Source: Clostridia bacterium (GTDB lineage: Bacteria > Bacillota > Clostridia > Oscillospirales > Acutalibacteraceae). From it: a stretch of 63,266 nt of DNA. The notes under the pieces were generated by a model. That model searched no databases and was not told the DNA's origin. It worked only from the letters and a program-made list of their open reading frames with translations. The stretch covers positions 1 through 63,266 of the forward strand of contig JAFQRF010000038.1 in the NCBI GenBank assembly GCA_017410195.1. The letters are read 5' to 3'. Both the position numbers and the translations under genes were made by a program. Shown piece after piece: positions 1 through 63,266 of this stretch (the first letter of the stretch is position 1; each line of letters starts with the position of its first letter).

Positions 1-294
1 GAGTGCGCCGCGAATGTTATGATAATCAACGCTGAATTCATCCTCGAAGCTTCTGCCCCAGATGCTTTCGCCGCCTCTGCCTGTACCCGTGGGATCGCCT
101 CCCTGAATCATAAAATCGGGAATTACTCTGTGGAATATAATTCCGTTATAATATCCGTTTTTTGCATGAGTTGTGAAATTTTCAACCGCCTTGGGTGCAG
201 CCTCGGGAAAAAGAAGAATTTTGATTTCTCCGAGAGTTGTTTTCATAACCGCTACCGTATCACCCTGCTGAATAGGTCTTATCTGTTTGCTCAT
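1..294 (-). CDS. Cyclophilin-type peptidyl-prolyl isomerase (3' part outside window)
   Basis: The first 98 codons of a cyclophilin that runs off the left edge. The translation starts [12 protein letters not shown] and contains the family signatures [27 protein letters not shown] and GTGRGG; the FHR arginine and the FMIQGGDP loop belong to the active site. There is no signal peptide or lipobox, so this is a cytoplasmic enzyme, unlike the lipoprotein cyclophilin at 33010-33684. It begins 14 bases after the stop of the acyl-CoA ligase gene and is probably co-transcribed with it. The family is clear; only the C-terminal part is unseen. Confidence 0.9.
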
Positions 295-308
295 TTAATA
301 TTCCTCGC

Positions 309-1940
309 TTATTTTTCATTGGGATTATATTTATCCGAAAGCTTCATAAAATCAACCTTTGCCATCTTTGTTCTCGGGAAGCTTTCTAAAATTTCTATCT
401 TTCTGGGACAAGAGAACTTTGCAAGATTCTTTTTACAATATGCCTGAATTTTATCAATTGCCTGCTCCTTGTCCATCTGCTGATTGAGCGTTACGCAAAG
501 CTTGACACAGGGCTTGTTTTTCTGATAACCCTGAACAGCACAAGCCTCGCTGATAAAGGGTAGCTGAAGAACAACATTTTCAATATCGGCGGGATATACA
601 TTATAGCCCGAAATGATTATCATTCTCTTTTTTCTGCCGGTAAAGAAAACAAAGCCGTCGGCATCCATATATCCTAGGTCACCCGTAAGAACCCATCGGT
701 TTCCGTTTTTATCAATATAAATTCCGTCATCCTTTACGGTATCCTTGCCGTTGAAATAGCCCTGCATAACGGTATCGCCCTTAACAACAATTTCGCCCGT
801 CTGCCCCGCAGGAACACGTTTCTGCATCTCATCCCAGATTTCAACAGTAATATCACCGAGAGCCTTGCCGATTGAATCCTCGCGGCAGTTTTCGTAAGTG
901 TTAACAGTACAAACCGATGAAACCTCGGTAAGTCCGTAGCCTCTGAATAACTTTCCCTTACCGCCGTATTTTGCAACCTTCTTATTGAATTCTTTAACAA
1001 GACGCTCGGAAAGGAAGTCACCGCCGCAGAAAACAAGGCGAAGGTTTTTGAGATGAGGACCTTCAAAATTCTCGCATTCCATCATCTTTTTATACATATT
1101 CGGAACACCGAGAAGGAAGGTAACCTTATGTTTTTTCATCAGTTTATTTGCATCTTCTGCATTAAACTGAGGAATGGGAATTGAGGTAAATCCGTGAGTA
1201 AGAGGAAAATGCATTGCAATTCCGAGACCGAATGCATGAAAAATGGGAAGCACCATAAGCGAATACTCATCGCCCGGCTTGTGGGGGATATCAAGAGCAT
1301 TCAGCTTTTCGGCAAGATTATTCAGATTGTTGCTTGAAAGCATGATTGTTTTGCTTTTCCCCGTTGTTCCGCCGCCGTGAAGATATACTGCGGTTTTTGA
1401 GCCGTCATGGCACTCTAAAGCCTTGCGGGTTGACCCCTTTGAAACAGCCTTTGAATATTTAATGCTGTTTTTAAAAGAATCGATGCCTTTACCCTTAACC
1501 TTTTCAAAAACCTTGAATGCTGCCGCAACGGGAGCAACGATATAATCCGAATTTGAGCAAATGATGCAGGGAACACCGCACGAATTGATAACATCGGCAT
1601 ACTTTGCAGCAAGAATATCAAGAACAAATATTGCCTTTGTTTCTGCAGCATCCATTATCTCTTTCAAGCCTTCAGGCGAGGTAAGAGGATGAACGATGTT
1701 TGCAATAACTCCGATTTTGTTCAAAGCATAGAACGTTGTAAACGCATGCACAACATTCGGTAAAAACACGGTAACAACATCACCCTGGTTAATTCCGAGT
1801 GAATTTATATATGCTGCAATCGCATCAATATCATATATTAACTTTGACAGCTTTGTTTTGGTACCGAAAGCAAGAACCGCATTAAAATCGCCGTTTCGCT
1901 TTGCGGAAACCTTGAGATAATCATAACAAGTCAGATTCAT
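309..1940 (-). CDS. AMP-forming acyl-CoA synthetase/ligase
   Basis: A 543-residue member of the ANL superfamily, which activates a carboxylic acid with ATP and transfers the acyl group to CoA. Visible motifs are a P-loop-like YLHGGGTTGKSK near residue 190 (a variant of YTSGTTGxPK), FRGYGLTEVSS near 335, LTGDLGYMDADG near 418 and the hinge FTGRKKRMIIISGYNVYP near 432. Length is normal for the family. The substrate cannot be read from sequence; a medium- or long-chain fatty acid is the default guess. A near-consensus promoter lies upstream at 1993-2021 and a cyclophilin gene follows closely. Confidence 0.88.
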   Translation of the reverse strand: MNLTCYDYLKVSAKRNGDFNAVLAFGTKTKLSKLIYDIDAIAAYINSLGINQGDVVTVFLPNVVHAFTTFYALNKIGVIANIVHPLTSPEGLKEIMDAAETKAIFVLDILAAKYADVINSCGVPCIICSNSDYIVAPVAAAFKVFEKVKGKGIDSFKNSIKYSKAVSKGSTRKALECHDGSKTAVYLHGGGTTGKSKTIMLSSNNLNNLAEKLNALDIPHKPGDEYSLMVLPIFHAFGLGIAMHFPLTHGFTSIPIPQFNAEDANKLMKKHKVTFLLGVPNMYKKMMECENFEGPHLKNLRLVFCGGDFLSERLVKEFNKKVAKYGGKGKLFRGYGLTEVSSVCTVNTYENCREDSIGKALGDITVEIWDEMQKRVPAGQTGEIVVKGDTVMQGYFNGKDTVKDDGIYIDKNGNRWVLTGDLGYMDADGFVFFTGRKKRMIIISGYNVYPADIENVVLQLPFISEACAVQGYQKNKPCVKLCVTLNQQMDKEQAIDKIQAYCKKNLAKFSCPRKIEILESFPRTKMAKVDFMKLSDKYNPNEK

Positions 1941-1992
1941 AATTCTTTCCCATTCTCAAAAATTATTTCACGGCTTAAAATTTACCTTAGAT

Positions 1993-2021
1993 ATATTATC
2001 AACTAAAAGAGGTTTTGTCAA
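1993..2021 (-). promoter_or_regulatory. Sigma-A-type promoter for the acyl-CoA ligase gene
   Basis: On the minus strand, TTGACA (2016-2021) and TAATAT (1993-1998) are separated by 17 bases. The -10 box lies about 50 bases before the ligase start codon at 1940. Confidence 0.75.
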
Positions 2022-2062
2022 TTTAATGATGAATACTTTAATAAAACATTAATATTTGCAAA

Positions 2063-3061
2063 TCAATGTATGTCATTCGTAAAAATAAATTCACCGCTGT
2101 CGTCGATGGTAATAATTATTCCGTTATTATCATATGTTGCAAAAAACGGAACTTTTGCTTTCATTGTAAGATTCCATTTTACATTCGGATAAACTTTTCC
2201 GAGCTGATTTGTAACAATCGCAACCTCGGGAGAAAGCTTTTCGAGAAACGAAGAAGACGATGAACCGAAATAACCGTGATGTCCGACTTTAAGTATATCA
2301 ACATCACCTATTTCGTCCGCAAGAAGCTCTTCAAGACCCGTTGATTTTGTAATATCAGCCGCAAGAAAAGCATTCTTATCCCCTTTTGTTACCTTAACGC
2401 CGATGCTTGCTGCGTTTTCACCCTTTCCTGCAAGTGATTCAGGTGTCACCGTATTATAAAACTGCAAAGTAAAATCACCGAATTCAAACGGTTCTTCAGG
2501 TAAATCGCTTATAACCGGAACGGATTTCACATTTAATGCATTGATAATCTCATTATATGTTTCGCCGATTTTCCATCTTTCAACCTCATATTCCTTTGCA
2601 ATTTCGGGATTGAAGACCTTGAAATATGCCTTACCGATTGAAATCCCTGGGTCGCTGATAAGAGTTTCAAATGAGCCTATGTGGTCATAGTGACAATGAG
2701 TGCCGAGAATAAAATCAAGATATGCACCGCTATCTTTTTTGCAAACCTTTTTTATATATTCAACAACCTCATTTTCATAGCCCTTGTATTCCGTTTTTCT
2801 TCTGGGGTTATTGTTGCCCTCTCCCGCATCAATGAGCGCAAACATACCGTTGCTTTCAATCAGAATTGAGTCGGAATTTGCTGTATTGAGAAAATGAATT
2901 CTGTCATCACCGCTTGAGTAATCAAAGGATTCCTTGCTGAATGTGAACCTTCTGCAATGGTTATTTGCAATTACCACCGTTGCAATATCAAGAATAAATA
3001 TCGCCGCCATAAGCGGAACTATAATCCATGTTGCAATTTTTTTGGCATTTATTTTTTTCAT
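2063..3061 (-). CDS. ComEC/Rec2-like metallo-beta-lactamase-fold hydrolase, membrane-anchored
   Basis: A 332-residue protein with one N-terminal membrane segment (about residues 12-32) followed by an MBL fold placed outside the membrane. Metal ligands are in GTHCHYDHIGS (HxHxDH type, about 120-130), an aspartate in LAADITKSTG, and the late KVGHHGYFGSSSS motif typical of the ComEC C-terminal domain. It lacks the ComEC membrane channel, so it is a free-standing hydrolase with unknown substrate (nucleotide, nucleic acid or phosphodiester are family possibilities). The ATG has a GGAG site close upstream. A paralogue with similar build lies at 24053-25000. Confidence 0.82.
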   Translation of the reverse strand: MKKINAKKIATWIIVPLMAAIFILDIATVVIANNHCRRFTFSKESFDYSSGDDRIHFLNTANSDSILIESNGMFALIDAGEGNNNPRRKTEYKGYENEVVEYIKKVCKKDSGAYLDFILGTHCHYDHIGSFETLISDPGISIGKAYFKVFNPEIAKEYEVERWKIGETYNEIINALNVKSVPVISDLPEEPFEFGDFTLQFYNTVTPESLAGKGENAASIGVKVTKGDKNAFLAADITKSTGLEELLADEIGDVDILKVGHHGYFGSSSSSFLEKLSPEVAIVTNQLGKVYPNVKWNLTMKAKVPFFATYDNNGIIITIDDSGEFIFTNDIH

Positions 3062-3148
3062 CTTTATCTCCGTTAAAGCTTAATCCTTTATATTTTATCA
3101 TATTATTAATTTTTTTACTATACTTTACGAAAAAAATTTACAAAACAC

Positions 3149-3177
3149 TTGTATAGAGCGAAAAATTAATGTAAACT
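3149..3177 (+). promoter_or_regulatory. Candidate promoter for the membrane protein gene at 3212
   Basis: TTGTAT (3149-3154) and TAAACT (3172-3177) with a 17-base spacer, in an AT-rich intergenic region shared with the divergent hydrolase gene. Boxes are weaker than consensus. Confidence 0.45.
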
Positions 3178-3211
3178 ATTATAAGAATTTTTCAAACGGA
3201 GATAAACTGAT

Positions 3212-4117
3212 TTGAGTACAGAAAAAAAACAAACAATTAAAAGCTTTATATTAAAACTGATAACCCTGTTTACCGACGTTCTTCCGTTTTCTTTTTCTGC
3301 GGCAATGTTCATAGGGTTTAAACATTATATATTTATACTAATTGCCGTTATTTTGCTGATGTTTTCGGTAAAAGCTTCCGACAAAAAAATCATGCCGATG
3401 TATGTCGGTTTTCTCGTGGTCATGTTCTTTTCAGATGCATTGGGAATAACTGCTGCCGTTGTTTCGCTGTTTTTGTTCGGCGTTGCTGCCGCTGTTTACC
3501 TTTTCTTGCCTGAACGGAACCCCGACAGCCCGATTGCTTCCGCTTTTTCTCTCGCAACCGCACTTACCGTCACCGTACTGCTGACCACGCACTATTTCGG
3601 AATCGGTGCAAGCGGTGTTAATGTCAGGGAAATGATTTCATCCTACCTCTCTCTCGGTTTCCATCCGAACTGGAGAGGTGTTCTCTACGGCACAATCGTT
3701 ATGGTTATAATGATTACGTTTCCCAGGAAATTTAAAAAATTCTGCAATGTTGTTAAAGCGCCTTTTATTGCAATCGGTATTACGCTTATACTTAATCTTT
3801 TCCTCAATCCTCCCGATATGAAAACCGCAATTACCGAAATCGGTAATTTTTCAAGCGTAACGTTCTCGGGTATCATAAACAGAATTCCGATACCCTCCCT
3901 TGCGGTTGTTATGATAGTCGGCGCATGGGAAAGCGTTGAATGGAAAAAAGTCAAAAACGCTTTCAGTTCAGTTCATTCTGTTGTTTTCTTCATTATTTCG
4001 ATTGTTTCAACCCTTTATTTCGGCTACGTTTACGGAATTCTTATCTCGGCGGTTTTATATATTATTTATTCGATTATTTTCAGAAAATCAAAAACTCATG
4101 AAAGTCAAATAGCTTAA
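3212..4117 (+). CDS. Polytopic membrane protein, possibly a short SulP-like transporter
   Basis: A 301-residue protein, nearly all hydrophobic, with about eight to nine predicted membrane segments and a short charged tail (FRKSKTHESQIA). It starts with TTG; the AACGGAGATAAACTGA sequence before it gives a good GGAG site and no closer ATG exists. Parts of the second half (a PRKFKKFCNVVKAPFIAIGI segment, the GIINRIPIPSLAV loop, and a final VVFFIISIVSTLYFGYVYG helix) recall the pattern of SulP anion transporters, but the protein is much shorter and has no STAS domain. I do not recognise it with certainty. A strong terminator follows. Confidence 0.6.
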   Translation: MSTEKKQTIKSFILKLITLFTDVLPFSFSAAMFIGFKHYIFILIAVILLMFSVKASDKKIMPMYVGFLVVMFFSDALGITAAVVSLFLFGVAAAVYLFLPERNPDSPIASAFSLATALTVTVLLTTHYFGIGASGVNVREMISSYLSLGFHPNWRGVLYGTIVMVIMITFPRKFKKFCNVVKAPFIAIGITLILNLFLNPPDMKTAITEIGNFSSVTFSGIINRIPIPSLAVVMIVGAWESVEWKKVKNAFSSVHSVVFFIISIVSTLYFGYVYGILISAVLYIIYSIIFRKSKTHESQIA

Positions 4118-4124
4118 ATAATCA

Positions 4125-4156
4125 AATCAGTCTGCAGCGTGCAGGCTGATTTTTTT
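4125..4156 (+). terminator. Rho-independent terminator after the membrane protein gene
   Basis: Hairpin AATCAGTCTGCA / TGCAGGCTGATT (4125-4136 with 4140-4151, one G-T pair) followed by a run of seven T. It ends exactly where the convergent phosphate transporter gene ends. Confidence 0.85.
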
Positions 4157-5156
4157 ACGGCAGCTTCATAAATATGCAGGTAATCGCCCAGCCCATAAGA
4201 CCGCATCCCGGAAAAGTAAACATCCACGCCAAAATCATCTCTCCGACTATTCTGAGATTAACCGATTTAACATTGTCGGCAAAACCGACACCGATTACAG
4301 CTGAAGTTTTGGTGTGAGTGGTACTCACCGGCAAACCGAGAAGAGTTGAAATAAAAAGACATGTTGCACCGGATAAATCTGCCGAAAAACCCTGGTCAAT
4401 GCGAAGTTTTACCATATCCGAGCCGACTTTTTTTATGATTCTTTCCCCACCCGTAGCAGTTCCTGCCGCAATGGCAATCGATGAGGCGGCAAGAGGTATT
4501 ATCAGACTTCCAGCAAACTTGGTTCTGATTCCCGAAACAGAAAAAATCAGGCTCAGAATTCCTGAAAATTTCTGCGAATCCTGAGCACCGTGCATAAAAG
4601 CCATAAGCGCACTTGATGCAATTTGCGAATATTTAAAAAGCCTCTCCGATTTATGTTTTTCAACATTTTTAAAAATAAATGAAGTACATTTAGATACCGA
4701 AAATCCTGCAAAAAATCCCAAAACAAGCGAAATAAAAAGTCCTTTCATTACCTTGGTCCATTCTGCACCGTCAATTCCCGAAAACCCGCCGTTAACTGCA
4801 ATTGCCGCACCTGTCAGACCTGCTATAAGCGCATGACTTTCGCTTGTCGGTATTCCGAATTTCCACGCAGAAACAGCCCATATTACAACCGAACACATCG
4901 CAGAACACAGAGCAATAACTGCAACTTTTTTATCTTCTCCGAAATCGGCGATATTCATAACCGTTTCGGTTACTTCCCTGCTGAAAATGCCCATTATCAT
5001 TGCACCTGCAAGATCTGCGACAGCTGCAAGAATAACCGCATGCTTCAGCTTCATGCATCCCGTTGATACGCATGATGCAATTGCGTTTGGCGCATCAGTC
5101 CATCCGTTAACAAAAGCAACCGCAAGAGTGACAAGAACAGTAAATACCATTAACAT
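4155..5156 (-). CDS. pit: Inorganic phosphate transporter, PiT family
   Basis: A 333-residue membrane permease of the PiT/Pho4 family, which imports phosphate (as metal-phosphate) driven by the ion gradient. The N-terminal signature VNGWTDAPNAIAS, the TGCMK stretch, and the second-half repeat GLPVSTTHTKTSAVIG are the duplicated PiT motifs; GIPTSESHALIAG is the first-half counterpart. Length is typical of bacterial PiT proteins. The first ATG has GGTGAG seven bases upstream. No PhoU-like PIT accessory gene is adjacent. A terminator hairpin sits 12 bases before the start, so it is probably transcribed separately from the fumarase-like gene upstream. Confidence 0.9.
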   Translation of the reverse strand: MLMVFTVLVTLAVAFVNGWTDAPNAIASCVSTGCMKLKHAVILAAVADLAGAMIMGIFSREVTETVMNIADFGEDKKVAVIALCSAMCSVVIWAVSAWKFGIPTSESHALIAGLTGAAIAVNGGFSGIDGAEWTKVMKGLFISLVLGFFAGFSVSKCTSFIFKNVEKHKSERLFKYSQIASSALMAFMHGAQDSQKFSGILSLIFSVSGIRTKFAGSLIIPLAASSIAIAAGTATGGERIIKKVGSDMVKLRIDQGFSADLSGATCLFISTLLGLPVSTTHTKTSAVIGVGFADNVKSVNLRIVGEMILAWMFTFPGCGLMGWAITCIFMKLP

Positions 5157-5167
5157 TATAACTCACC

Positions 5168-5202
5168 AAAAAACAAACGCCTTCTCAAAGAGAAAGCGTT
5201 TT
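5168..5202 (-). terminator. Terminator between the fumarase-beta gene and pit
   Basis: Minus-strand hairpin AAACGCTTTCTC / GAGAAGGCGTTT with a short loop, followed by TGTTTTTT. It lies between the stop at 5210 and the pit start at 5156, so it either ends the upstream transcript or attenuates pit. Confidence 0.7.
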
Positions 5203-5209
5203 TTAATCC

Positions 5210-5737
5210 TTATTTAAATAAATTACCGCCGTGTGAATCGATTCCGACTATTACGGGGAAATCCTTAAGCTCAAGCTTTTTTACACTCTCGCAACCCAAA
5301 TCCTTGAATGCGATTTCTTCACATGAAACTATCTGCTTTGCATAAAGCGCACCAGCACCGCCGATTGCGCAGAAATAAACCGCTCCGTTTCGGACTATTG
5401 CATCACAGACAGCCTTGTTTCTTTCGCCCTTACCGATCATTGCCGCAAGTCCTAGATCAAGAAGCCTCGGAGAATAGACATCCATCCTGCCCGAAGTTGT
5501 CGGTCCGCAGCTTCCGATTACCATTCCCTCGGGAGTCGGAGTCGGACCTGCAAAATAGATGCATGACCCGTCAAGGCTGAACGGCAAATCCTTGCCCTCA
5601 TCAAGAAGCTGAAAAATCCTTTTATGAGCGGCATCCCTGGAGGTATAAACCGTTCCGCTGAGAAAAACTCTGTCTCCTGCTTTAAGTTTTGGGGAACATT
5701 TTTTTATATCACTAATATTTATGTTATACTCCGCCAT
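5210..5737 (-). CDS. Fumarate hydratase class I beta-subunit-like protein, no alpha subunit nearby
   Basis: A 175-residue protein matching the beta (C-terminal) half of class I fumarase / L-tartrate dehydratase: LKAGDRVFLSGTVYTSRDAAH, YFAGPTPTP, GSCGPTTSGRMD, GKGERN and a terminal GIDSHG are the family landmarks. In two-subunit enzymes the [4Fe-4S]-binding alpha subunit is encoded directly upstream. Here the upstream gene is a DivIVA-like coiled-coil protein instead, and no alpha subunit is in the window. The first ATG (5746) touches GAGG, so the ATG at 5737, nine bases from GAGG, is taken as start; the gene then begins one base after the upstream stop codon. Confidence 0.85.
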   Translation of the reverse strand: MAEYNINISDIKKCSPKLKAGDRVFLSGTVYTSRDAAHKRIFQLLDEGKDLPFSLDGSCIYFAGPTPTPEGMVIGSCGPTTSGRMDVYSPRLLDLGLAAMIGKGERNKAVCDAIVRNGAVYFCAIGGAGALYAKQIVSCEEIAFKDLGCESVKKLELKDFPVIVGIDSHGGNLFK

Positions 5738-5738
5738 A

Positions 5739-6365
5739 TTATTCATCCTCGGAACAAAGATTTTCCGAAACAGCGGAGAGCGTTTCTATCAGCTTCTCAG
5801 CGCATGATTTCATAGAGGCAACAGAGCTTTCAAGATTAACGGAAGCAGTTCTGATGCGTTCATTTGCACCCTCAATCTCATTTTTTGCACTTTCGACCGA
5901 TTTTTTTGCTTTCGCAGATATTTCTGTGGCGGAATTTTTTGCGTTGCTGATAAAATCGCCGTATTTGAGATAGTTCTTTTCAATCTCTGCAAATTTTTCT
6001 TCGATTGAAGCAATTTTCTCCTCGTAAAGGCGAATTTTATTTTCGTAGTCTGATATTGTTACCTGTGCTTCTTCAAGCTTGAGAGAAACAGCAGCATCTC
6101 TTTCGATTAATGCTTTATTTTCTTCATAGAGATCAGCATTTCTTTCTTCAAGTTCAACGATTTTACCTTCAAGAGCAATCATCTCTCTCTCTGCGCTTTC
6201 TTTTTTTACACTTACCGAATCAAGCTCTTTTTTACATGAGGAGCATTCATTCAGTTCCTTTCGGAGTGACACGATCTCTGTCTGAAGCTGTTCAACATAA
6301 TTGAGAACACCTTCTTTTTTAAAACCACCGATAATCGATTTTTTCAAAACATTTTCTGAACCCAT
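5739..6365 (-). CDS. DivIVA-like coiled-coil protein
   Basis: A 208-residue protein. The N-terminal GGFKKEGVLNYVEQLQTEI segment resembles the lipid-binding start of DivIVA/GpsB family proteins, followed by an almost uninterrupted coiled coil (about residues 20-140, rich in E/K/L heptads) and an amphipathic second coil to about 195. A short Cys pair (CSSCKK) interrupts the first coil. Two ATGs are possible; the upstream one is inside the AAAGGATG ribosome site, so 6365 is chosen at eight bases spacing. A role as a polar or septal scaffold is inferred from the family only. Confidence 0.6.
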   Translation of the reverse strand: MGSENVLKKSIIGGFKKEGVLNYVEQLQTEIVSLRKELNECSSCKKELDSVSVKKESAEREMIALEGKIVELEERNADLYEENKALIERDAAVSLKLEEAQVTISDYENKIRLYEEKIASIEEKFAEIEKNYLKYGDFISNAKNSATEISAKAKKSVESAKNEIEGANERIRTASVNLESSVASMKSCAEKLIETLSAVSENLCSEDE

Positions 6366-6395
6366 ATATAACATCCTTTCGCCGTGATTACGGCA

Positions 6396-8234
6396 TCATT
6401 TAAACATTATTATTTCATCTGCATCGGCAGAAATTTCAGCTGTCTTTCCCTGATAGAAAATTTTGAGCGAACCGGCACCCGTTATATAAGCTGCTTTACC
6501 GCCATCTGTGATGTTAAAGCTCGAAACCGAAATATCGGTATCGACAAGCTGTTCTTCCTCTCCGGTTAAAATATAATAATCCGCTGTCGGCTGTGAATCT
6601 GAAAGATTATGCTCTTTGATTACAATAATACTCCCTGATTTTTCCGCTGTAAAAGCCGTTGCGGCATTTGAAAGCTTCATACTCTTTTCACCGTCATACG
6701 AATACAAATCACCCGTATTCTTCCCAGTATCCGCTTTAAGATAGACTACAGCATCATCTACAATGCGGTAACTTGAAAGTCCGTTATCAACATTTACGCA
6801 TGCGGAAGGCATCAGCTTATCATTGATACTGTTTGTATAAAGACTGAGCCTCTCGCCGTTTGTATCACGCACAAAAGCAAAAATTCTTGAACCGCTTTCA
6901 GAAAACGAAAACAGAGTCTTTTTCTTATCATAACCTTCAAGTGCATAGCTGAATGAGCCGTCTGAAGAACAGCCCGCAAAAGCCATTCCGTTTGATTTTA
7001 CGCTTTCGTCAAGAAGAGAACGAGCATATTCGATTACCTCTTTCATGGTGCTGCGCTGAGCAATACTAACAAGAGTTGCCATATCTGATTGATTTGCGCT
7101 GATTTCGGTACTTTCAAAAATAATTTTAGGGTCTCCGAAATCCGAAACTGTATAAACATTATTGGGATCGATTTTTTCAGCAACTTTAAAAACGCCTTGC
7201 TCATTATATGCGAATGCGGTAAAAACCGGTGCTGAAAATTCGCCTTTTTCAACCGATTCATTAAGAGCGGCTCTTATTTCGTCACGCACAAGTTTATCCT
7301 GATACAATCGGAGGGCCTCGTTATACTCTGCGGAAATTCCAAGTATTGCAAAGAAATTGTCCCTGACAGGCTTTGTTACCGTCTTATCACTCTCAGCAAA
7401 TTCATCGGAAATAACGGCACTCCATGAGATGCTTTCGCTTGACGAAGTGTAATAATAAAGATTACCGCCTTCGGAATAATCGTCAAACATTACAAGATAG
7501 GTGTTATCGCATATCAGTTCGGGCTCGGAATCCGAATAAGCAATATAAAGCTCGGTCATTCCCGCATTAATCTGTGATTTTCTTTCATAGATTATATGCG
7601 GTTTATTAGTTGTATTATAAGAAAAAACGCTCACAATATCACGGCAAACCTCTCTCGGAATTCCGTCTTCATATGAATAAAGAACCTTGTTGTTGCCGTG
7701 CATTTTTGTGAAATACAGTCTTTCCGATCCGCTGAGAGCATAAATACCTTCAACATTTGCGGAAAATGTTTCTATTTTGCTGTTATCTATATCGCATACA
7801 CAGCCGTCGTTTGCGCCTGCGCTTGTATTCCTTTTAAGGTAGTAAATTTTGCCTGAAACAAGATTGAAATCATGCTCTACGCCAACGTCTATTATTTTCG
7901 GTTCGCAAAGCTCACTTCTGTGTTTCTGTATATAACAAAGGTCATAAAGACCGTCATAGCGTGACGAAGCAACAGTAAAAAACACTCTCTCATTTTCTTC
8001 ATCATATTTAAAACCGTCAGCACTAAAATCTGAGAGAATGCGTTCTTTGCCGTTGATTCTGACTACGGTTTCACCGCCCGAACGGTAAACCAGCGTACTG
8101 TTGTTTTCGGGGCGTGAACCTGCAATAATCTGACTTCCGATTACAATCAGACAAACAAGCATGATAAGTGCTGCCGCTGATGTAAGCAGAATTTTTATTT
8201 TTTTAGTTAATCTCTTTCCCTCGGTATGCTCCAA
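6396..8234 (-). CDS. Membrane-anchored extracytoplasmic protein, propeller-like, function unknown
   Basis: A 612-residue protein with a short charged N-terminus, one membrane segment (about 12-34) and a long extracytoplasmic body. The body repeats blocks of the type Y/F-F-x(n)-LYxYEDG or YLKADT..LYSYDG, as in DUF5050/TolB-like beta-propellers; a predominantly beta fold is inferred. The ORF can be extended to a GTG at 8243, but that codon overlaps the AGAGGTG ribosome site; the TTG at 8234 is correctly spaced. No enzymatic motif was recognised. It sits between a hairpin (8266-8299) and the DivIVA-like gene, in the same direction. Confidence 0.6.
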   Translation of the reverse strand: MEHTEGKRLTKKIKILLTSAAALIMLVCLIVIGSQIIAGSRPENNSTLVYRSGGETVVRINGKERILSDFSADGFKYDEENERVFFTVASSRYDGLYDLCYIQKHRSELCEPKIIDVGVEHDFNLVSGKIYYLKRNTSAGANDGCVCDIDNSKIETFSANVEGIYALSGSERLYFTKMHGNNKVLYSYEDGIPREVCRDIVSVFSYNTTNKPHIIYERKSQINAGMTELYIAYSDSEPELICDNTYLVMFDDYSEGGNLYYYTSSSESISWSAVISDEFAESDKTVTKPVRDNFFAILGISAEYNEALRLYQDKLVRDEIRAALNESVEKGEFSAPVFTAFAYNEQGVFKVAEKIDPNNVYTVSDFGDPKIIFESTEISANQSDMATLVSIAQRSTMKEVIEYARSLLDESVKSNGMAFAGCSSDGSFSYALEGYDKKKTLFSFSESGSRIFAFVRDTNGERLSLYTNSINDKLMPSACVNVDNGLSSYRIVDDAVVYLKADTGKNTGDLYSYDGEKSMKLSNAATAFTAEKSGSIIVIKEHNLSDSQPTADYYILTGEEEQLVDTDISVSSFNITDGGKAAYITGAGSLKIFYQGKTAEISADADEIIMFK

Positions 8235-8265
8235 ACAAAACACCTCTTACGGCAACCGTAATTCA

Positions 8266-8299
8266 ATGAAAGGAACCCGAAAAAACAGGTTCCTTTCAT
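8266..8299 (-). terminator. Hairpin after the transketolase genes, probable terminator
   Basis: A perfect 12-base inverted repeat (ATGAAAGGAACC with GGTTCCTTTCAT) around a loop containing six T on the minus strand. No long U-tract follows, so termination efficiency is uncertain. Confidence 0.5.
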
Positions 8300-8307
8300 A
8301 AAAAATA

Positions 8308-9255
8308 TTATTTCATTGAAATAGCCTGCTTTGCCTTTTCAACTATATTCTGTGCATCAAGTCCGTAAATATGAAGAAGTTCTACGGCAGGACCGGATTT
8401 TCCGAAAACATCGTTAACGCCGAGCTTAACTACGGGTACGGGATTTGCATTTTCACAAACTGCCTCTGCAACGGCACTGCCGAGACCGCCGATAACGCTG
8501 TGTTCCTCTGCAGTTACAATTGCGCCCGTTTTTGCAGCAGATTTGAGAATTGTTTCGGCATCAAGAGGTTTGATGGTATGAACATTTATAACTTCGGCGC
8601 TTATACCCTGCTCAGCAAGAATCTTCTGAGCTTCAATTGCCTCGTTAACCATAAGACCGGTTGCGCAGATTGTAACATCCGTACCTTCGTTCAGAACAAC
8701 AGCCTTGCCCCACTCAAATTTATAATCTTCATCAAAAATTCTGGGAACTGCAAGACGGCCAAATCTCATATAAACAGGTCCTTCGTATTCTGCAGCAGCA
8801 AGAACAGCCGCTCTTGCTTCAACATCATCTGCGGGATTGATGATAGTCATGCCGGGAATTGCTCTCATAAGAGCAATATCCTCGCAGCACTGGTGGCTTG
8901 CACCGTCTTCACCGACGGAGATACCTGCATGGGTAGCACCGATTTTAACGTTAAGATGAGGATAAGCAATTGAATTTCTAACCTGCTCATATGCTCTGCC
9001 TGCAGCAAACATTGCAAAAGTACTTGCGAAAACGGTGTAACCCGAAGCAGCAAGACCCGCAGCAATACCCATCATGTTGCTTTCTGCGATACCGCAATCA
9101 AAAAACTTATCGGGATGAGCCTTTTTGAACATACCTGTTTTGGTTGCCGCCGCAAGGTCGGCATCAAGAACAACAACTTTATCATTTATATCGCCAAGCT
9201 CAACAAGAGCCTTTCCGTAAGCATCACGGGTTGCGGTTTTAATTATATCAGCCAT
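8308..9255 (-). CDS. Transketolase C-terminal subunit (split transketolase)
   Basis: A 315-residue protein equal to the pyrimidine-binding plus C-terminal domains of transketolase. Landmarks: DADLAAATKTG, FDCGIAESNMMGIAAGLA (the conserved glutamate that activates the thiamine ring lies in GIAESNM), THAGISVGEDGASHQ, and ITAEEHSVIGGLG-like VTAEEHSVIGGLG near residue 250. It pairs with the N-terminal subunit directly upstream to form the two-chain transketolase of the non-oxidative pentose phosphate pathway. Start chosen at ATG 9255 behind GGTGG; a GTG three codons earlier is also possible. Confidence 0.93.
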   Translation of the reverse strand: MADIIKTATRDAYGKALVELGDINDKVVVLDADLAAATKTGMFKKAHPDKFFDCGIAESNMMGIAAGLAASGYTVFASTFAMFAAGRAYEQVRNSIAYPHLNVKIGATHAGISVGEDGASHQCCEDIALMRAIPGMTIINPADDVEARAAVLAAAEYEGPVYMRFGRLAVPRIFDEDYKFEWGKAVVLNEGTDVTICATGLMVNEAIEAQKILAEQGISAEVINVHTIKPLDAETILKSAAKTGAIVTAEEHSVIGGLGSAVAEAVCENANPVPVVKLGVNDVFGKSGPAVELLHIYGLDAQNIVEKAKQAISMK

Positions 9256-9275
9256 TTTATCCACCGATCCTTTCC

Positions 9276-10118
9276 TTATGCTTCAAGCTCTGCAAGAGCC
9301 TGAGTAAGTTCACTCATAGCCTGCTCATACTGCTCTGCATTCGGAGCTGTACCGTGCCATGAAACCTGATCTTCCATAAATGAAACACCCTTGCCCTTAA
9401 CGCTGTTTGCAACGATAACCGAGGGTTTGCCTTTAAATTCAGCCGCAGCGTTGAATGCTGCATCGATTTCATCAAAGCTGTGAGCGCAGATTTCGATTAC
9501 ATTCCAACCGAAGGACTTGAACTTTTCAGCAATGGGATAGGGCGAGTTAACCTCAGAAATTTTGCCGTCAATCTGGAGACCGTTGTTATCAACAACAGCA
9601 ACAAGATTATCAAGTCCCTTTGCCGAAGCAAACATTGCTGCTTCCCAGACCTGACCTTCCTGAATTTCGCCGTCACCGAGAACGGTATAAACTCTGTACG
9701 GTTTATTGCCGAGCTTTGCGGCAAGAGCCATACCGCAGGCAGTTGAAATTCCCTGACCGAGTGAACCGGTACACATATCAACGCCGGGGGTATACTTCAT
9801 GCTGGGGTGACCTTGAAGCATCGAGTCTGCCTTTCTGAGAGTCTTAAGATTTTCTGCAGGGAAGAAACCTTTGAGAGCGAGAACAGAATAAAGAGCAGGA
9901 GCAGCATGTCCTTTTGAAAGAACAAATCTGTCTCTATCCTCCATTTGGGGATTCTGAGGGTCAACATTCATATGATTGAAATAAAGATAGGTAACAATAT
10001 CAACACATGAAAGAGAGCCGCCGGGATGACCCGACTTTGCGTTGAAAACGCCCTCAATAATGCCCATTCTTGCTTTACACGCTTTGATTTTTAACTGTTT
10101 TCTAATAGCTGCATCCAT
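9276..10118 (-). CDS. Transketolase N-terminal subunit (split transketolase)
   Basis: A 280-residue thiamine-diphosphate-binding subunit. It shows NAKSGHPGGSLS (substrate-binding His), DRFVLSKGHAAPALYS, HPSMKYTPGVDMCTGSLGQG and the ThDP/Mg motif GDGEIQEGQVWEAAMFA with VVDNNGLQ. An AGGAGGT site lies directly before the ATG at 10118; an upstream extension of the open frame to 10334 lies inside the HAD gene and is not supported. Twenty bases separate it from the C-terminal subunit, so both halves should be made in equal amounts from one transcript. Confidence 0.93.
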   Translation of the reverse strand: MDAAIRKQLKIKACKARMGIIEGVFNAKSGHPGGSLSCVDIVTYLYFNHMNVDPQNPQMEDRDRFVLSKGHAAPALYSVLALKGFFPAENLKTLRKADSMLQGHPSMKYTPGVDMCTGSLGQGISTACGMALAAKLGNKPYRVYTVLGDGEIQEGQVWEAAMFASAKGLDNLVAVVDNNGLQIDGKISEVNSPYPIAEKFKSFGWNVIEICAHSFDEIDAAFNAAAEFKGKPSVIVANSVKGKGVSFMEDQVSWHGTAPNAEQYEQAMSELTQALAELEA

Positions 10119-10137
10119 GGCAGATACCTCCTGTATA

Positions 10138-10974
10138 TTAAGATTTCGGATTATTTTTCTTTTCAATGTATTCAAGGAAATCGGCAACCGCACCGTTATT
10201 GCAATGGCACGCAACAAACTCCGAAACTTTCTTGAGTTCTTTCGGTGCCTGACCGCAGCATGCGGGAACACCGACAGTTTTAAGCATATCAAAATCGTTG
10301 AAATAATCGCCGATAGCACCCGTATGCGATTCATCGATACCGAGAATTTCTGCGAGCTTCAGAACCGCAGTTCCTTTGTGGGTATTCTTTGCCAGAATCT
10401 CAAAACTTGCAACCGATGAAGACATAAGAGTCAAATCGGGGTTTTTCATTGAAGTAAAATGTTTCTTTATCTTTGTAATATGCATCGGGATGCCCGAAAA
10501 AATGACCTTGCCCCAATTTACTTTAGGCACATCATCAATGTTTCTTATGTGCTTATGGTCAAGCTTATCGGCAGCAACAAAAAGCTTGCCGAACCAGCCT
10601 GAGCCGGTGATATATATTATATCCTTCGCAACAATGATTACATCAACCAGCGGAAATTTCTTCGCCGCTTCGACGGCAAGACGCATTCCTTCATCACTCA
10701 TTGCGCTGAAATAAATCATTTCATTCTTTTGAAAATCATACAAACCTGCGCCGTTCATAACAATTGCAGGTGTTCCCGCAATGGGAAGGCGCCTGAAATG
10801 CTTTTCCATTGACTGCGGATTTCTGCCCGACGCGAGAGTGAATCTTCCTCCCATTGAAACAAACCGTTGGATGGCTTTTTCGTTGCGTTCCGGCAAACGG
10901 CGAAGCTTGTTATTCAGCGTACCGTCAATATCCGAAGCGATAAGCCAGTTTGAAAGTGATTTTTTGTTTTCCAT
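10138..10974 (-). CDS. HAD-superfamily phosphatase, Cof type
   Basis: A 278-residue Cof-type (subclass IIB) HAD hydrolase, likely acting on a small phosphorylated metabolite. Motif I is IASDIDGTLN near residue 14, motif II TLASGR near 46, and motif IV GDYFNDFDML near 240, with the IIB cap domain between. Its ATG overlaps the stop codon of the RluD-type gene by one base (TAATG), so translation is probably coupled. Substrate not predictable. A second family member is at 48090. Confidence 0.87.
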   Translation of the reverse strand: MENKKSLSNWLIASDIDGTLNNKLRRLPERNEKAIQRFVSMGGRFTLASGRNPQSMEKHFRRLPIAGTPAIVMNGAGLYDFQKNEMIYFSAMSDEGMRLAVEAAKKFPLVDVIIVAKDIIYITGSGWFGKLFVAADKLDHKHIRNIDDVPKVNWGKVIFSGIPMHITKIKKHFTSMKNPDLTLMSSSVASFEILAKNTHKGTAVLKLAEILGIDESHTGAIGDYFNDFDMLKTVGVPACCGQAPKELKKVSEFVACHCNNGAVADFLEYIEKKNNPKS

Positions 10975-11918
10975 TATTTTTTAATTCTCCCAATAAAATC
11001 CGTAAAATAATCGGGAAGCGGAGCTTCAAGGCGGATATGCTCACCCGTTGACGGATGGTCAAAGCCGATAATTCCCGCATGAAGGCACTGACCGTTCAGC
11101 GAAGAAACTCCGTTTTTAGGTCCGTATACCGGGTCGCCCGCAACGGGATGACCGAGATACGCCATATGAACCCTTATCTGATGCGTTCTGCCCGTTTCAA
11201 GCTTCAGCGCAACAAAAGAAAAGTCCTTATATTCTTCCAGAACTCTGTAATGCGTCACTGCATTTTTTGAGTTACGGTTTATAACGCACATCTTTTTGCG
11301 GTCATTGGGGCTTCTGCCTATCGGTGCATCAACTGTCCCCTCAAGCTCCTTGAGATGCCCGTGAATAACCGCGCGGTACTCTCTGTCGAGCGAATGAACA
11401 CTGATTTGCTGAGATAACGAAACATGCGCATTATCGTTTTTGGCAACCAGCAAAAGTCCGCTTGTGTCCTTATCTATTCTGTGAACTATTCCGGGTCGGA
11501 CAACACCGTTGATGCCCGAAAGATTTCCTTTGCAATGCCACAAAAGCGCATTAACCAGGGTTGAATCATAATTTCCCGGTGCGGGATGAACAACCATTCC
11601 CCGTGGTTTATTGACCACCAGCAGGTCATTATCTTCATAAACAATATCGAGAGGTATATTTTCGGGTTCGAGCGAAATTTCTTTCGGCTCGGGAACAGTA
11701 AACTCAATTACGTTTCCGCTTTTCGGCTTAAAGCTTTTGGAAACCTCTTTTCCGTTGCAATACACCAATCCGCTTATAAAAAGATTCTGAACAAACGAAC
11801 GGGAATAATCACAAAGAACATCGGAAAGTATTCTGTCGAGCCTGCTTCCGCCGCAATCATCATCAATAACAATCGAAACAGGCTCGTTATATTCAATTGA
11901 ATTAATCGGTTCAATCAT
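10974..11918 (-). CDS. Pseudouridine synthase, RluA/RluD family
   Basis: A 314-residue enzyme with an N-terminal S4 RNA-binding domain (about 15-75, SRLDRILSDVL onwards) and a catalytic domain containing the signature GIVHRIDKDTSGLLLVAKN, in which the aspartate of HRIDKDTSG is the catalytic residue. GRTHQIRVHMAYLGHPVAGDP is the second family motif. It converts uridines in large-subunit rRNA (or other RNA) to pseudouridine. It lies directly after lspA with a 4-base overlap, the same lspA-rluD arrangement found in many Firmicutes. Confidence 0.92.
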   Translation of the reverse strand: MIEPINSIEYNEPVSIVIDDDCGGSRLDRILSDVLCDYSRSFVQNLFISGLVYCNGKEVSKSFKPKSGNVIEFTVPEPKEISLEPENIPLDIVYEDNDLLVVNKPRGMVVHPAPGNYDSTLVNALLWHCKGNLSGINGVVRPGIVHRIDKDTSGLLLVAKNDNAHVSLSQQISVHSLDREYRAVIHGHLKELEGTVDAPIGRSPNDRKKMCVINRNSKNAVTHYRVLEEYKDFSFVALKLETGRTHQIRVHMAYLGHPVAGDPVYGPKNGVSSLNGQCLHAGIIGFDHPSTGEHIRLEAPLPDYFTDFIGRIKK

Positions 11919-12394
11919 TTTGACTCAGCCTTTTTCTTTCGCTCTTTTATTGCTTCGAAAATTTCATAAGCAACAATCATAAACGCACCGACGGTTATGC
12001 AGCAATCCGCAAAATTAAACACCGCAAATTTAACAAACAGAGGCTCGATAAAATCAACAACATATCCGTATGCTATTCTGTCAACAAGATTACCGAGTCC
12101 GCCCGATAAAACAAGAATAAGAGCGGCATTTATGAATTTGGATTTGAATGTCTTTCTCATAAGAACAACAAAACCGATTACAAGAATAACCGCCGTAACA
12201 ACGGAAAGAATCTCCGTTTTATCGGAAAACAAACTGAATGATGCTCCGGTATTTTCAACATAAGTAAAATTGAACAGTCCGAACAAAAACTCCTTTGGTC
12301 CGTCAATTTTAACGGTTGATACCGCCGCATATTTGGTCAGTTTGTCAATAACCGTCAAAAGTAAAATTATCGCCAATGAAACCGCTTGAAACAT
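11915..12394 (-). CDS. lspA: Lipoprotein signal peptidase (signal peptidase II)
   Basis: A 159-residue membrane aspartyl protease with four predicted membrane helices that cleaves signal peptides of prolipoproteins. The two catalytic aspartates are in GGLGNLVDRIAYGYVVDFI and FAVFNFADCCITVG. An early FTYVENTGASFS matches the conserved N-x-GAAFS region, with S in place of one Ala. Clients in this window would include the lipoproteins at 33010 and 41286. GAGAGG precedes the ATG by five bases. Confidence 0.94.
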   Translation of the reverse strand: MFQAVSLAIILLLTVIDKLTKYAAVSTVKIDGPKEFLFGLFNFTYVENTGASFSLFSDKTEILSVVTAVILVIGFVVLMRKTFKSKFINAALILVLSGGLGNLVDRIAYGYVVDFIEPLFVKFAVFNFADCCITVGAFMIVAYEIFEAIKERKKKAESK

Positions 12395-12415
12395 AAAAAC
12401 CTCTCAAGAAATATT

Positions 12416-13711
12416 TTAATCGTCAAAAAGTGAATCGAAAAGTGATGTTATATCATCATCGTCTTCTTCATCCGCAATCGAGTCGAGATCAATCTGAAAC
12501 CCGCTGAATTCATCATCATTTTCATCGTCTTCGGCAATATCATCAATATCAAGCTGAATCTCCTCTTCAGCATCATCTTCAATTTCCGGCTCAACGGGAA
12601 CAGAGGGAATAAGGTCATCAAGACTTGCGGGGATTGAATCGGGTTCGGAAATATCTTCAAATTCAACATCTTCAATCATGCTGAAAAGATCATCATCTTC
12701 TTCGTCAGGTTCAATAACCTCTTTGACTTCGATGATTTCTTCAAATTCATCAACCGAAGGCTCGATAATATCATCATCAACACCGGTGAGAACTTCGTCT
12801 GCAAGACCGTTGATTTCTGCCATGAGTGCCATTGCGGAGGGATCATGCTCTTCTTCGTCTTCATCAGCAGATTCTTCAACAACTTCAAGCTCGGGTTCTG
12901 CAGCATCGATTTCTTCGATAATTTCATCAAAAGCGGCATTTACAGCTTCTTCGGCAGCATCTTCTGTCACAGATTCATCTGCAACTTTTTCTTCGGGTTC
13001 TTCAGGCTTAATTTCCGCGGGAGCTGCTGCGGGAATTGCTGCAGCTGCGGAAACAACAGCAGAAAAGGCACCGGGAATATCACCGAGAAGATTGAGCTGA
13101 CCCATACAGATTTCTTCGATGGTTGCCTTGAACTTCGAGGTTTCAGCCTGGATTTTTTCAAGCTCTGCGGAGTAAAACTCATATGACTGCTTGCTTGTTC
13201 CGATAATTTCTCTGCCTTTTTCTTCGGCATTCGCAACAATTTCCGATGCCTTCTTCTTTGCTTCGGCTATTGTGTTGTCTGTTTCAATCTGAGCTCTTTC
13301 GGTAAGAGATGCAACGGCAGTTCTTGCATTATCAACGATTTCCTTAGCCTTTTCCCTTGCTTCTTCAATAGTCTGGGCAGCCTGTCTGTTGGCACCGTCA
13401 AGAATTAACTTCGACTTGCTTTCAGCATCCGAAACAAGAGCCTCTGCTTTTTCGGATGCACTCTTATTTACGTTTTCTGCCATTTTATGCGCATCAAGAA
13501 GAGCAAGCTTGATTGCATCCTCATCACTGCGGTAGCTTTCAATTTTATCTGCAAGAATGCTGATTTTTTTGATAAGCTCTTGGTTATTATTAAGTGAATC
13601 TTCGTATGAATCAGCCACATTCTTGAGGAATGCATCAACCTCTTCTGCGCTGTATGTACCTTTGCTTACGGGGGTAAACTTTGCATTTATAATCTGTTCA
13701 GGTCTGAGCAT
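12416..13711 (-). CDS. DivIVA-domain cell division protein with long acidic tail
   Basis: A 431-residue protein. The N-terminal 60 residues (MLRPEQIINAKFTPV, GTYSAEEVDAFL) are a DivIVA membrane-curvature-binding domain; residues about 60-195 are coiled coil, with repeated AEEKARE-type segments; residues about 215-431 form a very acidic, low-complexity tail dominated by E, D, I and V, probably disordered. It follows sepF and precedes lspA, the usual division-cluster position. A TTG and a GTG upstream sit in the ribosome site; the ATG at 13711, four bases from GGTGAG, is preferred. Confidence 0.9.
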   Translation of the reverse strand: MLRPEQIINAKFTPVSKGTYSAEEVDAFLKNVADSYEDSLNNNQELIKKISILADKIESYRSDEDAIKLALLDAHKMAENVNKSASEKAEALVSDAESKSKLILDGANRQAAQTIEEAREKAKEIVDNARTAVASLTERAQIETDNTIAEAKKKASEIVANAEEKGREIIGTSKQSYEFYSAELEKIQAETSKFKATIEEICMGQLNLLGDIPGAFSAVVSAAAAIPAAAPAEIKPEEPEEKVADESVTEDAAEEAVNAAFDEIIEEIDAAEPELEVVEESADEDEEEHDPSAMALMAEINGLADEVLTGVDDDIIEPSVDEFEEIIEVKEVIEPDEEDDDLFSMIEDVEFEDISEPDSIPASLDDLIPSVPVEPEIEDDAEEEIQLDIDDIAEDDENDDEFSGFQIDLDSIADEEDDDDITSLFDSLFDD

Positions 13712-13743
13712 GTTACTCACCAATCCTCTCTGTATTGTATAAA

Positions 13744-14247
13744 TTAATACTGTTCGCCGCCCATATTTCCGCTGAGTTCATCAAGAAGCTCACCGGAAAC
13801 GGGAACATTATAAGGCGTAATAATATATGCTCTGCCCGCAACCTTTTTAAAATCGCCGTGATTTGCATATGCAACACCGTAAAGGAAATCGATGATTCGC
13901 TGAGAAACATCATTAGGGCAGGTTTCGAGATTGAGAATAACAATTCTCTTATCATTAAGAATATCGGCAACTTCACCGACTTCTTCAAATCTGTCTATTT
14001 TCTGAAAAACAACATGAGGCTTGGGCTGACCGGATGAAGTCTTTGAAGAATTGATATTGACAACATTGTTTGCAGCCGAACTTGTTTTTTCGCTTCTTGT
14101 GCGCTGAGTTGTCTGACGTGTAACGGGAGCTGCTTCGGGCTGCGAAGGAGCATAATCGAAATCGTCAGTATAATTGTCTTCCGCACTGTCGATATAATCA
14201 TCGTCAGTTACATTGATAAACTGCTTGAATTTTTCTTTGAATCCCAT
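13744..14247 (-). CDS. sepF: Cell division protein SepF
   Basis: A 167-residue protein: an N-terminal amphipathic helix (MGFKEKFKQFI) expected to bind membrane, a Ser/Thr/Gln-rich linker, and the SepF core at about 75-160 (RFEEVGEVADILNDKRIVI, NLETCPNDVSQRIIDF, YIITPYNVPVSGEL). SepF anchors FtsZ to the membrane and polymerises into rings at the septum. AGGAGG lies at good distance before the ATG. Neighbours yggS and divIVA give the classic Firmicutes order. Confidence 0.94.
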   Translation of the reverse strand: MGFKEKFKQFINVTDDDYIDSAEDNYTDDFDYAPSQPEAAPVTRQTTQRTRSEKTSSAANNVVNINSSKTSSGQPKPHVVFQKIDRFEEVGEVADILNDKRIVILNLETCPNDVSQRIIDFLYGVAYANHGDFKKVAGRAYIITPYNVPVSGELLDELSGNMGGEQY

Positions 14248-14264
14248 TGGTAATTCCTCCTAAA

Positions 14265-14990
14265 TTATCTGTAAATTCTCATTCCGAAAATCGCTGAACC
14301 GACACGTACGAGATTTGCGCCTTCGAGAATCGCTTGTTTGTAGTCGCCTGACATTCCCATTGAAAGAACATTCATATTAATATTATCCATGTTTTTATTA
14401 CCGATGTCAATAAACATACGGTGCATATTTGAAAAAACAGCTCTTAATTCCGCATCTTTTTCGCAAATCGGAGCAACACACATCAATCCGTTAATCATAA
14501 CACCGTCAATTTCGGCAATTTCGCAGGCTTTTTCGAAAAGCTCGTCATGCGAAAAGCCGAACTTACTGTCTTCATTTCCTGCATTGACTTCAAGCAGAAT
14601 TTTCGTTGTTATGCCCGCTTCAAGTGAACGTTTGCCGATTTCCCTTGCAACAGACACCGAATCAACCGACTGAATTGTATCAACCTTTCCGACGATTTTT
14701 TTTACCTTATTGGATTGAAGATGTCCTATAAGATGCGCCTTGCAGTTTTCAAGGTTCAGCTCAGGCTCTTTCAGAAGAATTTCCTGAACCTTGTTTTCGC
14801 CGATAAGACTGATTCCGTTTGCAATTGCATGATTGATAAATCTGCTTTCAACAGTTTTGGTTACCGCCATCAAATTGACATCAGCAGGATTTCTCCCCGA
14901 TTTAACAGCAGCCTCGGAAATTTCTTCATTGATAATTTTCAGATTTTCTTCAATCGCCGAAAATCTTTGTTCATCCGATAACCATTCCAT
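14265..14990 (-). CDS. yggS: PLP homeostasis protein, YggS/PROSC family
   Basis: A 241-residue single-domain TIM-barrel protein that binds pyridoxal phosphate and buffers its cellular level. The PLP lysine lies in LMAVTKTVES near residue 38; HLIGHLQSNKVKKI and LSMGMSGDYKQAI are the other family signatures. The open frame extends 12 codons upstream, but AAAGGAG before the ATG at 14990 fixes the start. It overlaps the end of the HlyD-like gene by 20 bases, so its ribosome site is inside that gene. Confidence 0.93.
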   Translation of the reverse strand: MEWLSDEQRFSAIEENLKIINEEISEAAVKSGRNPADVNLMAVTKTVESRFINHAIANGISLIGENKVQEILLKEPELNLENCKAHLIGHLQSNKVKKIVGKVDTIQSVDSVSVAREIGKRSLEAGITTKILLEVNAGNEDSKFGFSHDELFEKACEIAEIDGVMINGLMCVAPICEKDAELRAVFSNMHRMFIDIGNKNMDNINMNVLSMGMSGDYKQAILEGANLVRVGSAIFGMRIYR

Positions 14991-16212
14991 CCGTAAGCTC
15001 CTTTCCCGAAATAATAACCTCGTCATACAGCTTAAGATGCGTATGGCTGAGTTTTATGTTGCTATCTTCAGAGGGCTTTGCGGCAATCACAAATGAATCC
15101 TCGGAATAGATGATGTTGAGGCTTCTGAAATTAACCATATTACCTCTGCGGACATAAACGCCCGAATTTCCGTTCTCGTCAAGACGTACTGCATCTCTGC
15201 TGACCCTGAGACCTTTAAATTCATCCATGACTATTTTGCCCTCAACCTTGCGCAGAGAAGTCAGTTGTTCGTTCATAAGATTGCATCTGAAAATAACCAG
15301 AGATTTTGAAGAATCAACATTTTTAATTAAATGAACATAAGTTGTTACCGGATTTTTGCCCGATTCATCAAACAAAAGCCTTACGGTTTTTCCTTTTGAA
15401 AAGCTTCCGATTTCGGCTGAATCAACAACGGTTGCTACATACCAGTTATATCCGTCAATGATTTTTCCGATCGAGGATGTGGGAGTTTCGCTCTTTTTTC
15501 CGTCAAAAGCCTTTTCAAGCATTTCAGCGGTAAGATTATCGATATCCTTGCTTGTCAGCACATTTTCAAAACCGTCAAGCTTGCTGACAAAGTATCCCGA
15601 TTCTTCTGCAGTTATTATTTCCGACGGTTTTCCGGATGAATTGAGAGCGGATATCTCATTTTGAAGCTCGGTAATCTGCGCCGCACAGTCAACGGTTGTT
15701 CCGAGAGATATCTGTTTTCTTGAAAGTTTTTCGCTGAACGAAAGCTTGTCATCACTGAGTGAAGCAAAGTCATTATTATACGCAGCATTCAGCAATGATT
15801 CAAAATCCGCATCGATTTCATCCGTCAGCTTTTCAAGGTCAATATTTGCAAGCCTCAACTGACTGTCGATTTTCTGATAAGCATCAAGCTTTTCTTCGAG
15901 CGACTGAGCTTTAACATAATTCTCTGCAGCAGCTTCACTCGGGAAAGATGCTGCTATAGTGCTGCCCTTGCTGACCCTTTCGGAATTCTCAGCCAAAGGA
16001 ACAATTACACCCGATGAGGTTGAATTCAGAATCGTTTCGTCACGGATTATATACATTTTAGCATCCATGGTTTTGAGAACGGTCTGTTCATATGTCGTCT
16101 GCGTAGTATATGTCCGACTTGCAAGGCTGTAAATCTCTGCTGCAAAAAACAGAACAATGACAACTGCCGCTACTGCTGCAAGAACCCTCAGCAAGCGGTC
16201 TTTACTTTTCAT
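14971..16212 (-). CDS. HlyD-like membrane-fusion/adaptor protein without a partner transporter
   Basis: A 413-residue protein with an N-terminal membrane segment (about 8-28), a barrel-sandwich-like strand region (ILNSTSSGVIVPLAENSERVSKG), a coiled coil around residues 90-190 and a C-terminal beta-rich part. This is the layout of HlyD-type periplasmic adaptors, here in a monoderm. There is no ABC transporter next to it; instead it sits between miaA and yggS-sepF, so a role in envelope or division processes is a reasonable guess. A GTG three codons upstream touches AAAGGGG; the ATG at 16212 is correctly spaced and overlaps the end of miaA. Confidence 0.72.
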   Translation of the reverse strand: MKSKDRLLRVLAAVAAVVIVLFFAAEIYSLASRTYTTQTTYEQTVLKTMDAKMYIIRDETILNSTSSGVIVPLAENSERVSKGSTIAASFPSEAAAENYVKAQSLEEKLDAYQKIDSQLRLANIDLEKLTDEIDADFESLLNAAYNNDFASLSDDKLSFSEKLSRKQISLGTTVDCAAQITELQNEISALNSSGKPSEIITAEESGYFVSKLDGFENVLTSKDIDNLTAEMLEKAFDGKKSETPTSSIGKIIDGYNWYVATVVDSAEIGSFSKGKTVRLLFDESGKNPVTTYVHLIKNVDSSKSLVIFRCNLMNEQLTSLRKVEGKIVMDEFKGLRVSRDAVRLDENGNSGVYVRRGNMVNFRSLNIIYSEDSFVIAAKPSEDSNIKLSHTHLKLYDEVIISGKELTDGMVIG

Positions 16213-17155
16213 CAGCAGCACCCCTTTCTATTATTTCACAAGCGGCATTTAGAAGCTCATCTCCGCTTGAAAAATCGTCAATATATAAAAACTTTATTTT
16301 TTCATCACGTCTGAACCACGTAAGCTGACGTTTGGCGTACCGTCTTGTCTGCATTTTCAGATTCTCAACGCATTCTTCAAGCGTTTTTTCACCGCTGAAA
16401 TACGGATTCAGTTCTTTATAGCCGATTGCCTGACGTGCCGTTCTTCCGAGTGGCGACTCAAAAAACTCTCTCGCTTCCTCAACAAGACCGTTTTCAAGCA
16501 TGATATCCACTCTTTTGTTTATTCTGTCATAAAGGAACTGCCTGTCCCTCGCATCAAGACATATTACCGTTGCTTTGAACGGTGACGGATTTTTCTTTGA
16601 TTCTTCATTCTGATTTGTTTTGGTTTTACCCGTTGTATGGTGAATTTCGAGCGCTCTGATAATTCTCCCCAAATTATTGATATGCAGCTGCTCTGCCGCT
16701 TCAGGGTCAACCTTGCGAAGCTCATCAAGAAGTGATTGCGCACCCTCTGTTTCAGCTTTCTTTTTCAGCGTTTCACGGTATTCAAAATCCGTTTCTTCCT
16801 GCAAAAATTCAATATTGTCTACAAGAGAGCTGTAATATAGTCCCGTTCCGCCGACAAGAACAGCCTTCTTGCCTCTTGAATTAATATCAAAAATGATATT
16901 CTTTGCCGTTTCGCAGTATTTTGCAACGCTGAAAACCTCGTTGGGATTAAGGAATCCGATAAGATGATGCGGTATTCCCTGCATTTCTTCGGCTGTCGGC
17001 TTTGCGGTTGCAATATCCATTCCTTTATAAATCTGCATCGAGTCGCATGAAACGGCTTCGGCATTATAACGCTTGCAGATTTCTACGGCAAGCGAGGTTT
17101 TTCCCGATGCCGTCGGACCTACGATTGCAATTAATGGTATCTTAGATTCTTCCAA
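16202..17155 (-). CDS. miaA: tRNA dimethylallyltransferase
   Basis: A 317-residue enzyme that transfers a dimethylallyl group to N6 of A37 in tRNAs reading UNN codons. The P-loop GPTASGKTSLAV is at residues 13-24, followed by SCDSMQIYKGMDIATAKP, GIPHHLIGF and LVGGTGLYYSS. It overlaps the end of mutL by 14 bases. Its product is the substrate for MiaB, encoded at the head of the same gene run (22272), so both modification steps are in one cluster. Confidence 0.95.
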   Translation of the reverse strand: MEESKIPLIAIVGPTASGKTSLAVEICKRYNAEAVSCDSMQIYKGMDIATAKPTAEEMQGIPHHLIGFLNPNEVFSVAKYCETAKNIIFDINSRGKKAVLVGGTGLYYSSLVDNIEFLQEETDFEYRETLKKKAETEGAQSLLDELRKVDPEAAEQLHINNLGRIIRALEIHHTTGKTKTNQNEESKKNPSPFKATVICLDARDRQFLYDRINKRVDIMLENGLVEEAREFFESPLGRTARQAIGYKELNPYFSGEKTLEECVENLKMQTRRYAKRQLTWFRRDEKIKFLYIDDFSSGDELLNAACEIIERGAADEK

Positions 17156-19076
17156 AATTCTTCTCCAGTTCTCTTTGAGTCATTTCGATAAGCACGGGTC
17201 TGCCGTGCGGACAGTATCTGATATCGGACATTGAAAGAAGCTGCTTTGCAAATCGCTCCATTTCAAGCCGTGAAGTGAAGTTACCTGCTTTAATTGCGCT
17301 TCTGCAGGCAACGGAGTGGAATATCCAGTCAAGCTTTTCAAACATAACATCCTGTTTTTTCTCAACAAAACGTCCTGCAATTTCGCACATAACATCAGCT
17401 ACATCATCTGTGGAAAGCTCCATCGGACATTCTCTGACGATAATACAGCCGTTGCCGAAATCCTCCGCATCAAAGCCCGCATTATTGATAAGCTCAAGGT
17501 TTTCGAGTACAGCAGAATATTCTTCTTTGGAAAGAGTTACTGTTACGGGCAAAAGCAGAAGCTGGGGAGTTCTTTCTCCGTTATCTTTCTTAAGCTTTTC
17601 ATAAATTATGCGTTCGTGGGCAGCATGCTTATCAATAATAACAAGCTTGCCTTTGTATTCGCACATAATGTAAGTTTTGAATGCTTCTCCTATAAGATGA
17701 AATTCTTCTTCTTCAAAATCCGATACGGACTGAACGGCTGTTTCTGTTTTTTCTTCAACAACCTCAGGCTGAACAGCTTTTGAAGGTGAATTGAGAAGCA
17801 TATCTTCAATTTTTTCTTCAGGCTGCGGTACTTCGACCGGCGCTTTAAATACCGCTGCATTTATTTTTTCTTCATTATTATCAATTTGAACGGGAATCAC
17901 CTTCGGTTCAGAGAAAACATATTCTTTTTTAACCTCTTGAGAAGCCTTCGGCTTTTCCTCTTTTTTCGGAATATGCTGCCAGAAATCAGCTGACGGAGCA
18001 GGCTTCGGGGTAATTTTCAACTGCTCGGGCGGCTTTTCGGGAGCGGAATAATAGTCTTTGGCAACCTCTTTGATTTGCTTGGGTGTATCACCCGATGAAA
18101 GAGCATTTTTGCAAGCATAATAAATTGCATTGAAAATCATTCTTTCATCCGAAAATCTGACCTCGGTTTTTGCGGGGTGAACATTGACATCCACCAAAGA
18201 AGGGTCAATTTCTATATTAAGTACACACGACGGAAATTTGCCGACCATAATCGAGTTTTTATATGCCTCGCTGAGTGCGGCACTTCCCGTACCCGTTTTT
18301 ATAAGTCTGTTATTGATAAAGAAAAACTGCATGTTACGGTTGGGTCTTGACGCAACAGGCTTTGAAACATAACCGCTGACCTTTATACCCTGATTTGAAT
18401 TTTCTGCAGGGATAAGACCCGAGGAAAACTCCTTACCGAAAATCTCACGGATGCAGGTAAGCAAATCACCGTTACCGCTTGTGATAAGAGTTTGTTTTCC
18501 TTCTCTGATGAATCGGAATGAAATTTCCGGATGGGAAAGAGCAATTCTGTCAACAACGCCTGCAACCGCATTGGCTTCGGTAACATCTTTTTTGAGAAAT
18601 TTCATTCTCGCAGGTGTTTTATAAAAAAGATCACGGACTATAATCGTAGAACCCTGGGGACATCCTGCGTCATCAAGGAGAATTTCGTCGCCGCTTTCGA
18701 TGACATATCTTGTTCCGATTACGTCATCCTCGGTTTTCGTCATCACTTCAACCCTTGCAACAGCACTCACACTCGCAAGAGCCTCACCTCTGAAACCGAG
18801 AGTGAATATGCCGTTAAGGTCATCAGCAGTTGAGATTTTGCTTGTTGCGTGGCTGACAAACGCATTACGGATGTCATCTCTGCCGATTCCGCAACCGTTA
18901 TCGGTAATTCTGATGTAAGATATACCGCCGTTTTTGATTTCAACGGTAATATTATCGGCACCTGCATCAATTGAATTTTCAAGAAGCTCCTTGACAACCG
19001 AAGCGGGTCTTTCAACCACTTCGCCTGCAGCAATAAGCTCTGCAAGATGCTTTGGTAAAACATTAATCTTCGGCAT
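17142..19076 (-). CDS. mutL: DNA mismatch repair protein MutL (endonuclease type)
   Basis: A 644-residue protein. The GHKL ATPase domain (about 1-330) shows IAAGEVVERPASVVKELLENS, IRITDNGCGI and TLGFRGEALASVS; a Pro/Glu-rich linker follows (about 340-450); the C-terminal domain carries an endonuclease motif IDKHAAHERIIYE, where the usual DQHA is DKHA, plus ACRSAIKAGN and CPHGRP metal-site motifs. As in other bacteria lacking MutH, MutL should nick DNA itself. AAAGGAGG lies before the ATG at 19076; the open frame eight codons further is inside the ribosome site. Confidence 0.95.
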   Translation of the reverse strand: MPKINVLPKHLAELIAAGEVVERPASVVKELLENSIDAGADNITVEIKNGGISYIRITDNGCGIGRDDIRNAFVSHATSKISTADDLNGIFTLGFRGEALASVSAVARVEVMTKTEDDVIGTRYVIESGDEILLDDAGCPQGSTIIVRDLFYKTPARMKFLKKDVTEANAVAGVVDRIALSHPEISFRFIREGKQTLITSGNGDLLTCIREIFGKEFSSGLIPAENSNQGIKVSGYVSKPVASRPNRNMQFFFINNRLIKTGTGSAALSEAYKNSIMVGKFPSCVLNIEIDPSLVDVNVHPAKTEVRFSDERMIFNAIYYACKNALSSGDTPKQIKEVAKDYYSAPEKPPEQLKITPKPAPSADFWQHIPKKEEKPKASQEVKKEYVFSEPKVIPVQIDNNEEKINAAVFKAPVEVPQPEEKIEDMLLNSPSKAVQPEVVEEKTETAVQSVSDFEEEEFHLIGEAFKTYIMCEYKGKLVIIDKHAAHERIIYEKLKKDNGERTPQLLLLPVTVTLSKEEYSAVLENLELINNAGFDAEDFGNGCIIVRECPMELSTDDVADVMCEIAGRFVEKKQDVMFEKLDWIFHSVACRSAIKAGNFTSRLEMERFAKQLLSMSDIRYCPHGRPVLIEMTQRELEKNFGRI

Positions 19077-19096
19077 TAAGAAACCTCCTTTCAAAA

Positions 19097-21712
19097 TCAA
19101 TTATTCGCCTGTTTGGTTAAATCATAAAGAACACTCATCGCCTCAATCGGGGTAAGTGTATTAACATCAATCTTTTTGAGTTTATCAACTATATCATCAG
19201 CATTTGACGAGCCAAACGACATCTGCATTTCAGGTTCATCATTATTAACTCTGACAGGCACTTTGAGTCCCTCGCCCTCAAGCTCTTTGAGAACAACCTT
19301 TGCACGTTCAACAACGCTGTTGGGGACACCTGCAAGTTTGGCAACTTCAATACCGTAGCTGCCGTCTGCACAACCCGTTACTATTCTGCGAAGGAAGGTT
19401 ATGTCATCCCCTCTCTTTTTGACGGCAATATTGTAGTTTCTGACACCTGCAACATTGTTTTCAAGCTCAGTAAGTTCGTGATAATGGGTTGCAAAAAGGG
19501 TTTTTGCGCCAAGTCTGCGTTTATCTGCAGAAAATTCGAGAACGGCTCTTGCGATACTCATACCGTCAAAGGTTGAAGTACCTCTGCCGATTTCATCAAA
19601 TATAATAAGGCTCTTTGAAGATGCATTTTTGAGGATATCCGCAACCTCGGTCATCTCAACCATAAATGTTGATGAACCCGAAGCAAGATCATCCGATGCA
19701 CCGATTCTTGTAAATATACCGTCAACAACGCAAAGCTCTGCTGAAAGTGCAGGAACAAAGCTGCCTGCCTGCGCCATAAGACAAATCAGCGCAACCTGAC
19801 GCATATAGGTTGATTTACCTGCCATATTCGGACCCGTAATAATGGCGCAACGGTCATCTGCGCAGTCAAGCACGGTATCGTTGGGCACAAACGGGAAATC
19901 GATCATTTTTTCAACAACGGGATGTCTGCCGTCTGTTACCGAAATTCTGTCGCCTGCATTCATAACGGGACAGCAATAATTGTTTTCGCTTGCAACTCTC
20001 GCATAAGAGCAGAGAACATCAACCGACGCAACCGCAGACGCGGTTTTCTGGATTTCAAAAAGCTTCTCCGCCGCCTTCTTTCTGACAGAATCAAAGATTT
20101 CATATTCAAGACGCACGATTCTTTCCTGAGCGCCGAGAACTTTTGATTCAAGCTCCTTGAGTTCCTGTGTAATAAATCTCTCGCAGTTTGTGAGAGTTTG
20201 TTTTCTTATGTAATCATCAGGAACAAGCTCTTTAAATGAGTTGGAAACTTCGATATAATAACCGAAAACACGGTTATAACCAATTTTTAGCTTTTTAATG
20301 CCTGTTCTCTCCTGCTCACGGAGCTGGATATCGGCGATATAGCCTTTACCGTTTGCAACAATATCTCGCAGAGAATCGAGTTCTTCGTTGAAGCCGTCGT
20401 TTATCATTCCGCCTTCTCGAACAGAGAAAGGAGGCTCTTCAACGATTGCTCTGTCGATGGTATCCGCAAGTTCTTCCAAAGGAAGAATATCTTTTTGAAG
20501 CTCGGAAAGAAGACTGCTTTTGCAAGAAGCAAGTATTTCCTTGATTGCCGGAAGTCTGTTGAGCGTTGACGAAAGACCCTTAAGCTCTCTTGCATTTGCC
20601 GTTGAATAAGCGATTCTGGTAATAAGGCGCTCCATATCCTGACAGCCCGTGAGAGCTTCAATAATATCGTCACGCATTGAAGGATTCTCAACAAGCTCTT
20701 CAACCGCATTGTGGCGCTTTGTAATTTTTGCAATACTCAAAAGCGGCTGCTCAAGCCATGAACGGAGCATTCTTTTACCCATAGAGGTTTTTGTTTTATC
20801 AAGCACCCAAAGAAGAGAGCCTTTCTTTTCTCTGTTGCGCATTGTTTCGGTTATCTCGAGATTACGAAGAGTCGAAACATCAAGGCGCATAAAGCTGCTT
20901 TCGCCGTAATAATCAATGGACTTAATATTTTCAAGCTCTGTTTTCTGAACACTTCTGAGATAGTCCATTGATGCACCGATTGCACAAACTGCACCGTCGG
21001 CATTTTCAAGAGAAATCTGAGCCAGTGAAGCCACACGAAAATGTTTTAAAAGAGTTCCGGAAGCTTTTGAAAGGTCAAAGCATTCTTCATCGAGCAAATC
21101 ACAGGAGGAACGGAGTCTTGTTTTAACAAAGTCCGTTACCTGGGTAAGCTCAAGAACAGAGGAATTGATTATTATTTCGCTCGGTGCAAATCTGCCGAGT
21201 TCATTTATAACCCTGCGCTGTGAATTTTTTCTTTCGAACTGCGTTGCATGAACGCTGCCCGTGGAAATATCGGCAAAGCAAAGACCGACACAGTCTTTCA
21301 GTACGCAGATGCAGGCAAGGAAATTATTCTTACCCTCGTCAAGCATCGTGCTTTCAATAACCGTACCCGGAGTGAGAACTCTTGTTACGTCTCTTTTGAC
21401 AATGCCCTTTGCGAGTGCGGGGTCTTCAAGCTGTTCACAGATTGCAACCTTATAGCCCTTGGCAACAAGGCGTGCAATGTAAGAATCAGCACTGTGGAAG
21501 GGAACACCGCACATCGGCGCTCTTTCTTCCTGACCGCAGTCTCTGCCCGTTAATACAAGCTCAAGCTCTGCTGAAACAAGCTTTGCATCGTCAAAAAACA
21601 TCTCATAGAAATCACCCAGACGGAACATGAGAATCGTGTCGGGATAGTTCTCTTTTATCTGAAAATACTGTCTCATCATCGGGGTAAGCTCTGCCATGAA
21701 TTTACCATACAT
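19097..21712 (-). CDS. mutS: DNA mismatch repair protein MutS
   Basis: An 871-residue mismatch sensor. The N-terminal mismatch-binding motif FRLGDFYEMFFDDA contains the F-x-E pair that inserts at the mismatch; the C-terminal ATPase has the P-loop GPNMAGKSTYMRQ, the Walker B IIFDEIGRGTSTFDG and ATHYHEL. Two in-frame ATGs exist (21712 and 21697, MAELTPMM); neither has a strong ribosome site, GGGA before 21712 being slightly better. It ends 20 bases before mutL. Confidence 0.95.
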   Translation of the reverse strand: MYGKFMAELTPMMRQYFQIKENYPDTILMFRLGDFYEMFFDDAKLVSAELELVLTGRDCGQEERAPMCGVPFHSADSYIARLVAKGYKVAICEQLEDPALAKGIVKRDVTRVLTPGTVIESTMLDEGKNNFLACICVLKDCVGLCFADISTGSVHATQFERKNSQRRVINELGRFAPSEIIINSSVLELTQVTDFVKTRLRSSCDLLDEECFDLSKASGTLLKHFRVASLAQISLENADGAVCAIGASMDYLRSVQKTELENIKSIDYYGESSFMRLDVSTLRNLEITETMRNREKKGSLLWVLDKTKTSMGKRMLRSWLEQPLLSIAKITKRHNAVEELVENPSMRDDIIEALTGCQDMERLITRIAYSTANARELKGLSSTLNRLPAIKEILASCKSSLLSELQKDILPLEELADTIDRAIVEEPPFSVREGGMINDGFNEELDSLRDIVANGKGYIADIQLREQERTGIKKLKIGYNRVFGYYIEVSNSFKELVPDDYIRKQTLTNCERFITQELKELESKVLGAQERIVRLEYEIFDSVRKKAAEKLFEIQKTASAVASVDVLCSYARVASENNYCCPVMNAGDRISVTDGRHPVVEKMIDFPFVPNDTVLDCADDRCAIITGPNMAGKSTYMRQVALICLMAQAGSFVPALSAELCVVDGIFTRIGASDDLASGSSTFMVEMTEVADILKNASSKSLIIFDEIGRGTSTFDGMSIARAVLEFSADKRRLGAKTLFATHYHELTELENNVAGVRNYNIAVKKRGDDITFLRRIVTGCADGSYGIEVAKLAGVPNSVVERAKVVLKELEGEGLKVPVRVNNDEPEMQMSFGSSNADDIVDKLKKIDVNTLTPIEAMSVLYDLTKQANN

Positions 21713-21760
21713 TTCAAAATTTCCCGGATATTATCCGAACTTTCCGATCAGCCAATCTGC

Positions 21761-21779
21761 GGGCGGCTGATAGCCGCCC
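21761..21779. repeat. GC-rich palindrome between ylbF-like gene and mutS
   Basis: GGGCGGCTGATAGCCGCCC is a perfect 8-base inverted repeat with a 3-base loop, in an otherwise AT-rich intergenic stretch. A second small palindrome, CGGATATTATCCG, lies at 21725-21737. This looks like a REP-type element, but no second copy of the GC-rich unit was seen in this window. Confidence 0.55.
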
Positions 21780-21801
21780 CTACACAGATTTCATGCTGTC
21801 A

Positions 21802-22215
21802 TTAGTGGCAACCGCCGCAGGATGAGCACTCGCCGCTGCAATTGTGTTCCTCTGTCTTGGGCTCGCATGTTGCGGGATCTTCACCCTGAAGGCAAAGAAC
21901 AAAAATATTGTTGATATACTGCATAAGATTATCAATCTCTGCTCTTGCAGCTTCATAAGCCTGCATATTGGGGTTAGCCATAATCTGAGTATAGATTTCG
22001 CCGAATTCCTTGTCATAAGCTTCAAGCTTCTGCTCATTCTTATCTTCCTTCTGAGCTTCATGCTGGAATGACATCTGAACAAGCTGAATTCTTGCGATAA
22101 GCTCATTGAGAGCTGTATCCTCTTCGTTAGCCTTCTGTGCTTCCATGAGCTTGAGATAACGCTCGTCCTGCTGAAGGGCTGCGCCAAGCTCTCTTGCTTT
22201 TGCAATTACGTCCAT
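21802..22215 (-). CDS. YlbF/RicF-family protein with cysteine-rich tail
   Basis: A 137-residue helical protein of the YlbF/YmcA family, whose Bacillus members form the Ric complex that assists mRNA processing and carries iron-sulfur clusters. The family core (AKARELGAALQQDERYLKLM, PNMQAYEAARAEIDNLM) covers residues 4-105. The C-terminal tail has seven cysteines, ending CSGECSSCGGCH, a plausible metal or cluster site. It lies between miaB and mutS, echoing the ymcA-miaB-mutS neighbourhood of Bacillus. AGGAG precedes the ATG. Confidence 0.85.
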   Translation of the reverse strand: MDVIAKARELGAALQQDERYLKLMEAQKANEEDTALNELIARIQLVQMSFQHEAQKEDKNEQKLEAYDKEFGEIYTQIMANPNMQAYEAARAEIDNLMQYINNIFVLCLQGEDPATCEPKTEEHNCSGECSSCGGCH

Positions 22216-22271
22216 TTTTGTTTCTCCTAACTGTGAAAAAATTTATTATAATACGTTTAACGTCGTATTAA

Positions 22272-23702
22272 CTAATTAATTTGAGTAAGTTCTCCCCTGA
22301 GAATCCAAGTCAGCGATTCCGTAACCTTTACTTCACGGAATGAACCGATAACTGATTTATCCGCAGGGAATTCGATAATGATATTGCCGCCCGTTCTGCC
22401 TTCAATCAGTCCGCCCTTGCTCACGCTTTCGCAAAGAACACGGTAAGTCTTGCCGACCATTGATGCGGTACGTACTGCAGCGATCTTCTCCTGAGTATCG
22501 AGAAGCTCTTTGAACCATTTTCCTTTTTCTTCTCTCGAAACGGGATCGGGCATTTTTGATGCGACCGTTCCTTCTCTTGACGAAAAAATAAAAGTATACA
22601 TTGAAGTGAATTTTGCTTCTTCAACCATTGAAACGGTCTCACGGAATTCTTCGTAGGTTTCCCCGGGAAATCCGACGATAACGTCACTCGTTACCGAAAG
22701 CTCGGGCATAACCGAATACGCATAGCTGAGAAGGTCGAGATATTTTTCACGGGTATATCTTCTGTTCATCGCATCAAGTACTCTGTTGCTTCCGCTCTGG
22801 AACGGCAGATGAAGGTGTTTTGCAACCTTTTCGCAGGAAGCCATTGTATCGAGCAGTTCGTAGGTGCAGTCTTTGGGGTGGGAAGTCATAAAGCGGATTA
22901 TGAAATCTCCATCGATTGCATTAAGCTCTCTCAAAAGTCCCGCAAAGTTCATTCCGTAATCGGGATTCTTGCCGTATGAATTGACATTCTGACCGAGAAG
23001 AGTTATTTCTTTATAACCCTGAGCGACAAGCTCTTTTGCCTCGGCGATTATAAGCTGAGGATCACGGCTTCTCTCTCTGCCTCTGACGTAGGGAACAATG
23101 CAGTAGGTGCAGAAATTGTTGCAGCCGTACATAATCGGAATCCACGCTTTGAAATCGCTGTCACGGTGAACGGGAAGCTCCTCGCAGATAACTCCGTCGT
23201 GCTCGGGAAGCTCATAAACCTTTTTGCCTTTGGAAAGACTGATATATAAAAACTCGGGAAGTCTGTGGATAACGTGAGTACCGAAAACAATATCAACAAA
23301 CGGATAGCTCTTTCTTATTTTCTGCGCTATCCTCTCCTGCTGCATCATACATCCGCAGAGAAGAATTTTCATTTCTCTGTTTGCGGTTTTCATCGGCTTC
23401 AATGCACCGACGTTACCGAAAACTCTGTCCTCTGCGTGTTCACGGATTGCGCAGGTGTTATAAAGCACAAGGTCTGCGCCTTCAAGATCTTCTGTCATTT
23501 GATAACCCATCTGCTCAAGCATACCCTTGAGCCTTTCGCCGTCGGACACATTACCCTGGCAGCCGTAGGTGTGAACAAAAGCCCTGGGAGCATTCTCGAA
23601 TTTCTGCTCAATTATGCTTCTGACAAGCTGAATATATTCTTTTTGCCTTGCAACTTCCTCTGCAGGAACGGCAACTGTTTTTTTATCGGAATTAAACGCC
23701 AA
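22272..23702 (-). CDS. miaB: tRNA-2-methylthio-N6-dimethylallyladenosine synthase
   Basis: A 476-residue radical SAM methylthiotransferase. The N-terminal UPF0004 domain has cluster cysteines in VHTYGCQGNVSDGE, LYNTCAIREHAE and LLCGCMMQQE; the radical SAM motif is YGCNNFCTYCIVPYVRG (CX3CX2C); a C-terminal TRAM domain (about 410-475) binds tRNA. It adds the methylthio group to the MiaA product at A37. It starts with TTG at 23702, with GGAGG seven or so bases upstream and no alternative ATG. Confidence 0.95.
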   Translation of the reverse strand: MAFNSDKKTVAVPAEEVARQKEYIQLVRSIIEQKFENAPRAFVHTYGCQGNVSDGERLKGMLEQMGYQMTEDLEGADLVLYNTCAIREHAEDRVFGNVGALKPMKTANREMKILLCGCMMQQERIAQKIRKSYPFVDIVFGTHVIHRLPEFLYISLSKGKKVYELPEHDGVICEELPVHRDSDFKAWIPIMYGCNNFCTYCIVPYVRGRERSRDPQLIIAEAKELVAQGYKEITLLGQNVNSYGKNPDYGMNFAGLLRELNAIDGDFIIRFMTSHPKDCTYELLDTMASCEKVAKHLHLPFQSGSNRVLDAMNRRYTREKYLDLLSYAYSVMPELSVTSDVIVGFPGETYEEFRETVSMVEEAKFTSMYTFIFSSREGTVASKMPDPVSREEKGKWFKELLDTQEKIAAVRTASMVGKTYRVLCESVSKGGLIEGRTGGNIIIEFPADKSVIGSFREVKVTESLTWILRGELTQIN

Positions 23703-23756
23703 GCGTACTCCTCCATATTATTATAAAATAATTAATTTATATTATATAATAAAGAA

Positions 23757-23789
23757 TCGGATTATTCAAGCATAAATTGAATAATCCGA
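23757..23789 (-). terminator. Terminator after the DUF3006 gene
   Basis: A 13-base perfect inverted repeat (TCGGATTATTCAA with TTGAATAATCCGA) followed on the minus strand by TTCTTTATT. It separates the DUF3006 operon from miaB; TATAAT-like boxes that could start miaB transcription follow it at 23710-23745. Confidence 0.7.
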
Positions 23790-23823
23790 CACATTTTTTG
23801 AAATATTTTCAGTTTGTTAAAAT

Positions 23824-24042
23824 TTATTCATCAAAAAGGCATTCCGCAAGCTCAAAATTCGCATTTCTGCGCTGGATTTCTTCTTCTTCATCAACGGCAT
23901 ACCAATCATCTTCGGTTTCACGGATGATACTTCCCTCGGTGTAACTGCCGAGAATATGGTCTGTTGAAAGAAGAAGGATTTCTTCATCATCGCCTATGCA
24001 TACCGCAACCTCTTCTTCAATTCTGTCAATGCTGTAAAACAT
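23824..24042 (-). CDS. DUF3006 family protein
   Basis: A 72-residue acidic protein (MFYSIDRIEEEVAVCIG, ILGSYTEGSIIRE, ENDDWYAVDEEEEIQRR-type end) matching DUF3006, a small beta-rich family commonly encoded beside ComEC-like MBL hydrolases. Here it follows such a gene by ten bases. The start at 24042 is set by GAGGTG six bases upstream; the longer open frame begins inside the preceding gene. The role is unknown; the constant gene pairing suggests it works with the hydrolase. Confidence 0.78.
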   Translation of the reverse strand: MFYSIDRIEEEVAVCIGDDEEILLLSTDHILGSYTEGSIIRETEDDWYAVDEEEEIQRRNANFELAECLFDE

Positions 24043-24052
24043 AATTTTCACC

Positions 24053-25000
24053 TCATTGGTTTTTATAGCTAACATTGAGATTGACTCCGTCACTTGTTAT
24101 AACGATATCTCCGCACAAATCGGTGCGGTAAATTTCATCTGAATATTTCATAAGACGCTCTACTATATTCTCGTGCGGATGTCCGTAGTCGTTATCCGCA
24201 CCAACCTGAATAACGCAGATTTCTGGTGAAACTACATCAAGGAAATCAACGCCCGAGGATGTACCCGAGCCGTGATGACCTACTTTCAGTACATCACAGT
24301 CAAGATCAGCACCGGTTGCGATTATTTCTCTTTCTTCTTCCTTTTCGGCATCGCCGGTGAAAAGGAAGGTGTTTTCACCGTAAGTCATTTTAACAACAAC
24401 AGACATATTGTTGATATCCTCGGCATCGTCCGTAACCGGTCCGAGAATTTCAAAAGAAGCACTGCCGAGAGTATATGTTGCACCGACCTTTGAGGCAATA
24501 ACCTTTGCTCCCGAATTCTGAACGGATTTCAGGAATGCAGTGTAAGTGCTGTTGGTCGGAGTCTGTTCCTTTGTAAGCCTCGGCATAATGATATTATCCG
24601 TACCGATTTCATCAAGCACCTCGGGAAGTCCGCCAATATGGTCTGAATGCTGATGGGATGCGATAATATAATCAAGCTTTTCGATTCCGTGCGTACGCAG
24701 ATAATTGAGCACATCAATCTCGTGACCGTTTTCGCCCGCATCAATAAGCATGCTTTGACCGTCACAGATAATCAGAGAGCTGTCACCCTGACCGACATCG
24801 ATATAATGCACTTCAAAAGCGGAATCGGTTTGCTCATATACAGGAAATATTTCAGGAAAAAAAACAGGCAATTCATCCGAGAATCCGAACACCGCTGCTA
24901 TAACCGAAATAACAACAACCGCAACGAGATAAATGATTTTTTTGTATTTCCGGAACTTGGTCTTCTTATCTTCTTCTGTTACTTCTTGCATTCTTTTCAT
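24053..25000 (-). CDS. ComEC/Rec2-like metallo-beta-lactamase-fold hydrolase
   Basis: About 315 residues: one membrane segment (about 20-42), then an MBL domain with IASHQHSDHIGG, LFTGDAEKEEE and VLKVGHHGSGTSSGVDF, so it is a membrane-anchored extracytoplasmic hydrolase. The opening VHYIDVGQGDSSLI is the family's first strand. Three in-frame ATGs (25030, 25018, 25000) are possible; 25030 touches AAAGGA, and 25000 has AGGG five bases upstream, so 25000 is preferred. Its 5' end overlaps the ygiQ gene. It is a paralogue of the gene at 2063, with the DUF3006 partner present only here. Confidence 0.85.
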   Translation of the reverse strand: MKRMQEVTEEDKKTKFRKYKKIIYLVAVVVISVIAAVFGFSDELPVFFPEIFPVYEQTDSAFEVHYIDVGQGDSSLIICDGQSMLIDAGENGHEIDVLNYLRTHGIEKLDYIIASHQHSDHIGGLPEVLDEIGTDNIIMPRLTKEQTPTNSTYTAFLKSVQNSGAKVIASKVGATYTLGSASFEILGPVTDDAEDINNMSVVVKMTYGENTFLFTGDAEKEEEREIIATGADLDCDVLKVGHHGSGTSSGVDFLDVVSPEICVIQVGADNDYGHPHENIVERLMKYSDEIYRTDLCGDIVITSDGVNLNVSYKNQ

Positions 25001-26858
25001 ATTTTCCCTGTCTTGCATTTCTGCTGTCATTCCTTTCTCTGCCGAAAGACGGCTGCGGTTTTTTCGGAGCTACAAGGCACTTATCTCCGTAACCGATAAG
25101 ATCGTGCCTGCCTGCTCTTTTCAAAGCTTCACGCACCAAATCCGCATTTTTCGGATTGAAATACTGCAAAAGTGCCCTCTGCATCGCCTTTTCATGAGGG
25201 TCTTTTGCAACATAGACCTCCGTCATTGTATAGGGGTCAAGACCTGTATAGAACATGCAGGTTGAAACCGTACCCGGCGTCGGATAAAAATCCTGAACCT
25301 GCTCGGGTCGGATTCCGATTTTTTTGAGGAATAAAGCAAGCTCAACCGCATCCTTCATAGTACTGCCCGGATGCGACGACATAAGGTAAGGCACAAGATA
25401 CTGCTCCTTGCCTTCTTTTTTGCTGTATTTGAAATATCTCTTTGAGAACTCAAGATATGCCTCGATATGAGGTTTACCCATTTTATCAAGCACAGCCGCA
25501 GAGCAATGCTCAGGAGCAACCTTGAGTTGACCGCTGACGTGGTGAGCAACAAGTTCTCTAAAAAATGCATCATTCTTATCAGCAAGCATATAGTCATATC
25601 TGATGCCCGAGCGGATAAACACTTTCTTCACCTTCGGCAAAGCACGAACGGTTCTTAATATATCAAGATATTCCTCGTGATTTGATTTTAGGTTAGGACA
25701 AATTGTAGGTGCAAGGCATTTTTTGCCTTTGCAGAGTCCCCTCTTTTCCTGACCGTCGCAAGACGGACGACGGAAATTCGCAGTCGGTCCGCCGATATCG
25801 TGAATATAGCCCTTGAAATCGGGCAATGATGTCAAAATTTTCGCTTCATTAACAATAGATTCTTTGCTTCGTGTGGTAATATATCTGCCCTGATGAAATG
25901 CAAGAGAACAGAAATTGCATCCTCCGAAACACCCTCTGTTATGCGCTATTGAAAAACGTACTTCCTCAATTCCCGGCACTCCGCCCTCAGCTTCATACAT
26001 CGGATGATAAGTCCTCATATACGGCAGTGAATAAACCTCGTCAAGTTCTTCCTGAGAAAGAGGAATCGCAGGCTGATTCTGCACAAGCATCCTGCTGCCG
26101 TGCCTTTGCCTTACGGCTCTTCCTCTGAAAAAATCCTGCTCATCCTGCTGAATTCTGCAGGATACCGCATATTCTTTTTTTGAATTACAAACATTGTCAA
26201 ACGAGGGACATTCCGTTCCGTAATAAGGAGTTTCACGCACATCAACGCTGTAGCATGTGCCTCTTATATCACGGATATCGGAGATGTTTTCTCCTGCATC
26301 AAGCCTTTGTGCAATCTCAACCATTGAGCGCTCACCCATACCGAACGAAAGCAAATCCGCCTGCGCATCAAGAAGAATCGAACGTCTTATTTTATCGTCC
26401 CAATAATCATAGTGGGCAAAACGTCGGAGTGACGCTTCAAGTCCGCCGATAACAATGGGTATATCGCCGTAAATCTCTCGTATTTTATTGCAATAAACTA
26501 TAACAGCTCTGTCGGGTCTTAAACCGAATTTACCACCCGGACTGTAATAATCCGAGCTGCGCTTTTTCTTTGCTGCAGTATAGTGAGCGACCATCGAATC
26601 AATGTTGCCGCTGCTGACAAGAAAACCGAGCCTCGGTCTGCCGAAACGCTCAAAATCCTTGTTACTGCGCCAATCGGGCTGTGCAAGAAAAGCGACCTTA
26701 AAACCTGCATTTTCAAGAACTCTCGTGATTATAGCCGCACCGAAAGCAGGATGGTCAACATACGCATCGCCGCTGACATAAACAAAGTCAGCCTGCTCCC
26801 ATCCCCTTGCGGTCATATCATCTTTTGTAACGGGCAAAAATCCGTTCATATTATTCAA
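24966..26858 (-). CDS. ygiQ: YgiQ family radical SAM protein
   Basis: A 630-residue protein of the YgiQ family: an N-terminal B12-binding-like region (DFVYVSGDAYVDHPAFGAAI), the radical SAM motif HNRGCFGGCNFCSLAFHQGR (CX3CX2C), VQDFYPTPGT and a basic Arg/Asn-rich tail. The reaction is not established for the family. The likely start is TTG 26858, six bases from GGAGG; the next ATG (26849) would be 15 bases away. It overlaps the stop of ftsK, suggesting translational coupling. Confidence 0.88.
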   Translation of the reverse strand: MNNMNGFLPVTKDDMTARGWEQADFVYVSGDAYVDHPAFGAAIITRVLENAGFKVAFLAQPDWRSNKDFERFGRPRLGFLVSSGNIDSMVAHYTAAKKKRSSDYYSPGGKFGLRPDRAVIVYCNKIREIYGDIPIVIGGLEASLRRFAHYDYWDDKIRRSILLDAQADLLSFGMGERSMVEIAQRLDAGENISDIRDIRGTCYSVDVRETPYYGTECPSFDNVCNSKKEYAVSCRIQQDEQDFFRGRAVRQRHGSRMLVQNQPAIPLSQEELDEVYSLPYMRTYHPMYEAEGGVPGIEEVRFSIAHNRGCFGGCNFCSLAFHQGRYITTRSKESIVNEAKILTSLPDFKGYIHDIGGPTANFRRPSCDGQEKRGLCKGKKCLAPTICPNLKSNHEEYLDILRTVRALPKVKKVFIRSGIRYDYMLADKNDAFFRELVAHHVSGQLKVAPEHCSAAVLDKMGKPHIEAYLEFSKRYFKYSKKEGKEQYLVPYLMSSHPGSTMKDAVELALFLKKIGIRPEQVQDFYPTPGTVSTCMFYTGLDPYTMTEVYVAKDPHEKAMQRALLQYFNPKNADLVREALKRAGRHDLIGYGDKCLVAPKKPQPSFGRERNDSRNARQGKYEKNARSNRRR

Positions 26859-29409
26859 AATCATCCTCCGAGCCTGCGAAATCGTCATCATCCGCAAAAA
26901 CATCGTCAATATTGGGTGCCGCTCCTGCGCCGTCGGCAAGTGCCTGCATCTCATACCACTGCTGCTTTGAAATCAACACTACTCTGGGCTTTGCACCTTC
27001 GGAAGGACCGACAATACCCTTTTCTTCGAGCTGATCCATAACTCTTGATGCCCTCGCATAGCCGAGCTTGAGCTTCTTCTGAAGCATGGTTGTTGAAGCG
27101 CCGCCCGCATTGACAACAACTTCAATCGCATCGTTGAGCATGGGATCCCAATCGCCCTCTTCTTCATCTGAGGTATCCTTCTTCTTTGAGCTTTCGGATG
27201 CCGCCGCTTTAGCTTCAATTTCGTGCATTGTTTCTTCGTTATATGTTGTCTGAGCCTGAGCTTTGATGTGGTTAACAACACTTTCAACCTCAGCATCAGA
27301 GATAAAGCAGCCCTGAACACGGGTCGGCTTTGATGAACCAACAGGATTAAATAGCATATCACCGTTACCGAGAAGCTTTTCCGCACCGACGGCATCAAGA
27401 ATTGTTCTTGAGTCAACCTGCGATGAAACGGAAAGTGCAATTCGGCTGGGAATATTAGCTTTGATAATACCGGTAATAACGTCAACAGACGGACGCTGGG
27501 TTGCGATAACAAGGTGAATACCTGCCGCACGTGCCATCTGCGCAAGGCGCTGAATTGAGTCTTCAACCTCTTTGGGAGATACCATCATAAGGTCGGAAAG
27601 CTCGTCGATAAAAATGACAATCTGATGCATTTTCACAAGGTCATCCCTTGTTTCGCAAAGCTTGTTAAATCCTTTGATATCTCTTACGCTGTTTTCGGAG
27701 AACTGCTTATATCTCTTCTCCATTTCGCTAACCGCCCAACCGAGCGCACCCGCTGCCTTTCTGGGGTTTGAAACAACGGGAACTTCGAGGTGAGCAATAC
27801 CGTTATATACAGTAAATTCAACCATCTTGGGGTCAATCATAAGAAGCTTGACTTCATCGGGTTTTGCATTATAGAGAATACTGACAATCATCGAGTTAAG
27901 GCATACTGATTTACCCGAGCCTGTAGTACCAGCAACAAGAAGATGCGGCATTTTTGCAAGGTCAGCGCATATAATATTACCCGTAATGTCCTTACCGAGA
28001 GCAACATTAAGCTTGCTCTTGGCATCTCTGAACTGAGGTGTATCAATGATTTCACGCATGGATACCATTGATTTTGCGCTGTTGGGAATTTCAATGCCGA
28101 TTGCAGCTTTTCCCGGAATAGGTGCTTCGATACGCACGCTTGTCGCCGCAAGGCGAAGCGCAATATCATCGGCAAGAGTAGTAATCTTGTTTATTCTGAC
28201 ACCTGCTTCGGGAACGAGTTCGTATCTTGTAACTGAAGGGCCTCGGCAGATATTTGTAACCTCCGCTTTGATTTTGAAGCTTTCAAGAGTAGAAACAAGC
28301 TTCTGCGCACCCATCTGCATTTCCGCCATACTGTCGCCCATACCCTCATGCTCAACAATATTCAGACAGTCAATAGACGGAAAAACGTAGTCGGGCTGTT
28401 CGGGTTCTGAATCGGGAAGAATCTCAACGGGAATCTCGTTTTCGGGTTCGCCGTCAGGCATTGCGGGAGCAGTTTTTTTGCGTTTTTTCTTTTCTTTCAC
28501 CGCTTCTTCGATGGTATCTTCAATAATATCGCTCTTGCTTGAATCGGGAAGTCTGACAACCGGTATTTCAGGCACGGGCGGTTCTTCAACAGGAGCAAAG
28601 GTTGATTCATCGGTAATGAAATTATCCTCAAATTTATCAACGGAAATTGTCGGCTGTTTGGGAGGATTGAATGCTTTTTTCTCCTTTTCCTTCGCTTTTT
28701 CTTCCTCTTCTCTTTCACGTTCAAGCTGCTCACGTCGCTGAGCGTTCTGCTCAATTTTTTCATTTGTCAGTTCGCTGACACGCTTAACGGGCTTTCTCAA
28801 AGTATTGAAAAGACCCGGAAGGGTTGTTCCCGTAATAAACATCGCAATAACAATAATAAGAATAACAAATGTTATTCCCGCACCGACCTTACCGAAAAGC
28901 TTTGCAACAAGTCCGCCGATAACCGCGCCGATAACACCTCCGCTTGCAAGCGAGGGCGCATTGCTCCATACATCTGAAATCTGCTCCGAAATCATAAGAT
29001 TAGTGAGATAATCGGCAGGATTTGTGAAAATATGTATCGCTCCGCTGAGCAAAGCAACGAAAATTCCGGCAGCGGTAAGATTTGATGCCACACTTCCGAA
29101 GGTCTTGTCCTTTGCGAAAACAATAGCCAGATAAATAAGAGCCGCAGGAATAACATACACGCAGAAGCCGAAAATTCCGAACATTCCGTTATGCATTGCA
29201 AGCCACGCACTTTCGCCCTCGATAAAAACGATAAAAAGCAAAAACGCCGCAACGGCAGCCATGATAATGGCAGATTTCTGTCTTTTTACTTCAACGGGTA
29301 TTTCAGGCTTTGTACTCTCCTTCTTTTTGGCTGCAGGCTTTTTAGCCGACGAAGAGCTTTTCTGCGCCGGCTTTTTATTTGTTGTTTTTTTCTTTTGTGT
29401 TGACGGCAT
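26851..29409 (-). CDS. ftsK: DNA translocase FtsK/SpoIIIE
   Basis: An 852-residue septal DNA pump. A Lys/Ala-rich start leads into four to five membrane segments (about 45-215), then a charged linker (about 215-345), the RecA-like motor with Walker A AGTTGSGKSVCLN near 485, VIFIDELSDLMM Walker B and VIATQRPSVDVITG, and a C-terminal winged-helix gamma domain (GYARASRVMDQLEEKGIVGP) that reads orienting sequences. It moves chromosome ends through the closing septum. The ATG has AAAGGA upstream, inside the end of the tepA-like gene. Confidence 0.95.
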   Translation of the reverse strand: MPSTQKKKTTNKKPAQKSSSSAKKPAAKKKESTKPEIPVEVKRQKSAIIMAAVAAFLLFIVFIEGESAWLAMHNGMFGIFGFCVYVIPAALIYLAIVFAKDKTFGSVASNLTAAGIFVALLSGAIHIFTNPADYLTNLMISEQISDVWSNAPSLASGGVIGAVIGGLVAKLFGKVGAGITFVILIIVIAMFITGTTLPGLFNTLRKPVKRVSELTNEKIEQNAQRREQLEREREEEEKAKEKEKKAFNPPKQPTISVDKFEDNFITDESTFAPVEEPPVPEIPVVRLPDSSKSDIIEDTIEEAVKEKKKRKKTAPAMPDGEPENEIPVEILPDSEPEQPDYVFPSIDCLNIVEHEGMGDSMAEMQMGAQKLVSTLESFKIKAEVTNICRGPSVTRYELVPEAGVRINKITTLADDIALRLAATSVRIEAPIPGKAAIGIEIPNSAKSMVSMREIIDTPQFRDAKSKLNVALGKDITGNIICADLAKMPHLLVAGTTGSGKSVCLNSMIVSILYNAKPDEVKLLMIDPKMVEFTVYNGIAHLEVPVVSNPRKAAGALGWAVSEMEKRYKQFSENSVRDIKGFNKLCETRDDLVKMHQIVIFIDELSDLMMVSPKEVEDSIQRLAQMARAAGIHLVIATQRPSVDVITGIIKANIPSRIALSVSSQVDSRTILDAVGAEKLLGNGDMLFNPVGSSKPTRVQGCFISDAEVESVVNHIKAQAQTTYNEETMHEIEAKAAASESSKKKDTSDEEEGDWDPMLNDAIEVVVNAGGASTTMLQKKLKLGYARASRVMDQLEEKGIVGPSEGAKPRVVLISKQQWYEMQALADGAGAAPNIDDVFADDDDFAGSEDDFE

Positions 29410-29415
29410 TTTACG

Positions 29416-30198
29416 TCATCCTTTCGGGGTTTTTATATCAAAATTATCCTTATTGTTATCATTTATCATATCATAGAGGCAGTTAAGCGCATCGGAAAGA
29501 CTGCCGAGCGAATCGATAAGTCCTTCGTTGACCGCTGCTTCACCGCTGAGAACCGTTCCGACATCCATGACAAGCTCGCCCGTTGCAAGCATCATTTCAC
29601 GGAAACGGTCGGGCGAAATATCGGAATTATCCGAAACAAACCGTACTATTCTTTCCTGCATCTGCTCAAAATAAGAGAGGGTCTGAGGCACACCGAGAAC
29701 AAGTCCGTTCATGCGTACGGGATGAATGGTCATTGTTGCGGACGGGGTTATAAATGAACGATCGGTTGAAACCGCAAGCGGTACACCGATTGAATGACCG
29801 CCGCCGAGAACGAGAGAAACAGTTGGGGTTTTCATGCCCGCAACAAGCTCCGCAATCGCAAGACCTGCCTCAATATCGCCACCGACGGTGTTGAGAATCA
29901 TAATCAGACCGTCAACCTCGTCACTTTCTTCAATTGCGACAAGCTGGGGAATAACATGCTCATATTTGGTCGTTTTATTTTGCGCAGGAAGAATATAATG
30001 CCCTTCGATCTGACCGATAACGGTCAGGCAATGAATAAGATGCTCACCTTTACGAACCGTTATCGAGCCGGACTCGATAATGGTATTGAGAGCCGATGAA
30101 TCATCGCAGTCCGAATTTCCGCCGCTGCTCAAATCAGGCGACTGCCACGGAGGTGAAGGGAGAAAAAAATTATTCTTTTTATTATTTTTATATTTCAT
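29416..30198 (-). CDS. ClpP-fold serine protease, TepA/YmfB type
   Basis: A 260-residue cytoplasmic protein with the ClpP fold. Catalytic residues are visible as GGGHSIGVPLAVS (Ser near 135) and TMTIHPVRM (His near 160). A Ser/Asn/Pro-rich N-terminal 40 residues precedes the fold. In Bacillus, tepA lies directly before spoIIIE/ftsK, the same order as here (stop at 29416, ftsK start at 29409). TepA has been linked to protein translocation and spore protein turnover; here the function is inferred. Confidence 0.86.
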   Translation of the reverse strand: MKYKNNKKNNFFLPSPPWQSPDLSSGGNSDCDDSSALNTIIESGSITVRKGEHLIHCLTVIGQIEGHYILPAQNKTTKYEHVIPQLVAIEESDEVDGLIMILNTVGGDIEAGLAIAELVAGMKTPTVSLVLGGGHSIGVPLAVSTDRSFITPSATMTIHPVRMNGLVLGVPQTLSYFEQMQERIVRFVSDNSDISPDRFREMMLATGELVMDVGTVLSGEAAVNEGLIDSLGSLSDALNCLYDMINDNNKDNFDIKTPKG

Positions 30199-30280
30199 TT
30201 AAATTACGCCCTTTCGTGAGAATAAACACAAATATTATTCCACCGAAGCTGCGCAATAAACATAATGCCCTATTTTAGTT

Positions 30281-30309
30281 ATTATAACATTATCTGCCTA
30301 TCATTGCAA
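30281..30309 (-). promoter_or_regulatory. Promoter for the tepA-ftsK-ygiQ run
   Basis: Minus-strand TTGCAA (30304-30309) and TATAAT (30281-30286) with a 17-base spacer, about 80 bases before the tepA-like start at 30198. Confidence 0.68.
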
Positions 30310-30334
30310 GAAAAAACTCAATATTTTGTGGAGC

Positions 30335-30365
30335 AAAAAACGGGACGGCAATTTACCGTCCCGTT
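30335..30365 (-). terminator. Terminator after the TauE gene
   Basis: AACGGGACGG / CCGTCCCGTT (10-base perfect stem, 7-base loop) followed on the minus strand by TTTTTTG. It closes the cyclophilin-SecB-ceramidase-TauE run. Confidence 0.88.
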
Positions 30366-30370
30366 AAATC

Positions 30371-31160
30371 TTATTGAATTGAAAGAAGCTGAAAAATTCC
30401 GTTATAAATATTGAGAATTATCAGCAGAATCATAACCGCGACAAAGATTTTTCTTATCAGCTTATCATCAAATTTACGGTTGAATTTTGAGCCGATAAAG
30501 CCGCCCAGAACCGCCATGGGAAGAATAAAAATCAACGTTTTCCATTGATGTGCATAGGGCTGAATTCCCGACGATGCAAAAATCGTGATGAGTTTTGAAA
30601 GCTGCGAAAAGAAAATAATCGCAACGGAATAAACTGCGGATTCTTTGACGTTCATCGAGAAAAACAGAGTGAGCACCGCAACATTTATCGGTCCTCCTCC
30701 GATTCCGAGAAATGATGCAATAAATCCGAGCGACAGTCCGACAAGGAGTATCGCAAAATTATTCTTTATGTGAAACGATTTTCTGTCCTTGGCAACATAA
30801 ATGCTTACTGCCGTCAGCAAAATCGCAAGAGCGAACGCCTGAATGCACCTGACAATCCTCTGGTCTGCGACTGCGCTGAGCGAATCCATGCATAAGCTTC
30901 CTAAAAATCCGCCCGCAATCGAGCCTGCTGCAATAAACAGAATTATATTTTTTTCGAAGCTGACTTTATTTCTTATCTGCTTTGCCGTTGACACGATTGA
31001 CATGGTAAAAACCGCAACGGCAGAAAGAAAATCAACCTGCATTCTCGGCTCCGCTCCGATAAAATCGAGAACGGGTTTAATGATAACTCCTCCGCCTAAT
31101 CCCACAAAGGCACCGAGGGTTGTTGCCGCAAGAATGACGAGAGAATAAATTGCAATCAGC
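30371..31160 (-). CDS. Sulfite exporter TauE/SafE family membrane protein
   Basis: A 263-residue permease with about eight membrane segments. The two-fold repeated family motif is clear: FVGLGGGVIIKPVL near residue 20 and ASFLGIGGGPINVAVL near 150. Members export sulfite or small sulfur- or organic anions; substrate here is unknown. The ATG shares one base with the stop of the ceramidase-like gene (TGATG), so the two are translationally coupled. Confidence 0.85.
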
Positions 31161-31161
31161 A

Positions 31162-32595
31162 TCAGAATCTATTGACTACATCGGCAAACGCATCGGCAAT
31201 GGTCTTCTGCGCACCGAGGCCCATTGAATTTGTTTCATGGTAATGATTGAGGTCAAACTTATCTCTGTAGCCGTTGAGATAGGGCTGTGTGGGGTTGAGA
31301 ATAAAGTCGTTGGGCGGTACAACATAGCCTGCCATGTCGTTTGATACACCGAATACAATCATATCGGGTTCGCCTGCAATTTCCGCAAGCGGAGTAGGAT
31401 TGATTTCTCCGCCTTTGCCTGTGGGTGATGTTTCTGCACTTTTATAGCCGCCGTAAACTGTTGAAACAAAGCTTTCACCGGGGAGAAGAAGAACTTTCTT
31501 ACCGCCGATTGACATATAGGTCATTTCAGTCATCATTGCAATGCCGATATCGCTTTCATCGTTCGGATAAGCTTTGAAGCTCATAACATGACGCATTGCA
31601 AGAAGAGTAAGCACATAGTTGCCTACGGGAAGATAGAAAGGCTGCTGCATAATCTTCATTTCAGGGTCAAGTTCTTTGTCATTATCAATCTTAAGAGCAG
31701 CATCGGCAATCATCTTTGCCTGGAGCTTTATGCAGTTTACGTTATCTTCGCTGTCAAGCTCTGCAGCATCCATTGCACCGATTGCGCCAATGCCGAAAAG
31801 TACGTTTGCACCGTTTTCTTCAGCAATCTGCTTACGCATAAAGTAGGGATATTCGCCGCTGAGCATACGGTTTGAGCCGCCGAGAGAATTGGGGTGTGCG
31901 CCGAAATTCATAATCCATGTTTCATTTGTGCCGTCATCGGGAACGAAACGGAATCTTGAAAGAACTTCGTGCTTATCGAGGAATCCTCTGCGGGTCTGAA
32001 GTCCGTCTTTAATTGTTATATCACCTATGTAAAGCTTGCCGCTCTTGCGGTTTGCATATGCCTCTTCCGCAACCTTGACAGCCTTATTCATAAGCATATC
32101 CATATATTCAGGGTCCTTACCGTCTGAAGGAATGCTGACAAGATTAGGCTTGCCCCAATAGCCGAGAGTGTCAATGCCCGAGTGGCTGTGTGTACAGCTG
32201 AAGTTAATACACTTGCAGCCCTTGATTTTGGGAGAAGCCATAATCATTGAGCGAATTTTATTGATTTCGATACGAGTCATACCGACGATATCCGCGCCGA
32301 GCCAGAGCATACCTTCTTCGTTGCCGCAATCAAGCCATACAGCGCTGATATAAACGGGTGAAAGTACACCTTCCATCTTATGACCCGAGCCGTGACCCGC
32401 AATCCAGTATGTTTTTCCTTTGGTGAGGTCAGGCATGATTTCATCGGTTGAAAAGCCTGCTCTGTAGCCGTTGCCGCTGATTTTAAGGGTTTCAACCTTT
32501 TCTATTTCGGGAGCAGTTGAATTTTTCTTTACCTTTTTTCCGAAGCTTTTAGTTATTGCAACTATACCCTTTGAAGCAATATCCATAATATCCAT
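31162..32595 (-). CDS. Neutral/alkaline ceramidase-like hydrolase (N-terminal domain only)
   Basis: A 477-residue protein resembling the catalytic N-terminal domain of neutral ceramidases. It has RAGFSTDEIMP near 50, WLGADIVGMTR near 98, the zinc-ligand region FSCTHSHSGIDT near 130 and FGAHPNSLG near 225; a LLPGESF segment near 375 resembles the family's final zinc loop. It lacks both a signal peptide and the C-terminal Ig-like domain of secreted ceramidases, so it is probably cytoplasmic and its true substrate may be another amide. AGGAGG precedes the ATG. It lies in one run with a SecB-like chaperone and a TauE exporter. Confidence 0.78.
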   Translation of the reverse strand: MDIMDIASKGIVAITKSFGKKVKKNSTAPEIEKVETLKISGNGYRAGFSTDEIMPDLTKGKTYWIAGHGSGHKMEGVLSPVYISAVWLDCGNEEGMLWLGADIVGMTRIEINKIRSMIMASPKIKGCKCINFSCTHSHSGIDTLGYWGKPNLVSIPSDGKDPEYMDMLMNKAVKVAEEAYANRKSGKLYIGDITIKDGLQTRRGFLDKHEVLSRFRFVPDDGTNETWIMNFGAHPNSLGGSNRMLSGEYPYFMRKQIAEENGANVLFGIGAIGAMDAAELDSEDNVNCIKLQAKMIADAALKIDNDKELDPEMKIMQQPFYLPVGNYVLTLLAMRHVMSFKAYPNDESDIGIAMMTEMTYMSIGGKKVLLLPGESFVSTVYGGYKSAETSPTGKGGEINPTPLAEIAGEPDMIVFGVSNDMAGYVVPPNDFILNPTQPYLNGYRDKFDLNHYHETNSMGLGAQKTIADAFADVVNRF

Positions 32596-32620
32596 AGTTA
32601 TATCCTCCTCTTTTCACGGA

Positions 32621-33013
32621 TTAACCGTTTTTGCCGAATCTGTAAATATTCTGCGATTCAATATCAAATGTCGGAAGAATGACGGGCGGAAGACCCGCAT
32701 TGACTGTAAGCGACGAAATCATAGTTCTTGCATAAGGGAAAAGCTCCTTAAACGTCTGAACATGAATGATTTCCTTGGCAATTTCGGGGTCATAGGTGAA
32801 AATGCCCTGAATAACAGCCTTGATATGAAATTTATCCTTATTTGCCTTGTCGTTAACTTCAACGGTAAATTCACCAATGCAGTTATTGTTTGCCGAATAT
32901 TTAACGTTATAAGAATACTTGTTCTCAAATTCAATGCGTGCGCCGTTTTCGTGCTTATTGACAAACTCGATATTCGTTGCACGGTATGCTCTGAATGTTA
33001 CTTTCTTGCTCAT
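32621..33013 (-). CDS. SecB-family chaperone-like protein
   Basis: A 130-residue beta-rich protein with the SecB fold signature: IQGIFTYDPEIAKEI followed by LFPYARTMISSLTVNAGLPP and VILPTFDI, which correspond to the F-PYAR-x-I-x-GG-PP-x-L-P stretch of SecB. SecB holds preproteins for SecA in diderms; SecB-like proteins also serve toxin-antitoxin systems, but no toxin gene is next to it. Its ATG overlaps the stop of a lipoprotein cyclophilin gene by four bases. Presence in a monoderm makes the role uncertain. Confidence 0.78.
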   Translation of the reverse strand: MSKKVTFRAYRATNIEFVNKHENGARIEFENKYSYNVKYSANNNCIGEFTVEVNDKANKDKFHIKAVIQGIFTYDPEIAKEIIHVQTFKELFPYARTMISSLTVNAGLPPVILPTFDIESQNIYRFGKNG

Positions 33014-33684
33014 TCAACAACCACCGCACTTTCGATAACGATGGGTTCAACGGGAACGGAAAGCTCACCGCCGTTATATCTTCTTTCGATTTCAAGGAAA
33101 GCGTCAACAACCTCCATACCCTCGATAACCTTACCGAATGCGGCATAATCACCGTCAAGGAATGATGCATCGTCATAGCAGATAAAGAACTGAGAAGATG
33201 CGGAGTCATAATCCGTAGAGCGAGCCATGGAAACAACACCTCTTGTGTGTGAAAGTGTGTTGGCGATAAAATCGTTAGCTTTGAATTCACCCTTTATTGT
33301 CTTATCGCTGCCACCGAATCCGGTTCCTTCAGGGTCACCGCCCTGAGCCATGAAACCTTCTATAACTCTGTGGAAAGTAAGACCGTCGTAGAAGCCCGTT
33401 GCAACAAGATTTTTGAAGTTTTCAACGGTTTCAGGAGCGTACTGCGGATAAAGCTCAATGATAAAGCTGCCACCGTTTTCCATTGTGAATTTAACAAGAT
33501 TTCCGCTTTCAGAGGACTGTATTTTTTCTTCCTTTTCGGTTACAACAGCATTGCTGCCATTCGTTTCCTGCGACAAAGCGGTGTCAGCATCTGAACTTGA
33601 TGTTGTATAAGTCGCGTTTGAACATGCACATAAAGCAAGTGCAAAGACCATAACGAGGGAAATAATTTTTAAAACATTTTTCAT
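33010..33684 (-). CDS. Lipoprotein peptidyl-prolyl isomerase (cyclophilin)
   Basis: A 224-residue protein with a lipoprotein signal peptide (MKNVLKIISLVMVFALALC, cysteine in LCAC), a Ser/Glu-rich spacer to about residue 60, and a cyclophilin domain: LVATGFYDGLTFHRVIEGFMAQGGDPEG-type loop (catalytic Arg in FHRV), SQFFICYDDA and FGKVIEGMEVVD. It probably folds exported proteins outside the membrane. AGGAGAG sits nine bases before the ATG at 33684; upstream in-frame codons have no ribosome site. The gene leads the run with the SecB-like protein. Confidence 0.92.
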   Translation of the reverse strand: MKNVLKIISLVMVFALALCACSNATYTTSSSDADTALSQETNGSNAVVTEKEEKIQSSESGNLVKFTMENGGSFIIELYPQYAPETVENFKNLVATGFYDGLTFHRVIEGFMAQGGDPEGTGFGGSDKTIKGEFKANDFIANTLSHTRGVVSMARSTDYDSASSQFFICYDDASFLDGDYAAFGKVIEGMEVVDAFLEIERRYNGGELSVPVEPIVIESAVVVE

Positions 33685-33718
33685 TTGAACATACTCTCCT
33701 ATTTTACATTGTGGATAT

Positions 33719-33747
33719 ATTATACTATCAAACAAAGCAAATAGCAA
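33719..33747 (-). promoter_or_regulatory. Promoter for the lipoprotein cyclophilin operon
   Basis: Minus-strand TTGCTA (33742-33747) and TATAAT (33719-33724), 17-base spacer, 35 bases before the start at 33684. Confidence 0.68.
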
Positions 33748-33782
33748 CAGCAAAAAGCATTTGTTTACTAAAATTTTGCAAA

Positions 33783-33813
33783 TAAAAAATCCGGGAACAG
33801 AGCGTTCCCGGAT
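33783..33813 (-). terminator. Terminator after the rubrerythrin fusion gene
   Basis: ATCCGGGAAC / GTTCCCGGAT (10-base stem, 5-base loop) followed on the minus strand by TTTTTATT, 14 bases after the stop codon. Confidence 0.88.
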
Positions 33814-33826
33814 AATCGGACTAAAA

Positions 33827-35005
33827 TTAATAATTTTCTTTTCTGACTTCGAAATATGCCTGGGGATGAGCGCATACGGGGCAAACCTCGGGAGCTTTCT
33901 TGCCCATTACAAGGTGACCGCAGTTGCGGCATTCCCACATTGTTTCCTCTGCCTTTTCGAATACCTTCTGCATCTCAACATTGTTAAGAAGCGCACGATA
34001 TCTTTCTTCATGTGTCTTTTCAATAGCTGCAACCATGCGGAACTTCTCTGCAAGCTCTGTAAAGCCTTCTTCATCAGCTTCCTTTGCAAAAGTTGCATAC
34101 ATATCTGTCCACTCATAGTTTTCGCCTTCTGCTGCATGGAGAAGGTTCTGTGCGGTATCACCAAGCTCACCGAGAGCCTTGAACCACATCTTTGCGTGTT
34201 CCTTTTCGTTGTTTGCAGTTTCGGTAAAGATAGCTGAAATCTGCTCGTAGCCCTCTTTCTTTGCAACCGATGCAAAATAGGTGTACTTATTTCTTGCCTG
34301 TGATTCGCCGGCAAAAGCTTCCATAAGGTTTTTCTCTGTTTTTGTTCCTTTAAGATTCATTGTATTATCTCCTTTATTTGAACTTTCCTCAACTGCCTCG
34401 ACTCTTTCGAAATCAGAAGCAGGATGTTTGCAAAGCGGACAGATAAAATCTGCGGGCAGCTCGTCGCCCTCATAGATATATCCGCAAATCTTGCAGCGGT
34501 AATATACCTTCACGTTTTTCTTTGCTTCAGGCTTTGGCTTGATATATTTGTGATAATAATCATAGGTTACGCTTGTTTCGTTTGAAAGCACTTCACAGTC
34601 CGTTACATCCGCAAGGAAAAGAGTGTGGGTGCCGAGATCGGTTGCCGAAATAACCTTTCCCGAGATATAAGCGTTGGTGTTTTCGGTTATATAATTTATT
34701 CCGTTTGCGCTTCTTGAAACTGCGCCGAAGTCGGCAAATTTATCGGTATCCTTACCGCTTCTGAATCCAAACGCCTTGAAAGTTTCAAAAGGCACGGAAT
34801 TCGTAAGAATACTGACATTGAATTCACCCGTTGCGAGAATCATATCATGGGTTTTATTTGCCTTATTGACGGCAACGGTTATTCTGTTCGGCTCTGCAGT
34901 AACCTGTGTAACGGTGTTAATTATACATCCGTTATCAAATCCGTTTTCACGGGCTGTAAGGACATAAAGACCGTAACCGATTTTAAACATTGCAGTTAAA
35001 TCCAT
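33827..35005 (-). CDS. Flavin reductase - rubredoxin - rubrerythrin - rubredoxin fusion protein
   Basis: A 392-residue four-part redox protein. Residues 1-155: FMN-binding flavin reductase domain as in high-molecular-weight rubredoxin. Residues 168-203: rubredoxin (CKIC...CPLC; C171, C174, C189, C192). Residues 216-352: rubrerythrin diiron four-helix domain ([31 protein letters not shown]). Residues 356-388: second rubredoxin (CRNC...CPVC). Together this is a complete path from NAD(P)H-reduced flavin to peroxide. An AAAGGAG site and ATG at 34360 lie inside the frame exactly where rubrerythrin starts, so a separate 177-residue rubrerythrin may also be made. Start set at ATG 35005; the GTG at 35014 is in the ribosome site. 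Confidence 0.9.
34358..34375 (-). promoter_or_regulatory. Internal ribosome binding site and start for stand-alone rubrerythrin
   Basis: AAAGGAGAT (34367-34375 on the minus strand) lies eight bases before an in-frame ATG (34358-34360). The site is encoded by codons of the inter-domain linker and no stop codon separates it from the upstream domain. The ATG begins [20 protein letters not shown], the usual rubrerythrin N-terminus. Confidence 0.7.
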
Positions 35006-35026
35006 AAAAATCACCTCTTTAGAGAA

Positions 35027-35055
35027 ATTTTACAATATCGTCTTTTAAAAGTCAA
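35027..35055 (-). promoter_or_regulatory. Promoter for the rubrerythrin fusion gene
   Basis: Minus-strand TTGACT (35050-35055) and TAAAAT (35027-35032), 17-base spacer, 22 bases before the start codon. Confidence 0.68.
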
Positions 35056-35065
35056 CAATATTTTA

Positions 35066-36085
35066 TCAGGCAAAACACTCGGTTATTCTGATTTTTTCGC
35101 CGCTTATGCAATATTTTTCTTTTGCGGCATCGGGCATAAGAAAATAATCGCCTTTTTCAATCTTCTTCTCATAACCGTTGCCGATAATTTTGCCTTCGCC
35201 CTCGGTTACGACATAAACAGCCGCTCCTTTATTAAGAGTAAAGTTGCCGCCGCCGAGGGTAATTGTTCTGACGCTGAAACTTGTTGTTATGCTTTCGTCA
35301 ATCATTGCCTCATACTTTACGCCGTTTTCGTCTTTTATCAGCTTAGGCTGAAGCGGTGCGGGATATTTTTTCTGCATATCAAAGCATTCGAGTGCATTTT
35401 CACGCTTAAGACCGAGATACATTTCTCTGTCAGAAAGCTTATACTCGCCGCAGAAACGCTCGGGCTGAATAGTGAAGTCCGTCGGCTCCTGAACCTCAAG
35501 AAGAAGGCAGCCGCTGCCGATTGCGTGAACCATTTTGGCGGGGATATATATTACATCTCCGGCTTTAACTTCAATCGTGCAAAGCAGATTCTCCATTGCA
35601 TCGGAACCTGTTTCGCTCGCATCAATAGCGGCAGAGAATTCTTCGAGAGTTACGCCGTCTTTAAAACCGTAAAAAATCTTCGCTCCCGGTCTTGTTGCAA
35701 GAATAATCCAGCTTTCTTCCTTGCCGTATTTCGAAGAAAAATACTTTTCGGAAAAAGCTTTGTCGGGATGTGCCTGCACGGGAAGTCTTATAGCCGAGTC
35801 AAGAATTTTCGTTAAAATTCCGATATCTTCTCTGTTGCCGAGAATTTCGGTTTTATATTTTTCGGTTGCATCGTTGAGATAGAGGTCTGTTCCCTTGATT
35901 TTCGAAACGCCTTCGTATTCATCGGTGCTGCCCTCATTGAGTGCTTTTACGCTTGATGCAACCCATTCCTCGGGATAATATCCGTCGGTTGAATCGTCGC
36001 CGAAAAATTCCGAAAAAAGCTTTCCGCCGGTATAAATTCTGAACACTCTGTTTTTCTCAAAGAAAATCGGTTCATTGTAAAACAT
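35066..36085 (-). CDS. manA: Mannose-6-phosphate isomerase, class I
   Basis: A 339-residue zinc enzyme of the cupin class interconverting mannose-6-phosphate and fructose-6-phosphate. Zinc-site motifs are VQAHPDKAFSEKYF (QxHP) near 100 and YIPAKMVHAIGSGCLLLEVQ near 180. AAGGAG lies before the ATG at 36085, and the stop of the kinase gene is two bases upstream. As last gene of the glycyl-radical operon it may feed a sugar phosphate into glycolysis rather than serve free mannose; that is inference from position. Confidence 0.9.
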   Translation of the reverse strand: MFYNEPIFFEKNRVFRIYTGGKLFSEFFGDDSTDGYYPEEWVASSVKALNEGSTDEYEGVSKIKGTDLYLNDATEKYKTEILGNREDIGILTKILDSAIRLPVQAHPDKAFSEKYFSSKYGKEESWIILATRPGAKIFYGFKDGVTLEEFSAAIDASETGSDAMENLLCTIEVKAGDVIYIPAKMVHAIGSGCLLLEVQEPTDFTIQPERFCGEYKLSDREMYLGLKRENALECFDMQKKYPAPLQPKLIKDENGVKYEAMIDESITTSFSVRTITLGGGNFTLNKGAAVYVVTEGEGKIIGNGYEKKIEKGDYFLMPDAAKEKYCISGEKIRITECFA

Positions 36086-36087
36086 AA

Positions 36088-37380
36088 TCAGTTCTCCTTG
36101 TATTTTATCATTCGGCAGGCTTCGGAAATATTCGAAAAGCATCCGCAGGCAACCGATGCCGCAAGCGCTGCACCGTAGGATGCTTCCTCCGCATAAAACG
36201 GAATTTTTATTTCACAGCCGAACATATCGGAAACTATTCTTCTGAGTGCTGCATTTTTTCTTATTCCGTTGCCCGAGCAAACAAGCTCTTTTGCACTCTT
36301 GCCGCCATTTTTATACATATCATAAAGCTCTTGAGACATTCCGCAAAGAACAGAATACGCCAAATCGGATGCAGTAAAATTATTCTCGGAAATATTGCTT
36401 ATCATGCCTCTGACCAACGGGTTATTCCTTGTACCGCAGAAACGGCAGTCGGCAATAAGTGAGGTTCCGGTTTTGGTTTCAAGAAGCTTGTTAATCTGAG
36501 GATAAAGAGACTCGGAATTGCAGCCTGCGAGATTTGCAACCTCTCTGAAAAGCTTTTCGACCATAGCAAAAGCTCTGCCTCCGCAAAGCGCACAGCCTGC
36601 GGCGAGATATTTCTTGCCGTCGAACGGTCTGTTTTCAACACCGTCGGCAACAACCGGAGCTTCGGAAAGCCATGAAATCTGAGATCCGGTACCGATATTA
36701 ATTAACGCACTGTCCGAATCCGAAACAGAGCCGATAAAGCTCGCCTGATTATCACCCAAAGAAACGCAGACGGGAATTCCGTTATATTTCCCTGCCGATT
36801 TAAATTCGGCGGTGACATCGGGAAGTCTATTATTATTAATATTAAAAGAGTTATTCTCAACATTAAAACAGCCGAGACTTGCAGCGTTCGTGATATGAAC
36901 AAGCGGTTTTTTCAGTCCGCAGAGCTTCATAACGGCATAGTCCGCAATTGTGCAGAGATACTTTGCATTTTCGGGAACAAGACCGTTGATTTCATTATAA
37001 AAATCGGTTGCAAGTCCGTAACCGGCAAAGCATCCGAGATGCTCTGCATAAGATTTTCCGTCTTTATATTCAAGAGCAGCACGTTCATCCTGCCAAATAT
37101 AAAGCGGGCTGACGGCGCCGCCGTTTTCATCGGTATAAACAATTCCGTGCATCTGACCAGAAAAACCGATTGCCGATGCCTTCTCCGCATCAAGCTCTGA
37201 CAGAATATCATAAACGCTCTGCATTATAATATCGGTATTCTGAATCTTTTCATAACTCTTTTCCGATTTGAAAAATGAATTGTTTGGCTTGGTCAGAGAT
37301 TTTAAAATCTCTCCGTTTTCGGTTTCAACAGCAACTCCGCAGATACTTGTTGTACCGATATCTATTCCAATAATTTTCAT
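36088..37380 (-). CDS. FGGY-family carbohydrate kinase, sedoheptulokinase-like
   Basis: A 430-residue sugar kinase. The N-terminal phosphate loop GIDIGTTSICGVAVE, IGFSGQMHGIVY near 75, LYIWQDERA near 95, the catalytic aspartate region VSLGDNQASFIGS near 205, INIGTGSQISWLSE near 228 and VCSGNGIRKN near 370 are FGGY landmarks. GQMHG is shared with sedoheptulokinase and xylulokinase-like members. The substrate is not assignable. It sits between the glycyl radical enzyme and mannose-6-phosphate isomerase with tiny gaps, so it probably phosphorylates the substrate or product of that enzyme. Confidence 0.85.
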   Translation of the reverse strand: MKIIGIDIGTTSICGVAVETENGEILKSLTKPNNSFFKSEKSYEKIQNTDIIMQSVYDILSELDAEKASAIGFSGQMHGIVYTDENGGAVSPLYIWQDERAALEYKDGKSYAEHLGCFAGYGLATDFYNEINGLVPENAKYLCTIADYAVMKLCGLKKPLVHITNAASLGCFNVENNSFNINNNRLPDVTAEFKSAGKYNGIPVCVSLGDNQASFIGSVSDSDSALINIGTGSQISWLSEAPVVADGVENRPFDGKKYLAAGCALCGGRAFAMVEKLFREVANLAGCNSESLYPQINKLLETKTGTSLIADCRFCGTRNNPLVRGMISNISENNFTASDLAYSVLCGMSQELYDMYKNGGKSAKELVCSGNGIRKNAALRRIVSDMFGCEIKIPFYAEEASYGAALAASVACGCFSNISEACRMIKYKEN

Positions 37381-37389
37381 GGTTGCTCC

Positions 37390-39714
37390 TTATGCAATTG
37401 CGGCGGATTTCGGGTCAAGACGGGTTATGATATCCTGCTGAATTGCAGGCGAAAGATCAAGGAAGTTAACAAACGTGCCGTGAATTCTCATAATGTAAAC
37501 ACCGCTCGGAGCATACTTTTTGGGGGTTGCAAGAACCTTTCTGAGAATTTCGGCGGTTGTAACGTTAACATAAAGATAGAAGGGAGAAACGCCTTCCTTC
37601 ATCGGATTGAAGAACAAGGGATTGATAACCTTATCTCTGAATTCAACACCCTTGCCTTCATCGGTTTCGGATGTGAAATACTTCGGGTCAACGCCGAGGT
37701 GCGATGCGTAGCCGCCGTTCATCTTTTCAAAAGGCATCTGCATATTTGAAAGCATGCGGAAGCCGAGTCCGTTTTCAGCACTGCCGTAAAGAGGGTCAAC
37801 ACCGTAGCCTAGCATATCTCTTGACCTTCTGCCGTCGGGAGTTGCACCTACCCAATAACCGTAAAGAAGATGGGTTGAGGGCGAGCTGAAATCGGGTCTG
37901 AACGAGTTGCCGAGATAATTCTTTGTTGAGCCAACAATATCAGCAACCATTGACGCAATTTCGCCGGCCTCCTTATCGACCTTTTCGATGTTATTACCGA
38001 ATTTGTCAGCAGAAAGAAGGAAGTCTCTCAAATCTTCGTAGCCGATGAAATCTGCCTTGATTGCATCAACAAGTTTATCTGCATCCTGCGGTCTTTCCGC
38101 AAGGAGCTTATCTATAGCGGAAAAGCTGTCGGCAATAACGGATACACCGTGAATAAGGCATCCGCTGCCGTTATATTTTGTTCCCTGAGCATTGATGTCA
38201 CGGGCATCTATGCCGTTTTCCAATCCGCCCATAAGGCATGAAAGGAAAGGTACACGTTGAGTTGAAAGAGCGGCAGAAGCTCCGTTTGCAGCTTCGCCCA
38301 TTGCTGCAACAAACTTCTTGACATTCTTCCAGAATTCTTCTCTGACATTTTCAAGTTTACATGCTTCAACGTCAACAAGTTTTTCACCTGTTATTGCGGA
38401 AACACCGCCCGTGAGAGTCATTTCGAGTATCTTCGGAAGATTGAGCCAGCTGTTGGTAGTGTTACCGTTATCCTTACCCATAATCAGCGGTTCCTGACAG
38501 CCTGCAATCGAAATATCCGCAAGGTCACAGTCATCAACGCCCTTTGACGAAAGCACGCTGTAAAGAGAATCATCATTGAAGAACGATGGAGTAAGCACAC
38601 CGGGAGTAAAGAGGAATCTTCCCATTTCTTCGTAGAGCTTTGCAGGAGTATTCTTATGAAGCTTTACGGAAAGAATAGGCTGGGGAAGATTCATATCATA
38701 ATATGCATCCATAAGAGCGTAAGTTGTGTCGTTCGTAAGGTCATTGCCGCAAAGGTCGCGTCCGCTGACGATGATATTCTGCGAAATCGCCCAGCTTCTG
38801 TCGGCAACATTGAAGAATACGAGGAAATGCTTGAGAAGTGCGGCGGTTGTTTCACGGTCAAGACCGTTTCTGTAAGGCTCGAAAATTCTGTCAGCATTAC
38901 CGACTGAAAATGCAAAGGGGTTCGGAGTCTGCTCAAGGCACATAATCTGCCACATAATAATGAACGCCTGAATTGCTTCATAAAGGTTTTCCGCACCGTT
39001 TTCGGGTACCTTGCGAAGCGTTTTTTCCATTATTTCAAGCTGCGCTTTTCTTTCGTCTGAAGCACCGTTCATCTTTTCCTTTGCGAGATCTGCATAACGG
39101 TTTGCAAGGATTGATGCGCATTCGAGAGCGATAGCAAAAGCCTTATAGCCGTTGCCTTCCTTTCCCTCGGTCTTTTTAATCATTTCTTTTGTGCCGTGCT
39201 TGATTGCATAACGCATATCGGGAATAAGATGACCCGTAACCTGCTCAAAGAAAAAGATAACCTCTTTTGTATAGCACTCTGCTTTACCGTAAACCTCACC
39301 GAGCTTTACGGCATATTCCGTCTTTGCGAATTCAGCTCTCGCCTTTTCTATTCTTTCATCGGTTATTTCATCATTGGGTTCAATGTCAGAGAAAACAGCG
39401 GCAGGGTCACAGTAACCGCTGAATTCCTCAACCTTGAATGAAGGGTTGATGAGCGCATAACTTCTTGCAAATGCATCATCCTGAGTACCCGCAAAAAGCT
39501 GATAATCGCTCAGAAAAATCGGCATGGTGCTGACTATATCACGAAGAATGAGAGCTTTTTTGACTTCTTCATTTTCTCCCTCATACTTCTTTGCAAGCTC
39601 AAGCTCTTTTTCTTTTGCAAGGAACCAGCCGTCAAGGCGCATTCCCGCTCTTTTTTCAGCAAAAAGAGATTTTGCCATTTCAGTTATTTTTTGACTGTTG
39701 AGAATAGTGTTCAT
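37390..39714 (-). CDS. Glycyl radical enzyme of unassigned specificity (lyase/dehydratase type)
   Basis: A 774-residue glycyl radical enzyme. The thiyl cysteine and base are in SIAGCQEPLIMG (C406, E408), the C-E pair typical of dehydratases and C-X lyases and not the C-C pair of pyruvate formate-lyase. The radical glycine is G746 in YIMRIHGTFVNFLDLSP, a variant of the usual RVxGYSAxF with Thr-Phe after Gly. The N-terminal PFL domain spans about 15-620 with FAGTQDD near 75. Start at ATG 39714 behind AAGGAG. The cognate activase is directly upstream, a sugar kinase and phosphomannose isomerase downstream, pointing to a carbohydrate-derived substrate. None of the choline, glycerol, propanediol or hydroxyproline pathway partner genes are nearby. 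Confidence 0.88.
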   Translation of the reverse strand: MNTILNSQKITEMAKSLFAEKRAGMRLDGWFLAKEKELELAKKYEGENEEVKKALILRDIVSTMPIFLSDYQLFAGTQDDAFARSYALINPSFKVEEFSGYCDPAAVFSDIEPNDEITDERIEKARAEFAKTEYAVKLGEVYGKAECYTKEVIFFFEQVTGHLIPDMRYAIKHGTKEMIKKTEGKEGNGYKAFAIALECASILANRYADLAKEKMNGASDERKAQLEIMEKTLRKVPENGAENLYEAIQAFIIMWQIMCLEQTPNPFAFSVGNADRIFEPYRNGLDRETTAALLKHFLVFFNVADRSWAISQNIIVSGRDLCGNDLTNDTTYALMDAYYDMNLPQPILSVKLHKNTPAKLYEEMGRFLFTPGVLTPSFFNDDSLYSVLSSKGVDDCDLADISIAGCQEPLIMGKDNGNTTNSWLNLPKILEMTLTGGVSAITGEKLVDVEACKLENVREEFWKNVKKFVAAMGEAANGASAALSTQRVPFLSCLMGGLENGIDARDINAQGTKYNGSGCLIHGVSVIADSFSAIDKLLAERPQDADKLVDAIKADFIGYEDLRDFLLSADKFGNNIEKVDKEAGEIASMVADIVGSTKNYLGNSFRPDFSSPSTHLLYGYWVGATPDGRRSRDMLGYGVDPLYGSAENGLGFRMLSNMQMPFEKMNGGYASHLGVDPKYFTSETDEGKGVEFRDKVINPLFFNPMKEGVSPFYLYVNVTTAEILRKVLATPKKYAPSGVYIMRIHGTFVNFLDLSPAIQQDIITRLDPKSAAIA

Positions 39715-39727
39715 AATTGTCTTCTCC

Positions 39728-40432
39728 TTATGTAACAACGGTTTTTAATCCGAAATTTTCAAATGTATCTCTGAATTTTTTTATTACTTCGGGACTGATA
39801 AATCCGTTTTCGATTTCATATTTTCCTTGCCATTTATCTTTGCCGTATTCGTGATAAGCAAGAAATTCAAAAACCGCATTGGAAGTATCGAATCCTTTAA
39901 AATAATCCGCAAAGCCCCGAGGATCATTATTTACGCCATTTATAACGGGAATTCTTATATGTATCTGACGCCCGATCAAAAAGAAATATTCAAGATTATC
40001 TTTTACGCTCTTATTTGATGCACCGACCCATTTTTTATGTTCGGACTCATCATAATGCTTCATATCTACAATAAGATAATCGACATATTCAGCAACGCTT
40101 CTCAGCGATTCGAATGAGCCGTTTGTTTCGATTGCCGTGTGGATTCCGTTTTCTTTGAGAAGCTTTAAAAGCTCAAGTAATTCCTCTGCCTGAACGCAGA
40201 CCTCTCCGCCCGTGAAGGTTACTCCTCCTCCGTCAAAAAACATCATCCTGCTGCGCATTATTTCATCGAAAATTTCTTTAACGTCATATTCCTTTGCGTT
40301 GGGATTTTCACGAGGAATACTGTCTGCATTCGAACACCATTTGCAGGCAAAATTGCAGCCCTGAAGATGATAAACAAGGCGGTTTCCCGGTCCGTCCTGC
40401 GAATAATTGAAACCTTTTTGCAGTATCTTCAA
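39728..40432 (-). CDS. Glycyl radical enzyme activating enzyme, short PflA-like form
   Basis: A 234-residue radical SAM activase that installs the glycyl radical. The cluster motif is QGCNFACKWCSNADS (CX3CX2C) near residue 28, with GGGVTFTGGEVCVQ near 70 and AIETNGSF near 100. It lacks the two-cluster ferredoxin insert found in most activases of dehydratase-type enzymes and resembles PflA in size. It starts with TTG at 40432, six bases from GGGAGG. The gap to the enzyme gene is 13 bases. Confidence 0.9.
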   Translation of the reverse strand: MKILQKGFNYSQDGPGNRLVYHLQGCNFACKWCSNADSIPRENPNAKEYDVKEIFDEIMRSRMMFFDGGGVTFTGGEVCVQAEELLELLKLLKENGIHTAIETNGSFESLRSVAEYVDYLIVDMKHYDESEHKKWVGASNKSVKDNLEYFFLIGRQIHIRIPVINGVNNDPRGFADYFKGFDTSNAVFEFLAYHEYGKDKWQGKYEIENGFISPEVIKKFRDTFENFGLKTVVT

Positions 40433-40464
40433 AATATTCCTCCCATAATAAAATCTTACCTTAA

Positions 40465-40493
40465 ATATTACCTTTTTTGTGCATAACTGTCAA
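40465..40493 (-). promoter_or_regulatory. Strong promoter for the glycyl radical operon
   Basis: Minus-strand consensus TTGACA (40488-40493) and TAATAT (40465-40470) with a 17-base spacer; the -10 box is 32 bases from the activase start. Confidence 0.8.
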
Positions 40494-40540
40494 CTCAAAA
40501 TGACTAAATAAATTAAAATAAATATTTTTACTGAATTAGA

Positions 40541-40569
40541 TTGAAAAACTTTTTCAATTATGATAACAT
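40541..40569 (+). promoter_or_regulatory. birA promoter with overlapping palindrome
   Basis: TTGAAA (40541-40546) and TAACAT (40564-40569), 17-base spacer. The -35 box is the left arm of a perfect palindrome, TTGAAAAACTTTTTCAA (40541-40557), a possible operator for birA or for the divergent operon. Confidence 0.5.
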
Positions 40570-40597
40570 AAATTAAATATTGTTAGGATGGAGATAA

Positions 40598-41284
40598 ATG
40601 AGCAAAATTAATATTATCGCATTTGACTCCCTCAGTTCAACCAGCACATACGCAAGAGAGAACGCAGAAATGCTCCCCCTTCCGTCGCTGATAACAGCAA
40701 ATACCCAGACGGCCGGCAGAGGCAGACGGGGCAACAGCTTTTATTCTCCCGAAAACACGGGACTTTATATGACTGTTGTTTTCGAGGCACCCGAAAGCTG
40801 TGATTTGCTGACACCAACGGCAGCAGTTGCCGTTTGCGAGGTTCTTGAAAAATACGGTACATATCCTAAAATCAAATGGGTGAACGATTTATTTCTGAAC
40901 GGTAAAAAGGTATGCGGAATTCTTGCGGAACGTTTTATTATTAAAGGCAGGGCAATTGTCTGCATCGGAATCGGAATCAACCTTAAAACCGAAGTTTTTC
41001 CCGACGAACTTGCAATGGCGGGAAGCATCAATCTCGACTGTGATAAATCAAAGCTTGCAGAGGAAATTGCAGAATGTCTTTTGAAAGAAAGAACAAATGA
41101 ATATATTCTTTCGGAATACAAGAAACGTCTTTTTATTCTCGGAAAAGAAATATATTTCTCAAAAGACGGAACGGTTCAGACCGCATGCGCCGTTGACATA
41201 AACAAAAACTGCAATTTAATTGTCAGACATCCCGACGGCAGAACTCAAACACTCTCCTCGGGCGAAATTTCAATAAAGATATGA
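40598..41284 (+). CDS. birA: Biotin--protein ligase, monofunctional
   Basis: A 228-residue ligase that makes biotinyl-AMP and attaches biotin to carboxylase carriers. The biotin/ATP loop NTQTAGRGRRGNSFYSP is near residue 33-49, with KWVNDLFLNGKKVCGIL near 92 and IGIGINL near 125. It has no N-terminal helix-turn-helix, so unlike bifunctional BirA it should not be a repressor. GGAG lies four bases before the ATG. Gene for a lipoprotein follows with no gap. Confidence 0.93.
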   Translation: MSKINIIAFDSLSSTSTYARENAEMLPLPSLITANTQTAGRGRRGNSFYSPENTGLYMTVVFEAPESCDLLTPTAAVAVCEVLEKYGTYPKIKWVNDLFLNGKKVCGILAERFIIKGRAIVCIGIGINLKTEVFPDELAMAGSINLDCDKSKLAEEIAECLLKERTNEYILSEYKKRLFILGKEIYFSKDGTVQTACAVDINKNCNLIVRHPDGRTQTLSSGEISIKI

Positions 41285-41285
41285 G

Positions 41286-42179
41286 GTGGTTACCATAAAA
41301 AACAAATTAAGAATTATTTCGGCGGTGATACTCGCAATCAGCTCGGCAGCGACGGTTCTTTCCGCATGCGGTGAAGACACATCCGAACTTCCCGTCGAAA
41401 CTGTTATAGGTTCACAGGGTGAAATACTCGGAGTTTCGGTTTATACGGAAGAAAACAATTCCGAAACACAAACCCTTCTTTACGAAATCACAACAAATAA
41501 ATCCGAAATCAAAGATGATAACAAGGAACCAAAAAATGAGAATGATAACATAAATGCAACTGTTGTTAACGATTCTTCGGATTCATCCGAAATCCGTAAG
41601 ATGACGGCGATAAACAATTCGTCGGGAATAACCTTAGTTTCAAGCCAAAGCTCCGAAAGCACTTCGAGAGTCCGTGTAACATTTCCGCCTGAAACCACTC
41701 AGAAAACAACCCGTGTTGCCGCAACATTCGGAAACGGCAGCGAAAACGAAACGAAGCCTGCAACTGTTCCGTACCAACCTGACAACACACCGAAAACCAC
41801 AAAAAAAACATATTCAGAATCAACCGTAAAACAGACCCAAGCGGAAACAACTGCCGCAAAAAAGCCTGCATCAAATGAAATAATCAAAGAAGAATCAAAG
41901 GGCATTAACATTGTTTTCAAAAGCGAATCTGTTGAAAAAAATAACACTGCATCAATAATGATCCAAGGTACTCCCGGCAAAAAATACAGCATTGATTTTT
42001 ACGTCACCGCTTCGGACATAGCTGATTATTCCGCTCTTGCAGATCAGACCGCAGACGAAAACGGCTTTGTAACATGGACATTCAACGTGCCGACAAGCTG
42101 TGAATCGGGTAACAGAAAAATCGTTATCAGAGAATCGGGTTCGGATAATTATGTTCAGACATCAATAAACATTAAATAA
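41286..42179 (+). CDS. Ser/Thr-rich lipoprotein, function unknown
   Basis: About 297 residues: a lipoprotein signal (KNKLRIISAVILAISSAATV, then LSAC), a long low-complexity Ser/Thr/Asn/Glu spacer (about 30-195) that could cross the cell wall, and a C-terminal 95-residue beta-rich domain (NIVFKSESVEKNNTASIMI onwards) resembling an Ig-like or accessory-binding fold. The start is ambiguous: the GTG at 41286 lies inside the best ribosome site (GAGGTGG), whereas the ATA at 41295 is correctly spaced. It starts directly after the birA stop. Function not recognised. Confidence 0.75.
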   Translation: MVTIKNKLRIISAVILAISSAATVLSACGEDTSELPVETVIGSQGEILGVSVYTEENNSETQTLLYEITTNKSEIKDDNKEPKNENDNINATVVNDSSDSSEIRKMTAINNSSGITLVSSQSSESTSRVRVTFPPETTQKTTRVAATFGNGSENETKPATVPYQPDNTPKTTKKTYSESTVKQTQAETTAAKKPASNEIIKEESKGINIVFKSESVEKNNTASIMIQGTPGKKYSIDFYVTASDIADYSALADQTADENGFVTWTFNVPTSCESGNRKIVIRESGSDNYVQTSINIK

Positions 42180-42191
42180 GGAGAAGTGAAA

Positions 42192-44291
42192 ATGCAAAGA
42201 AAAGGATTTTACAAAAGCGAAAAATACCCTCAGAGAATTTGCGATTATTTCACCGTTAACAACGGTCTGCTTTCAAACAAAGCAAATTGCCTTGCAGGCG
42301 GCAGCGACGGAACGGTTTATATCGGAACTGACGGCGGTCTTAACTACACAAAGGCTGACGGCTCTCTCGGTTCATTCAAGTGTGATGCCGTAAAAACCGC
42401 ATACACCGCCAAAGACGGCACCGTTTATTTTGCAACGGCAAACAAGGTTTACACCGCATCCGAAGGTAAAATCGCAGAGCTTCAGAGCTTTGACGCTGAG
42501 CTTTATGAATTCAGCGGAATTGATGAAATATATCTTCTTGCCGAAAACGCTCTTTATAAGCTTGAAAACGGCATATTCGAAAGATTTTTCCATAATGAAG
42601 CCGCCGCAACAAGCCTTGCATGTAATAACGACAAAATCACCGCTTCAAATAACAGAACTCTCAATATCGTCAACGGAAAGCGCAAACATTGGATGAGTAT
42701 TTTCCCTGAGCATTCAACAATGCCCGATTTCAAAATTAATTGCATCGCCTTTGACGAAGGTCTCGGATTCCTCTGGCTCGGCACAGACAAAGGCGCATAT
42801 ATCTTTGACTGTAAAAACAACTGGTTCGGACACAAGGAAATCAATGCTCTTCCCGAAGAAGAGATTTATAAAATTCGTTTTGCGAATGACGGCAGAGTTA
42901 TTCTTTCATCCGAGGCAGGTCTTATCATCGTCAACAACGGTTCAAGAAAATATCTTCCTGCAACCCGCTGGGCAATGGAAAAGGATGTCAACGATGCCGT
43001 TGCAATCGGAGATTCAATCTGGACAGCAACAAATTCGGGTGTAACAAAAATTACCGAAAAAGAAATGACCCTCAGAGAAAAAGCAGATTATTGCTTCAAT
43101 CTTGTTGAAGAAAAATATGTCCGCACTCTCGGTTATGTAACAGGTCTCGGCGGCATCAAAAACTGCGATGCAAACACCGGAAAGCCCAACATTACGGACA
43201 ATGACGGTCTTTGGACTCAGATTTACGTCGGCTCACTCGCATACGCATATGCGGTCACAAAGGACGAAAAAATCCTCGAAGCTGCAAGACGTTCAATGAA
43301 AGCAATGGGTTATCTCGCAAAAGTTACCGGAGTTAAGGGTTTCACTGCAAGAGCGGTGCGATTTGAAGGTGAACCCGGATACGGTACGGTTGTAAAACGT
43401 GACGGTCAGGAATGGCACGAAGCACCCAACGGCGAATGCGAATGGCTCGGTGAAACCTCAAGTGACGAAATGACGGGTCACTTCTTCGGTTTCTCACTTT
43501 ATTACGATTTCTGTGCAAACGACGAAGAGAAGGAATACATCAAGGAAGTTATCTGCGATATAGTTGACCATATTCTCGAAAACAATTACAGACTCTGCGA
43601 CATTGACGGTCTGCCGACAACATGGGCAAACTGGGATCCCGAGCAGCTCAACAGAAACAACATGTGGCTTTGGGAAAAATGTATCAATTCTCTTGAAATG
43701 CTCACCTTCCTCAATGTTGCATATCACGTTTCGGGCGATGAAAAATACAGGAAAGAATTCCTTCGCCTTGCAATTGACGAGCATTACCTTCTCAATGCTG
43801 CTCAGCACAAGAAGGATGACGGTCATACCTGCCACATAGATGATAATCTCGGCTTCCTCTGCACCGCAACAATTCTTCGCATAGAGAAAGACCCTGCAAT
43901 CAGAAAATATCTTCTCATGGGCATGCGACATCATTGGGAATACGAAAGACCTGAACACTCATTGCTCTATAATATCATTTATACCGCATTCACGGATGAT
44001 GTTACGGGTCTTGACAGCGCAATCAAGACACTCTATGAATATCCTCTTGATTTTGTCAACAGACCTCTTTTCAATTCGTCAAGAAAAGGTCTTGTCTATG
44101 ACACCGAGCAGGAAAAATGGGGCGAAGCTCCTCAGCTCAAAGAGGCTCTTGACATTGATGCAAGAAATGTTCATAACTATGACACCAACCCGTTCCGTGC
44201 GGACGAAGGCCACGGCAGAAGCGCATGCTCGCCCACACCGTTCCTTCTCCCCTACTGGCTCGGAAGATATTACGGCATAATTGAAGAATAA
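42192..44291 (+). CDS. Beta-propeller plus alpha/alpha-toroid protein, cytoplasmic, function unknown
   Basis: A 699-residue protein of two halves. Residues about 10-295 hold five or more regulator-propeller-type repeats (DGTVYIGTDGGLNY, LGFLWLGTDKGAYIF, NDGRVILSSEAGLIIV, GDSIWTATNSGVTKI). Residues about 300-699 are helical and resemble (alpha/alpha)6 barrel carbohydrate enzymes, with conserved-looking acid residues in NITDNDGLWTQ, CEWLGETSSDEMTGHFFG and TWANWDPEQLNRNNMW. No signal peptide is present, so it acts inside the cell. Start ATG 42192 is eight bases after GGAG; the earlier GTG touches it. I do not recognise the family as a whole. Confidence 0.7.
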   Translation: MQRKGFYKSEKYPQRICDYFTVNNGLLSNKANCLAGGSDGTVYIGTDGGLNYTKADGSLGSFKCDAVKTAYTAKDGTVYFATANKVYTASEGKIAELQSFDAELYEFSGIDEIYLLAENALYKLENGIFERFFHNEAAATSLACNNDKITASNNRTLNIVNGKRKHWMSIFPEHSTMPDFKINCIAFDEGLGFLWLGTDKGAYIFDCKNNWFGHKEINALPEEEIYKIRFANDGRVILSSEAGLIIVNNGSRKYLPATRWAMEKDVNDAVAIGDSIWTATNSGVTKITEKEMTLREKADYCFNLVEEKYVRTLGYVTGLGGIKNCDANTGKPNITDNDGLWTQIYVGSLAYAYAVTKDEKILEAARRSMKAMGYLAKVTGVKGFTARAVRFEGEPGYGTVVKRDGQEWHEAPNGECEWLGETSSDEMTGHFFGFSLYYDFCANDEEKEYIKEVICDIVDHILENNYRLCDIDGLPTTWANWDPEQLNRNNMWLWEKCINSLEMLTFLNVAYHVSGDEKYRKEFLRLAIDEHYLLNAAQHKKDDGHTCHIDDNLGFLCTATILRIEKDPAIRKYLLMGMRHHWEYERPEHSLLYNIIYTAFTDDVTGLDSAIKTLYEYPLDFVNRPLFNSSRKGLVYDTEQEKWGEAPQLKEALDIDARNVHNYDTNPFRADEGHGRSACSPTPFLLPYWLGRYYGIIEE

Positions 44292-44307
44292 ACTCAAAAC
44301 ATAAAAT

Positions 44308-44341
44308 AAGCAGGTTACGGAATTGAAGCCGTAACCTGCTT
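44308..44341. terminator. Bidirectional terminator between convergent genes
   Basis: AAGCAGGTTACGG / CCGTAACCTGCTT (13-base perfect stem, 8-base loop), with GTTTTA on the plus side and ATTTTATG on the minus side. It separates the propeller gene from the convergent GtrA-like gene. Confidence 0.85.
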
Positions 44342-44359
44342 GTTTTATATCAAAAATAA

Positions 44360-44887
44360 TTATTTTTCTTCCTTCTTCTTGTGGAAAAGAATCTTGTCAA
44401 CGGGGAAATAGAGGAAGAACTGAACAGCCGAGCAAATCATTGTTGCAATGTTCTTTGCAGCAGCTTCTTCGAGATTCCAGCCGACAAAAACTTCTTTAAG
44501 AGTGGGGTTAAGCCATGCCGAGAAGAAGATGAGAGCAATTGTGAAAACTATGTAAATGGGGAGTGCAACAGCAACGTTTGCACCTGAGTTGAAAGTCTTT
44601 TCTTTGTTAACAAAGAAAGCAACAATCTGTGCAATAACGTTGGCAACGTTGCTTACAATGAAATATCCGAGGCCGCCGACTGCAACGGGATAAACAAATA
44701 CCCACCAGGAGAAATCCTGATTGTAGAGGTCTGCGATAGCAGGGATAAGGTTGAGCGTATTAAGAAGAACAAACTGAACGATCATTGCAAGAAGGCTTAC
44801 AACGATGAACTTAACGAACTGCCAGATTGTAACAAGAAGTGAACCCTTGCTCTCGGCAGCTTTGTCGATCTGATTTAATTTTCCCAT
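44360..44887 (-). CDS. GtrA-like membrane protein
   Basis: A 175-residue protein with four predicted membrane helices matching the GtrA-like layout: WQFVKFIVVSLLAMIVQFVLL at the first helix, NVANVIAQIVAFFVNKEKTF after the second and a Lys-rich tail (FHKKKEEK). GtrA-like proteins are thought to help move undecaprenyl-linked sugars across the membrane. No glycosyltransferase is adjacent. Start ATG 44887 is eight bases after GGAG; the upstream codon of the open frame is inside the ribosome site. Confidence 0.8.
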   Translation of the reverse strand: MGKLNQIDKAAESKGSLLVTIWQFVKFIVVSLLAMIVQFVLLNTLNLIPAIADLYNQDFSWWVFVYPVAVGGLGYFIVSNVANVIAQIVAFFVNKEKTFNSGANVAVALPIYIVFTIALIFFSAWLNPTLKEVFVGWNLEEAAAKNIATMICSAVQFFLYFPVDKILFHKKKEEK

Positions 44888-44919
44888 GTTAAAATCTCCT
44901 AACATTTTATTTTCATTGC

Positions 44920-44949
44920 ATTATAGCATATATTTACCTTTGTTGGCAA
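44920..44949 (-). promoter_or_regulatory. Promoter for the GtrA-like gene
   Basis: Minus-strand TTGCCA (44944-44949) and TATAAT (44920-44925), 18-base spacer, 32 bases before the start codon. Confidence 0.65.
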
Positions 44950-44952
44950 GTC

Positions 44953-44972
44953 AAAAATCAAAGCCGATTTTT
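44953..44972 (-). terminator. Weak terminator after the pdp gene
   Basis: AAAAATC / GATTTTT hairpin (7-base stem, 6-base loop) ending in five T on the minus strand, directly after the pdp stop at 44981. Confidence 0.45.
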
Positions 44973-44980
44973 GTGCAACA

Positions 44981-46282
44981 TTACTCAACAATATCAATCA
45001 GAACATCATTTTTCTTTGTTTCTTCGATGCCGATTGTGACAGAATCAATGAATTTACACTTTGCACTATCAAACATTTTTTCATCCGAGCAATAAAGAAC
45101 GGCAATTTTTTCGCCGATTTCAACTCTGTCTCCGGTTTTTTTACTGAGAATTATTCCTGCAGACGGGTCAATTTTATCTTCCTTGCGAAGTCTTCCTGCA
45201 CCAAGTTCAACGCAAACCGATCCGATTCCTTCGGCATTCATATGATTTATATATCCGCTGTCCCAAGCGGTTATTTCACATTCAAACTTTGCTTTAGGGA
45301 ATAAATCTGTGTTAAAAATATAATCCGGATTACCGCCTTGAAGCTTTACCATTTCGGCAAGCTTTTTGAGAGCAGAGCCGTCGTCAATCTTTGATTTTGC
45401 AAGTGCCTTGCATTCGTTAAAATCGCCCTTGCCTGCAAGCTGAAGAAGCTTTGCTGCAAGAAGAATTGAAATTCCCGTCAAATCATCCGGACCGTTCCCT
45501 TTGAGAGCTTCAACAGCCTCAATAATTTCGAGAGAATTGCCGATATTATGCCCGAGAGGCACATCCATATCGGTTATGAGTGCTGCAATTTTCCTGCCCG
45601 CTCCCCTGCCGATTTCAACCATCTTTTCGGCAAGAAGCTTTGCAGATTCTTCATCTTTCATAAAAGCACCGCTTCCGCACTTAACGTCAAGCACAATGCA
45701 ATCAGCACCGCCTGCAAGCTTTTTACTCATTATGCTCGAAGCAATCAGCGGAATATTATCAACAGTTGCCGTAACGTCACGGAGTCCGTAAAGCTTCTTA
45801 TCCGCAGGGCAAAGCTTGCCGGACTGACCTGCAACGCAAAGTCCGCACCTGTTAACAATATCTGTAAATTCATTGGTCGAAAGAGAAGTTCTGAATCCAG
45901 GAACAGATTCAAGTTTATCAACCGTACCGCCCGTATGCCCGAGACCTCTGCCGCTCATTTTTGCAATCTTTACTCCGCATTCGGCAACTATAGGCGCAAC
46001 AATGAGTGTTGTTTTATCGCCGACACCGCCCGTTGAATGCTTATCGCCCTTTATTCCTTCAATTTCGGAAAGGTCTGCCATATCACCCGAGCGCGACATT
46101 GCATCGGTCAGATTAAGGGTTTCGGTTTCATTAAGACCGTTGAGGAACATTGCCATAAGCATTGCGGAAAGCTGATAATCAGGTACGGAATCATCCGCCG
46201 CAGAAAAGGCAAAATACTCGATTTCTTCTTTTGTCAGCTCAAATCCGTCACGCTTTTTCCGGATAATATCAATAAAATTCAT
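44981..46282 (-). CDS. pdp: Pyrimidine-nucleoside phosphorylase
   Basis: A 433-residue enzyme that phosphorolyses uridine, thymidine and deoxyuridine. The family signature MSGRGLGHTGGTVDKLES is at about 108-125, preceded by the phosphate-binding KHSTGGVGDKTTL near 81; a SIMSKKLAGGADCIVLDVKCGSG-type stretch carries the substrate lysine. Length fits Pdp/DeoA. The start ATG 46282 has GAGG upstream. It is the last gene of the deoxynucleoside salvage run and follows cdd by one base. Confidence 0.93.
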   Translation of the reverse strand: MNFIDIIRKKRDGFELTKEEIEYFAFSAADDSVPDYQLSAMLMAMFLNGLNETETLNLTDAMSRSGDMADLSEIEGIKGDKHSTGGVGDKTTLIVAPIVAECGVKIAKMSGRGLGHTGGTVDKLESVPGFRTSLSTNEFTDIVNRCGLCVAGQSGKLCPADKKLYGLRDVTATVDNIPLIASSIMSKKLAGGADCIVLDVKCGSGAFMKDEESAKLLAEKMVEIGRGAGRKIAALITDMDVPLGHNIGNSLEIIEAVEALKGNGPDDLTGISILLAAKLLQLAGKGDFNECKALAKSKIDDGSALKKLAEMVKLQGGNPDYIFNTDLFPKAKFECEITAWDSGYINHMNAEGIGSVCVELGAGRLRKEDKIDPSAGIILSKKTGDRVEIGEKIAVLYCSDEKMFDSAKCKFIDSVTIGIEETKKNDVLIDIVE

Positions 46283-46283
46283 G

Positions 46284-46694
46284 TTATACCTCACGTTTGT
46301 CAAAACTTTCGGGAAGTAAATCCGCAAGTGTCATAACCTTAAAATCATTTTCTGCTTTTGCCATGATAATTTCTAAATCCTCAGAGCAGAATTCTTTCAT
46401 GACCTGCCTGCACACACCGCATGGCGGACAGTAGTTTTCGGGTAAAACCTCATCGGATTTTCCGCCGACAACGGCAATTTTAATAAAATCCCGTTTACCT
46501 TCCGAAACCGCCTTAAAAAACGCCGTTCTTTCGGCACAGTTAGTCGGTGAAAACGCCGAGTTTTCAATGTTACATCCTGTATAAACCGTTCCGTCACCGC
46601 ACAAAAGCGCCGATCCTACAGAAAAATCCGAATATGGCGAATACGAATTTTTTCTTGCTTCAAGAGCAAATTTAATAAGCTCCGCATTATTCAT
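46284..46694 (-). CDS. cdd: Cytidine deaminase
   Basis: A 136-residue zinc enzyme deaminating cytidine and deoxycytidine to feed the phosphorylase next door. Active-site motifs are NIENSAFSPTNCAERTAFF (zinc Cys and catalytic Glu of CAE) and PPCGVCRQVM (two zinc cysteines). The ATG overlaps the end of deoD (ATGAATAA), with GGAGG upstream. Confidence 0.94.
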   Translation of the reverse strand: MNNAELIKFALEARKNSYSPYSDFSVGSALLCGDGTVYTGCNIENSAFSPTNCAERTAFFKAVSEGKRDFIKIAVVGGKSDEVLPENYCPPCGVCRQVMKEFCSEDLEIIMAKAENDFKVMTLADLLPESFDKREV

Positions 46695-47406
46695 GTGCAG
46701 CCTCCAGAGCAATCTCAATCATCTTATTGAAGGTCTGCTCTCTTTCAAGTGCCGTGCATTCTTCACCGCCTGCAAGAGGGCAATCGGAAATCGTACATAT
46801 TGCAAGAGCCTTTTTGCCTGCTCTCGCAGCGTTCATATACAGTGCTGCTGCTTCCATTTCAATTGCAAGAACGCCCATCTTCTGCCAGTCGGCAAGGCTT
46901 GCCGCATCGTCATAGAAAGTATCGGAAGAAAGAATATTGCCGATTGACGGCTTTACGCCGAGCCTTTCCGCCGCTTTGACGGCTCTTTGAAGAGTTTCAA
47001 AATCAGCGGTCGGAGCAAATGTTCCGGGCAGTCTGTATTGGTCTGCATACGATGAGTTCGTGCATGCACCAAGCCCGAAAACAACATCACGAAGATGAAG
47101 CTCAGGGCTTATCGCACCCGCAGAGCCGACACGGATAATTGTTTCGACATCATAAAAATTATAAAGCTCGTAGGAATATATGCCGATTGAGGGCATACCC
47201 ATTCCCGATGCCATAACCGAAACCCGCTTGCCGTTATAAAATCCCGTATACCCCTGCACTCCCCTTGTGTTGTTGACAAGTACGGGATTTTCAAGAAAGT
47301 TTTCGGCAATATATTTAGCTCTCAGAGGATCACCGGGCATAAGCACGGTCTTTGAAAAAGCATCCTTTTCTGTTGCGGCAATATGCGGCGTCGGTAAATT
47401 ACTCAT
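46687..47406 (-). CDS. deoD: Purine-nucleoside phosphorylase, DeoD type
   Basis: A 239-residue member of the hexameric NP-I family: HIAATEKDAFSKTVLMPGDPLRAKYIA-type start with the phosphate-binding GDPLRA loop, SVMASGMGMPSIGIYS near 65, IRVGSAGAI near 87, and IEMEAAALYM near 180 for ribose binding. The catalytic aspartate is in ICTISDCPLAG. It splits purine (deoxy)nucleosides into base and (deoxy)ribose-1-phosphate, the latter leading to deoC after isomerisation; no phosphopentomutase is in the window. Confidence 0.94.
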   Translation of the reverse strand: MSNLPTPHIAATEKDAFSKTVLMPGDPLRAKYIAENFLENPVLVNNTRGVQGYTGFYNGKRVSVMASGMGMPSIGIYSYELYNFYDVETIIRVGSAGAISPELHLRDVVFGLGACTNSSYADQYRLPGTFAPTADFETLQRAVKAAERLGVKPSIGNILSSDTFYDDAASLADWQKMGVLAIEMEAAALYMNAARAGKKALAICTISDCPLAGGEECTALEREQTFNKMIEIALEAAHE

Positions 47407-47418
47407 AATAATCCCCCC

Positions 47419-48084
47419 TTAATATCCTGATACCTCTTGGTTCTTAACAAGCTTGACTATTGCGCTTGTGCCGAGTCTTTCGCAGCCGAGATTGAGATAA
47501 TCCTCCGCATCCTCAAACGAGCGGATTCCGCCTGCGGCTTTCATTTTCACATTCGGTCCGATGTGCTTTGCGAAAAGAGCAATATCCTCTCTTGTTGCAC
47601 CGCCTTTTGAAAATCCGGTTGAGGTTTTGATGAAATCGGCACCCGACTTGGTAACCACTCTGCACATCTCGATTTTTTCTTCATCGGTAAGAAGGCAGGT
47701 TTCAATAATAACCTTTAATATTTTATCACCGCAGGCAGCTTTTACTTCCTTGATTTCATTTAAAATTTCATCAAATCTGCCGCTTTTGGCATATCCTACG
47801 TTAATTACCATATCAATTTCATCAGCACCGTTTTCAACTGCGTTTTTTGCCTCAAAAACCTTTACGTCAGCGGTCGAATAGCCGTTGGGAAATCCGATAA
47901 CGGTACAGATTGCAAGCTTTCCCTCAGCATATTCCGAAGCCTGCTTGACATAAGCCGCAGGAATACAAACGCTTGCGGTTTTATACTTCATTCCGTCATC
48001 GCAAATCTGTTTTATATCATTCCATGTTGCATCAACGGCAAGAAGTGTGTGATCGCAATGAGAAAGTATTTTTTCGATATTCAT
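47419..48084 (-). CDS. deoC: Deoxyribose-phosphate aldolase
   Basis: A 221-residue class I aldolase cleaving deoxyribose-5-phosphate to glyceraldehyde-3-phosphate and acetaldehyde. The Schiff-base lysine is in [16 protein letters not shown] near residue 150; [11 protein letters not shown] near 10 and [13 protein letters not shown] near 120 are further landmarks. The ATG at 48093 touches GGAGGA, so ATG 48084, nine bases away, is taken as start. It follows a HAD phosphatase gene by five bases. Confidence 0.94.
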
Positions 48085-48089
48085 ATCAA

Positions 48090-48914
48090 TCATTCCTCCG
48101 AAAGAGCATATTTTTCAATCATCTGCGCAACCCCGTCCTCAGCATTCGATGGGGCGGAAAATTTTGCGCTTGCTTTGCAGCTTTCATCTCCGTTTTCCAT
48201 TGCAAACGAATAATGGGCAAATTCAAGCATCGTTGAATCATTCGATGCATCACCGAAGGTCATCACTTCGTCGGCGGTTATGCCGAGAATTCCGCAAAGC
48301 CCGTTCAAAGCATTACCTTTATCCGAACCTACCGCCGTTGCGGAAACAACGCCTGCAAGAGCAGAGGTCAGAACAAGACCCTTTGACTCAAAAAAACCAA
48401 AAATAACGTTCTTGAATTCCTCGTTACCGTAAAATACATCTATAAGCTCCGCTTCTTTGCCTGCTGTTGCTTCAATAATATCATCACATACAGTCAGCTT
48501 TGAAGCAAAATCTTCAAGAAAAACAGTCGGCAAGCCCGTATTTTGAAAATATTTGTCGCCGCCTCTTTGAACATAAATCTCACCGTCAACATAGATGTTG
48601 AAATATACCGGCATTGACGCAAGAAGCTTTACGGCTTCAGCGGTTATTTCGGGCGATACCGTGTTTCCGTAAATGAAATTTCTGTTATTTCTGTCATAAA
48701 CGGAAGCACCGTTAGAACATACAACATAATCAACAAACGGTATCTGTGAGGTCACGCCTTCAGTGAAGCTCAGAGCGCGTCCCGTTGCAATAGCGATTTT
48801 AATTCCTTTTTCATGCGCCAACCAAAGTGCTTTTTTCGTTCTTTCGGAAACCGTTAAATGGTCAGGTGACATAAGAGTTCCGTCAAGGTCGGAAGCAATT
48901 AATTTAATTGACAT
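48090..48914 (-). CDS. HAD-superfamily phosphatase, Cof type, first gene of the deo operon
   Basis: A 274-residue subclass IIB HAD hydrolase with [10 protein letters not shown] (motif I, residue 7-14), [10 protein letters not shown] (motif II) and [17 protein letters not shown] (motif IV). Its place as first gene before deoC suggests it removes phosphate from a nucleotide or sugar phosphate handled by this pathway, but the substrate is unproven. AAGGAG lies before the ATG at 48914; the longer frame to 48968 runs through the promoter. Confidence 0.87.
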
Positions 48915-48954
48915 TTTCTTTCTCCTTGTTAAGCTTTTGCAAAAATCTTTAATC

Positions 48955-48984
48955 ATTATATCACTCATAATTAATGTATGTCAA
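48955..48984 (-). promoter_or_regulatory. Promoter for the deo operon
   Basis: Minus-strand consensus TTGACA (48979-48984) and TATAAT (48955-48960), 18-base spacer, 40 bases before the start at 48914. Confidence 0.82.
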
Positions 48985-49018
48985 GGAACGATAATATGAT
49001 GTTATATGTATTTTAATA

Positions 49019-49047
49019 TTGTAATTATTCAAACTAACAGTTATAAT
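49019..49047 (+). promoter_or_regulatory. Promoter for the GH95-like gene
   Basis: TTGTAA (49019-49024) and TATAAT (49042-49047), 17-base spacer, about 30 bases before the start at 49079, divergent from the deo promoter. Confidence 0.7.
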
Positions 49048-49078
49048 GGAATAAATCAAAGTGACTGGAGATGCTAAC

Positions 49079-51742
49079 ATGGGAGTTTTCATGCGAATTA
49101 TCAGCCTTATTCTCACCTTCTTTTCATTGGTCGGTTCTCTTTTTAATCCGATTGATGTTTACGGAGAGATTGAACATGAATTTTCAAACAGCTCAAAAGC
49201 CTCTTTTTCAGAGCTTTACTATGAAATTGACGAAAAATCCAACAACACCGAAACATGGCGTCAGGGCATGATTTCGGGCAACGGAATGCAAGGAGTAATC
49301 ACAAGCGGTTCACCTTACAGCGATACGCTGATTTATCAAAACATGCATTTTATTATGCCCAATAAGAATATCCGTTACTGCCCCGACACTTCCGATGAGC
49401 TTGAATCGGTAAAGCAAAACATAACCGAGGGCAAGGATATCGTTGACAACGCAAGCTACGATGATGTTTACTCATTTCACCCGGGTGCATCACTCCGAAT
49501 AAAGCAAAACAAGCAATGGAATATCGGCTATGCAAGATATACAGACTATGAAACAGCACAGGTCGGCGTAAAATACACCGATATAAGCGGTACGTGGAAA
49601 AGAACAACATTTACATCGAAGGCTGACGGTGTAACAATAACCGAAATCGGTTCATCCTCAAACGGAAGAAAGGTTGATATTACACTTTCGATTGACGATA
49701 TTTCCGCATTTGCAAATTACGGCAACGGCAGCGAGTCAGATCTCAAATACAAAAAGCTCGTCGGTAATAATTGCGAATACATAGGCTTTGTTGCACACTA
49801 TCCCGATTATGAAAACAGTGAGCTGAAAAACGGCGGCTATGCAACGGTTATTTACGTCATTACCGAGGGCGGCGAAAAGAAGCTGACCGACGGTAAGATG
49901 GTTAAGGATGAGCAGTATTGCGGCGAAGGTAATCCTCAGATAAAAATCGAAAATGCCGATAATGTTTACCTTATCGCCGTTTCAGACAGAACACATAACA
50001 TGGGCGCATATGCGGATTTTGACGCTGCAGATAGCTATACCCTTGTTGATTCACTTGTTAAAACAACAAAATCCGTTGCCGATAAATATACATTAAACGG
50101 CAGCTTTGATTATGGTTCGGCACTCAAAGCGCATACGGATATTTTTACTCCGCAGTATAACGCAGTAACATTTACTCTCGGAAACACCGACAGTAAAAAA
50201 TCCAATGAGCAGCTCGTGCTTGACCAATATATGAAAAGCGATATAAACTCCGACCTTGCAGAAAGAGCCTATTATTCGGGAAGATATGCTTATCTTTGCA
50301 GCGCAGGCTACGCAACACCCCGACTTTACGGAATGTGGGTCGGCGAATGGACACCCGGCTGGGGAAGCAAATATACGATGGATGCAAACGTAAATCTGCA
50401 GACATCCTCAATGAATACAAGTAACATGGAAAGCACATATATGGGATATGCAAGCTTTATTCTCCGTCAGGCACCCGATTGGGAAGAAAACGCTCTTGCA
50501 ACTCACGGTTTTACCGATGCTCTTCAAGCACCCGTCCATGCAGACGGCGACAAAGCCGTTTTAACCGAAACGTGCTATCCTTATCCTTTCCGATATTGGA
50601 ATGCAGGTACAAGCTGGATGCTGCAGCCGCTTTACGAAACCCTTATGTGTTACGGAGATATAAAAATTCCTCTTAACAGCGAATTTGATTTAAACAAGCT
50701 GAAGTCTGTTCTTTCGATAAATGAAACAGACCTGACAGATGCTGAAATTGAGGCAATTGAAAATAAGGGTTATCTTGATTTGAGAAGTGAAATTCTTCTT
50801 CCCATGCTCACCAAATCCGCAAACTTCTGGGCGCAGCTCATGACCCCCGAATATTATACCGACTCAGAAGGCAAGCTGCACTACAAAAAAGGCAAAACCG
50901 AGCTTTACGAAGGTGAAACATACACAATTCTTCCGAGCTATTCTCCCGAAAACAACCCCTCGAATTATCCCAGCCCCTCTGCAGCAAACACGGCTATCGA
51001 CATTGCCGCATGCAGAAACAATCTTGAAATGCTCATTAATGTTATTGAAAGCATTGAACCCGGTGCAGATACAAGCAAATGGGAATATCTTATGAGCAAG
51101 CTTCCGAAATATATGTATGATGAAACAGACGCACTAAAGGAATGGGCAACATCTGACTTTGACGAAAACAATCTTCACCGTCATCTCAGCCATCTTTATT
51201 GCGTATGGCCTCTTTTTGAAACTCAGGATGATCCCGAGCTTGCCGCCGCTTGTATTCAGGCAATTGCAAACAGAGCGAGTGAAAATGAAGCAAGCCATGC
51301 ACTCGTTCACAGAGCTCTCATCTCTGCAAGACTCAAGGATTCGGCAAGCGTTACCGATGCGCTTTTAAACCTTATGAACCATTGGATTTATTACGATTCG
51401 CTTATGACAAACCACGATTATGACCGCAGCAGCTGCTATTGCACGGACTTTGCAATAGGCTATCTCGGCATCATCAATGAAAGTCTGCTTTATTCAAACA
51501 CGGGTGTGATTGAAATTCTTCCCGCATTGCCCGAATCAGGCTTCGAAACCGGAAAAATAACGGGACTCAGAGCAAGGTCAAGAGCAACGGTTGACGAAAT
51601 AAGCTGGAATATTAACGAAGAAACGGCAAAAGTTACGATAACATCGGATATAGACCAGACGATAACAGTTTCATGCGGCCTTTCGGATAAGACCGAAAAA
51701 GTAACAATTAAAGGCGGTGAAACCGTTACGGTTGAATTCTGA
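49079..51742 (+). CDS. Secreted glycoside hydrolase, GH95 (alpha-L-fucosidase) like
   Basis: An 887-residue protein with a signal peptide (FMRIISLILTFFSLVGSLF, residues 4-22). Residues about 45-290 resemble the GH95 N-terminal super-sandwich (MISGNGMQGVITSG, QNMHFIMPN). The (alpha/alpha)6 region has DANVNLQ (the N-x-N pair), LPSYSPENNPSNY (general-acid Glu region), HRHLSHLYCVWPLF, and IEILPALPESGFETG near the end. Family GH95 removes fucose or galactose from host glycans. Several family residues vary (CTDFAIG where IDANFG is usual), so specificity is uncertain. TGGAG is eight bases before the ATG; an upstream GTG lacks a site. Confidence 0.83.
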   Translation: MGVFMRIISLILTFFSLVGSLFNPIDVYGEIEHEFSNSSKASFSELYYEIDEKSNNTETWRQGMISGNGMQGVITSGSPYSDTLIYQNMHFIMPNKNIRYCPDTSDELESVKQNITEGKDIVDNASYDDVYSFHPGASLRIKQNKQWNIGYARYTDYETAQVGVKYTDISGTWKRTTFTSKADGVTITEIGSSSNGRKVDITLSIDDISAFANYGNGSESDLKYKKLVGNNCEYIGFVAHYPDYENSELKNGGYATVIYVITEGGEKKLTDGKMVKDEQYCGEGNPQIKIENADNVYLIAVSDRTHNMGAYADFDAADSYTLVDSLVKTTKSVADKYTLNGSFDYGSALKAHTDIFTPQYNAVTFTLGNTDSKKSNEQLVLDQYMKSDINSDLAERAYYSGRYAYLCSAGYATPRLYGMWVGEWTPGWGSKYTMDANVNLQTSSMNTSNMESTYMGYASFILRQAPDWEENALATHGFTDALQAPVHADGDKAVLTETCYPYPFRYWNAGTSWMLQPLYETLMCYGDIKIPLNSEFDLNKLKSVLSINETDLTDAEIEAIENKGYLDLRSEILLPMLTKSANFWAQLMTPEYYTDSEGKLHYKKGKTELYEGETYTILPSYSPENNPSNYPSPSAANTAIDIAACRNNLEMLINVIESIEPGADTSKWEYLMSKLPKYMYDETDALKEWATSDFDENNLHRHLSHLYCVWPLFETQDDPELAAACIQAIANRASENEASHALVHRALISARLKDSASVTDALLNLMNHWIYYDSLMTNHDYDRSSCYCTDFAIGYLGIINESLLYSNTGVIEILPALPESGFETGKITGLRARSRATVDEISWNINEETAKVTITSDIDQTITVSCGLSDKTEKVTIKGGETVTVEF

Positions 51743-51787
51743 TTACTTTTAACATCGTAAAAATCTATGCTTAGTTGCCGAATATGA

Positions 51788-51816
51788 TTGAAAACTTTGC
51801 ACAATATTGTTATAAT
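51788..51816 (+). promoter_or_regulatory. Promoter for the CooC-dehydratase operon
   Basis: TTGAAA (51788-51793) and TATAAT (51811-51816), 17-base spacer, 31 bases before the CooC-like start codon. Confidence 0.78.
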
Positions 51817-51847
51817 ATATATAATATTCACCTGGGAGTGACTGATA

Positions 51848-52615
51848 ATGAAAGATAATGCAACGATAATTGCCCTTTCGGGCAAAGGCGGAGTGGGTAA
51901 AACCTCAATTTCCGCTGCAATAGTCAAGCTGCTTGTGCAGGCTTATCCCGACAAAAAAATACTCGCTATCGATGCTGACCCTGCGGTCGGTCTGTCAACA
52001 GCATTGGGTATTGATGTAAAAATGACTATCGACGATATCCGCAAAGAAATCGTTGAGACCGTTGAAGACGGTCAGACAAAAGCAGCTATCGAGCTTCTCG
52101 GCGATGCAAGATACAAGATTTTTGATGCTCTCGTTGAAACAGACGGCTTTGCATTCATCGCAGTCGGCAGACCCGAAAGTGCAGGCTGTTACTGCAAAAT
52201 CAACACCTATCTCAAGGAAGTAATCAGCATCCTTTCAAATGAATTTGATTATGTTGTTATTGACGGCGAGGCAGGCATTGAACAAATTAACCGCCGCGTT
52301 ATGGAAAAGGTTTCCCACCTTCTTCTTATCACCGATGCAAGCAAAAAGGGAACACATGTTATCTCAACAATCAAGAACGTTGCCGATGAACTTGTGATGT
52401 ATAAAAAAATCGGCGCAATCGTCAACAGAATTCCCGACGAAAGCGTTATTGAGCATATCAACACAAACGGAATTCCCGTTCTTTCGTATATTCCGACGGA
52501 TTCAAACCTTGCGATATACGATATCGAAGGAAAAAATATAACAAAGCTGCCCGATGATTCGAATGTTGTTGAGGGAGCCAAAAAAGCTCTTATTGAAATG
52601 GAGATTTTGAAGTGA
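51848..52615 (+). CDS. CooC-type nickel-insertion ATPase
   Basis: A 255-residue SIMIBI-class ATPase of the MinD/CooC family. It has the deviant P-loop SGKGGVGKTS (11-20), AIDADPAVGLSTALG (40-54) and, diagnostically, a CXC pair in SAGCYCKINT (C114, C116), which in CooC binds nickel at the dimer interface. CooC proteins load nickel into carbon monoxide dehydrogenase or acetyl-CoA synthase. No CO dehydrogenase is in the window; the operon's last gene resembles part of acetyl-CoA synthase, a likely client. First gene of a six-gene operon; its end overlaps the next start by four bases. Confidence 0.86.
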   Translation: MKDNATIIALSGKGGVGKTSISAAIVKLLVQAYPDKKILAIDADPAVGLSTALGIDVKMTIDDIRKEIVETVEDGQTKAAIELLGDARYKIFDALVETDGFAFIAVGRPESAGCYCKINTYLKEVISILSNEFDYVVIDGEAGIEQINRRVMEKVSHLLLITDASKKGTHVISTIKNVADELVMYKKIGAIVNRIPDESVIEHINTNGIPVLSYIPTDSNLAIYDIEGKNITKLPDDSNVVEGAKKALIEMEILK

Positions 52616-53817
52616 GAGATTTAAAACACCTTTATGAATTTGAAAATCTGCTGCAGGAAGCAAACAACGCTCTTGTTCGTCAGGCAAAGGCTGACGGCGG
52701 AATAGCACTCGGTTACACATGCTATCATATCCCCGAAGTGCTTCTCAATTGCGGCAACTGCTTTTCGGTCAGACTCCGCGCACCGAGAACAGGCTCGATG
52801 GATATCGCAACCTACTATATGAGCAATTTCCTCTGCGGCTACTCAAAGGCGATTCTTGAGCGTGCGATTGAAGGCGGATACAGCTTTCTTGACGCACTTC
52901 TCGCAAGCGAAACCTGCTCCGAAATGAACAGAGCAGCCGAGCATTTTGAACTGCTCAACCTTGTTGAAAACGATAAATTCTTTCTGACATTCCTCGATAT
53001 GCCGTTCAAGATTGCAGACCATACGGTAAAGCACTATGTCACTCAGACAAGGAACAAAATTCTCAATAAAATGTCAGAGGTTTACGGCGTTGACACTTCT
53101 GATGCCGCTCTTCTCAAAGCGGTTGAAGAACACAACGAAGTCTGCCGTATCATGACCGAAATCGGCAACTACCGCAAGGAATATAACCCGAGAATAACGG
53201 GTTATGAATATCACATTCTCAGCCTTATTACATATTGCTGCCCCAAGGCTCTCATTCTTCCGATGCTTCGCGAAACTGCTGAGGAACTCAAAACAAGAGA
53301 ACCCGATGCAAAAAAGAATTTCAGAGCAAAAATCGTTGTTGTCGGCTCGGAAATGGACGATCCTGAATTCACTTCTCTTATTGAAGACAGCGGCGCACTT
53401 GTTGTTGCTGACAGATATTGCTTCGGCACAATGCCAGGCAGAGAAGAAATCAAAATCAATCCCGATGAAGATGTTCTGACACAGATTTGTCTGCATTATC
53501 TCAGAACAAGCCAGTGTCCGCGTTATATGAGCCACGAAAAAGTTCAGGAACGCAGAGATTATGTAAAACGCCTTGTTGACGAATATCACGCAGACGGAGT
53601 TATGTATGAACAGCTTAAATTCTGCGAATATTGGGGCTACGAAAGAGCGCTGGCATCTTATGTTATGAGTAACGATTACGGTGTACCCACAGCGGCGGTT
53701 GACAGACAGTACACCGCTTCCGCTTCAGGTCAGCTGCGTACCCGTGTTCAGGCTTTTGTTGAAAGCCTTGAAATCAAAAAAATCCAGAGAGAAAGGCAGG
53801 CGAAGGAAAATGGCTGA
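52612..53817 (+). CDS. 2-hydroxyacyl-CoA dehydratase / BcrB-HgdB family subunit (first)
   Basis: A 401-residue protein of the HgdB/BcrB/double-cubane-cluster protein family. Cysteines likely to hold the iron-sulfur cluster include C37, C47, C50, C75 and C102 (GYTCYHIPEVLLNCGNC, FLCGYSK, SETCSEMN) and later DRYCFG, SQCPRYM and YEQLKFCEYWG. The C-terminal GQLRTRVQAFVE matches the family ending. These subunits receive an electron from an ATP-driven activase. It starts with GTG behind GGAG, overlapping the CooC-like gene by four bases. Confidence 0.85.
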   Translation: MRDLKHLYEFENLLQEANNALVRQAKADGGIALGYTCYHIPEVLLNCGNCFSVRLRAPRTGSMDIATYYMSNFLCGYSKAILERAIEGGYSFLDALLASETCSEMNRAAEHFELLNLVENDKFFLTFLDMPFKIADHTVKHYVTQTRNKILNKMSEVYGVDTSDAALLKAVEEHNEVCRIMTEIGNYRKEYNPRITGYEYHILSLITYCCPKALILPMLRETAEELKTREPDAKKNFRAKIVVVGSEMDDPEFTSLIEDSGALVVADRYCFGTMPGREEIKINPDEDVLTQICLHYLRTSQCPRYMSHEKVQERRDYVKRLVDEYHADGVMYEQLKFCEYWGYERALASYVMSNDYGVPTAAVDRQYTASASGQLRTRVQAFVESLEIKKIQRERQAKENG

Positions 53818-55342
53818 TCTCGGAAAGCTTTATTCTGACGACCGCAAGGCGGTTCTTAAACACAGAGAATGGCGCGGTTTCAAAGACACAATGTATGACT
53901 ATTACCGCTGGCTTGTCACATGGAAAGACATGATTGTTATGGTACTCAAGGCACCGATATCAACGGTCAGAGGTCTGTGGAAATACCGCTGGATGGCATC
54001 CTATCTTTCAACACCCTCGTTCATTGACAGACACACCGCAGGATTGAGAGGCACTCACCTGCGCATAGTTCACCTTCATTTCAATATGATTGTCAAGCAT
54101 GCAACGGGTCTTATACATACATCCTTTGTTGCAGACGAAAAAATCAACCCCAAAAATAAACTTACAAAGAAGATTGTTCTGACCGATGAGATTATCCCGA
54201 ACGAGATTTTTTCGGGATTCCCGAATCTCACGGTTATTCCCCTGCAGACAATCCCCATTTTCCTCACATCGATGGTTGACCAACAGATAACTCCGCCTTA
54301 TCTTGAGGTGACAGAAAGCTTCGGCGTGCCTGCCGATGTTTGTCCCCTTCCCAGTGCGGAAGCCGGTGTTGCAATTGATGACGATTATCCCAAAATGGGT
54401 TGCTGTATGGTTGCAACAAATATGCCCTGCGACGGCTCTGTTATGAACTCAACTTTCCTTGACAGACGTCTAAATCTCCCCGTTCACCTGTTCAACATTC
54501 CGCTTCGCTACAACGACGAGGATGTTCAGGAATATGCGGTTGAAGAAGTCAAAGAACTCATTAAATTCATTGAAAAACAAACCGGCGAAAAATTTGACTG
54601 GGATGTTTTCTTTGAAGCTCTCAGAAATTCAAATAAACAGCTTGAATATGAACTCGAAAAATGGGATATCAACAAGACGAAATATCCTCAGATGACGGGT
54701 GCTGCATTCTGGCTTTACAGAATTTATTATTTTAATCTCTCGGGCGGTGTTGATAAACGTTTCCTTAAAGTTGACAAAAAAGTCAACAAGCTCATGATGA
54801 AGGGCTACGAGAAAAAAGAACCCGTCTCAAAAGAAATGCGCCACCGCGCAGTTGTATGGAGCTGCCCTGCAAACTATTACACAAGCTTTGCAAACTGGCT
54901 TGAAAACTGCTGGGGTATGAACGTTGTTATGGATATGGAAACGATGATTTCCTATATCAAATACGACACAGAGAATAAAGAGCAGGCTCTTAAAGATGTC
55001 GCAAAAACATATCAGCGTTCAATCATGCGCAAGCATACAAAGGGCGGATACAGAAACGTTGTGGACGAACTCTGGAGAATCGTTGAGGAATATGATGCCG
55101 ACACGGTTATTATGTATGACCAGATTTCATGCAAAGGAATGGACGGTCTTGCAGGCATCTTTGATGACCAGGCAAGAGAAAGAAATGTCAATTTCATCTG
55201 GGTCAAGCAGGATCTGATGGATCCCAGAACAATCTCAAGACGAGATATGCGTGAGCAGGTCAATAAATATATGCAGACCGTTCTTCAGGAGGAGCCTCTT
55301 GACCCCTCACTTGTTGACTTTGAAGACGATCTGGCTTGGTAA
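53810..55342 (+). CDS. 2-hydroxyacyl-CoA dehydratase family subunit (second)
   Basis: A 510-residue second subunit. A basic, aromatic N-terminal 100 residues precedes the family domain, with PLPSAEAGVAIDDDYPKMG, CCMVATNMPCDGSVM (about 195-215), a central helical region, WSCPANYYTSFANWLEN near 355 and MYDQISCKGMDG near 440. The pair with the preceding gene suggests a heterodimer as in HgdA-HgdB, although it is longer than HgdA. Start ATG 53810 overlaps the previous stop (ATGGCTGA); a longer open frame to 53681 is inside the previous gene. Confidence 0.82.
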   Translation: MADLGKLYSDDRKAVLKHREWRGFKDTMYDYYRWLVTWKDMIVMVLKAPISTVRGLWKYRWMASYLSTPSFIDRHTAGLRGTHLRIVHLHFNMIVKHATGLIHTSFVADEKINPKNKLTKKIVLTDEIIPNEIFSGFPNLTVIPLQTIPIFLTSMVDQQITPPYLEVTESFGVPADVCPLPSAEAGVAIDDDYPKMGCCMVATNMPCDGSVMNSTFLDRRLNLPVHLFNIPLRYNDEDVQEYAVEEVKELIKFIEKQTGEKFDWDVFFEALRNSNKQLEYELEKWDINKTKYPQMTGAAFWLYRIYYFNLSGGVDKRFLKVDKKVNKLMMKGYEKKEPVSKEMRHRAVVWSCPANYYTSFANWLENCWGMNVVMDMETMISYIKYDTENKEQALKDVAKTYQRSIMRKHTKGGYRNVVDELWRIVEEYDADTVIMYDQISCKGMDGLAGIFDDQARERNVNFIWVKQDLMDPRTISRRDMREQVNKYMQTVLQEEPLDPSLVDFEDDLAW

Positions 55343-55357
55343 AGGAGATAGATTACT

Positions 55358-56152
55358 ATGAAATATTTCGGCGGATGTGACGTCGGCTCAACATATACAA
55401 AATGTGTTATTCTTGACGAAAACGGAAAAATGGTTGCAAACGTCACAAACAGAAGTAAAATCAATCCCGTTGCAAGTGCGGAAATCGCACTCAATGATGC
55501 GGTTGCACAGGTCAGCGGACTCAATTCGGCAGAAGAGCTTACATACCTTATCGGAACAGGTTACGGAAGAAACAAAGTTCCTTTTGCGGATGAAAACATT
55601 TCGGAAATCAGCTGTCACGCAATGGGCGTTCATGTCACAAACCCCGAGGTCAAGGCAATCATTGATATCGGCGGCCAGGACGTCAAAGGCATATCTATCG
55701 ACACCGACGGTACAGTTAAGAATTTCGCAATGAACGATAAATGCGCTGCGGGTACGGGCAGATTTTATGAAGCAATGGCGAATGCATTTGAAATGACTCT
55801 CCCCGAATTCTCAAAGCTTTCACTCGAAGCTAAAAACACAATTCCCATCACAGCGCAATGCACCGTTTTTGCCGAGAGTGAAGTTATTTCGCTCGTCGGT
55901 GAAGGCAAACCCATGGATGAAATAGCAGCGGGAATTCAGCTTGCCGTTGCAAAAAGATGCTTTGTTATGGCTAAAAAAGCAGGAGCAACAGACAGTATAA
56001 CTCTCACCGGCGGCTGCGCAAAGAATGACGGTCTTAAAAAGGCAATTGAAAAAGTTCTGAAAATCAAGGTTGTGGAGCTTTCGACCGACCCTCAGCTTAT
56101 GGGCGCCCTCGGTGCGGCTGAGTATGCACGTCAGAAAGGATTGGCAAAGTAA
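55358..56152 (+). CDS. Acyl-CoA dehydratase activase (BadF/BadG/BcrA/BcrD, HgdC type)
   Basis: A 264-residue ASKHA-fold ATPase that couples ATP hydrolysis to injection of a low-potential electron into the dehydratase-type subunits. It shows GCDVGSTYTKCVI (ATP loop), GTGYGRNKVPFA, IDIGGQDVKGISID, and the two cluster cysteines NDKCAAGTGRF and ITAQCTVFAESEVISL that bridge a [4Fe-4S] cluster between two activase chains. Length equals HgdC. AAAGGAG lies before the ATG, 15 bases after the second subunit. Confidence 0.93.
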   Translation: MKYFGGCDVGSTYTKCVILDENGKMVANVTNRSKINPVASAEIALNDAVAQVSGLNSAEELTYLIGTGYGRNKVPFADENISEISCHAMGVHVTNPEVKAIIDIGGQDVKGISIDTDGTVKNFAMNDKCAAGTGRFYEAMANAFEMTLPEFSKLSLEAKNTIPITAQCTVFAESEVISLVGEGKPMDEIAAGIQLAVAKRCFVMAKKAGATDSITLTGGCAKNDGLKKAIEKVLKIKVVELSTDPQLMGALGAAEYARQKGLAK

Positions 56153-56153
56153 A

Positions 56154-56309
56154 ATGGAAGTGATTTTTATAATTCTCGGCGTTCTCCTTGCGCTTTTCGT
56201 TATTACTTTTGCGATTTATTTTTTCAATCTCGATATGAAGCTTATACGCAAGGTATACGACCTTCTCGGCAAGCACTATGACACAATGAAAAGGGATAAA
56301 AAGCTGTAA
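56154..56309 (+). CDS. 51-residue single-span membrane peptide in the dehydratase operon
   Basis: MEVIFIILGVLLALFVITFA and a few more hydrophobic residues form one membrane helix, followed by a basic cytoplasmic tail (LIRKVYDLLGKHYDTMKRDKKL). It starts one base after the activase stop, and its own stop overlaps the next start (TAATG), so the position leaves little doubt that it is translated although the ribosome site (AAAGGA, 13 bases away) is poor. It may anchor the complex to the membrane. No homology recognised. Confidence 0.65.
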   Translation: MEVIFIILGVLLALFVITFAIYFFNLDMKLIRKVYDLLGKHYDTMKRDKKL

Positions 56310-56992
56310 TGAAATTTTTTGATTCATTGATTTGTGATACCGAAAAGCTTATATCGTCGTTTCCCCGAAAATCATTCCGCAATGACATACCATGGAGCGA
56401 TGCAGGTCAGCTTCAGGTTATTATGAGGCGTGATACTGCCTTTGAGCTTGAAGGTGTGGGATTTAATCTTGTTACTTCGAGAGAGATTCCGGATGAAATC
56501 ATTCTAATCGGAGATGACCTCGGAGAAATCAAAGAAAACCGCAAGTTCGCACGCATTGCCGTCGTTCAGATTGAAGACAGCGGTGACGAACAAAAAGCAT
56601 ATAATCTTATCAAAAAGATCGATTATGTTAAATATCATTGCTTCCCCGACGGATACATGATGCGAAGCACATCCCGTTCCCACAAAGAGGCGGTGCGTGT
56701 TTCGAAAAAAGCAATAAAAAGAAAAGCAAATTTTCAAAATATCGGGTCTTTACTCATTAAGAAATATAAAGAAATCCCTGCCGTAAAAGGCGTTAAGCTT
56801 ATTTTTATAACTGTACCCGAAGCGGATTATCCCGAAGCAGAAAGAATCGCAGAAAAAAACTATGAAATTACAGAAACCTTAAATCACATTATGAACAGCG
56901 TAACCTTCGATTGCAATACATGCAGCCTCAAAACAGTCTGCGACGAGGTTGAAGGGATGAAAGAGCTTCACTTCAACAAATCTAAAATGTAA
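56309..56992 (+). CDS. Small acetyl-CoA synthase beta (CdhC)-like protein with Cys cluster
   Basis: A 227-residue protein. Residues about 60-170 resemble the domain of acetyl-CoA synthase / CODH beta that precedes the A-cluster: a PDEIILIGDDL strand, the KIDYVKYHCFPDGYMM region and RVSKKAIKRKANFQNIGSLL, which parallels the RISKxAxxKGxxLKHIGxxL pattern of CdhC. Then C202, C205 and C211 (DCNTCSLKTVC) stand where the A-cluster cysteines begin, but the spacing is shorter and the fourth ligand is absent. It is far smaller than a full synthase. As last gene behind a CooC-like ATPase it is a candidate metal-accepting partner. Confidence 0.68.
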   Translation: MKFFDSLICDTEKLISSFPRKSFRNDIPWSDAGQLQVIMRRDTAFELEGVGFNLVTSREIPDEIILIGDDLGEIKENRKFARIAVVQIEDSGDEQKAYNLIKKIDYVKYHCFPDGYMMRSTSRSHKEAVRVSKKAIKRKANFQNIGSLLIKKYKEIPAVKGVKLIFITVPEADYPEAERIAEKNYEITETLNHIMNSVTFDCNTCSLKTVCDEVEGMKELHFNKSKM

Positions 56993-57003
56993 TTTCAGAC
57001 AAG

Positions 57004-57052
57004 AAACCACTCCCCGCAGTGCTGAATCGGCACCGTTGGAAGTGGTTTTTTA
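57004..57052 (+). terminator. Terminator of the CooC-dehydratase operon
   Basis: AAACCACT (57004-57011) pairs with AGTGGTTT (57041-57048), enclosing a smaller GCACCG-containing hairpin, followed by a T run. It lies 12 bases after the last stop codon. Confidence 0.75.
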
Positions 57053-57066
57053 TTATTTAAATTCAA

Positions 57067-57450
57067 ATCAAATCAACTTTTGTAACTTTTATCAGCTCTT
57101 CACGTAAAACAATCTTCCATTCAATATCATCTGCATATTCAAACCTCAAAGCTGATAAAGCTATGTGTTGTTCTAAATTTTGTCACGCTGAAACAAAAAT
57201 TTCTGTAGGTCCGTCAGCACCGCCGATAATTGCAATAGAACCAGCATAGTAGCTTGCCCTCGGCTCAAATTGATTGCAGGGGTTGCGTTTAGGTTATTCA
57301 TTATCAAGACAATCCCGCACTTAAAAAATTCCCCCCCCCGATATTTCAGGCTCCAATGTGTATGTCATCACCGTGTGAAATGTCGTAAATTCATATTCTT
57401 CATACTGATAGCTTTGATTTCTTGAATGACTTTATATCCACAGCTTTATA
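57067..57450 (-). pseudogene. Decayed GADGPT-motif gene (sodium-pump decarboxylase beta-like fragment)
   Basis: The 530-base stretch between the operon terminator and the transporter gene has no intact gene, but the minus strand codes GSIAIIGGADGPTEIFVSA, a motif of sodium-translocating decarboxylase beta subunits and of related small membrane proteins. The frame upstream (NLNATPAINLSRGQA) is shifted by one base, and a TGA interrupts the frame before NLEQHIALSALRFEYADD and a final stop at 57067. A run of nine C lies at 57331-57339, in a further decayed segment. These are signs of a multiply frameshifted remnant; boundaries are approximate. Confidence 0.5.
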
Positions 57451-57519
57451 CCTTATTATCAGATTGTATTTTTAAAATTATATCATTTTTATCTCTGAAA
57501 AATCAACATATTTAATCTC

Positions 57520-57548
57520 TTGTGCTTTTTTTCCTCCTGTGATATAAT
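57520..57548 (+). promoter_or_regulatory. Promoter for the transporter-sulfatase pair
   Basis: TTGTGC (57520-57525) and TATAAT (57543-57548), 17-base spacer, 31 bases before the start at 57580. Confidence 0.7.
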
Positions 57549-57579
57549 TTTCTTGATATAAATCATGGAGAGTGATTTT

Positions 57580-58998
57580 ATGGAGAAAGTATTAAATGAA
57601 AAAAAACAAAAAGAGCTTGAAAGACTTAACAGACAGCTGGCAAAACCAAAGGGCCGAGGCTATTTAGCCTATTTTATGTTTGTTATTGCAGTCATATATA
57701 TGGCTGATGAAATCGCATCGCAAATAGGTATTCAGATGCAGACAGTTATTGCATCGCAGATTTTCGCTCCGGTTTTCGGTGCAGATGTTGCGGTTGCAAG
57801 AATGTCCGCCTTTGGTACGGTTGCAACTGTCGGCTCAGTTGTTGCGTTTATTTACAAACCGCTTTCAGACAAATTCGGCAGAAGAATATTTCTTATACTC
57901 AATACTCTCGGAATGGGACTCGGTCTGCTGTTTGTATCAATCGCAACCAATATTCCCGTTTATCTTATCGGTGCGTTTATAATACAGTTCTTCATTCCTC
58001 ACGATATGCAGGCTGTCTATATTCAGGAATGCGCTCCGCCGCAGCACCGTGCAAAAATCTATTCGGTAATCAAATCTGTTGCAACTCTCGCAATTTTCCT
58101 CATCCCCTATCTCCGTCAGACTTTCATCACGGAAACCGACCTCTCGGGTTGGAGATTTGTTTACTTAATACCTGCAATTATCGCTCTCGGTGCAGGAATC
58201 TTTGCATTCTTTACGGTGCGCGAAAGCGACGTTTTTATCAAAAACCGCATTAAGCAGCTTACCGCTCCCGAAACGGAAACAATCCTCAAATCAAAAGCAG
58301 ACGGCTCTCAGGGCGGATTTGCAAACGCTCTGATATATTGTTTCAAAAATAAGCAAATGCTTTTCGTTATGATTGCAGGCGGATTTCTGATGTTCGGTAT
58401 GCTGATTACGCAATATTACGAAACCATTATGAACTACGGCTTTATGCAGGAATATCTTGCACAGGGAATGGATTTTGAAACCGCAAACGCAATGGCCGTT
58501 ACTGCCGTTTCAAATGCGCTTATGCTTTTCAGCCTCGGTTCTGCATCATTTCAGCTTATAACGGGGTTTATTGCGGATAAATTCGGCAGAAAATCTACTA
58601 TTATCGTTATGACTGTATTAATGCTTACAACATATCTGCTTTTCTATTTTGGCTCAAGAAACAGCTGGAATGAATATCTTGTCGGCTTCTTCTGCGGTGC
58701 AGCAGTAGGCAGTTATTGGGCAACAGGAGATATGATAACACTTATGTGTTCCGAATCAGCTCCAACGGGAATCCGTGTTTCAATCGCAACAGTAAGACCG
58801 ATTATAACGGGTGTTATTTATGCAATAGGAATGCTCATTAACATGGTTTTATCAAATATTCTCGGCGACGAAGCAATCGGCATGATATGTTTCTGCACGG
58901 TCGTTCCGGGTATGATTATCGGTATCATCATTCTTATGCTTAAGGCAAAAGAAACCCGTGGTGTAAATCTTGAGGAAATCGGTGAAGGCAATGAATAA
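57580..58998 (+). CDS. Major facilitator superfamily transporter
   Basis: A 472-residue permease with twelve predicted membrane segments and a charged N-terminal tail. The loop 2-3 signature is KPLSDKFGRRIFL near 95, repeated in the second half as GFIADKFGRKSTII near 330; an inner-loop ECAPPQHRAKIYS is near 155. It resembles sugar/organic-anion porters. The ATG 57580 is nine bases from GGAG; an earlier ATG at 57565 overlaps it. The sulfatase gene starts inside its last codons, so a sulfated substrate or its anion is the likely cargo. Confidence 0.88.
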   Translation: MEKVLNEKKQKELERLNRQLAKPKGRGYLAYFMFVIAVIYMADEIASQIGIQMQTVIASQIFAPVFGADVAVARMSAFGTVATVGSVVAFIYKPLSDKFGRRIFLILNTLGMGLGLLFVSIATNIPVYLIGAFIIQFFIPHDMQAVYIQECAPPQHRAKIYSVIKSVATLAIFLIPYLRQTFITETDLSGWRFVYLIPAIIALGAGIFAFFTVRESDVFIKNRIKQLTAPETETILKSKADGSQGGFANALIYCFKNKQMLFVMIAGGFLMFGMLITQYYETIMNYGFMQEYLAQGMDFETANAMAVTAVSNALMLFSLGSASFQLITGFIADKFGRKSTIIVMTVLMLTTYLLFYFGSRNSWNEYLVGFFCGAAVGSYWATGDMITLMCSESAPTGIRVSIATVRPIITGVIYAIGMLINMVLSNILGDEAIGMICFCTVVPGMIIGIIILMLKAKETRGVNLEEIGEGNE

Positions 58999-60607
58999 AC
59001 CCGATATTATAGTCATCAATCCCGACCAGATGAGGGCAGATTCTCTGCATCATCTCGGCAACCCTGCTTCATATACTCCCAATCTTGATGCCCTTGCCGA
59101 TGAGGGTGTCAGCTTTAAAAATGCTTTCTGTCAGAATCCTGTGTGTGTGCCGTCAAGATGTTCGTTTATGACGGGTACGTATCCTCACACAAACGGACAC
59201 AGAACAATGAGTTATCTGCTTCGTCAGGGAGAAGATAACCTTTACCGCATTCTTAAAAACAGCGGATATTTCGTCTGGACAAGTGGCAGGGGTGACTGCC
59301 TTGCAGGTCAGCAAACGAAGTGGCTTAAAGAATGCACAAATGAAATCTGTAACAAATGCGGTAAGCCTCCTAAGGACGAAGGCAGAGGTAAAAAAGGCGA
59401 TAAAAGATATTTAAGCTTTTACAGAGGCGAAATAACCAATGTTGAATCCGACGGCATGTGCCACGATAACGATTGGGTGTGGGCAAAAGACTGTGAGGAT
59501 TTAATTAGAAATGCTAAGTCCAATGAGCCGATTTTTGCTTTTCTCGGTCTTAACAATCCGCATCCGCCGTATCACGCTGAAAAAAGATTTCTTGATTTGA
59601 TTGACGAATCAAAAATTCCGCCCACAAAAGCACCTTCAAAACCCGAAGATAAAAAGCCGTCGATGCAGTATGAACTTTGTGATGCTCTCGGAATTGCTGA
59701 TTGGGATAAAGAAAATATAACTGCACTCCGAAAGACTTATCTTGCTCAATGTGCAAGGATTGACGAGCTGACGGGCAGAATTATTCAGGCACTCAAAGAC
59801 ACGGGAAGATATGATAATGCCGCAATTTTCTTTTTCTCCGACCACGGCGATTTTACCGCTGATTACGGCATACCTGAAAAGGCACAGAATCTCTTTGACG
59901 ACTGCCTTGTGAACGTTCCGCTTATCGTAAAACTGCCGAAATATATGCAGACTGACAGCGGCATAAACGAAAATCCCGTTGAACTGATTGATTTCTTTGC
60001 AACTGTTCTTGATATAACCGAAACAGATGCAAGCTACACACATTTCGGTCGAACGCTCAGAGAAACAATAGCTGATAAAACCGTTTCTGTGCGTGATTTT
60101 GTTTGCTCCGAAGGAGGCAGACTTCAAAATGAGAAGCATTGCACCGAGGAGGTTGAAAACTATTTCGGTGTTGTTGCCGATGAATATGCCCCGAGAATAG
60201 GCATTCAACAGAAGAATGACGGTCAACATACAAAGGCGGTTATGATTCGTTCAAAGGATTATAAATACGTTATGCGTCTTTACGAAACAGATGAATTCTA
60301 TGACCTCTCAAAGGGCGAAGAAACAAACGAAATAGATAATCCCGAGTTTGAACCTATTATTGCCGATATGCGATCAAAGCTTCTTGAATGGATGCTTGAA
60401 ACGGCAGACAGTGTGCCGAAAGATAAAGATGCCCGTTTCCCCGATGATTTCTATCTCGGAACGATCAATGCAATGGCGGGTTTCAAAGTATCACCACTTA
60501 TCAAGGGTGTTATGAAACTGACTCGCAATGATTTTTCGTCGCTCATTAACAAAGCTATAAAGCTGCTGAAAATCGACACAAACGGATTTTATAATAAGAA
60601 AATATAA
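58991..60607 (+). CDS. Cytoplasmic sulfatase (formylglycine-dependent type)
   Basis: A 538-residue sulfatase. VINPDQMRADSLHHLGNPA holds the first metal aspartate, NPVCVPSRCSFMTGTYPHT is the CxPSR motif whose cysteine becomes formylglycine, NNPHPPYH and FFFSDHGDFTADYG supply the second metal site. There is no signal peptide, so sulfate is removed inside the cell after uptake by the upstream transporter. The cysteine-type motif needs an anaerobic maturase (anSME), not present in the window. Start ATG 58991 overlaps the transporter stop (ATGAATAA). Confidence 0.9.
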   Translation: MNKPDIIVINPDQMRADSLHHLGNPASYTPNLDALADEGVSFKNAFCQNPVCVPSRCSFMTGTYPHTNGHRTMSYLLRQGEDNLYRILKNSGYFVWTSGRGDCLAGQQTKWLKECTNEICNKCGKPPKDEGRGKKGDKRYLSFYRGEITNVESDGMCHDNDWVWAKDCEDLIRNAKSNEPIFAFLGLNNPHPPYHAEKRFLDLIDESKIPPTKAPSKPEDKKPSMQYELCDALGIADWDKENITALRKTYLAQCARIDELTGRIIQALKDTGRYDNAAIFFFSDHGDFTADYGIPEKAQNLFDDCLVNVPLIVKLPKYMQTDSGINENPVELIDFFATVLDITETDASYTHFGRTLRETIADKTVSVRDFVCSEGGRLQNEKHCTEEVENYFGVVADEYAPRIGIQQKNDGQHTKAVMIRSKDYKYVMRLYETDEFYDLSKGEETNEIDNPEFEPIIADMRSKLLEWMLETADSVPKDKDARFPDDFYLGTINAMAGFKVSPLIKGVMKLTRNDFSSLINKAIKLLKIDTNGFYNKKI

Positions 60608-60655
60608 CAGAAAACCGCTTCATTGCGCACAAAGCACTGTGAAGTGGTTTTCTGT
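60607..60655 (+). terminator. Terminator after the sulfatase gene
   Basis: ACAGAAAACCGCTTCA (60607-60622) pairs with TGAAGTGGTTTTCTGT (60640-60655) with one G-T pair; 16-base stem, then TTCCTATAATTT. It overlaps the stop codon and may serve both directions. Confidence 0.75.
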
Positions 60656-60714
60656 TTCCTATAATTTCAGATTTTTTCGAAAAATTATTATCAATTTCCG
60701 ACATATTAGTTATT

Positions 60715-61329
60715 CTATTTGTTGACACAACGAAGAACTGCGTTTCCGTCACGGCAGAATTCAATAACTGTGGCAGAAACATTATCAAGAGAAAATCTGA
60801 ATAAATGCGGCTTAACGCCTAAAGCGGTCGGAATAAGATACTCAAGGAATCCGTGATGGCTGAAAACCGCAACACGTTCACCAAATGTAAATCTGTTTTT
60901 TATGTAAGTTATAACTTTTTCAGCACGAATGACATTGTCCTCAAACGCTTCACATCCGAACTCATAGTTCTCGGTGCCGAAAAGATTCTCGCACATTTTG
61001 GTGTTTTCATAGTATTTCTGAAGATATTCTTCACTGCAGCCGAAATATCCGGGTGTGCATCCGCATTCAACAAGCTCGGGACAAATTTCCAGCAAAGGCT
61101 TGTCAGGTTTTGCGTTGCAAACACCGACAGCGGTTTTAAAACTGCGCAGCAAAGAACTTGTAATATATGCATCTATCGGCAAATCTTTAAGCTTTTTACC
61201 TAAATCGACACATTGCTGTTCACCGTTTGGGGTGAGTTCTCCGTCGCTCGGGTCACGGTCACCAATATCGGTATAGTTTGTTTCTGCATGCCTTATAAAA
61301 ATGATTTGTAAAGTATCATGTTTTTTCAT
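60715..61329 (-). CDS. Histidine phosphatase family protein
   Basis: A 204-residue branch-1 histidine phosphatase. The catalytic histidine lies in IIFIRHAETNYTD (RHAE instead of the usual RHGE), and the second histidine in VAVFSHHGFLEYLI. LTPNGEQQCVDLGKKL matches the phosphoglycerate-mutase-like pattern. Substrate unknown (a small sugar phosphate is typical). An extended -10 promoter lies about 80 bases upstream. Confidence 0.87.
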   Translation of the reverse strand: MKKHDTLQIIFIRHAETNYTDIGDRDPSDGELTPNGEQQCVDLGKKLKDLPIDAYITSSLLRSFKTAVGVCNAKPDKPLLEICPELVECGCTPGYFGCSEEYLQKYYENTKMCENLFGTENYEFGCEAFEDNVIRAEKVITYIKNRFTFGERVAVFSHHGFLEYLIPTALGVKPHLFRFSLDNVSATVIEFCRDGNAVLRCVNK

Positions 61330-61408
61330 AATTCACCTTTTTATTATCGATGCATACGCAACGAATATTTTTTATAAATTTGACCGTCTGCAGTCAGATA
61401 TTTTTTAA

Positions 61409-61417
61409 ATTATACCA
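61409..61417 (-). promoter_or_regulatory. Extended -10 promoter for the histidine phosphatase gene
   Basis: Minus-strand TGGTATAAT (61409-61417) without a good -35 box. Confidence 0.45.
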
Positions 61418-61436
61418 CACAAAATTGTAAATTACC

Positions 61437-61465
61437 AGAAAAAGATGCCGCCGAAGCGACATCTT
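61437..61465 (-). terminator. Terminator after the manganese catalase fragment
   Basis: AAGATGTCGC / GCGGCATCTT with a TTCG loop, followed on the minus strand by TTTTCTGG. It is directly after the stop at 61472. Confidence 0.8.
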
Positions 61466-61471
61466 CCGAAA

Positions 61472-61915
61472 CTATTTATTGCAGTGCTTATCAAACGAAG
61501 GGTTGAATGCGTAAAAATTCTTTTCATCAAGCTTATCGGTTGCCAAGCGCAAGCCTTCGCCGAATCTCTGGAAATGAACAATCTCTCTTGCACGCAGGAA
61601 TTTAATCGGTTCTCTGACATCAGGATCATCAACAAGACGAAGAATGTTGTCATAGGTAGTGCGTGCTTTTTGTTCTGCAGCGAGGTTTTCAGTCATATCG
61701 GTGATAACATCGCCCTTGCTCTGAATGTAAGCCGCCGTGAACGGAACTCCAGCCGCAGACGCAGGATATACACCCGTTGTGTGGTCAACGAAATAAGCAT
61801 CAAATCCCGCCTTCCTTATTTCATCCTCGGAAAGATTTCTCGTAAGCTGATGAACAATTGCACCAACCATCTCGAGGTGCGCAAGCTCCTCTGTACCTAC
61901 AATGGAAGTGAAATG
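61472..61915 (-). pseudogene. Manganese catalase / CotJC-like, N-terminally truncated
   Basis: The readable family part starts at GTEELAHLEMVGAIVHQLTR and continues through MTENLAAEQKARTTYDNILRL and FLRAREIVHFQRF, which carry conserved Glu and His manganese ligands, to a normal end. The first third, including the first Glu ligand and the GELAA helix, is missing. The open frame continues upstream to 62002, but those residues come from a terminator hairpin and unrelated sequence, with no ribosome site. It is therefore a truncated remnant, or a junction artefact of assembly. Intact relatives break down peroxide and some coat spores. Confidence 0.75.
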
Positions 61916-61974
61916 GTCCCTTTTGCAGTTTAAATTCCACTCAATCGGCAGAGGAAAGAACCGAACATACAAAA

Positions 61975-62023
61975 CCACCTCAATCGGTGCAGATGTAAGC
62001 ACCGATAAGAGGTGGTTCAGTAT
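61975..62023 (-). terminator. Terminator after the methyltransferase gene
   Basis: A long inverted repeat (AACCACCTC-AATCGGTGC with GCACCGATAA-GAGGTGGTT) around an 8-base loop, followed on the minus strand by TTTGTATG. It lies about 35 bases after the methyltransferase stop and overlaps the false N-terminus of the catalase frame. Confidence 0.75.
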
Positions 62024-62057
62024 TTTTGTGAGTGTAATTTGACAAATTGGTCAGTTA

Positions 62058-62840
62058 TTATTTCTTGTATTCAAATAAGCGATACAGCTTTTTTGAGAAG
62101 TCGCCTGCATAAAGTTTTGCGAAAATAAATCTTTCAAATCCTTTCAATTCGTCTATGTATTTTTGAGGTATCATTGTGTGTTCTTTTACAAAAACAAGTT
62201 CATCGCTTTGATATGCTTGCGGGTTATCTATACCATAAACCTCGATTACGCCTACATCCTTTACCGGGTTTCTTCGTTTTGACATTTTAGCAGAAAAAGA
62301 AGTATAAGCGTCCACAAAAAGCGCAAGGTTTTCAAAATGAGCACACAGACTATCTGCCAGATTTTGCATTTCATCAACAGTCAAGTACATACTCACGCCT
62401 TCCATAACAACAATTGCAGCTTCCTTTTCCTTAACAGCTGTCAACCAACCGCAATCTCTTGCATCTCCTGCAATCATTTTGTAATTATCCGATTCGGCAT
62501 AGTATCGTTTTCTTTCTTCAATAACTTCTGAAAAATCCACGTCGTACCACATATGATTTTCAGCTTCAACTCTTATGATGCGGCTATCCATTCCGCAACC
62601 GATATGAATAACAACTGCATTTGGTGCGTCTTCTATTTGTTGCTTTAACCATTCATCAAAAACGGCAGAGCGAACTCCCATATAGTATGCAAGCCACTTC
62701 GACTTGGATTTTCCCTTGAGTGAAAAGCCTTCTGCTTCCCAGATTTTTTCCGCTTTTTTATCTTCAAGAAATATCCCCTTTTTGCTCACATATGCTTTGC
62801 CGTACAAAGGTATATATAATGTTTTATTCACACCGTTCAT
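62058..62840 (-). CDS. SAM-dependent methyltransferase, LCM/TcmP family
   Basis: A 260-residue class I methyltransferase of the leucine carboxyl methyltransferase-like group. The SAM-binding motif is VIHIGCGMDSRIIRVE near residue 75, followed by WYDVDFSEVIEERKRYY, AGDARDCGWL and VMEGVSMYLTVDEMQNL (motif near 145). Members methylate carboxylates or hydroxyls of small molecules, and some protein C-termini; substrate unknown. GGTGAA lies before the ATG. Upstream is an acetyltransferase-like gene in the same direction, 30 bases away. Confidence 0.85.
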   Translation of the reverse strand: MNGVNKTLYIPLYGKAYVSKKGIFLEDKKAEKIWEAEGFSLKGKSKSKWLAYYMGVRSAVFDEWLKQQIEDAPNAVVIHIGCGMDSRIIRVEAENHMWYDVDFSEVIEERKRYYAESDNYKMIAGDARDCGWLTAVKEKEAAIVVMEGVSMYLTVDEMQNLADSLCAHFENLALFVDAYTSFSAKMSKRRNPVKDVGVIEVYGIDNPQAYQSDELVFVKEHTMIPQKYIDELKGFERFIFAKLYAGDFSKKLYRLFEYKK

Positions 62841-62870
62841 ATATTCACCACAAATTCTAATTTGTCGAAC

Positions 62871-63266
62871 TCAATTAAGCTCCGATATTTTCTCTTCAAG
62901 CTTCTGAACAAACTGACCAACAAAATAACCGTCAATAAAACGGTGGTTCACGTCAAGAGTCATATTGATAATGTACTTGCCGTTTTGTTCTTTGTATTTA
63001 CCCCATACAAGAATCGGTGCGGTATCGTCTTTGAGTTTCGGGTCGGTGTAATCACGCTCGTTTGAACACATTGTAATATCTGCCCAAGGAATGCATGAAA
63101 AGACAATCTGCGATTCTCTTAATCCGCCGAGAGAATATACAGACAGAGGATTGTTTTCACTTTCCATTCGGGCATTTGTTGAAAATTCAATAATATCTCC
63201 GTCACAAGGAAGCGACACCATATGAAAACTCGTTGCACCCTTTTTTAAATCTGTGAAACAAGGCAC
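62871..63266 (-). CDS. Chloramphenicol acetyltransferase-like protein (5' part outside window)
   Basis: The C-terminal 131 residues of a CAT-fold acyltransferase. The catalytic histidine motif appears as MTLDVNHRFIDGYFVGQF, equivalent to the HHAVCDGFH signature of chloramphenicol acetyltransferases, near the C-terminus as expected; FSCIPWADITM corresponds to the FTxxPWxxF-type strand. CAT monomers have about 215 residues, so roughly 80 N-terminal residues are missing. Many CAT-fold proteins in gut bacteria have never been tested for resistance, and HRFID differs from HAVCD, so resistance is not assumed. Confidence 0.85.
   Translation of the reverse strand: MPCFTDLKKGATSFHMVSLPCDGDIIEFSTNARMESENNPLSVYSLGGLRESQIVFSCIPWADITMCSNERDYTDPKLKDDTAPILVWGKYKEQNGKYIINMTLDVNHRFIDGYFVGQFVQKLEEKISELN

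What the first reader, a model, noticed from the sequence alone, without database searches (positions are those of the whole stretch)
51788..57052. Six-gene operon joining a CooC nickel ATPase, a dehydratase-type pair with ATP-driven activase, a membrane peptide and an acetyl-CoA-synthase-like protein
Seen: one promoter, six tightly packed genes (4-, 8- and 1-base overlaps; largest gap 15 bases), one terminator. Known: HgdC-type activases use ATP to drive low-potential electrons into HgdB/BcrB/double-cubane proteins; CooC with a CXC motif inserts nickel into CODH/ACS. Here both are combined, but there is no CoA-transferase, acyl-CoA dehydrogenase or complete CODH/ACS nearby. Inference: an ATP-driven reductase whose partner is a small nickel or iron-sulfur protein related to the acetyl-CoA synthase A-cluster region, perhaps reducing a C1 or small unsaturated substrate, or reactivating a nickel-protein. 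The reaction is unknown to me.
Basis: partly seen in the sequence, partly recalled or inferred. Interest (0 to 1): 0.92.

Follow-up and report, generated by a model that had tools for sequence, protein, structure and literature searches.

The report
ATP-driven reductase operon with nickel chaperones
A six-gene cluster found in scattered anaerobic bacteria, many of them from animal guts, encodes an ATP-powered electron pump of the benzoyl-CoA-reductase type tied to a nickel-insertion protein and to a cut-down piece of acetyl-CoA synthase; its reaction is unknown, but the parts and their constant company are real.

The parts
51788..51816 (+). Promoter, TTGAAA-17-TATAAT, extended -10
   Evidence: 11 of 12 consensus matches, 31 bases before the g1 start; consensus match only
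51848..52615 (+). g1: CooC-like deviant Walker A ATPase, 255 aa, CxC at C114/C116
   Evidence: best solved relative CooC 3kje, E 8e-16, CYC aligned; C114 and C116 in 58 of 58 rows
52187..52195 (+). g1 C114-x-C116 codons, equivalent to the metal-binding Cys112/Cys114 of C. hydrogenoformans CooC-1
   Evidence: alignment; ligands from PMC6006190 passage
52612..53817 (+). g2: BzdN-like HGD-D subunit, 401 aa, six invariant Cys (37, 75, 102, 270, 302, 338), predicted [8Fe-9S] double cubane
   Evidence: BzdN ligands Cys36/73/100/263/293/327 in PMC11971306 passage
53810..55342 (+). g3: BzdO/HadB-like HGD-D subunit, 510 aa, with about 80 residues N-terminal extension; cubane Cys 178, 207, 441; further conserved Cys 199, 367
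55358..56152 (+). g4: acyl-CoA dehydratase activase (BcrAD/HgdC type), 264 aa, Cys129 and Cys168 invariant
   Evidence: (TIGR00241, 215 bits over 125 cut-off)
56154..56309 (+). g5: 51-aa peptide with one hydrophobic stretch, conserved Y22, N25, D27, M28, K29, D43 in the 61 rows found by BLAST
   Evidence: the span is read by eye, no predictor was run
56309..56992 (+). g6: stand-alone ACS middle-domain (A2) protein with C-terminal Cx2Cx5C, 227 aa
56912..56971 (+). g6 C202-x2-C205-x5-C211-x9-H221: remnant of the A-cluster cubane motif (ACS C-x2-C-x8-C-x9-C)
57001..57051 (+). Rho-independent terminator-like hairpin with T-run
   Evidence: -25.5 kcal/mol, z -5.5

Best explanation
An anaerobic, ATP-driven low-potential reductase of the BCR-I/HAD superfamily with an added ACS-derived subunit and its own nickel-insertion ATPase. 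Steps: reduced ferredoxin passes one electron to the [4Fe-4S] cluster of the g4 dimer (inferred); ATP binding and hydrolysis by g4 push it to a potential below ferredoxin (inferred from family); it enters the [8Fe-9S] double cubane of g2 (all six ligands shown by alignment; cluster not shown) and moves to the cubane of g3 (three ligands shown), where a small or CoA-bound substrate would be reduced (substrate not known). g6 carries a [4Fe-4S] cluster on an ACS middle domain and docks on g2/g3 as an electron outlet or substrate gate (inferred). g1, with CooT or other chaperones in some lineages, loads nickel into one protein of the set (inferred from chaperone families; site not located). g5, perhaps with the g3 N-terminal helices, holds the complex at the membrane (inferred). 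Within this, the electron path and superfamily are likely (about 0.75); the nickel dependence about 0.5; g6 as the nickel client about 0.3.
Against: No biochemistry exists. No Ni ligand set is identified: g6 lacks CGC (0 of 65). 51 of 65 loci show no CooT (some are cut by contig ends), there is none in the window, and HypA was not found in the window's genome, so nickel rests there on CooC alone, whose wider ATPase family (MinD, Mrp and NifH types) also handles Fe-S. No acyl-CoA ligase or CoA-transferase is in the operon. Three loci (L093, L097, L117) lack g1-g4 beside g6, and G035 has g2-g5 without g6. One activase gene, where BCR-I has two.
Confidence: 0.42

Rival explanations
1. Nickel-free CoA-ester enzyme. 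g2-g3-g4 is a BCR- or dehydratase-like enzyme on an acyl-CoA; g6 helps bind CoA or docks electrons, as a piece of ACS; g1 is an Fe-S cluster assembly or remodelling ATPase rather than a nickel inserter. The CoA-activating enzyme is encoded elsewhere.
For: The solved relatives of g2/g3 that are named for a substrate (BzdNO, MbdON, HadBC) act on CoA esters. g6 lacks the dinickel motif. 51 of 65 loci show no CooT. L125 has a related set with two activases and an acyl-CoA dehydrogenase-like gene nearby, as read from the ORF list and not profiled.
Against: CooT sits between g5 and g1 in one clade and in other places in L071 and L100. BzdNO assembled in E. coli from a bzdNO plasmid. I recognised no CoA ligase or transferase among the 40 most widespread flank families, most of which were read by eye and not profiled. 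BzdO His131 is not clearly kept: g3 has Ser210 in the matching loop, with a one-residue uncertainty in the alignment.
Confidence: 0.25
2. Activation or maturation machine, or electron supplier, for another enzyme. g2-g4 deliver very low-potential electrons, and g1 (with CooT or HypA) nickel, to a partner, as the ATP-driven MCR activation complex does for F430. Partner candidates are the flavoprotein reductases directly beside the cluster in some lineages: IsrA-like FAD/Fe-S oxidoreductases and old-yellow-enzyme-like ones.
For: IsrA-like proteins lie beside 9 of 71 loci, in 7 of them on the same strand within 116 bases downstream; old-yellow-enzyme-like proteins lie on the same strand within 34 bases of 4 loci and 352 bases of a fifth; together 13 of 71 loci with one of them within about 400 bases on the same strand. 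HypA accompanies 7. The isoprene reductase paper reports 73% of 988 IsrA homologues near HypA (passages). Precedent for ATP-driven nickel reduction: MCR activation (discussion read). I raised this rival from 0.15 to 0.20, and lowered the best explanation from 0.45 to 0.42, after one search showed how close these genes lie.
Against: 58 of 71 loci have no such neighbour that close (some are cut). The window's own genome has no full-length IsrA-like protein: best match 35% over residues 409-897 of 972. Of the 37 genus genomes in both searches, 2 have a near full-length IsrA-like protein and g6 (G005, G021), 10 the IsrA-like protein only, 7 g6 only and 18 neither. The proteins are called IsrA-like by domain make-up and HypA neighbour; they were not aligned to IsrA itself. 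None of the nickel enzymes looked for was found in this genome.
Confidence: 0.2
3. An ordinary, already characterised 2-hydroxyacyl-CoA dehydratase or double-cubane protein whose neighbours are incidental.
For: Same Pfam families; NCBIfam double_cubane is the top hit of g2 (139 bits) and of g3 (61 bits).
Against: 139 bits against a cut-off of 350, and 18 to 92 bits against 421 to 750 for the other dehydratase and reductase subfamilies listed. g3 lacks the distal cubane ligands of DCCP. Six-gene linkage kept through rearrangement and full genome-level co-occurrence of g3 and g6 in the class sample.
Confidence: 0.08

Closest known systems
Class I benzoyl-CoA reductase BzdNO(PQ) (PDB 8s02; PMC11971306)
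   Same: Two unequal HGD-D subunits; g2 keeps all six double-cubane cysteines of BzdN; g3 folds like BzdO and keeps three cubane cysteines; an ASKHA activase in the operon.
   Different: One activase gene instead of two; about 80-residue g3 extension; added CooC, ACS-domain protein and membrane peptide; no benzoate genes recognised beside it; catalytic His131 position reads Ser210.
(R)-2-hydroxyisocaproyl-CoA dehydratase HadBC (PDB 3o3m)
   Different: g2 has the six cysteines of a double cubane where the matching HAD subunit holds a [4Fe-5S] cluster (PMC11971306 passage); no CoA-transferase in the operon.
Double-cubane cluster protein DCCP and DCCP-R (PDB 6eno, 7yyl)
   Same: [8Fe-9S] ligand set in g2; ATP-driven reductase partner.
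   Different: DCCP is a homodimer; here g2 and g3 differ and g3 lacks the distal ligands.
Acetyl-CoA synthase (PDB 1oao, 3git)
   Same: g6 has the middle-domain fold and the first part of the A-cluster cubane motif at nearly the same distance (34 vs 37 residues from a conserved Thr).
   Different: No N-terminal domain, no CGC dinickel site, no remainder of the C-terminal domain; shorter motif (x5 instead of x8), His in place of the fourth Cys in most.
CooC / CooT nickel accessory proteins of CODH (PMC6006190)
   Same: Deviant Walker A and CxC in g1; CooT with Cys2 in 14 related loci.
   Different: No CODH detected in the window's genome; the genes sit in an operon with a reductase of another family.
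MCR activation complex (PMC12176620)
   Same: ATP-dependent, multi-cluster electron delivery towards a nickel centre (analogy of function only).
   Different: Different proteins: ABC-type ATPase, Mmp proteins and F430; no HGD-D pair in the complex described.

Membership tests
Class I benzoyl-CoA reductase (BCR-I) | Double-cubane subunit with six ligand cysteines (BzdN Cys36/73/100/263/293/327) | tested here: met
   g2 Cys37/75/102/270/302/338 aligned one to one; 55 of 55 rows
Class I benzoyl-CoA reductase (BCR-I) | Second HGD-D subunit with three-Cys catalytic [4Fe-4S] (BzdO Cys95/128/380) | tested here: met
Class I benzoyl-CoA reductase (BCR-I) | Two different ATP-binding activase subunits | tested here: not met
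   One activase gene in the operon and one per cluster in the related loci (split in L081); only the distant L125 set has two
Class I benzoyl-CoA reductase (BCR-I) | Score over the NCBIfam equivalog cut-offs | tested here: not met
   g2 92 of 453.8 bits (bzdN); g3 31 of 486.6 (benz_CoA_red_B)
Class I benzoyl-CoA reductase (BCR-I) | Catalytic His131 of BzdO | tested here: inconclusive
   Ser210 in the matching loop of g3, register uncertain by one residue
Class I benzoyl-CoA reductase (BCR-I) | Reduction of an aromatic CoA ester | not testable with these tools
   Needs enzyme assay
2-hydroxyacyl-CoA dehydratase (HAD) | NCBIfam HadB/HadC equivalog cut-offs | tested here: not met
   g2 84.6 of 700 and g3 28.4 of 750 bits
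2-hydroxyacyl-CoA dehydratase (HAD) | HadB-like fold of one subunit | tested here: met
Double-cubane cluster protein (DCCP) | Homodimer of one HGD-D protein, NF040772 cut-off 350 | tested here: not met
   Two unequal subunits; g2 139.2 bits, g3 61.0 bits
BcrAD/HgdC activase | TIGR00241 over cut-off and conserved cysteine pair for the bridging [4Fe-4S] | tested here: met
   215.3 of 125.4 bits; Cys129 and Cys168 in 61 of 61 rows; that these are the ligands is recalled
CooC | Deviant Walker A GKGGVGKT and conserved CxC | tested here: met
   GKGGVGKTS; Cys114/Cys116 58 of 58 rows; aligned with 3kje; ligands in PMC6006190
CooC | Binds nickel and serves a nickel enzyme | not testable with these tools
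   No CODH detected in the genome; needs metal analysis
Acetyl-CoA synthase | Middle-domain fold | tested here: met
Acetyl-CoA synthase | CGC dinickel site | tested here: not met
   0 of 65 g6; 32 of 32 ACS controls have CGCFE
Acetyl-CoA synthase | Four cubane cysteines C-x2-C-x8-C-x9-C | tested here: not met
   C-x2-C-x5-C in 64 of 65; fourth place His at +10 in 51 of 67 motif-bearing sequences, Cys at +7 in 12, neither in 4. The 32 ACS controls were picked by this motif, so they are no test of it.
CooT | PF10133 and Cys2, in relatives only | tested here: met
   L071 copy 1e-13; Cys2 in 15 of 15 rows, one of them a duplicate of L102 used as query; no CooT match in the 63-kb window

The most novel reading that the evidence does not exclude
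A nickel-dependent, ATP-driven reductase: the first enzyme in which HgdC-type ATP-powered electron delivery through a double cubane ends at a nickel-iron-sulfur centre, built from a benzoyl-CoA-reductase-like pair and a piece of acetyl-CoA synthase, doing C1 or small-molecule reduction in gut anaerobes without CODH/ACS. It would be a new kind of nickel enzyme and would give a client to CooT/CooC genes found in genomes without CODH.
Probability: 0.3. Interest if true: 0.93.

Novelty: new variant of a known kind. Interest (0 to 1): 0.8.

Why it matters
Only a few nickel enzymes are known, and I know of none fed by the ATP-driven activase/double-cubane machinery (recalled). A conserved complex that joins the two, in a bacterium with no detectable CODH, would either add a nickel enzyme or show that CooC also serves Fe-S enzymes. 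It gives a job to an ACS domain outside acetyl-CoA synthesis, bearing on how ACS was assembled. It may also help explain CooT without CODH: a published count gives 111 CooT homologues and 85 CooT-bearing proteomes with CODH, which leaves perhaps 26 without (my subtraction; PMC6006190, passage). The question is directly testable by metal analysis and ATP-dependent reduction assays.

Tried and rejected
Whole A-cluster reading of g6: tested by fold, profile alignment and CGC count; only the cubane half survives. IsrA-like oxidoreductase as an obligate client: rejected, since the own genome has no full-length copy and in the genus 17 of 37 genomes have one without the other against 2 with both. 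Old-yellow-enzyme-like neighbours: 7 of 71 loci by clustering, 8 with L103; I first took them as incidental, but one search shows 4 within 34 bases on the same strand (L080, L103, L110, L121) and a fifth at 352 (L100), the other three being 1 to 6 kb away or on the other strand; kept as possible partners. Pyruvate:ferredoxin oxidoreductase subunits flank 3 of 71 loci (L079, L081, L124), suggestive of a ferredoxin source but too few. g6 as fast-evolving gene: median dN to the window 0.25 against 0.02 to 0.05 for g1-g4 over 21-24 close loci; dS is saturated for g6 (17 of 24 not computable), so its dN/dS is unreliable. CooC gene type beside ACS: only one weak match (28%) in the 32 short ACS loci, uninformative. 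Literature: ten searches in open PMC full text; I saw listings, several of them capped (for example 15 of 690, 10 of 125, 15 of 201), and no listed title or abstract describes this cluster; most subscription papers are not held, and the double-cubane review was not held. In one search, 47 of 299 phylum genomes matched the g6 profile; of the matches listed, all but the window's own and one in G640 lie in long frames (416-814 aa, full-length or partial ACS by length) and are not counted as g6. Rows dropped before the cysteine counts: one best copy per locus, and copies under 75% of the query length left out, so of 65 loci 57 gave g1, 54 g2, 57 g3, 60 g4, 60 g5, 65 g6 and 14 CooT rows; the window row was added to each of the six and the CooT query to CooT.
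Full report
OBSERVATION. Six + strand genes are packed between 51848 and 56992, after a near-consensus extended -10 promoter at 51788-51816 and before a strong hairpin with a T-run at 57001-57051. The upstream neighbour is a GH95-type glycosidase, and the downstream ones are an MFS transporter and a sulfatase. The most widespread flanking family outside the set is a methyltransferase in 13 of 71 loci.

CO-CONSERVATION. In 391 genomes of the class, g3 (E up to 1e-60) is in 7 and small g6 in the same 7 (five further matches there are in frames of 537-719 aa, E 6e-7 or weaker). Among 99 relatives, g3 is in 13 and g6 in 11. G042's contig ends inside g1, before g6. G035 has g2-g5 followed by an unrelated gene on the other strand and no g6 in its genome; its contig ends about 460 bases upstream of g2, so a g1 there cannot be excluded. 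A scan of 84,980 species genomes with two peptide patterns, a lower bound, gave 65 loci. Their titles mostly name Clostridia, Clostridiales, Oscillospiraceae, Lachnospiraceae, Eubacterium or Roseburia MAGs, many with ruminant or deer gut sites; one says Acholeplasmatales (L110) and one only bacterium (L079); two are named isolates, Clostridium algidicarnis and Eubacterium sp. 14-2. Of 65, 53 have all six genes by BLAST; L088, L110 and L114 also have a g5-like peptide by eye, giving 56. Six are cut by a contig end (L063, L064, L072, L094, L098, L113). Three are exceptions: L093 and L097 with g5-g6 only, and L117 with a lone g6 that has also lost its cysteines. Of the 53, 38 have g1-g2-g3-g4-g5-g6 and 9 have g2-g3-g4-g5-CooT-g1-g6; two are reshuffled (g1-g4-g5-g6-g2-g3 in L083; g1-g4-g6-g2-g3-g5 in L115) and four are variants with extra or split genes. 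The set stays while the order changes, which argues for a working unit; 24 of the 65 loci are close relatives of the window. Distribution is patchy: 11 of the 45 genus genomes searched, none of 54 others in the relatives sample.

NICKEL. CooT-like genes are in 14 of 65 loci, one confirmed as PF10133. HypA is in 7 of 71 loci (one profiled), each next to an IsrA-like oxidoreductase; such oxidoreductases are in 9 of 71. Since IsrA homologues are reported to associate with HypA (PMC10134865, passages), this is not independent evidence. L071 has a second, divergent copy of the set with a His-rich 74-aa gene next to CooT. In the window's genome (93.55% complete) no CODH, other ACS, NiFe hydrogenase, HypA, LarA or urease was detected; other nickel enzymes were not looked for. 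So if g1 inserts nickel, its client is probably in this operon or not yet known. Against: most loci show no CooT, and no nickel ligands can be pointed to.

NEIGHBOURS. On rechecking distances, an IsrA-like protein lies on the same strand within 116 bases downstream of 7 loci and 401 bases upstream of one, and an old-yellow-enzyme-like protein within 34 bases of 4 loci and 352 of one: 13 of 71 loci with a flavoprotein reductase close by. The remaining 58 have none that close. This favours a partner flavoprotein in some lineages, and I raised that rival to 0.20 for it; it cannot be general, since the window's genome has no full-length IsrA-like protein and none of the two kinds was found in the window.

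A DISTANT RELATIVE. L125 carries CooC, a g6 homologue (PF03598, 53.9 bits), two activases and two HGD-D proteins in a row, which looks like a BCR-I gene set with the same two additions. This suggests that the CooC plus ACS-domain pair is an add-on module of BCR-I-like reductases and not a property of one clade alone; one locus only.

MECHANISM AND CONFIDENCE. Shown by sequence: the fold classes, the ligand cysteines, operon and co-occurrence. Inferred: cluster occupancy, electron path (ferredoxin, g4 with ATP, g2 double cubane, g3 cubane), g6 docking, nickel loading by g1, membrane tethering. Unknown: substrate and nickel site. I give the electron path about 0.75, nickel dependence about 0.5, and the whole statement 0.42. 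Rivals are a nickel-free CoA-ester enzyme (0.25), an activator of or electron supplier to another enzyme (0.20), and an ordinary dehydratase (0.08).

COMPARISON. It works like BzdNO/HAD in the reductase part. It fails membership of BCR-I, HAD and DCCP on NCBIfam cut-offs and of BCR-I on the number of activases, and g6 fails membership of ACS on the dinickel site. Ten paper searches, seen as listings and several of them capped, showed no description of the cluster. I saw passages of PMC11971306 (two sections in full), PMC6006190, PMC10134865, PMC13056359 and PMC5298270, and the outline and discussion of PMC12176620.

Noticed in passing
window 37390-39738 (-), with 35066-36142 and 36088-37380: A PFL-like glycyl radical enzyme next to an FGGY-type kinase and a cupin-domain protein; could be a small sugar or diol degradation cluster.
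   Followed up: no
window 42186-44291 and 41286-42179 (+): Two proteins (701 and 297 aa) beside a biotin/lipoate ligase-like gene without any Pfam match at 1e-5.
   Followed up: no
L071:1-4300: A second, divergent copy of the set (g1' cut by the locus start, g6', His-rich 74-aa gene, CooT, g2', g3') directly upstream of a full six-gene copy, without its own g4 or g5 in view.
   Followed up: partly
L125:7596-13203 (-): BCR-I-like gene set with two activases, CooC and a g6 homologue, in a genome that also has a long ACS-type frame elsewhere (752 aa); beside it two long proteins without a Pfam match over cut-off and an acyl-CoA dehydrogenase-like ORF.
   Followed up: partly
L091, L095, L100, L101, L104, L105, L111, L112, L120, just outside the cluster: IsrA-like FAD/Fe-S oxidoreductases beside the cluster, most with a HypA gene; a possible functional partner in some lineages.
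   Followed up: partly
L080, L103, L110, L121 (and L100), just outside the cluster: Old-yellow-enzyme-like flavoproteins on the same strand within 34 bases (352 in L100) of the cluster.
   Followed up: partly
L084, L089, L093, L096, L097, L108, L118: A DUF3829 lipoprotein-like gene just before g5 in one clade (between g4 and g5 where g4 is present); one copy profiled.
   Followed up: no
window 55358-56152 versus 56309-56992: Within 24 close loci the activase is 93-98% identical to the window's while g6 is only 55-79% identical, an unusual spread of rates inside one operon.
   Followed up: partly
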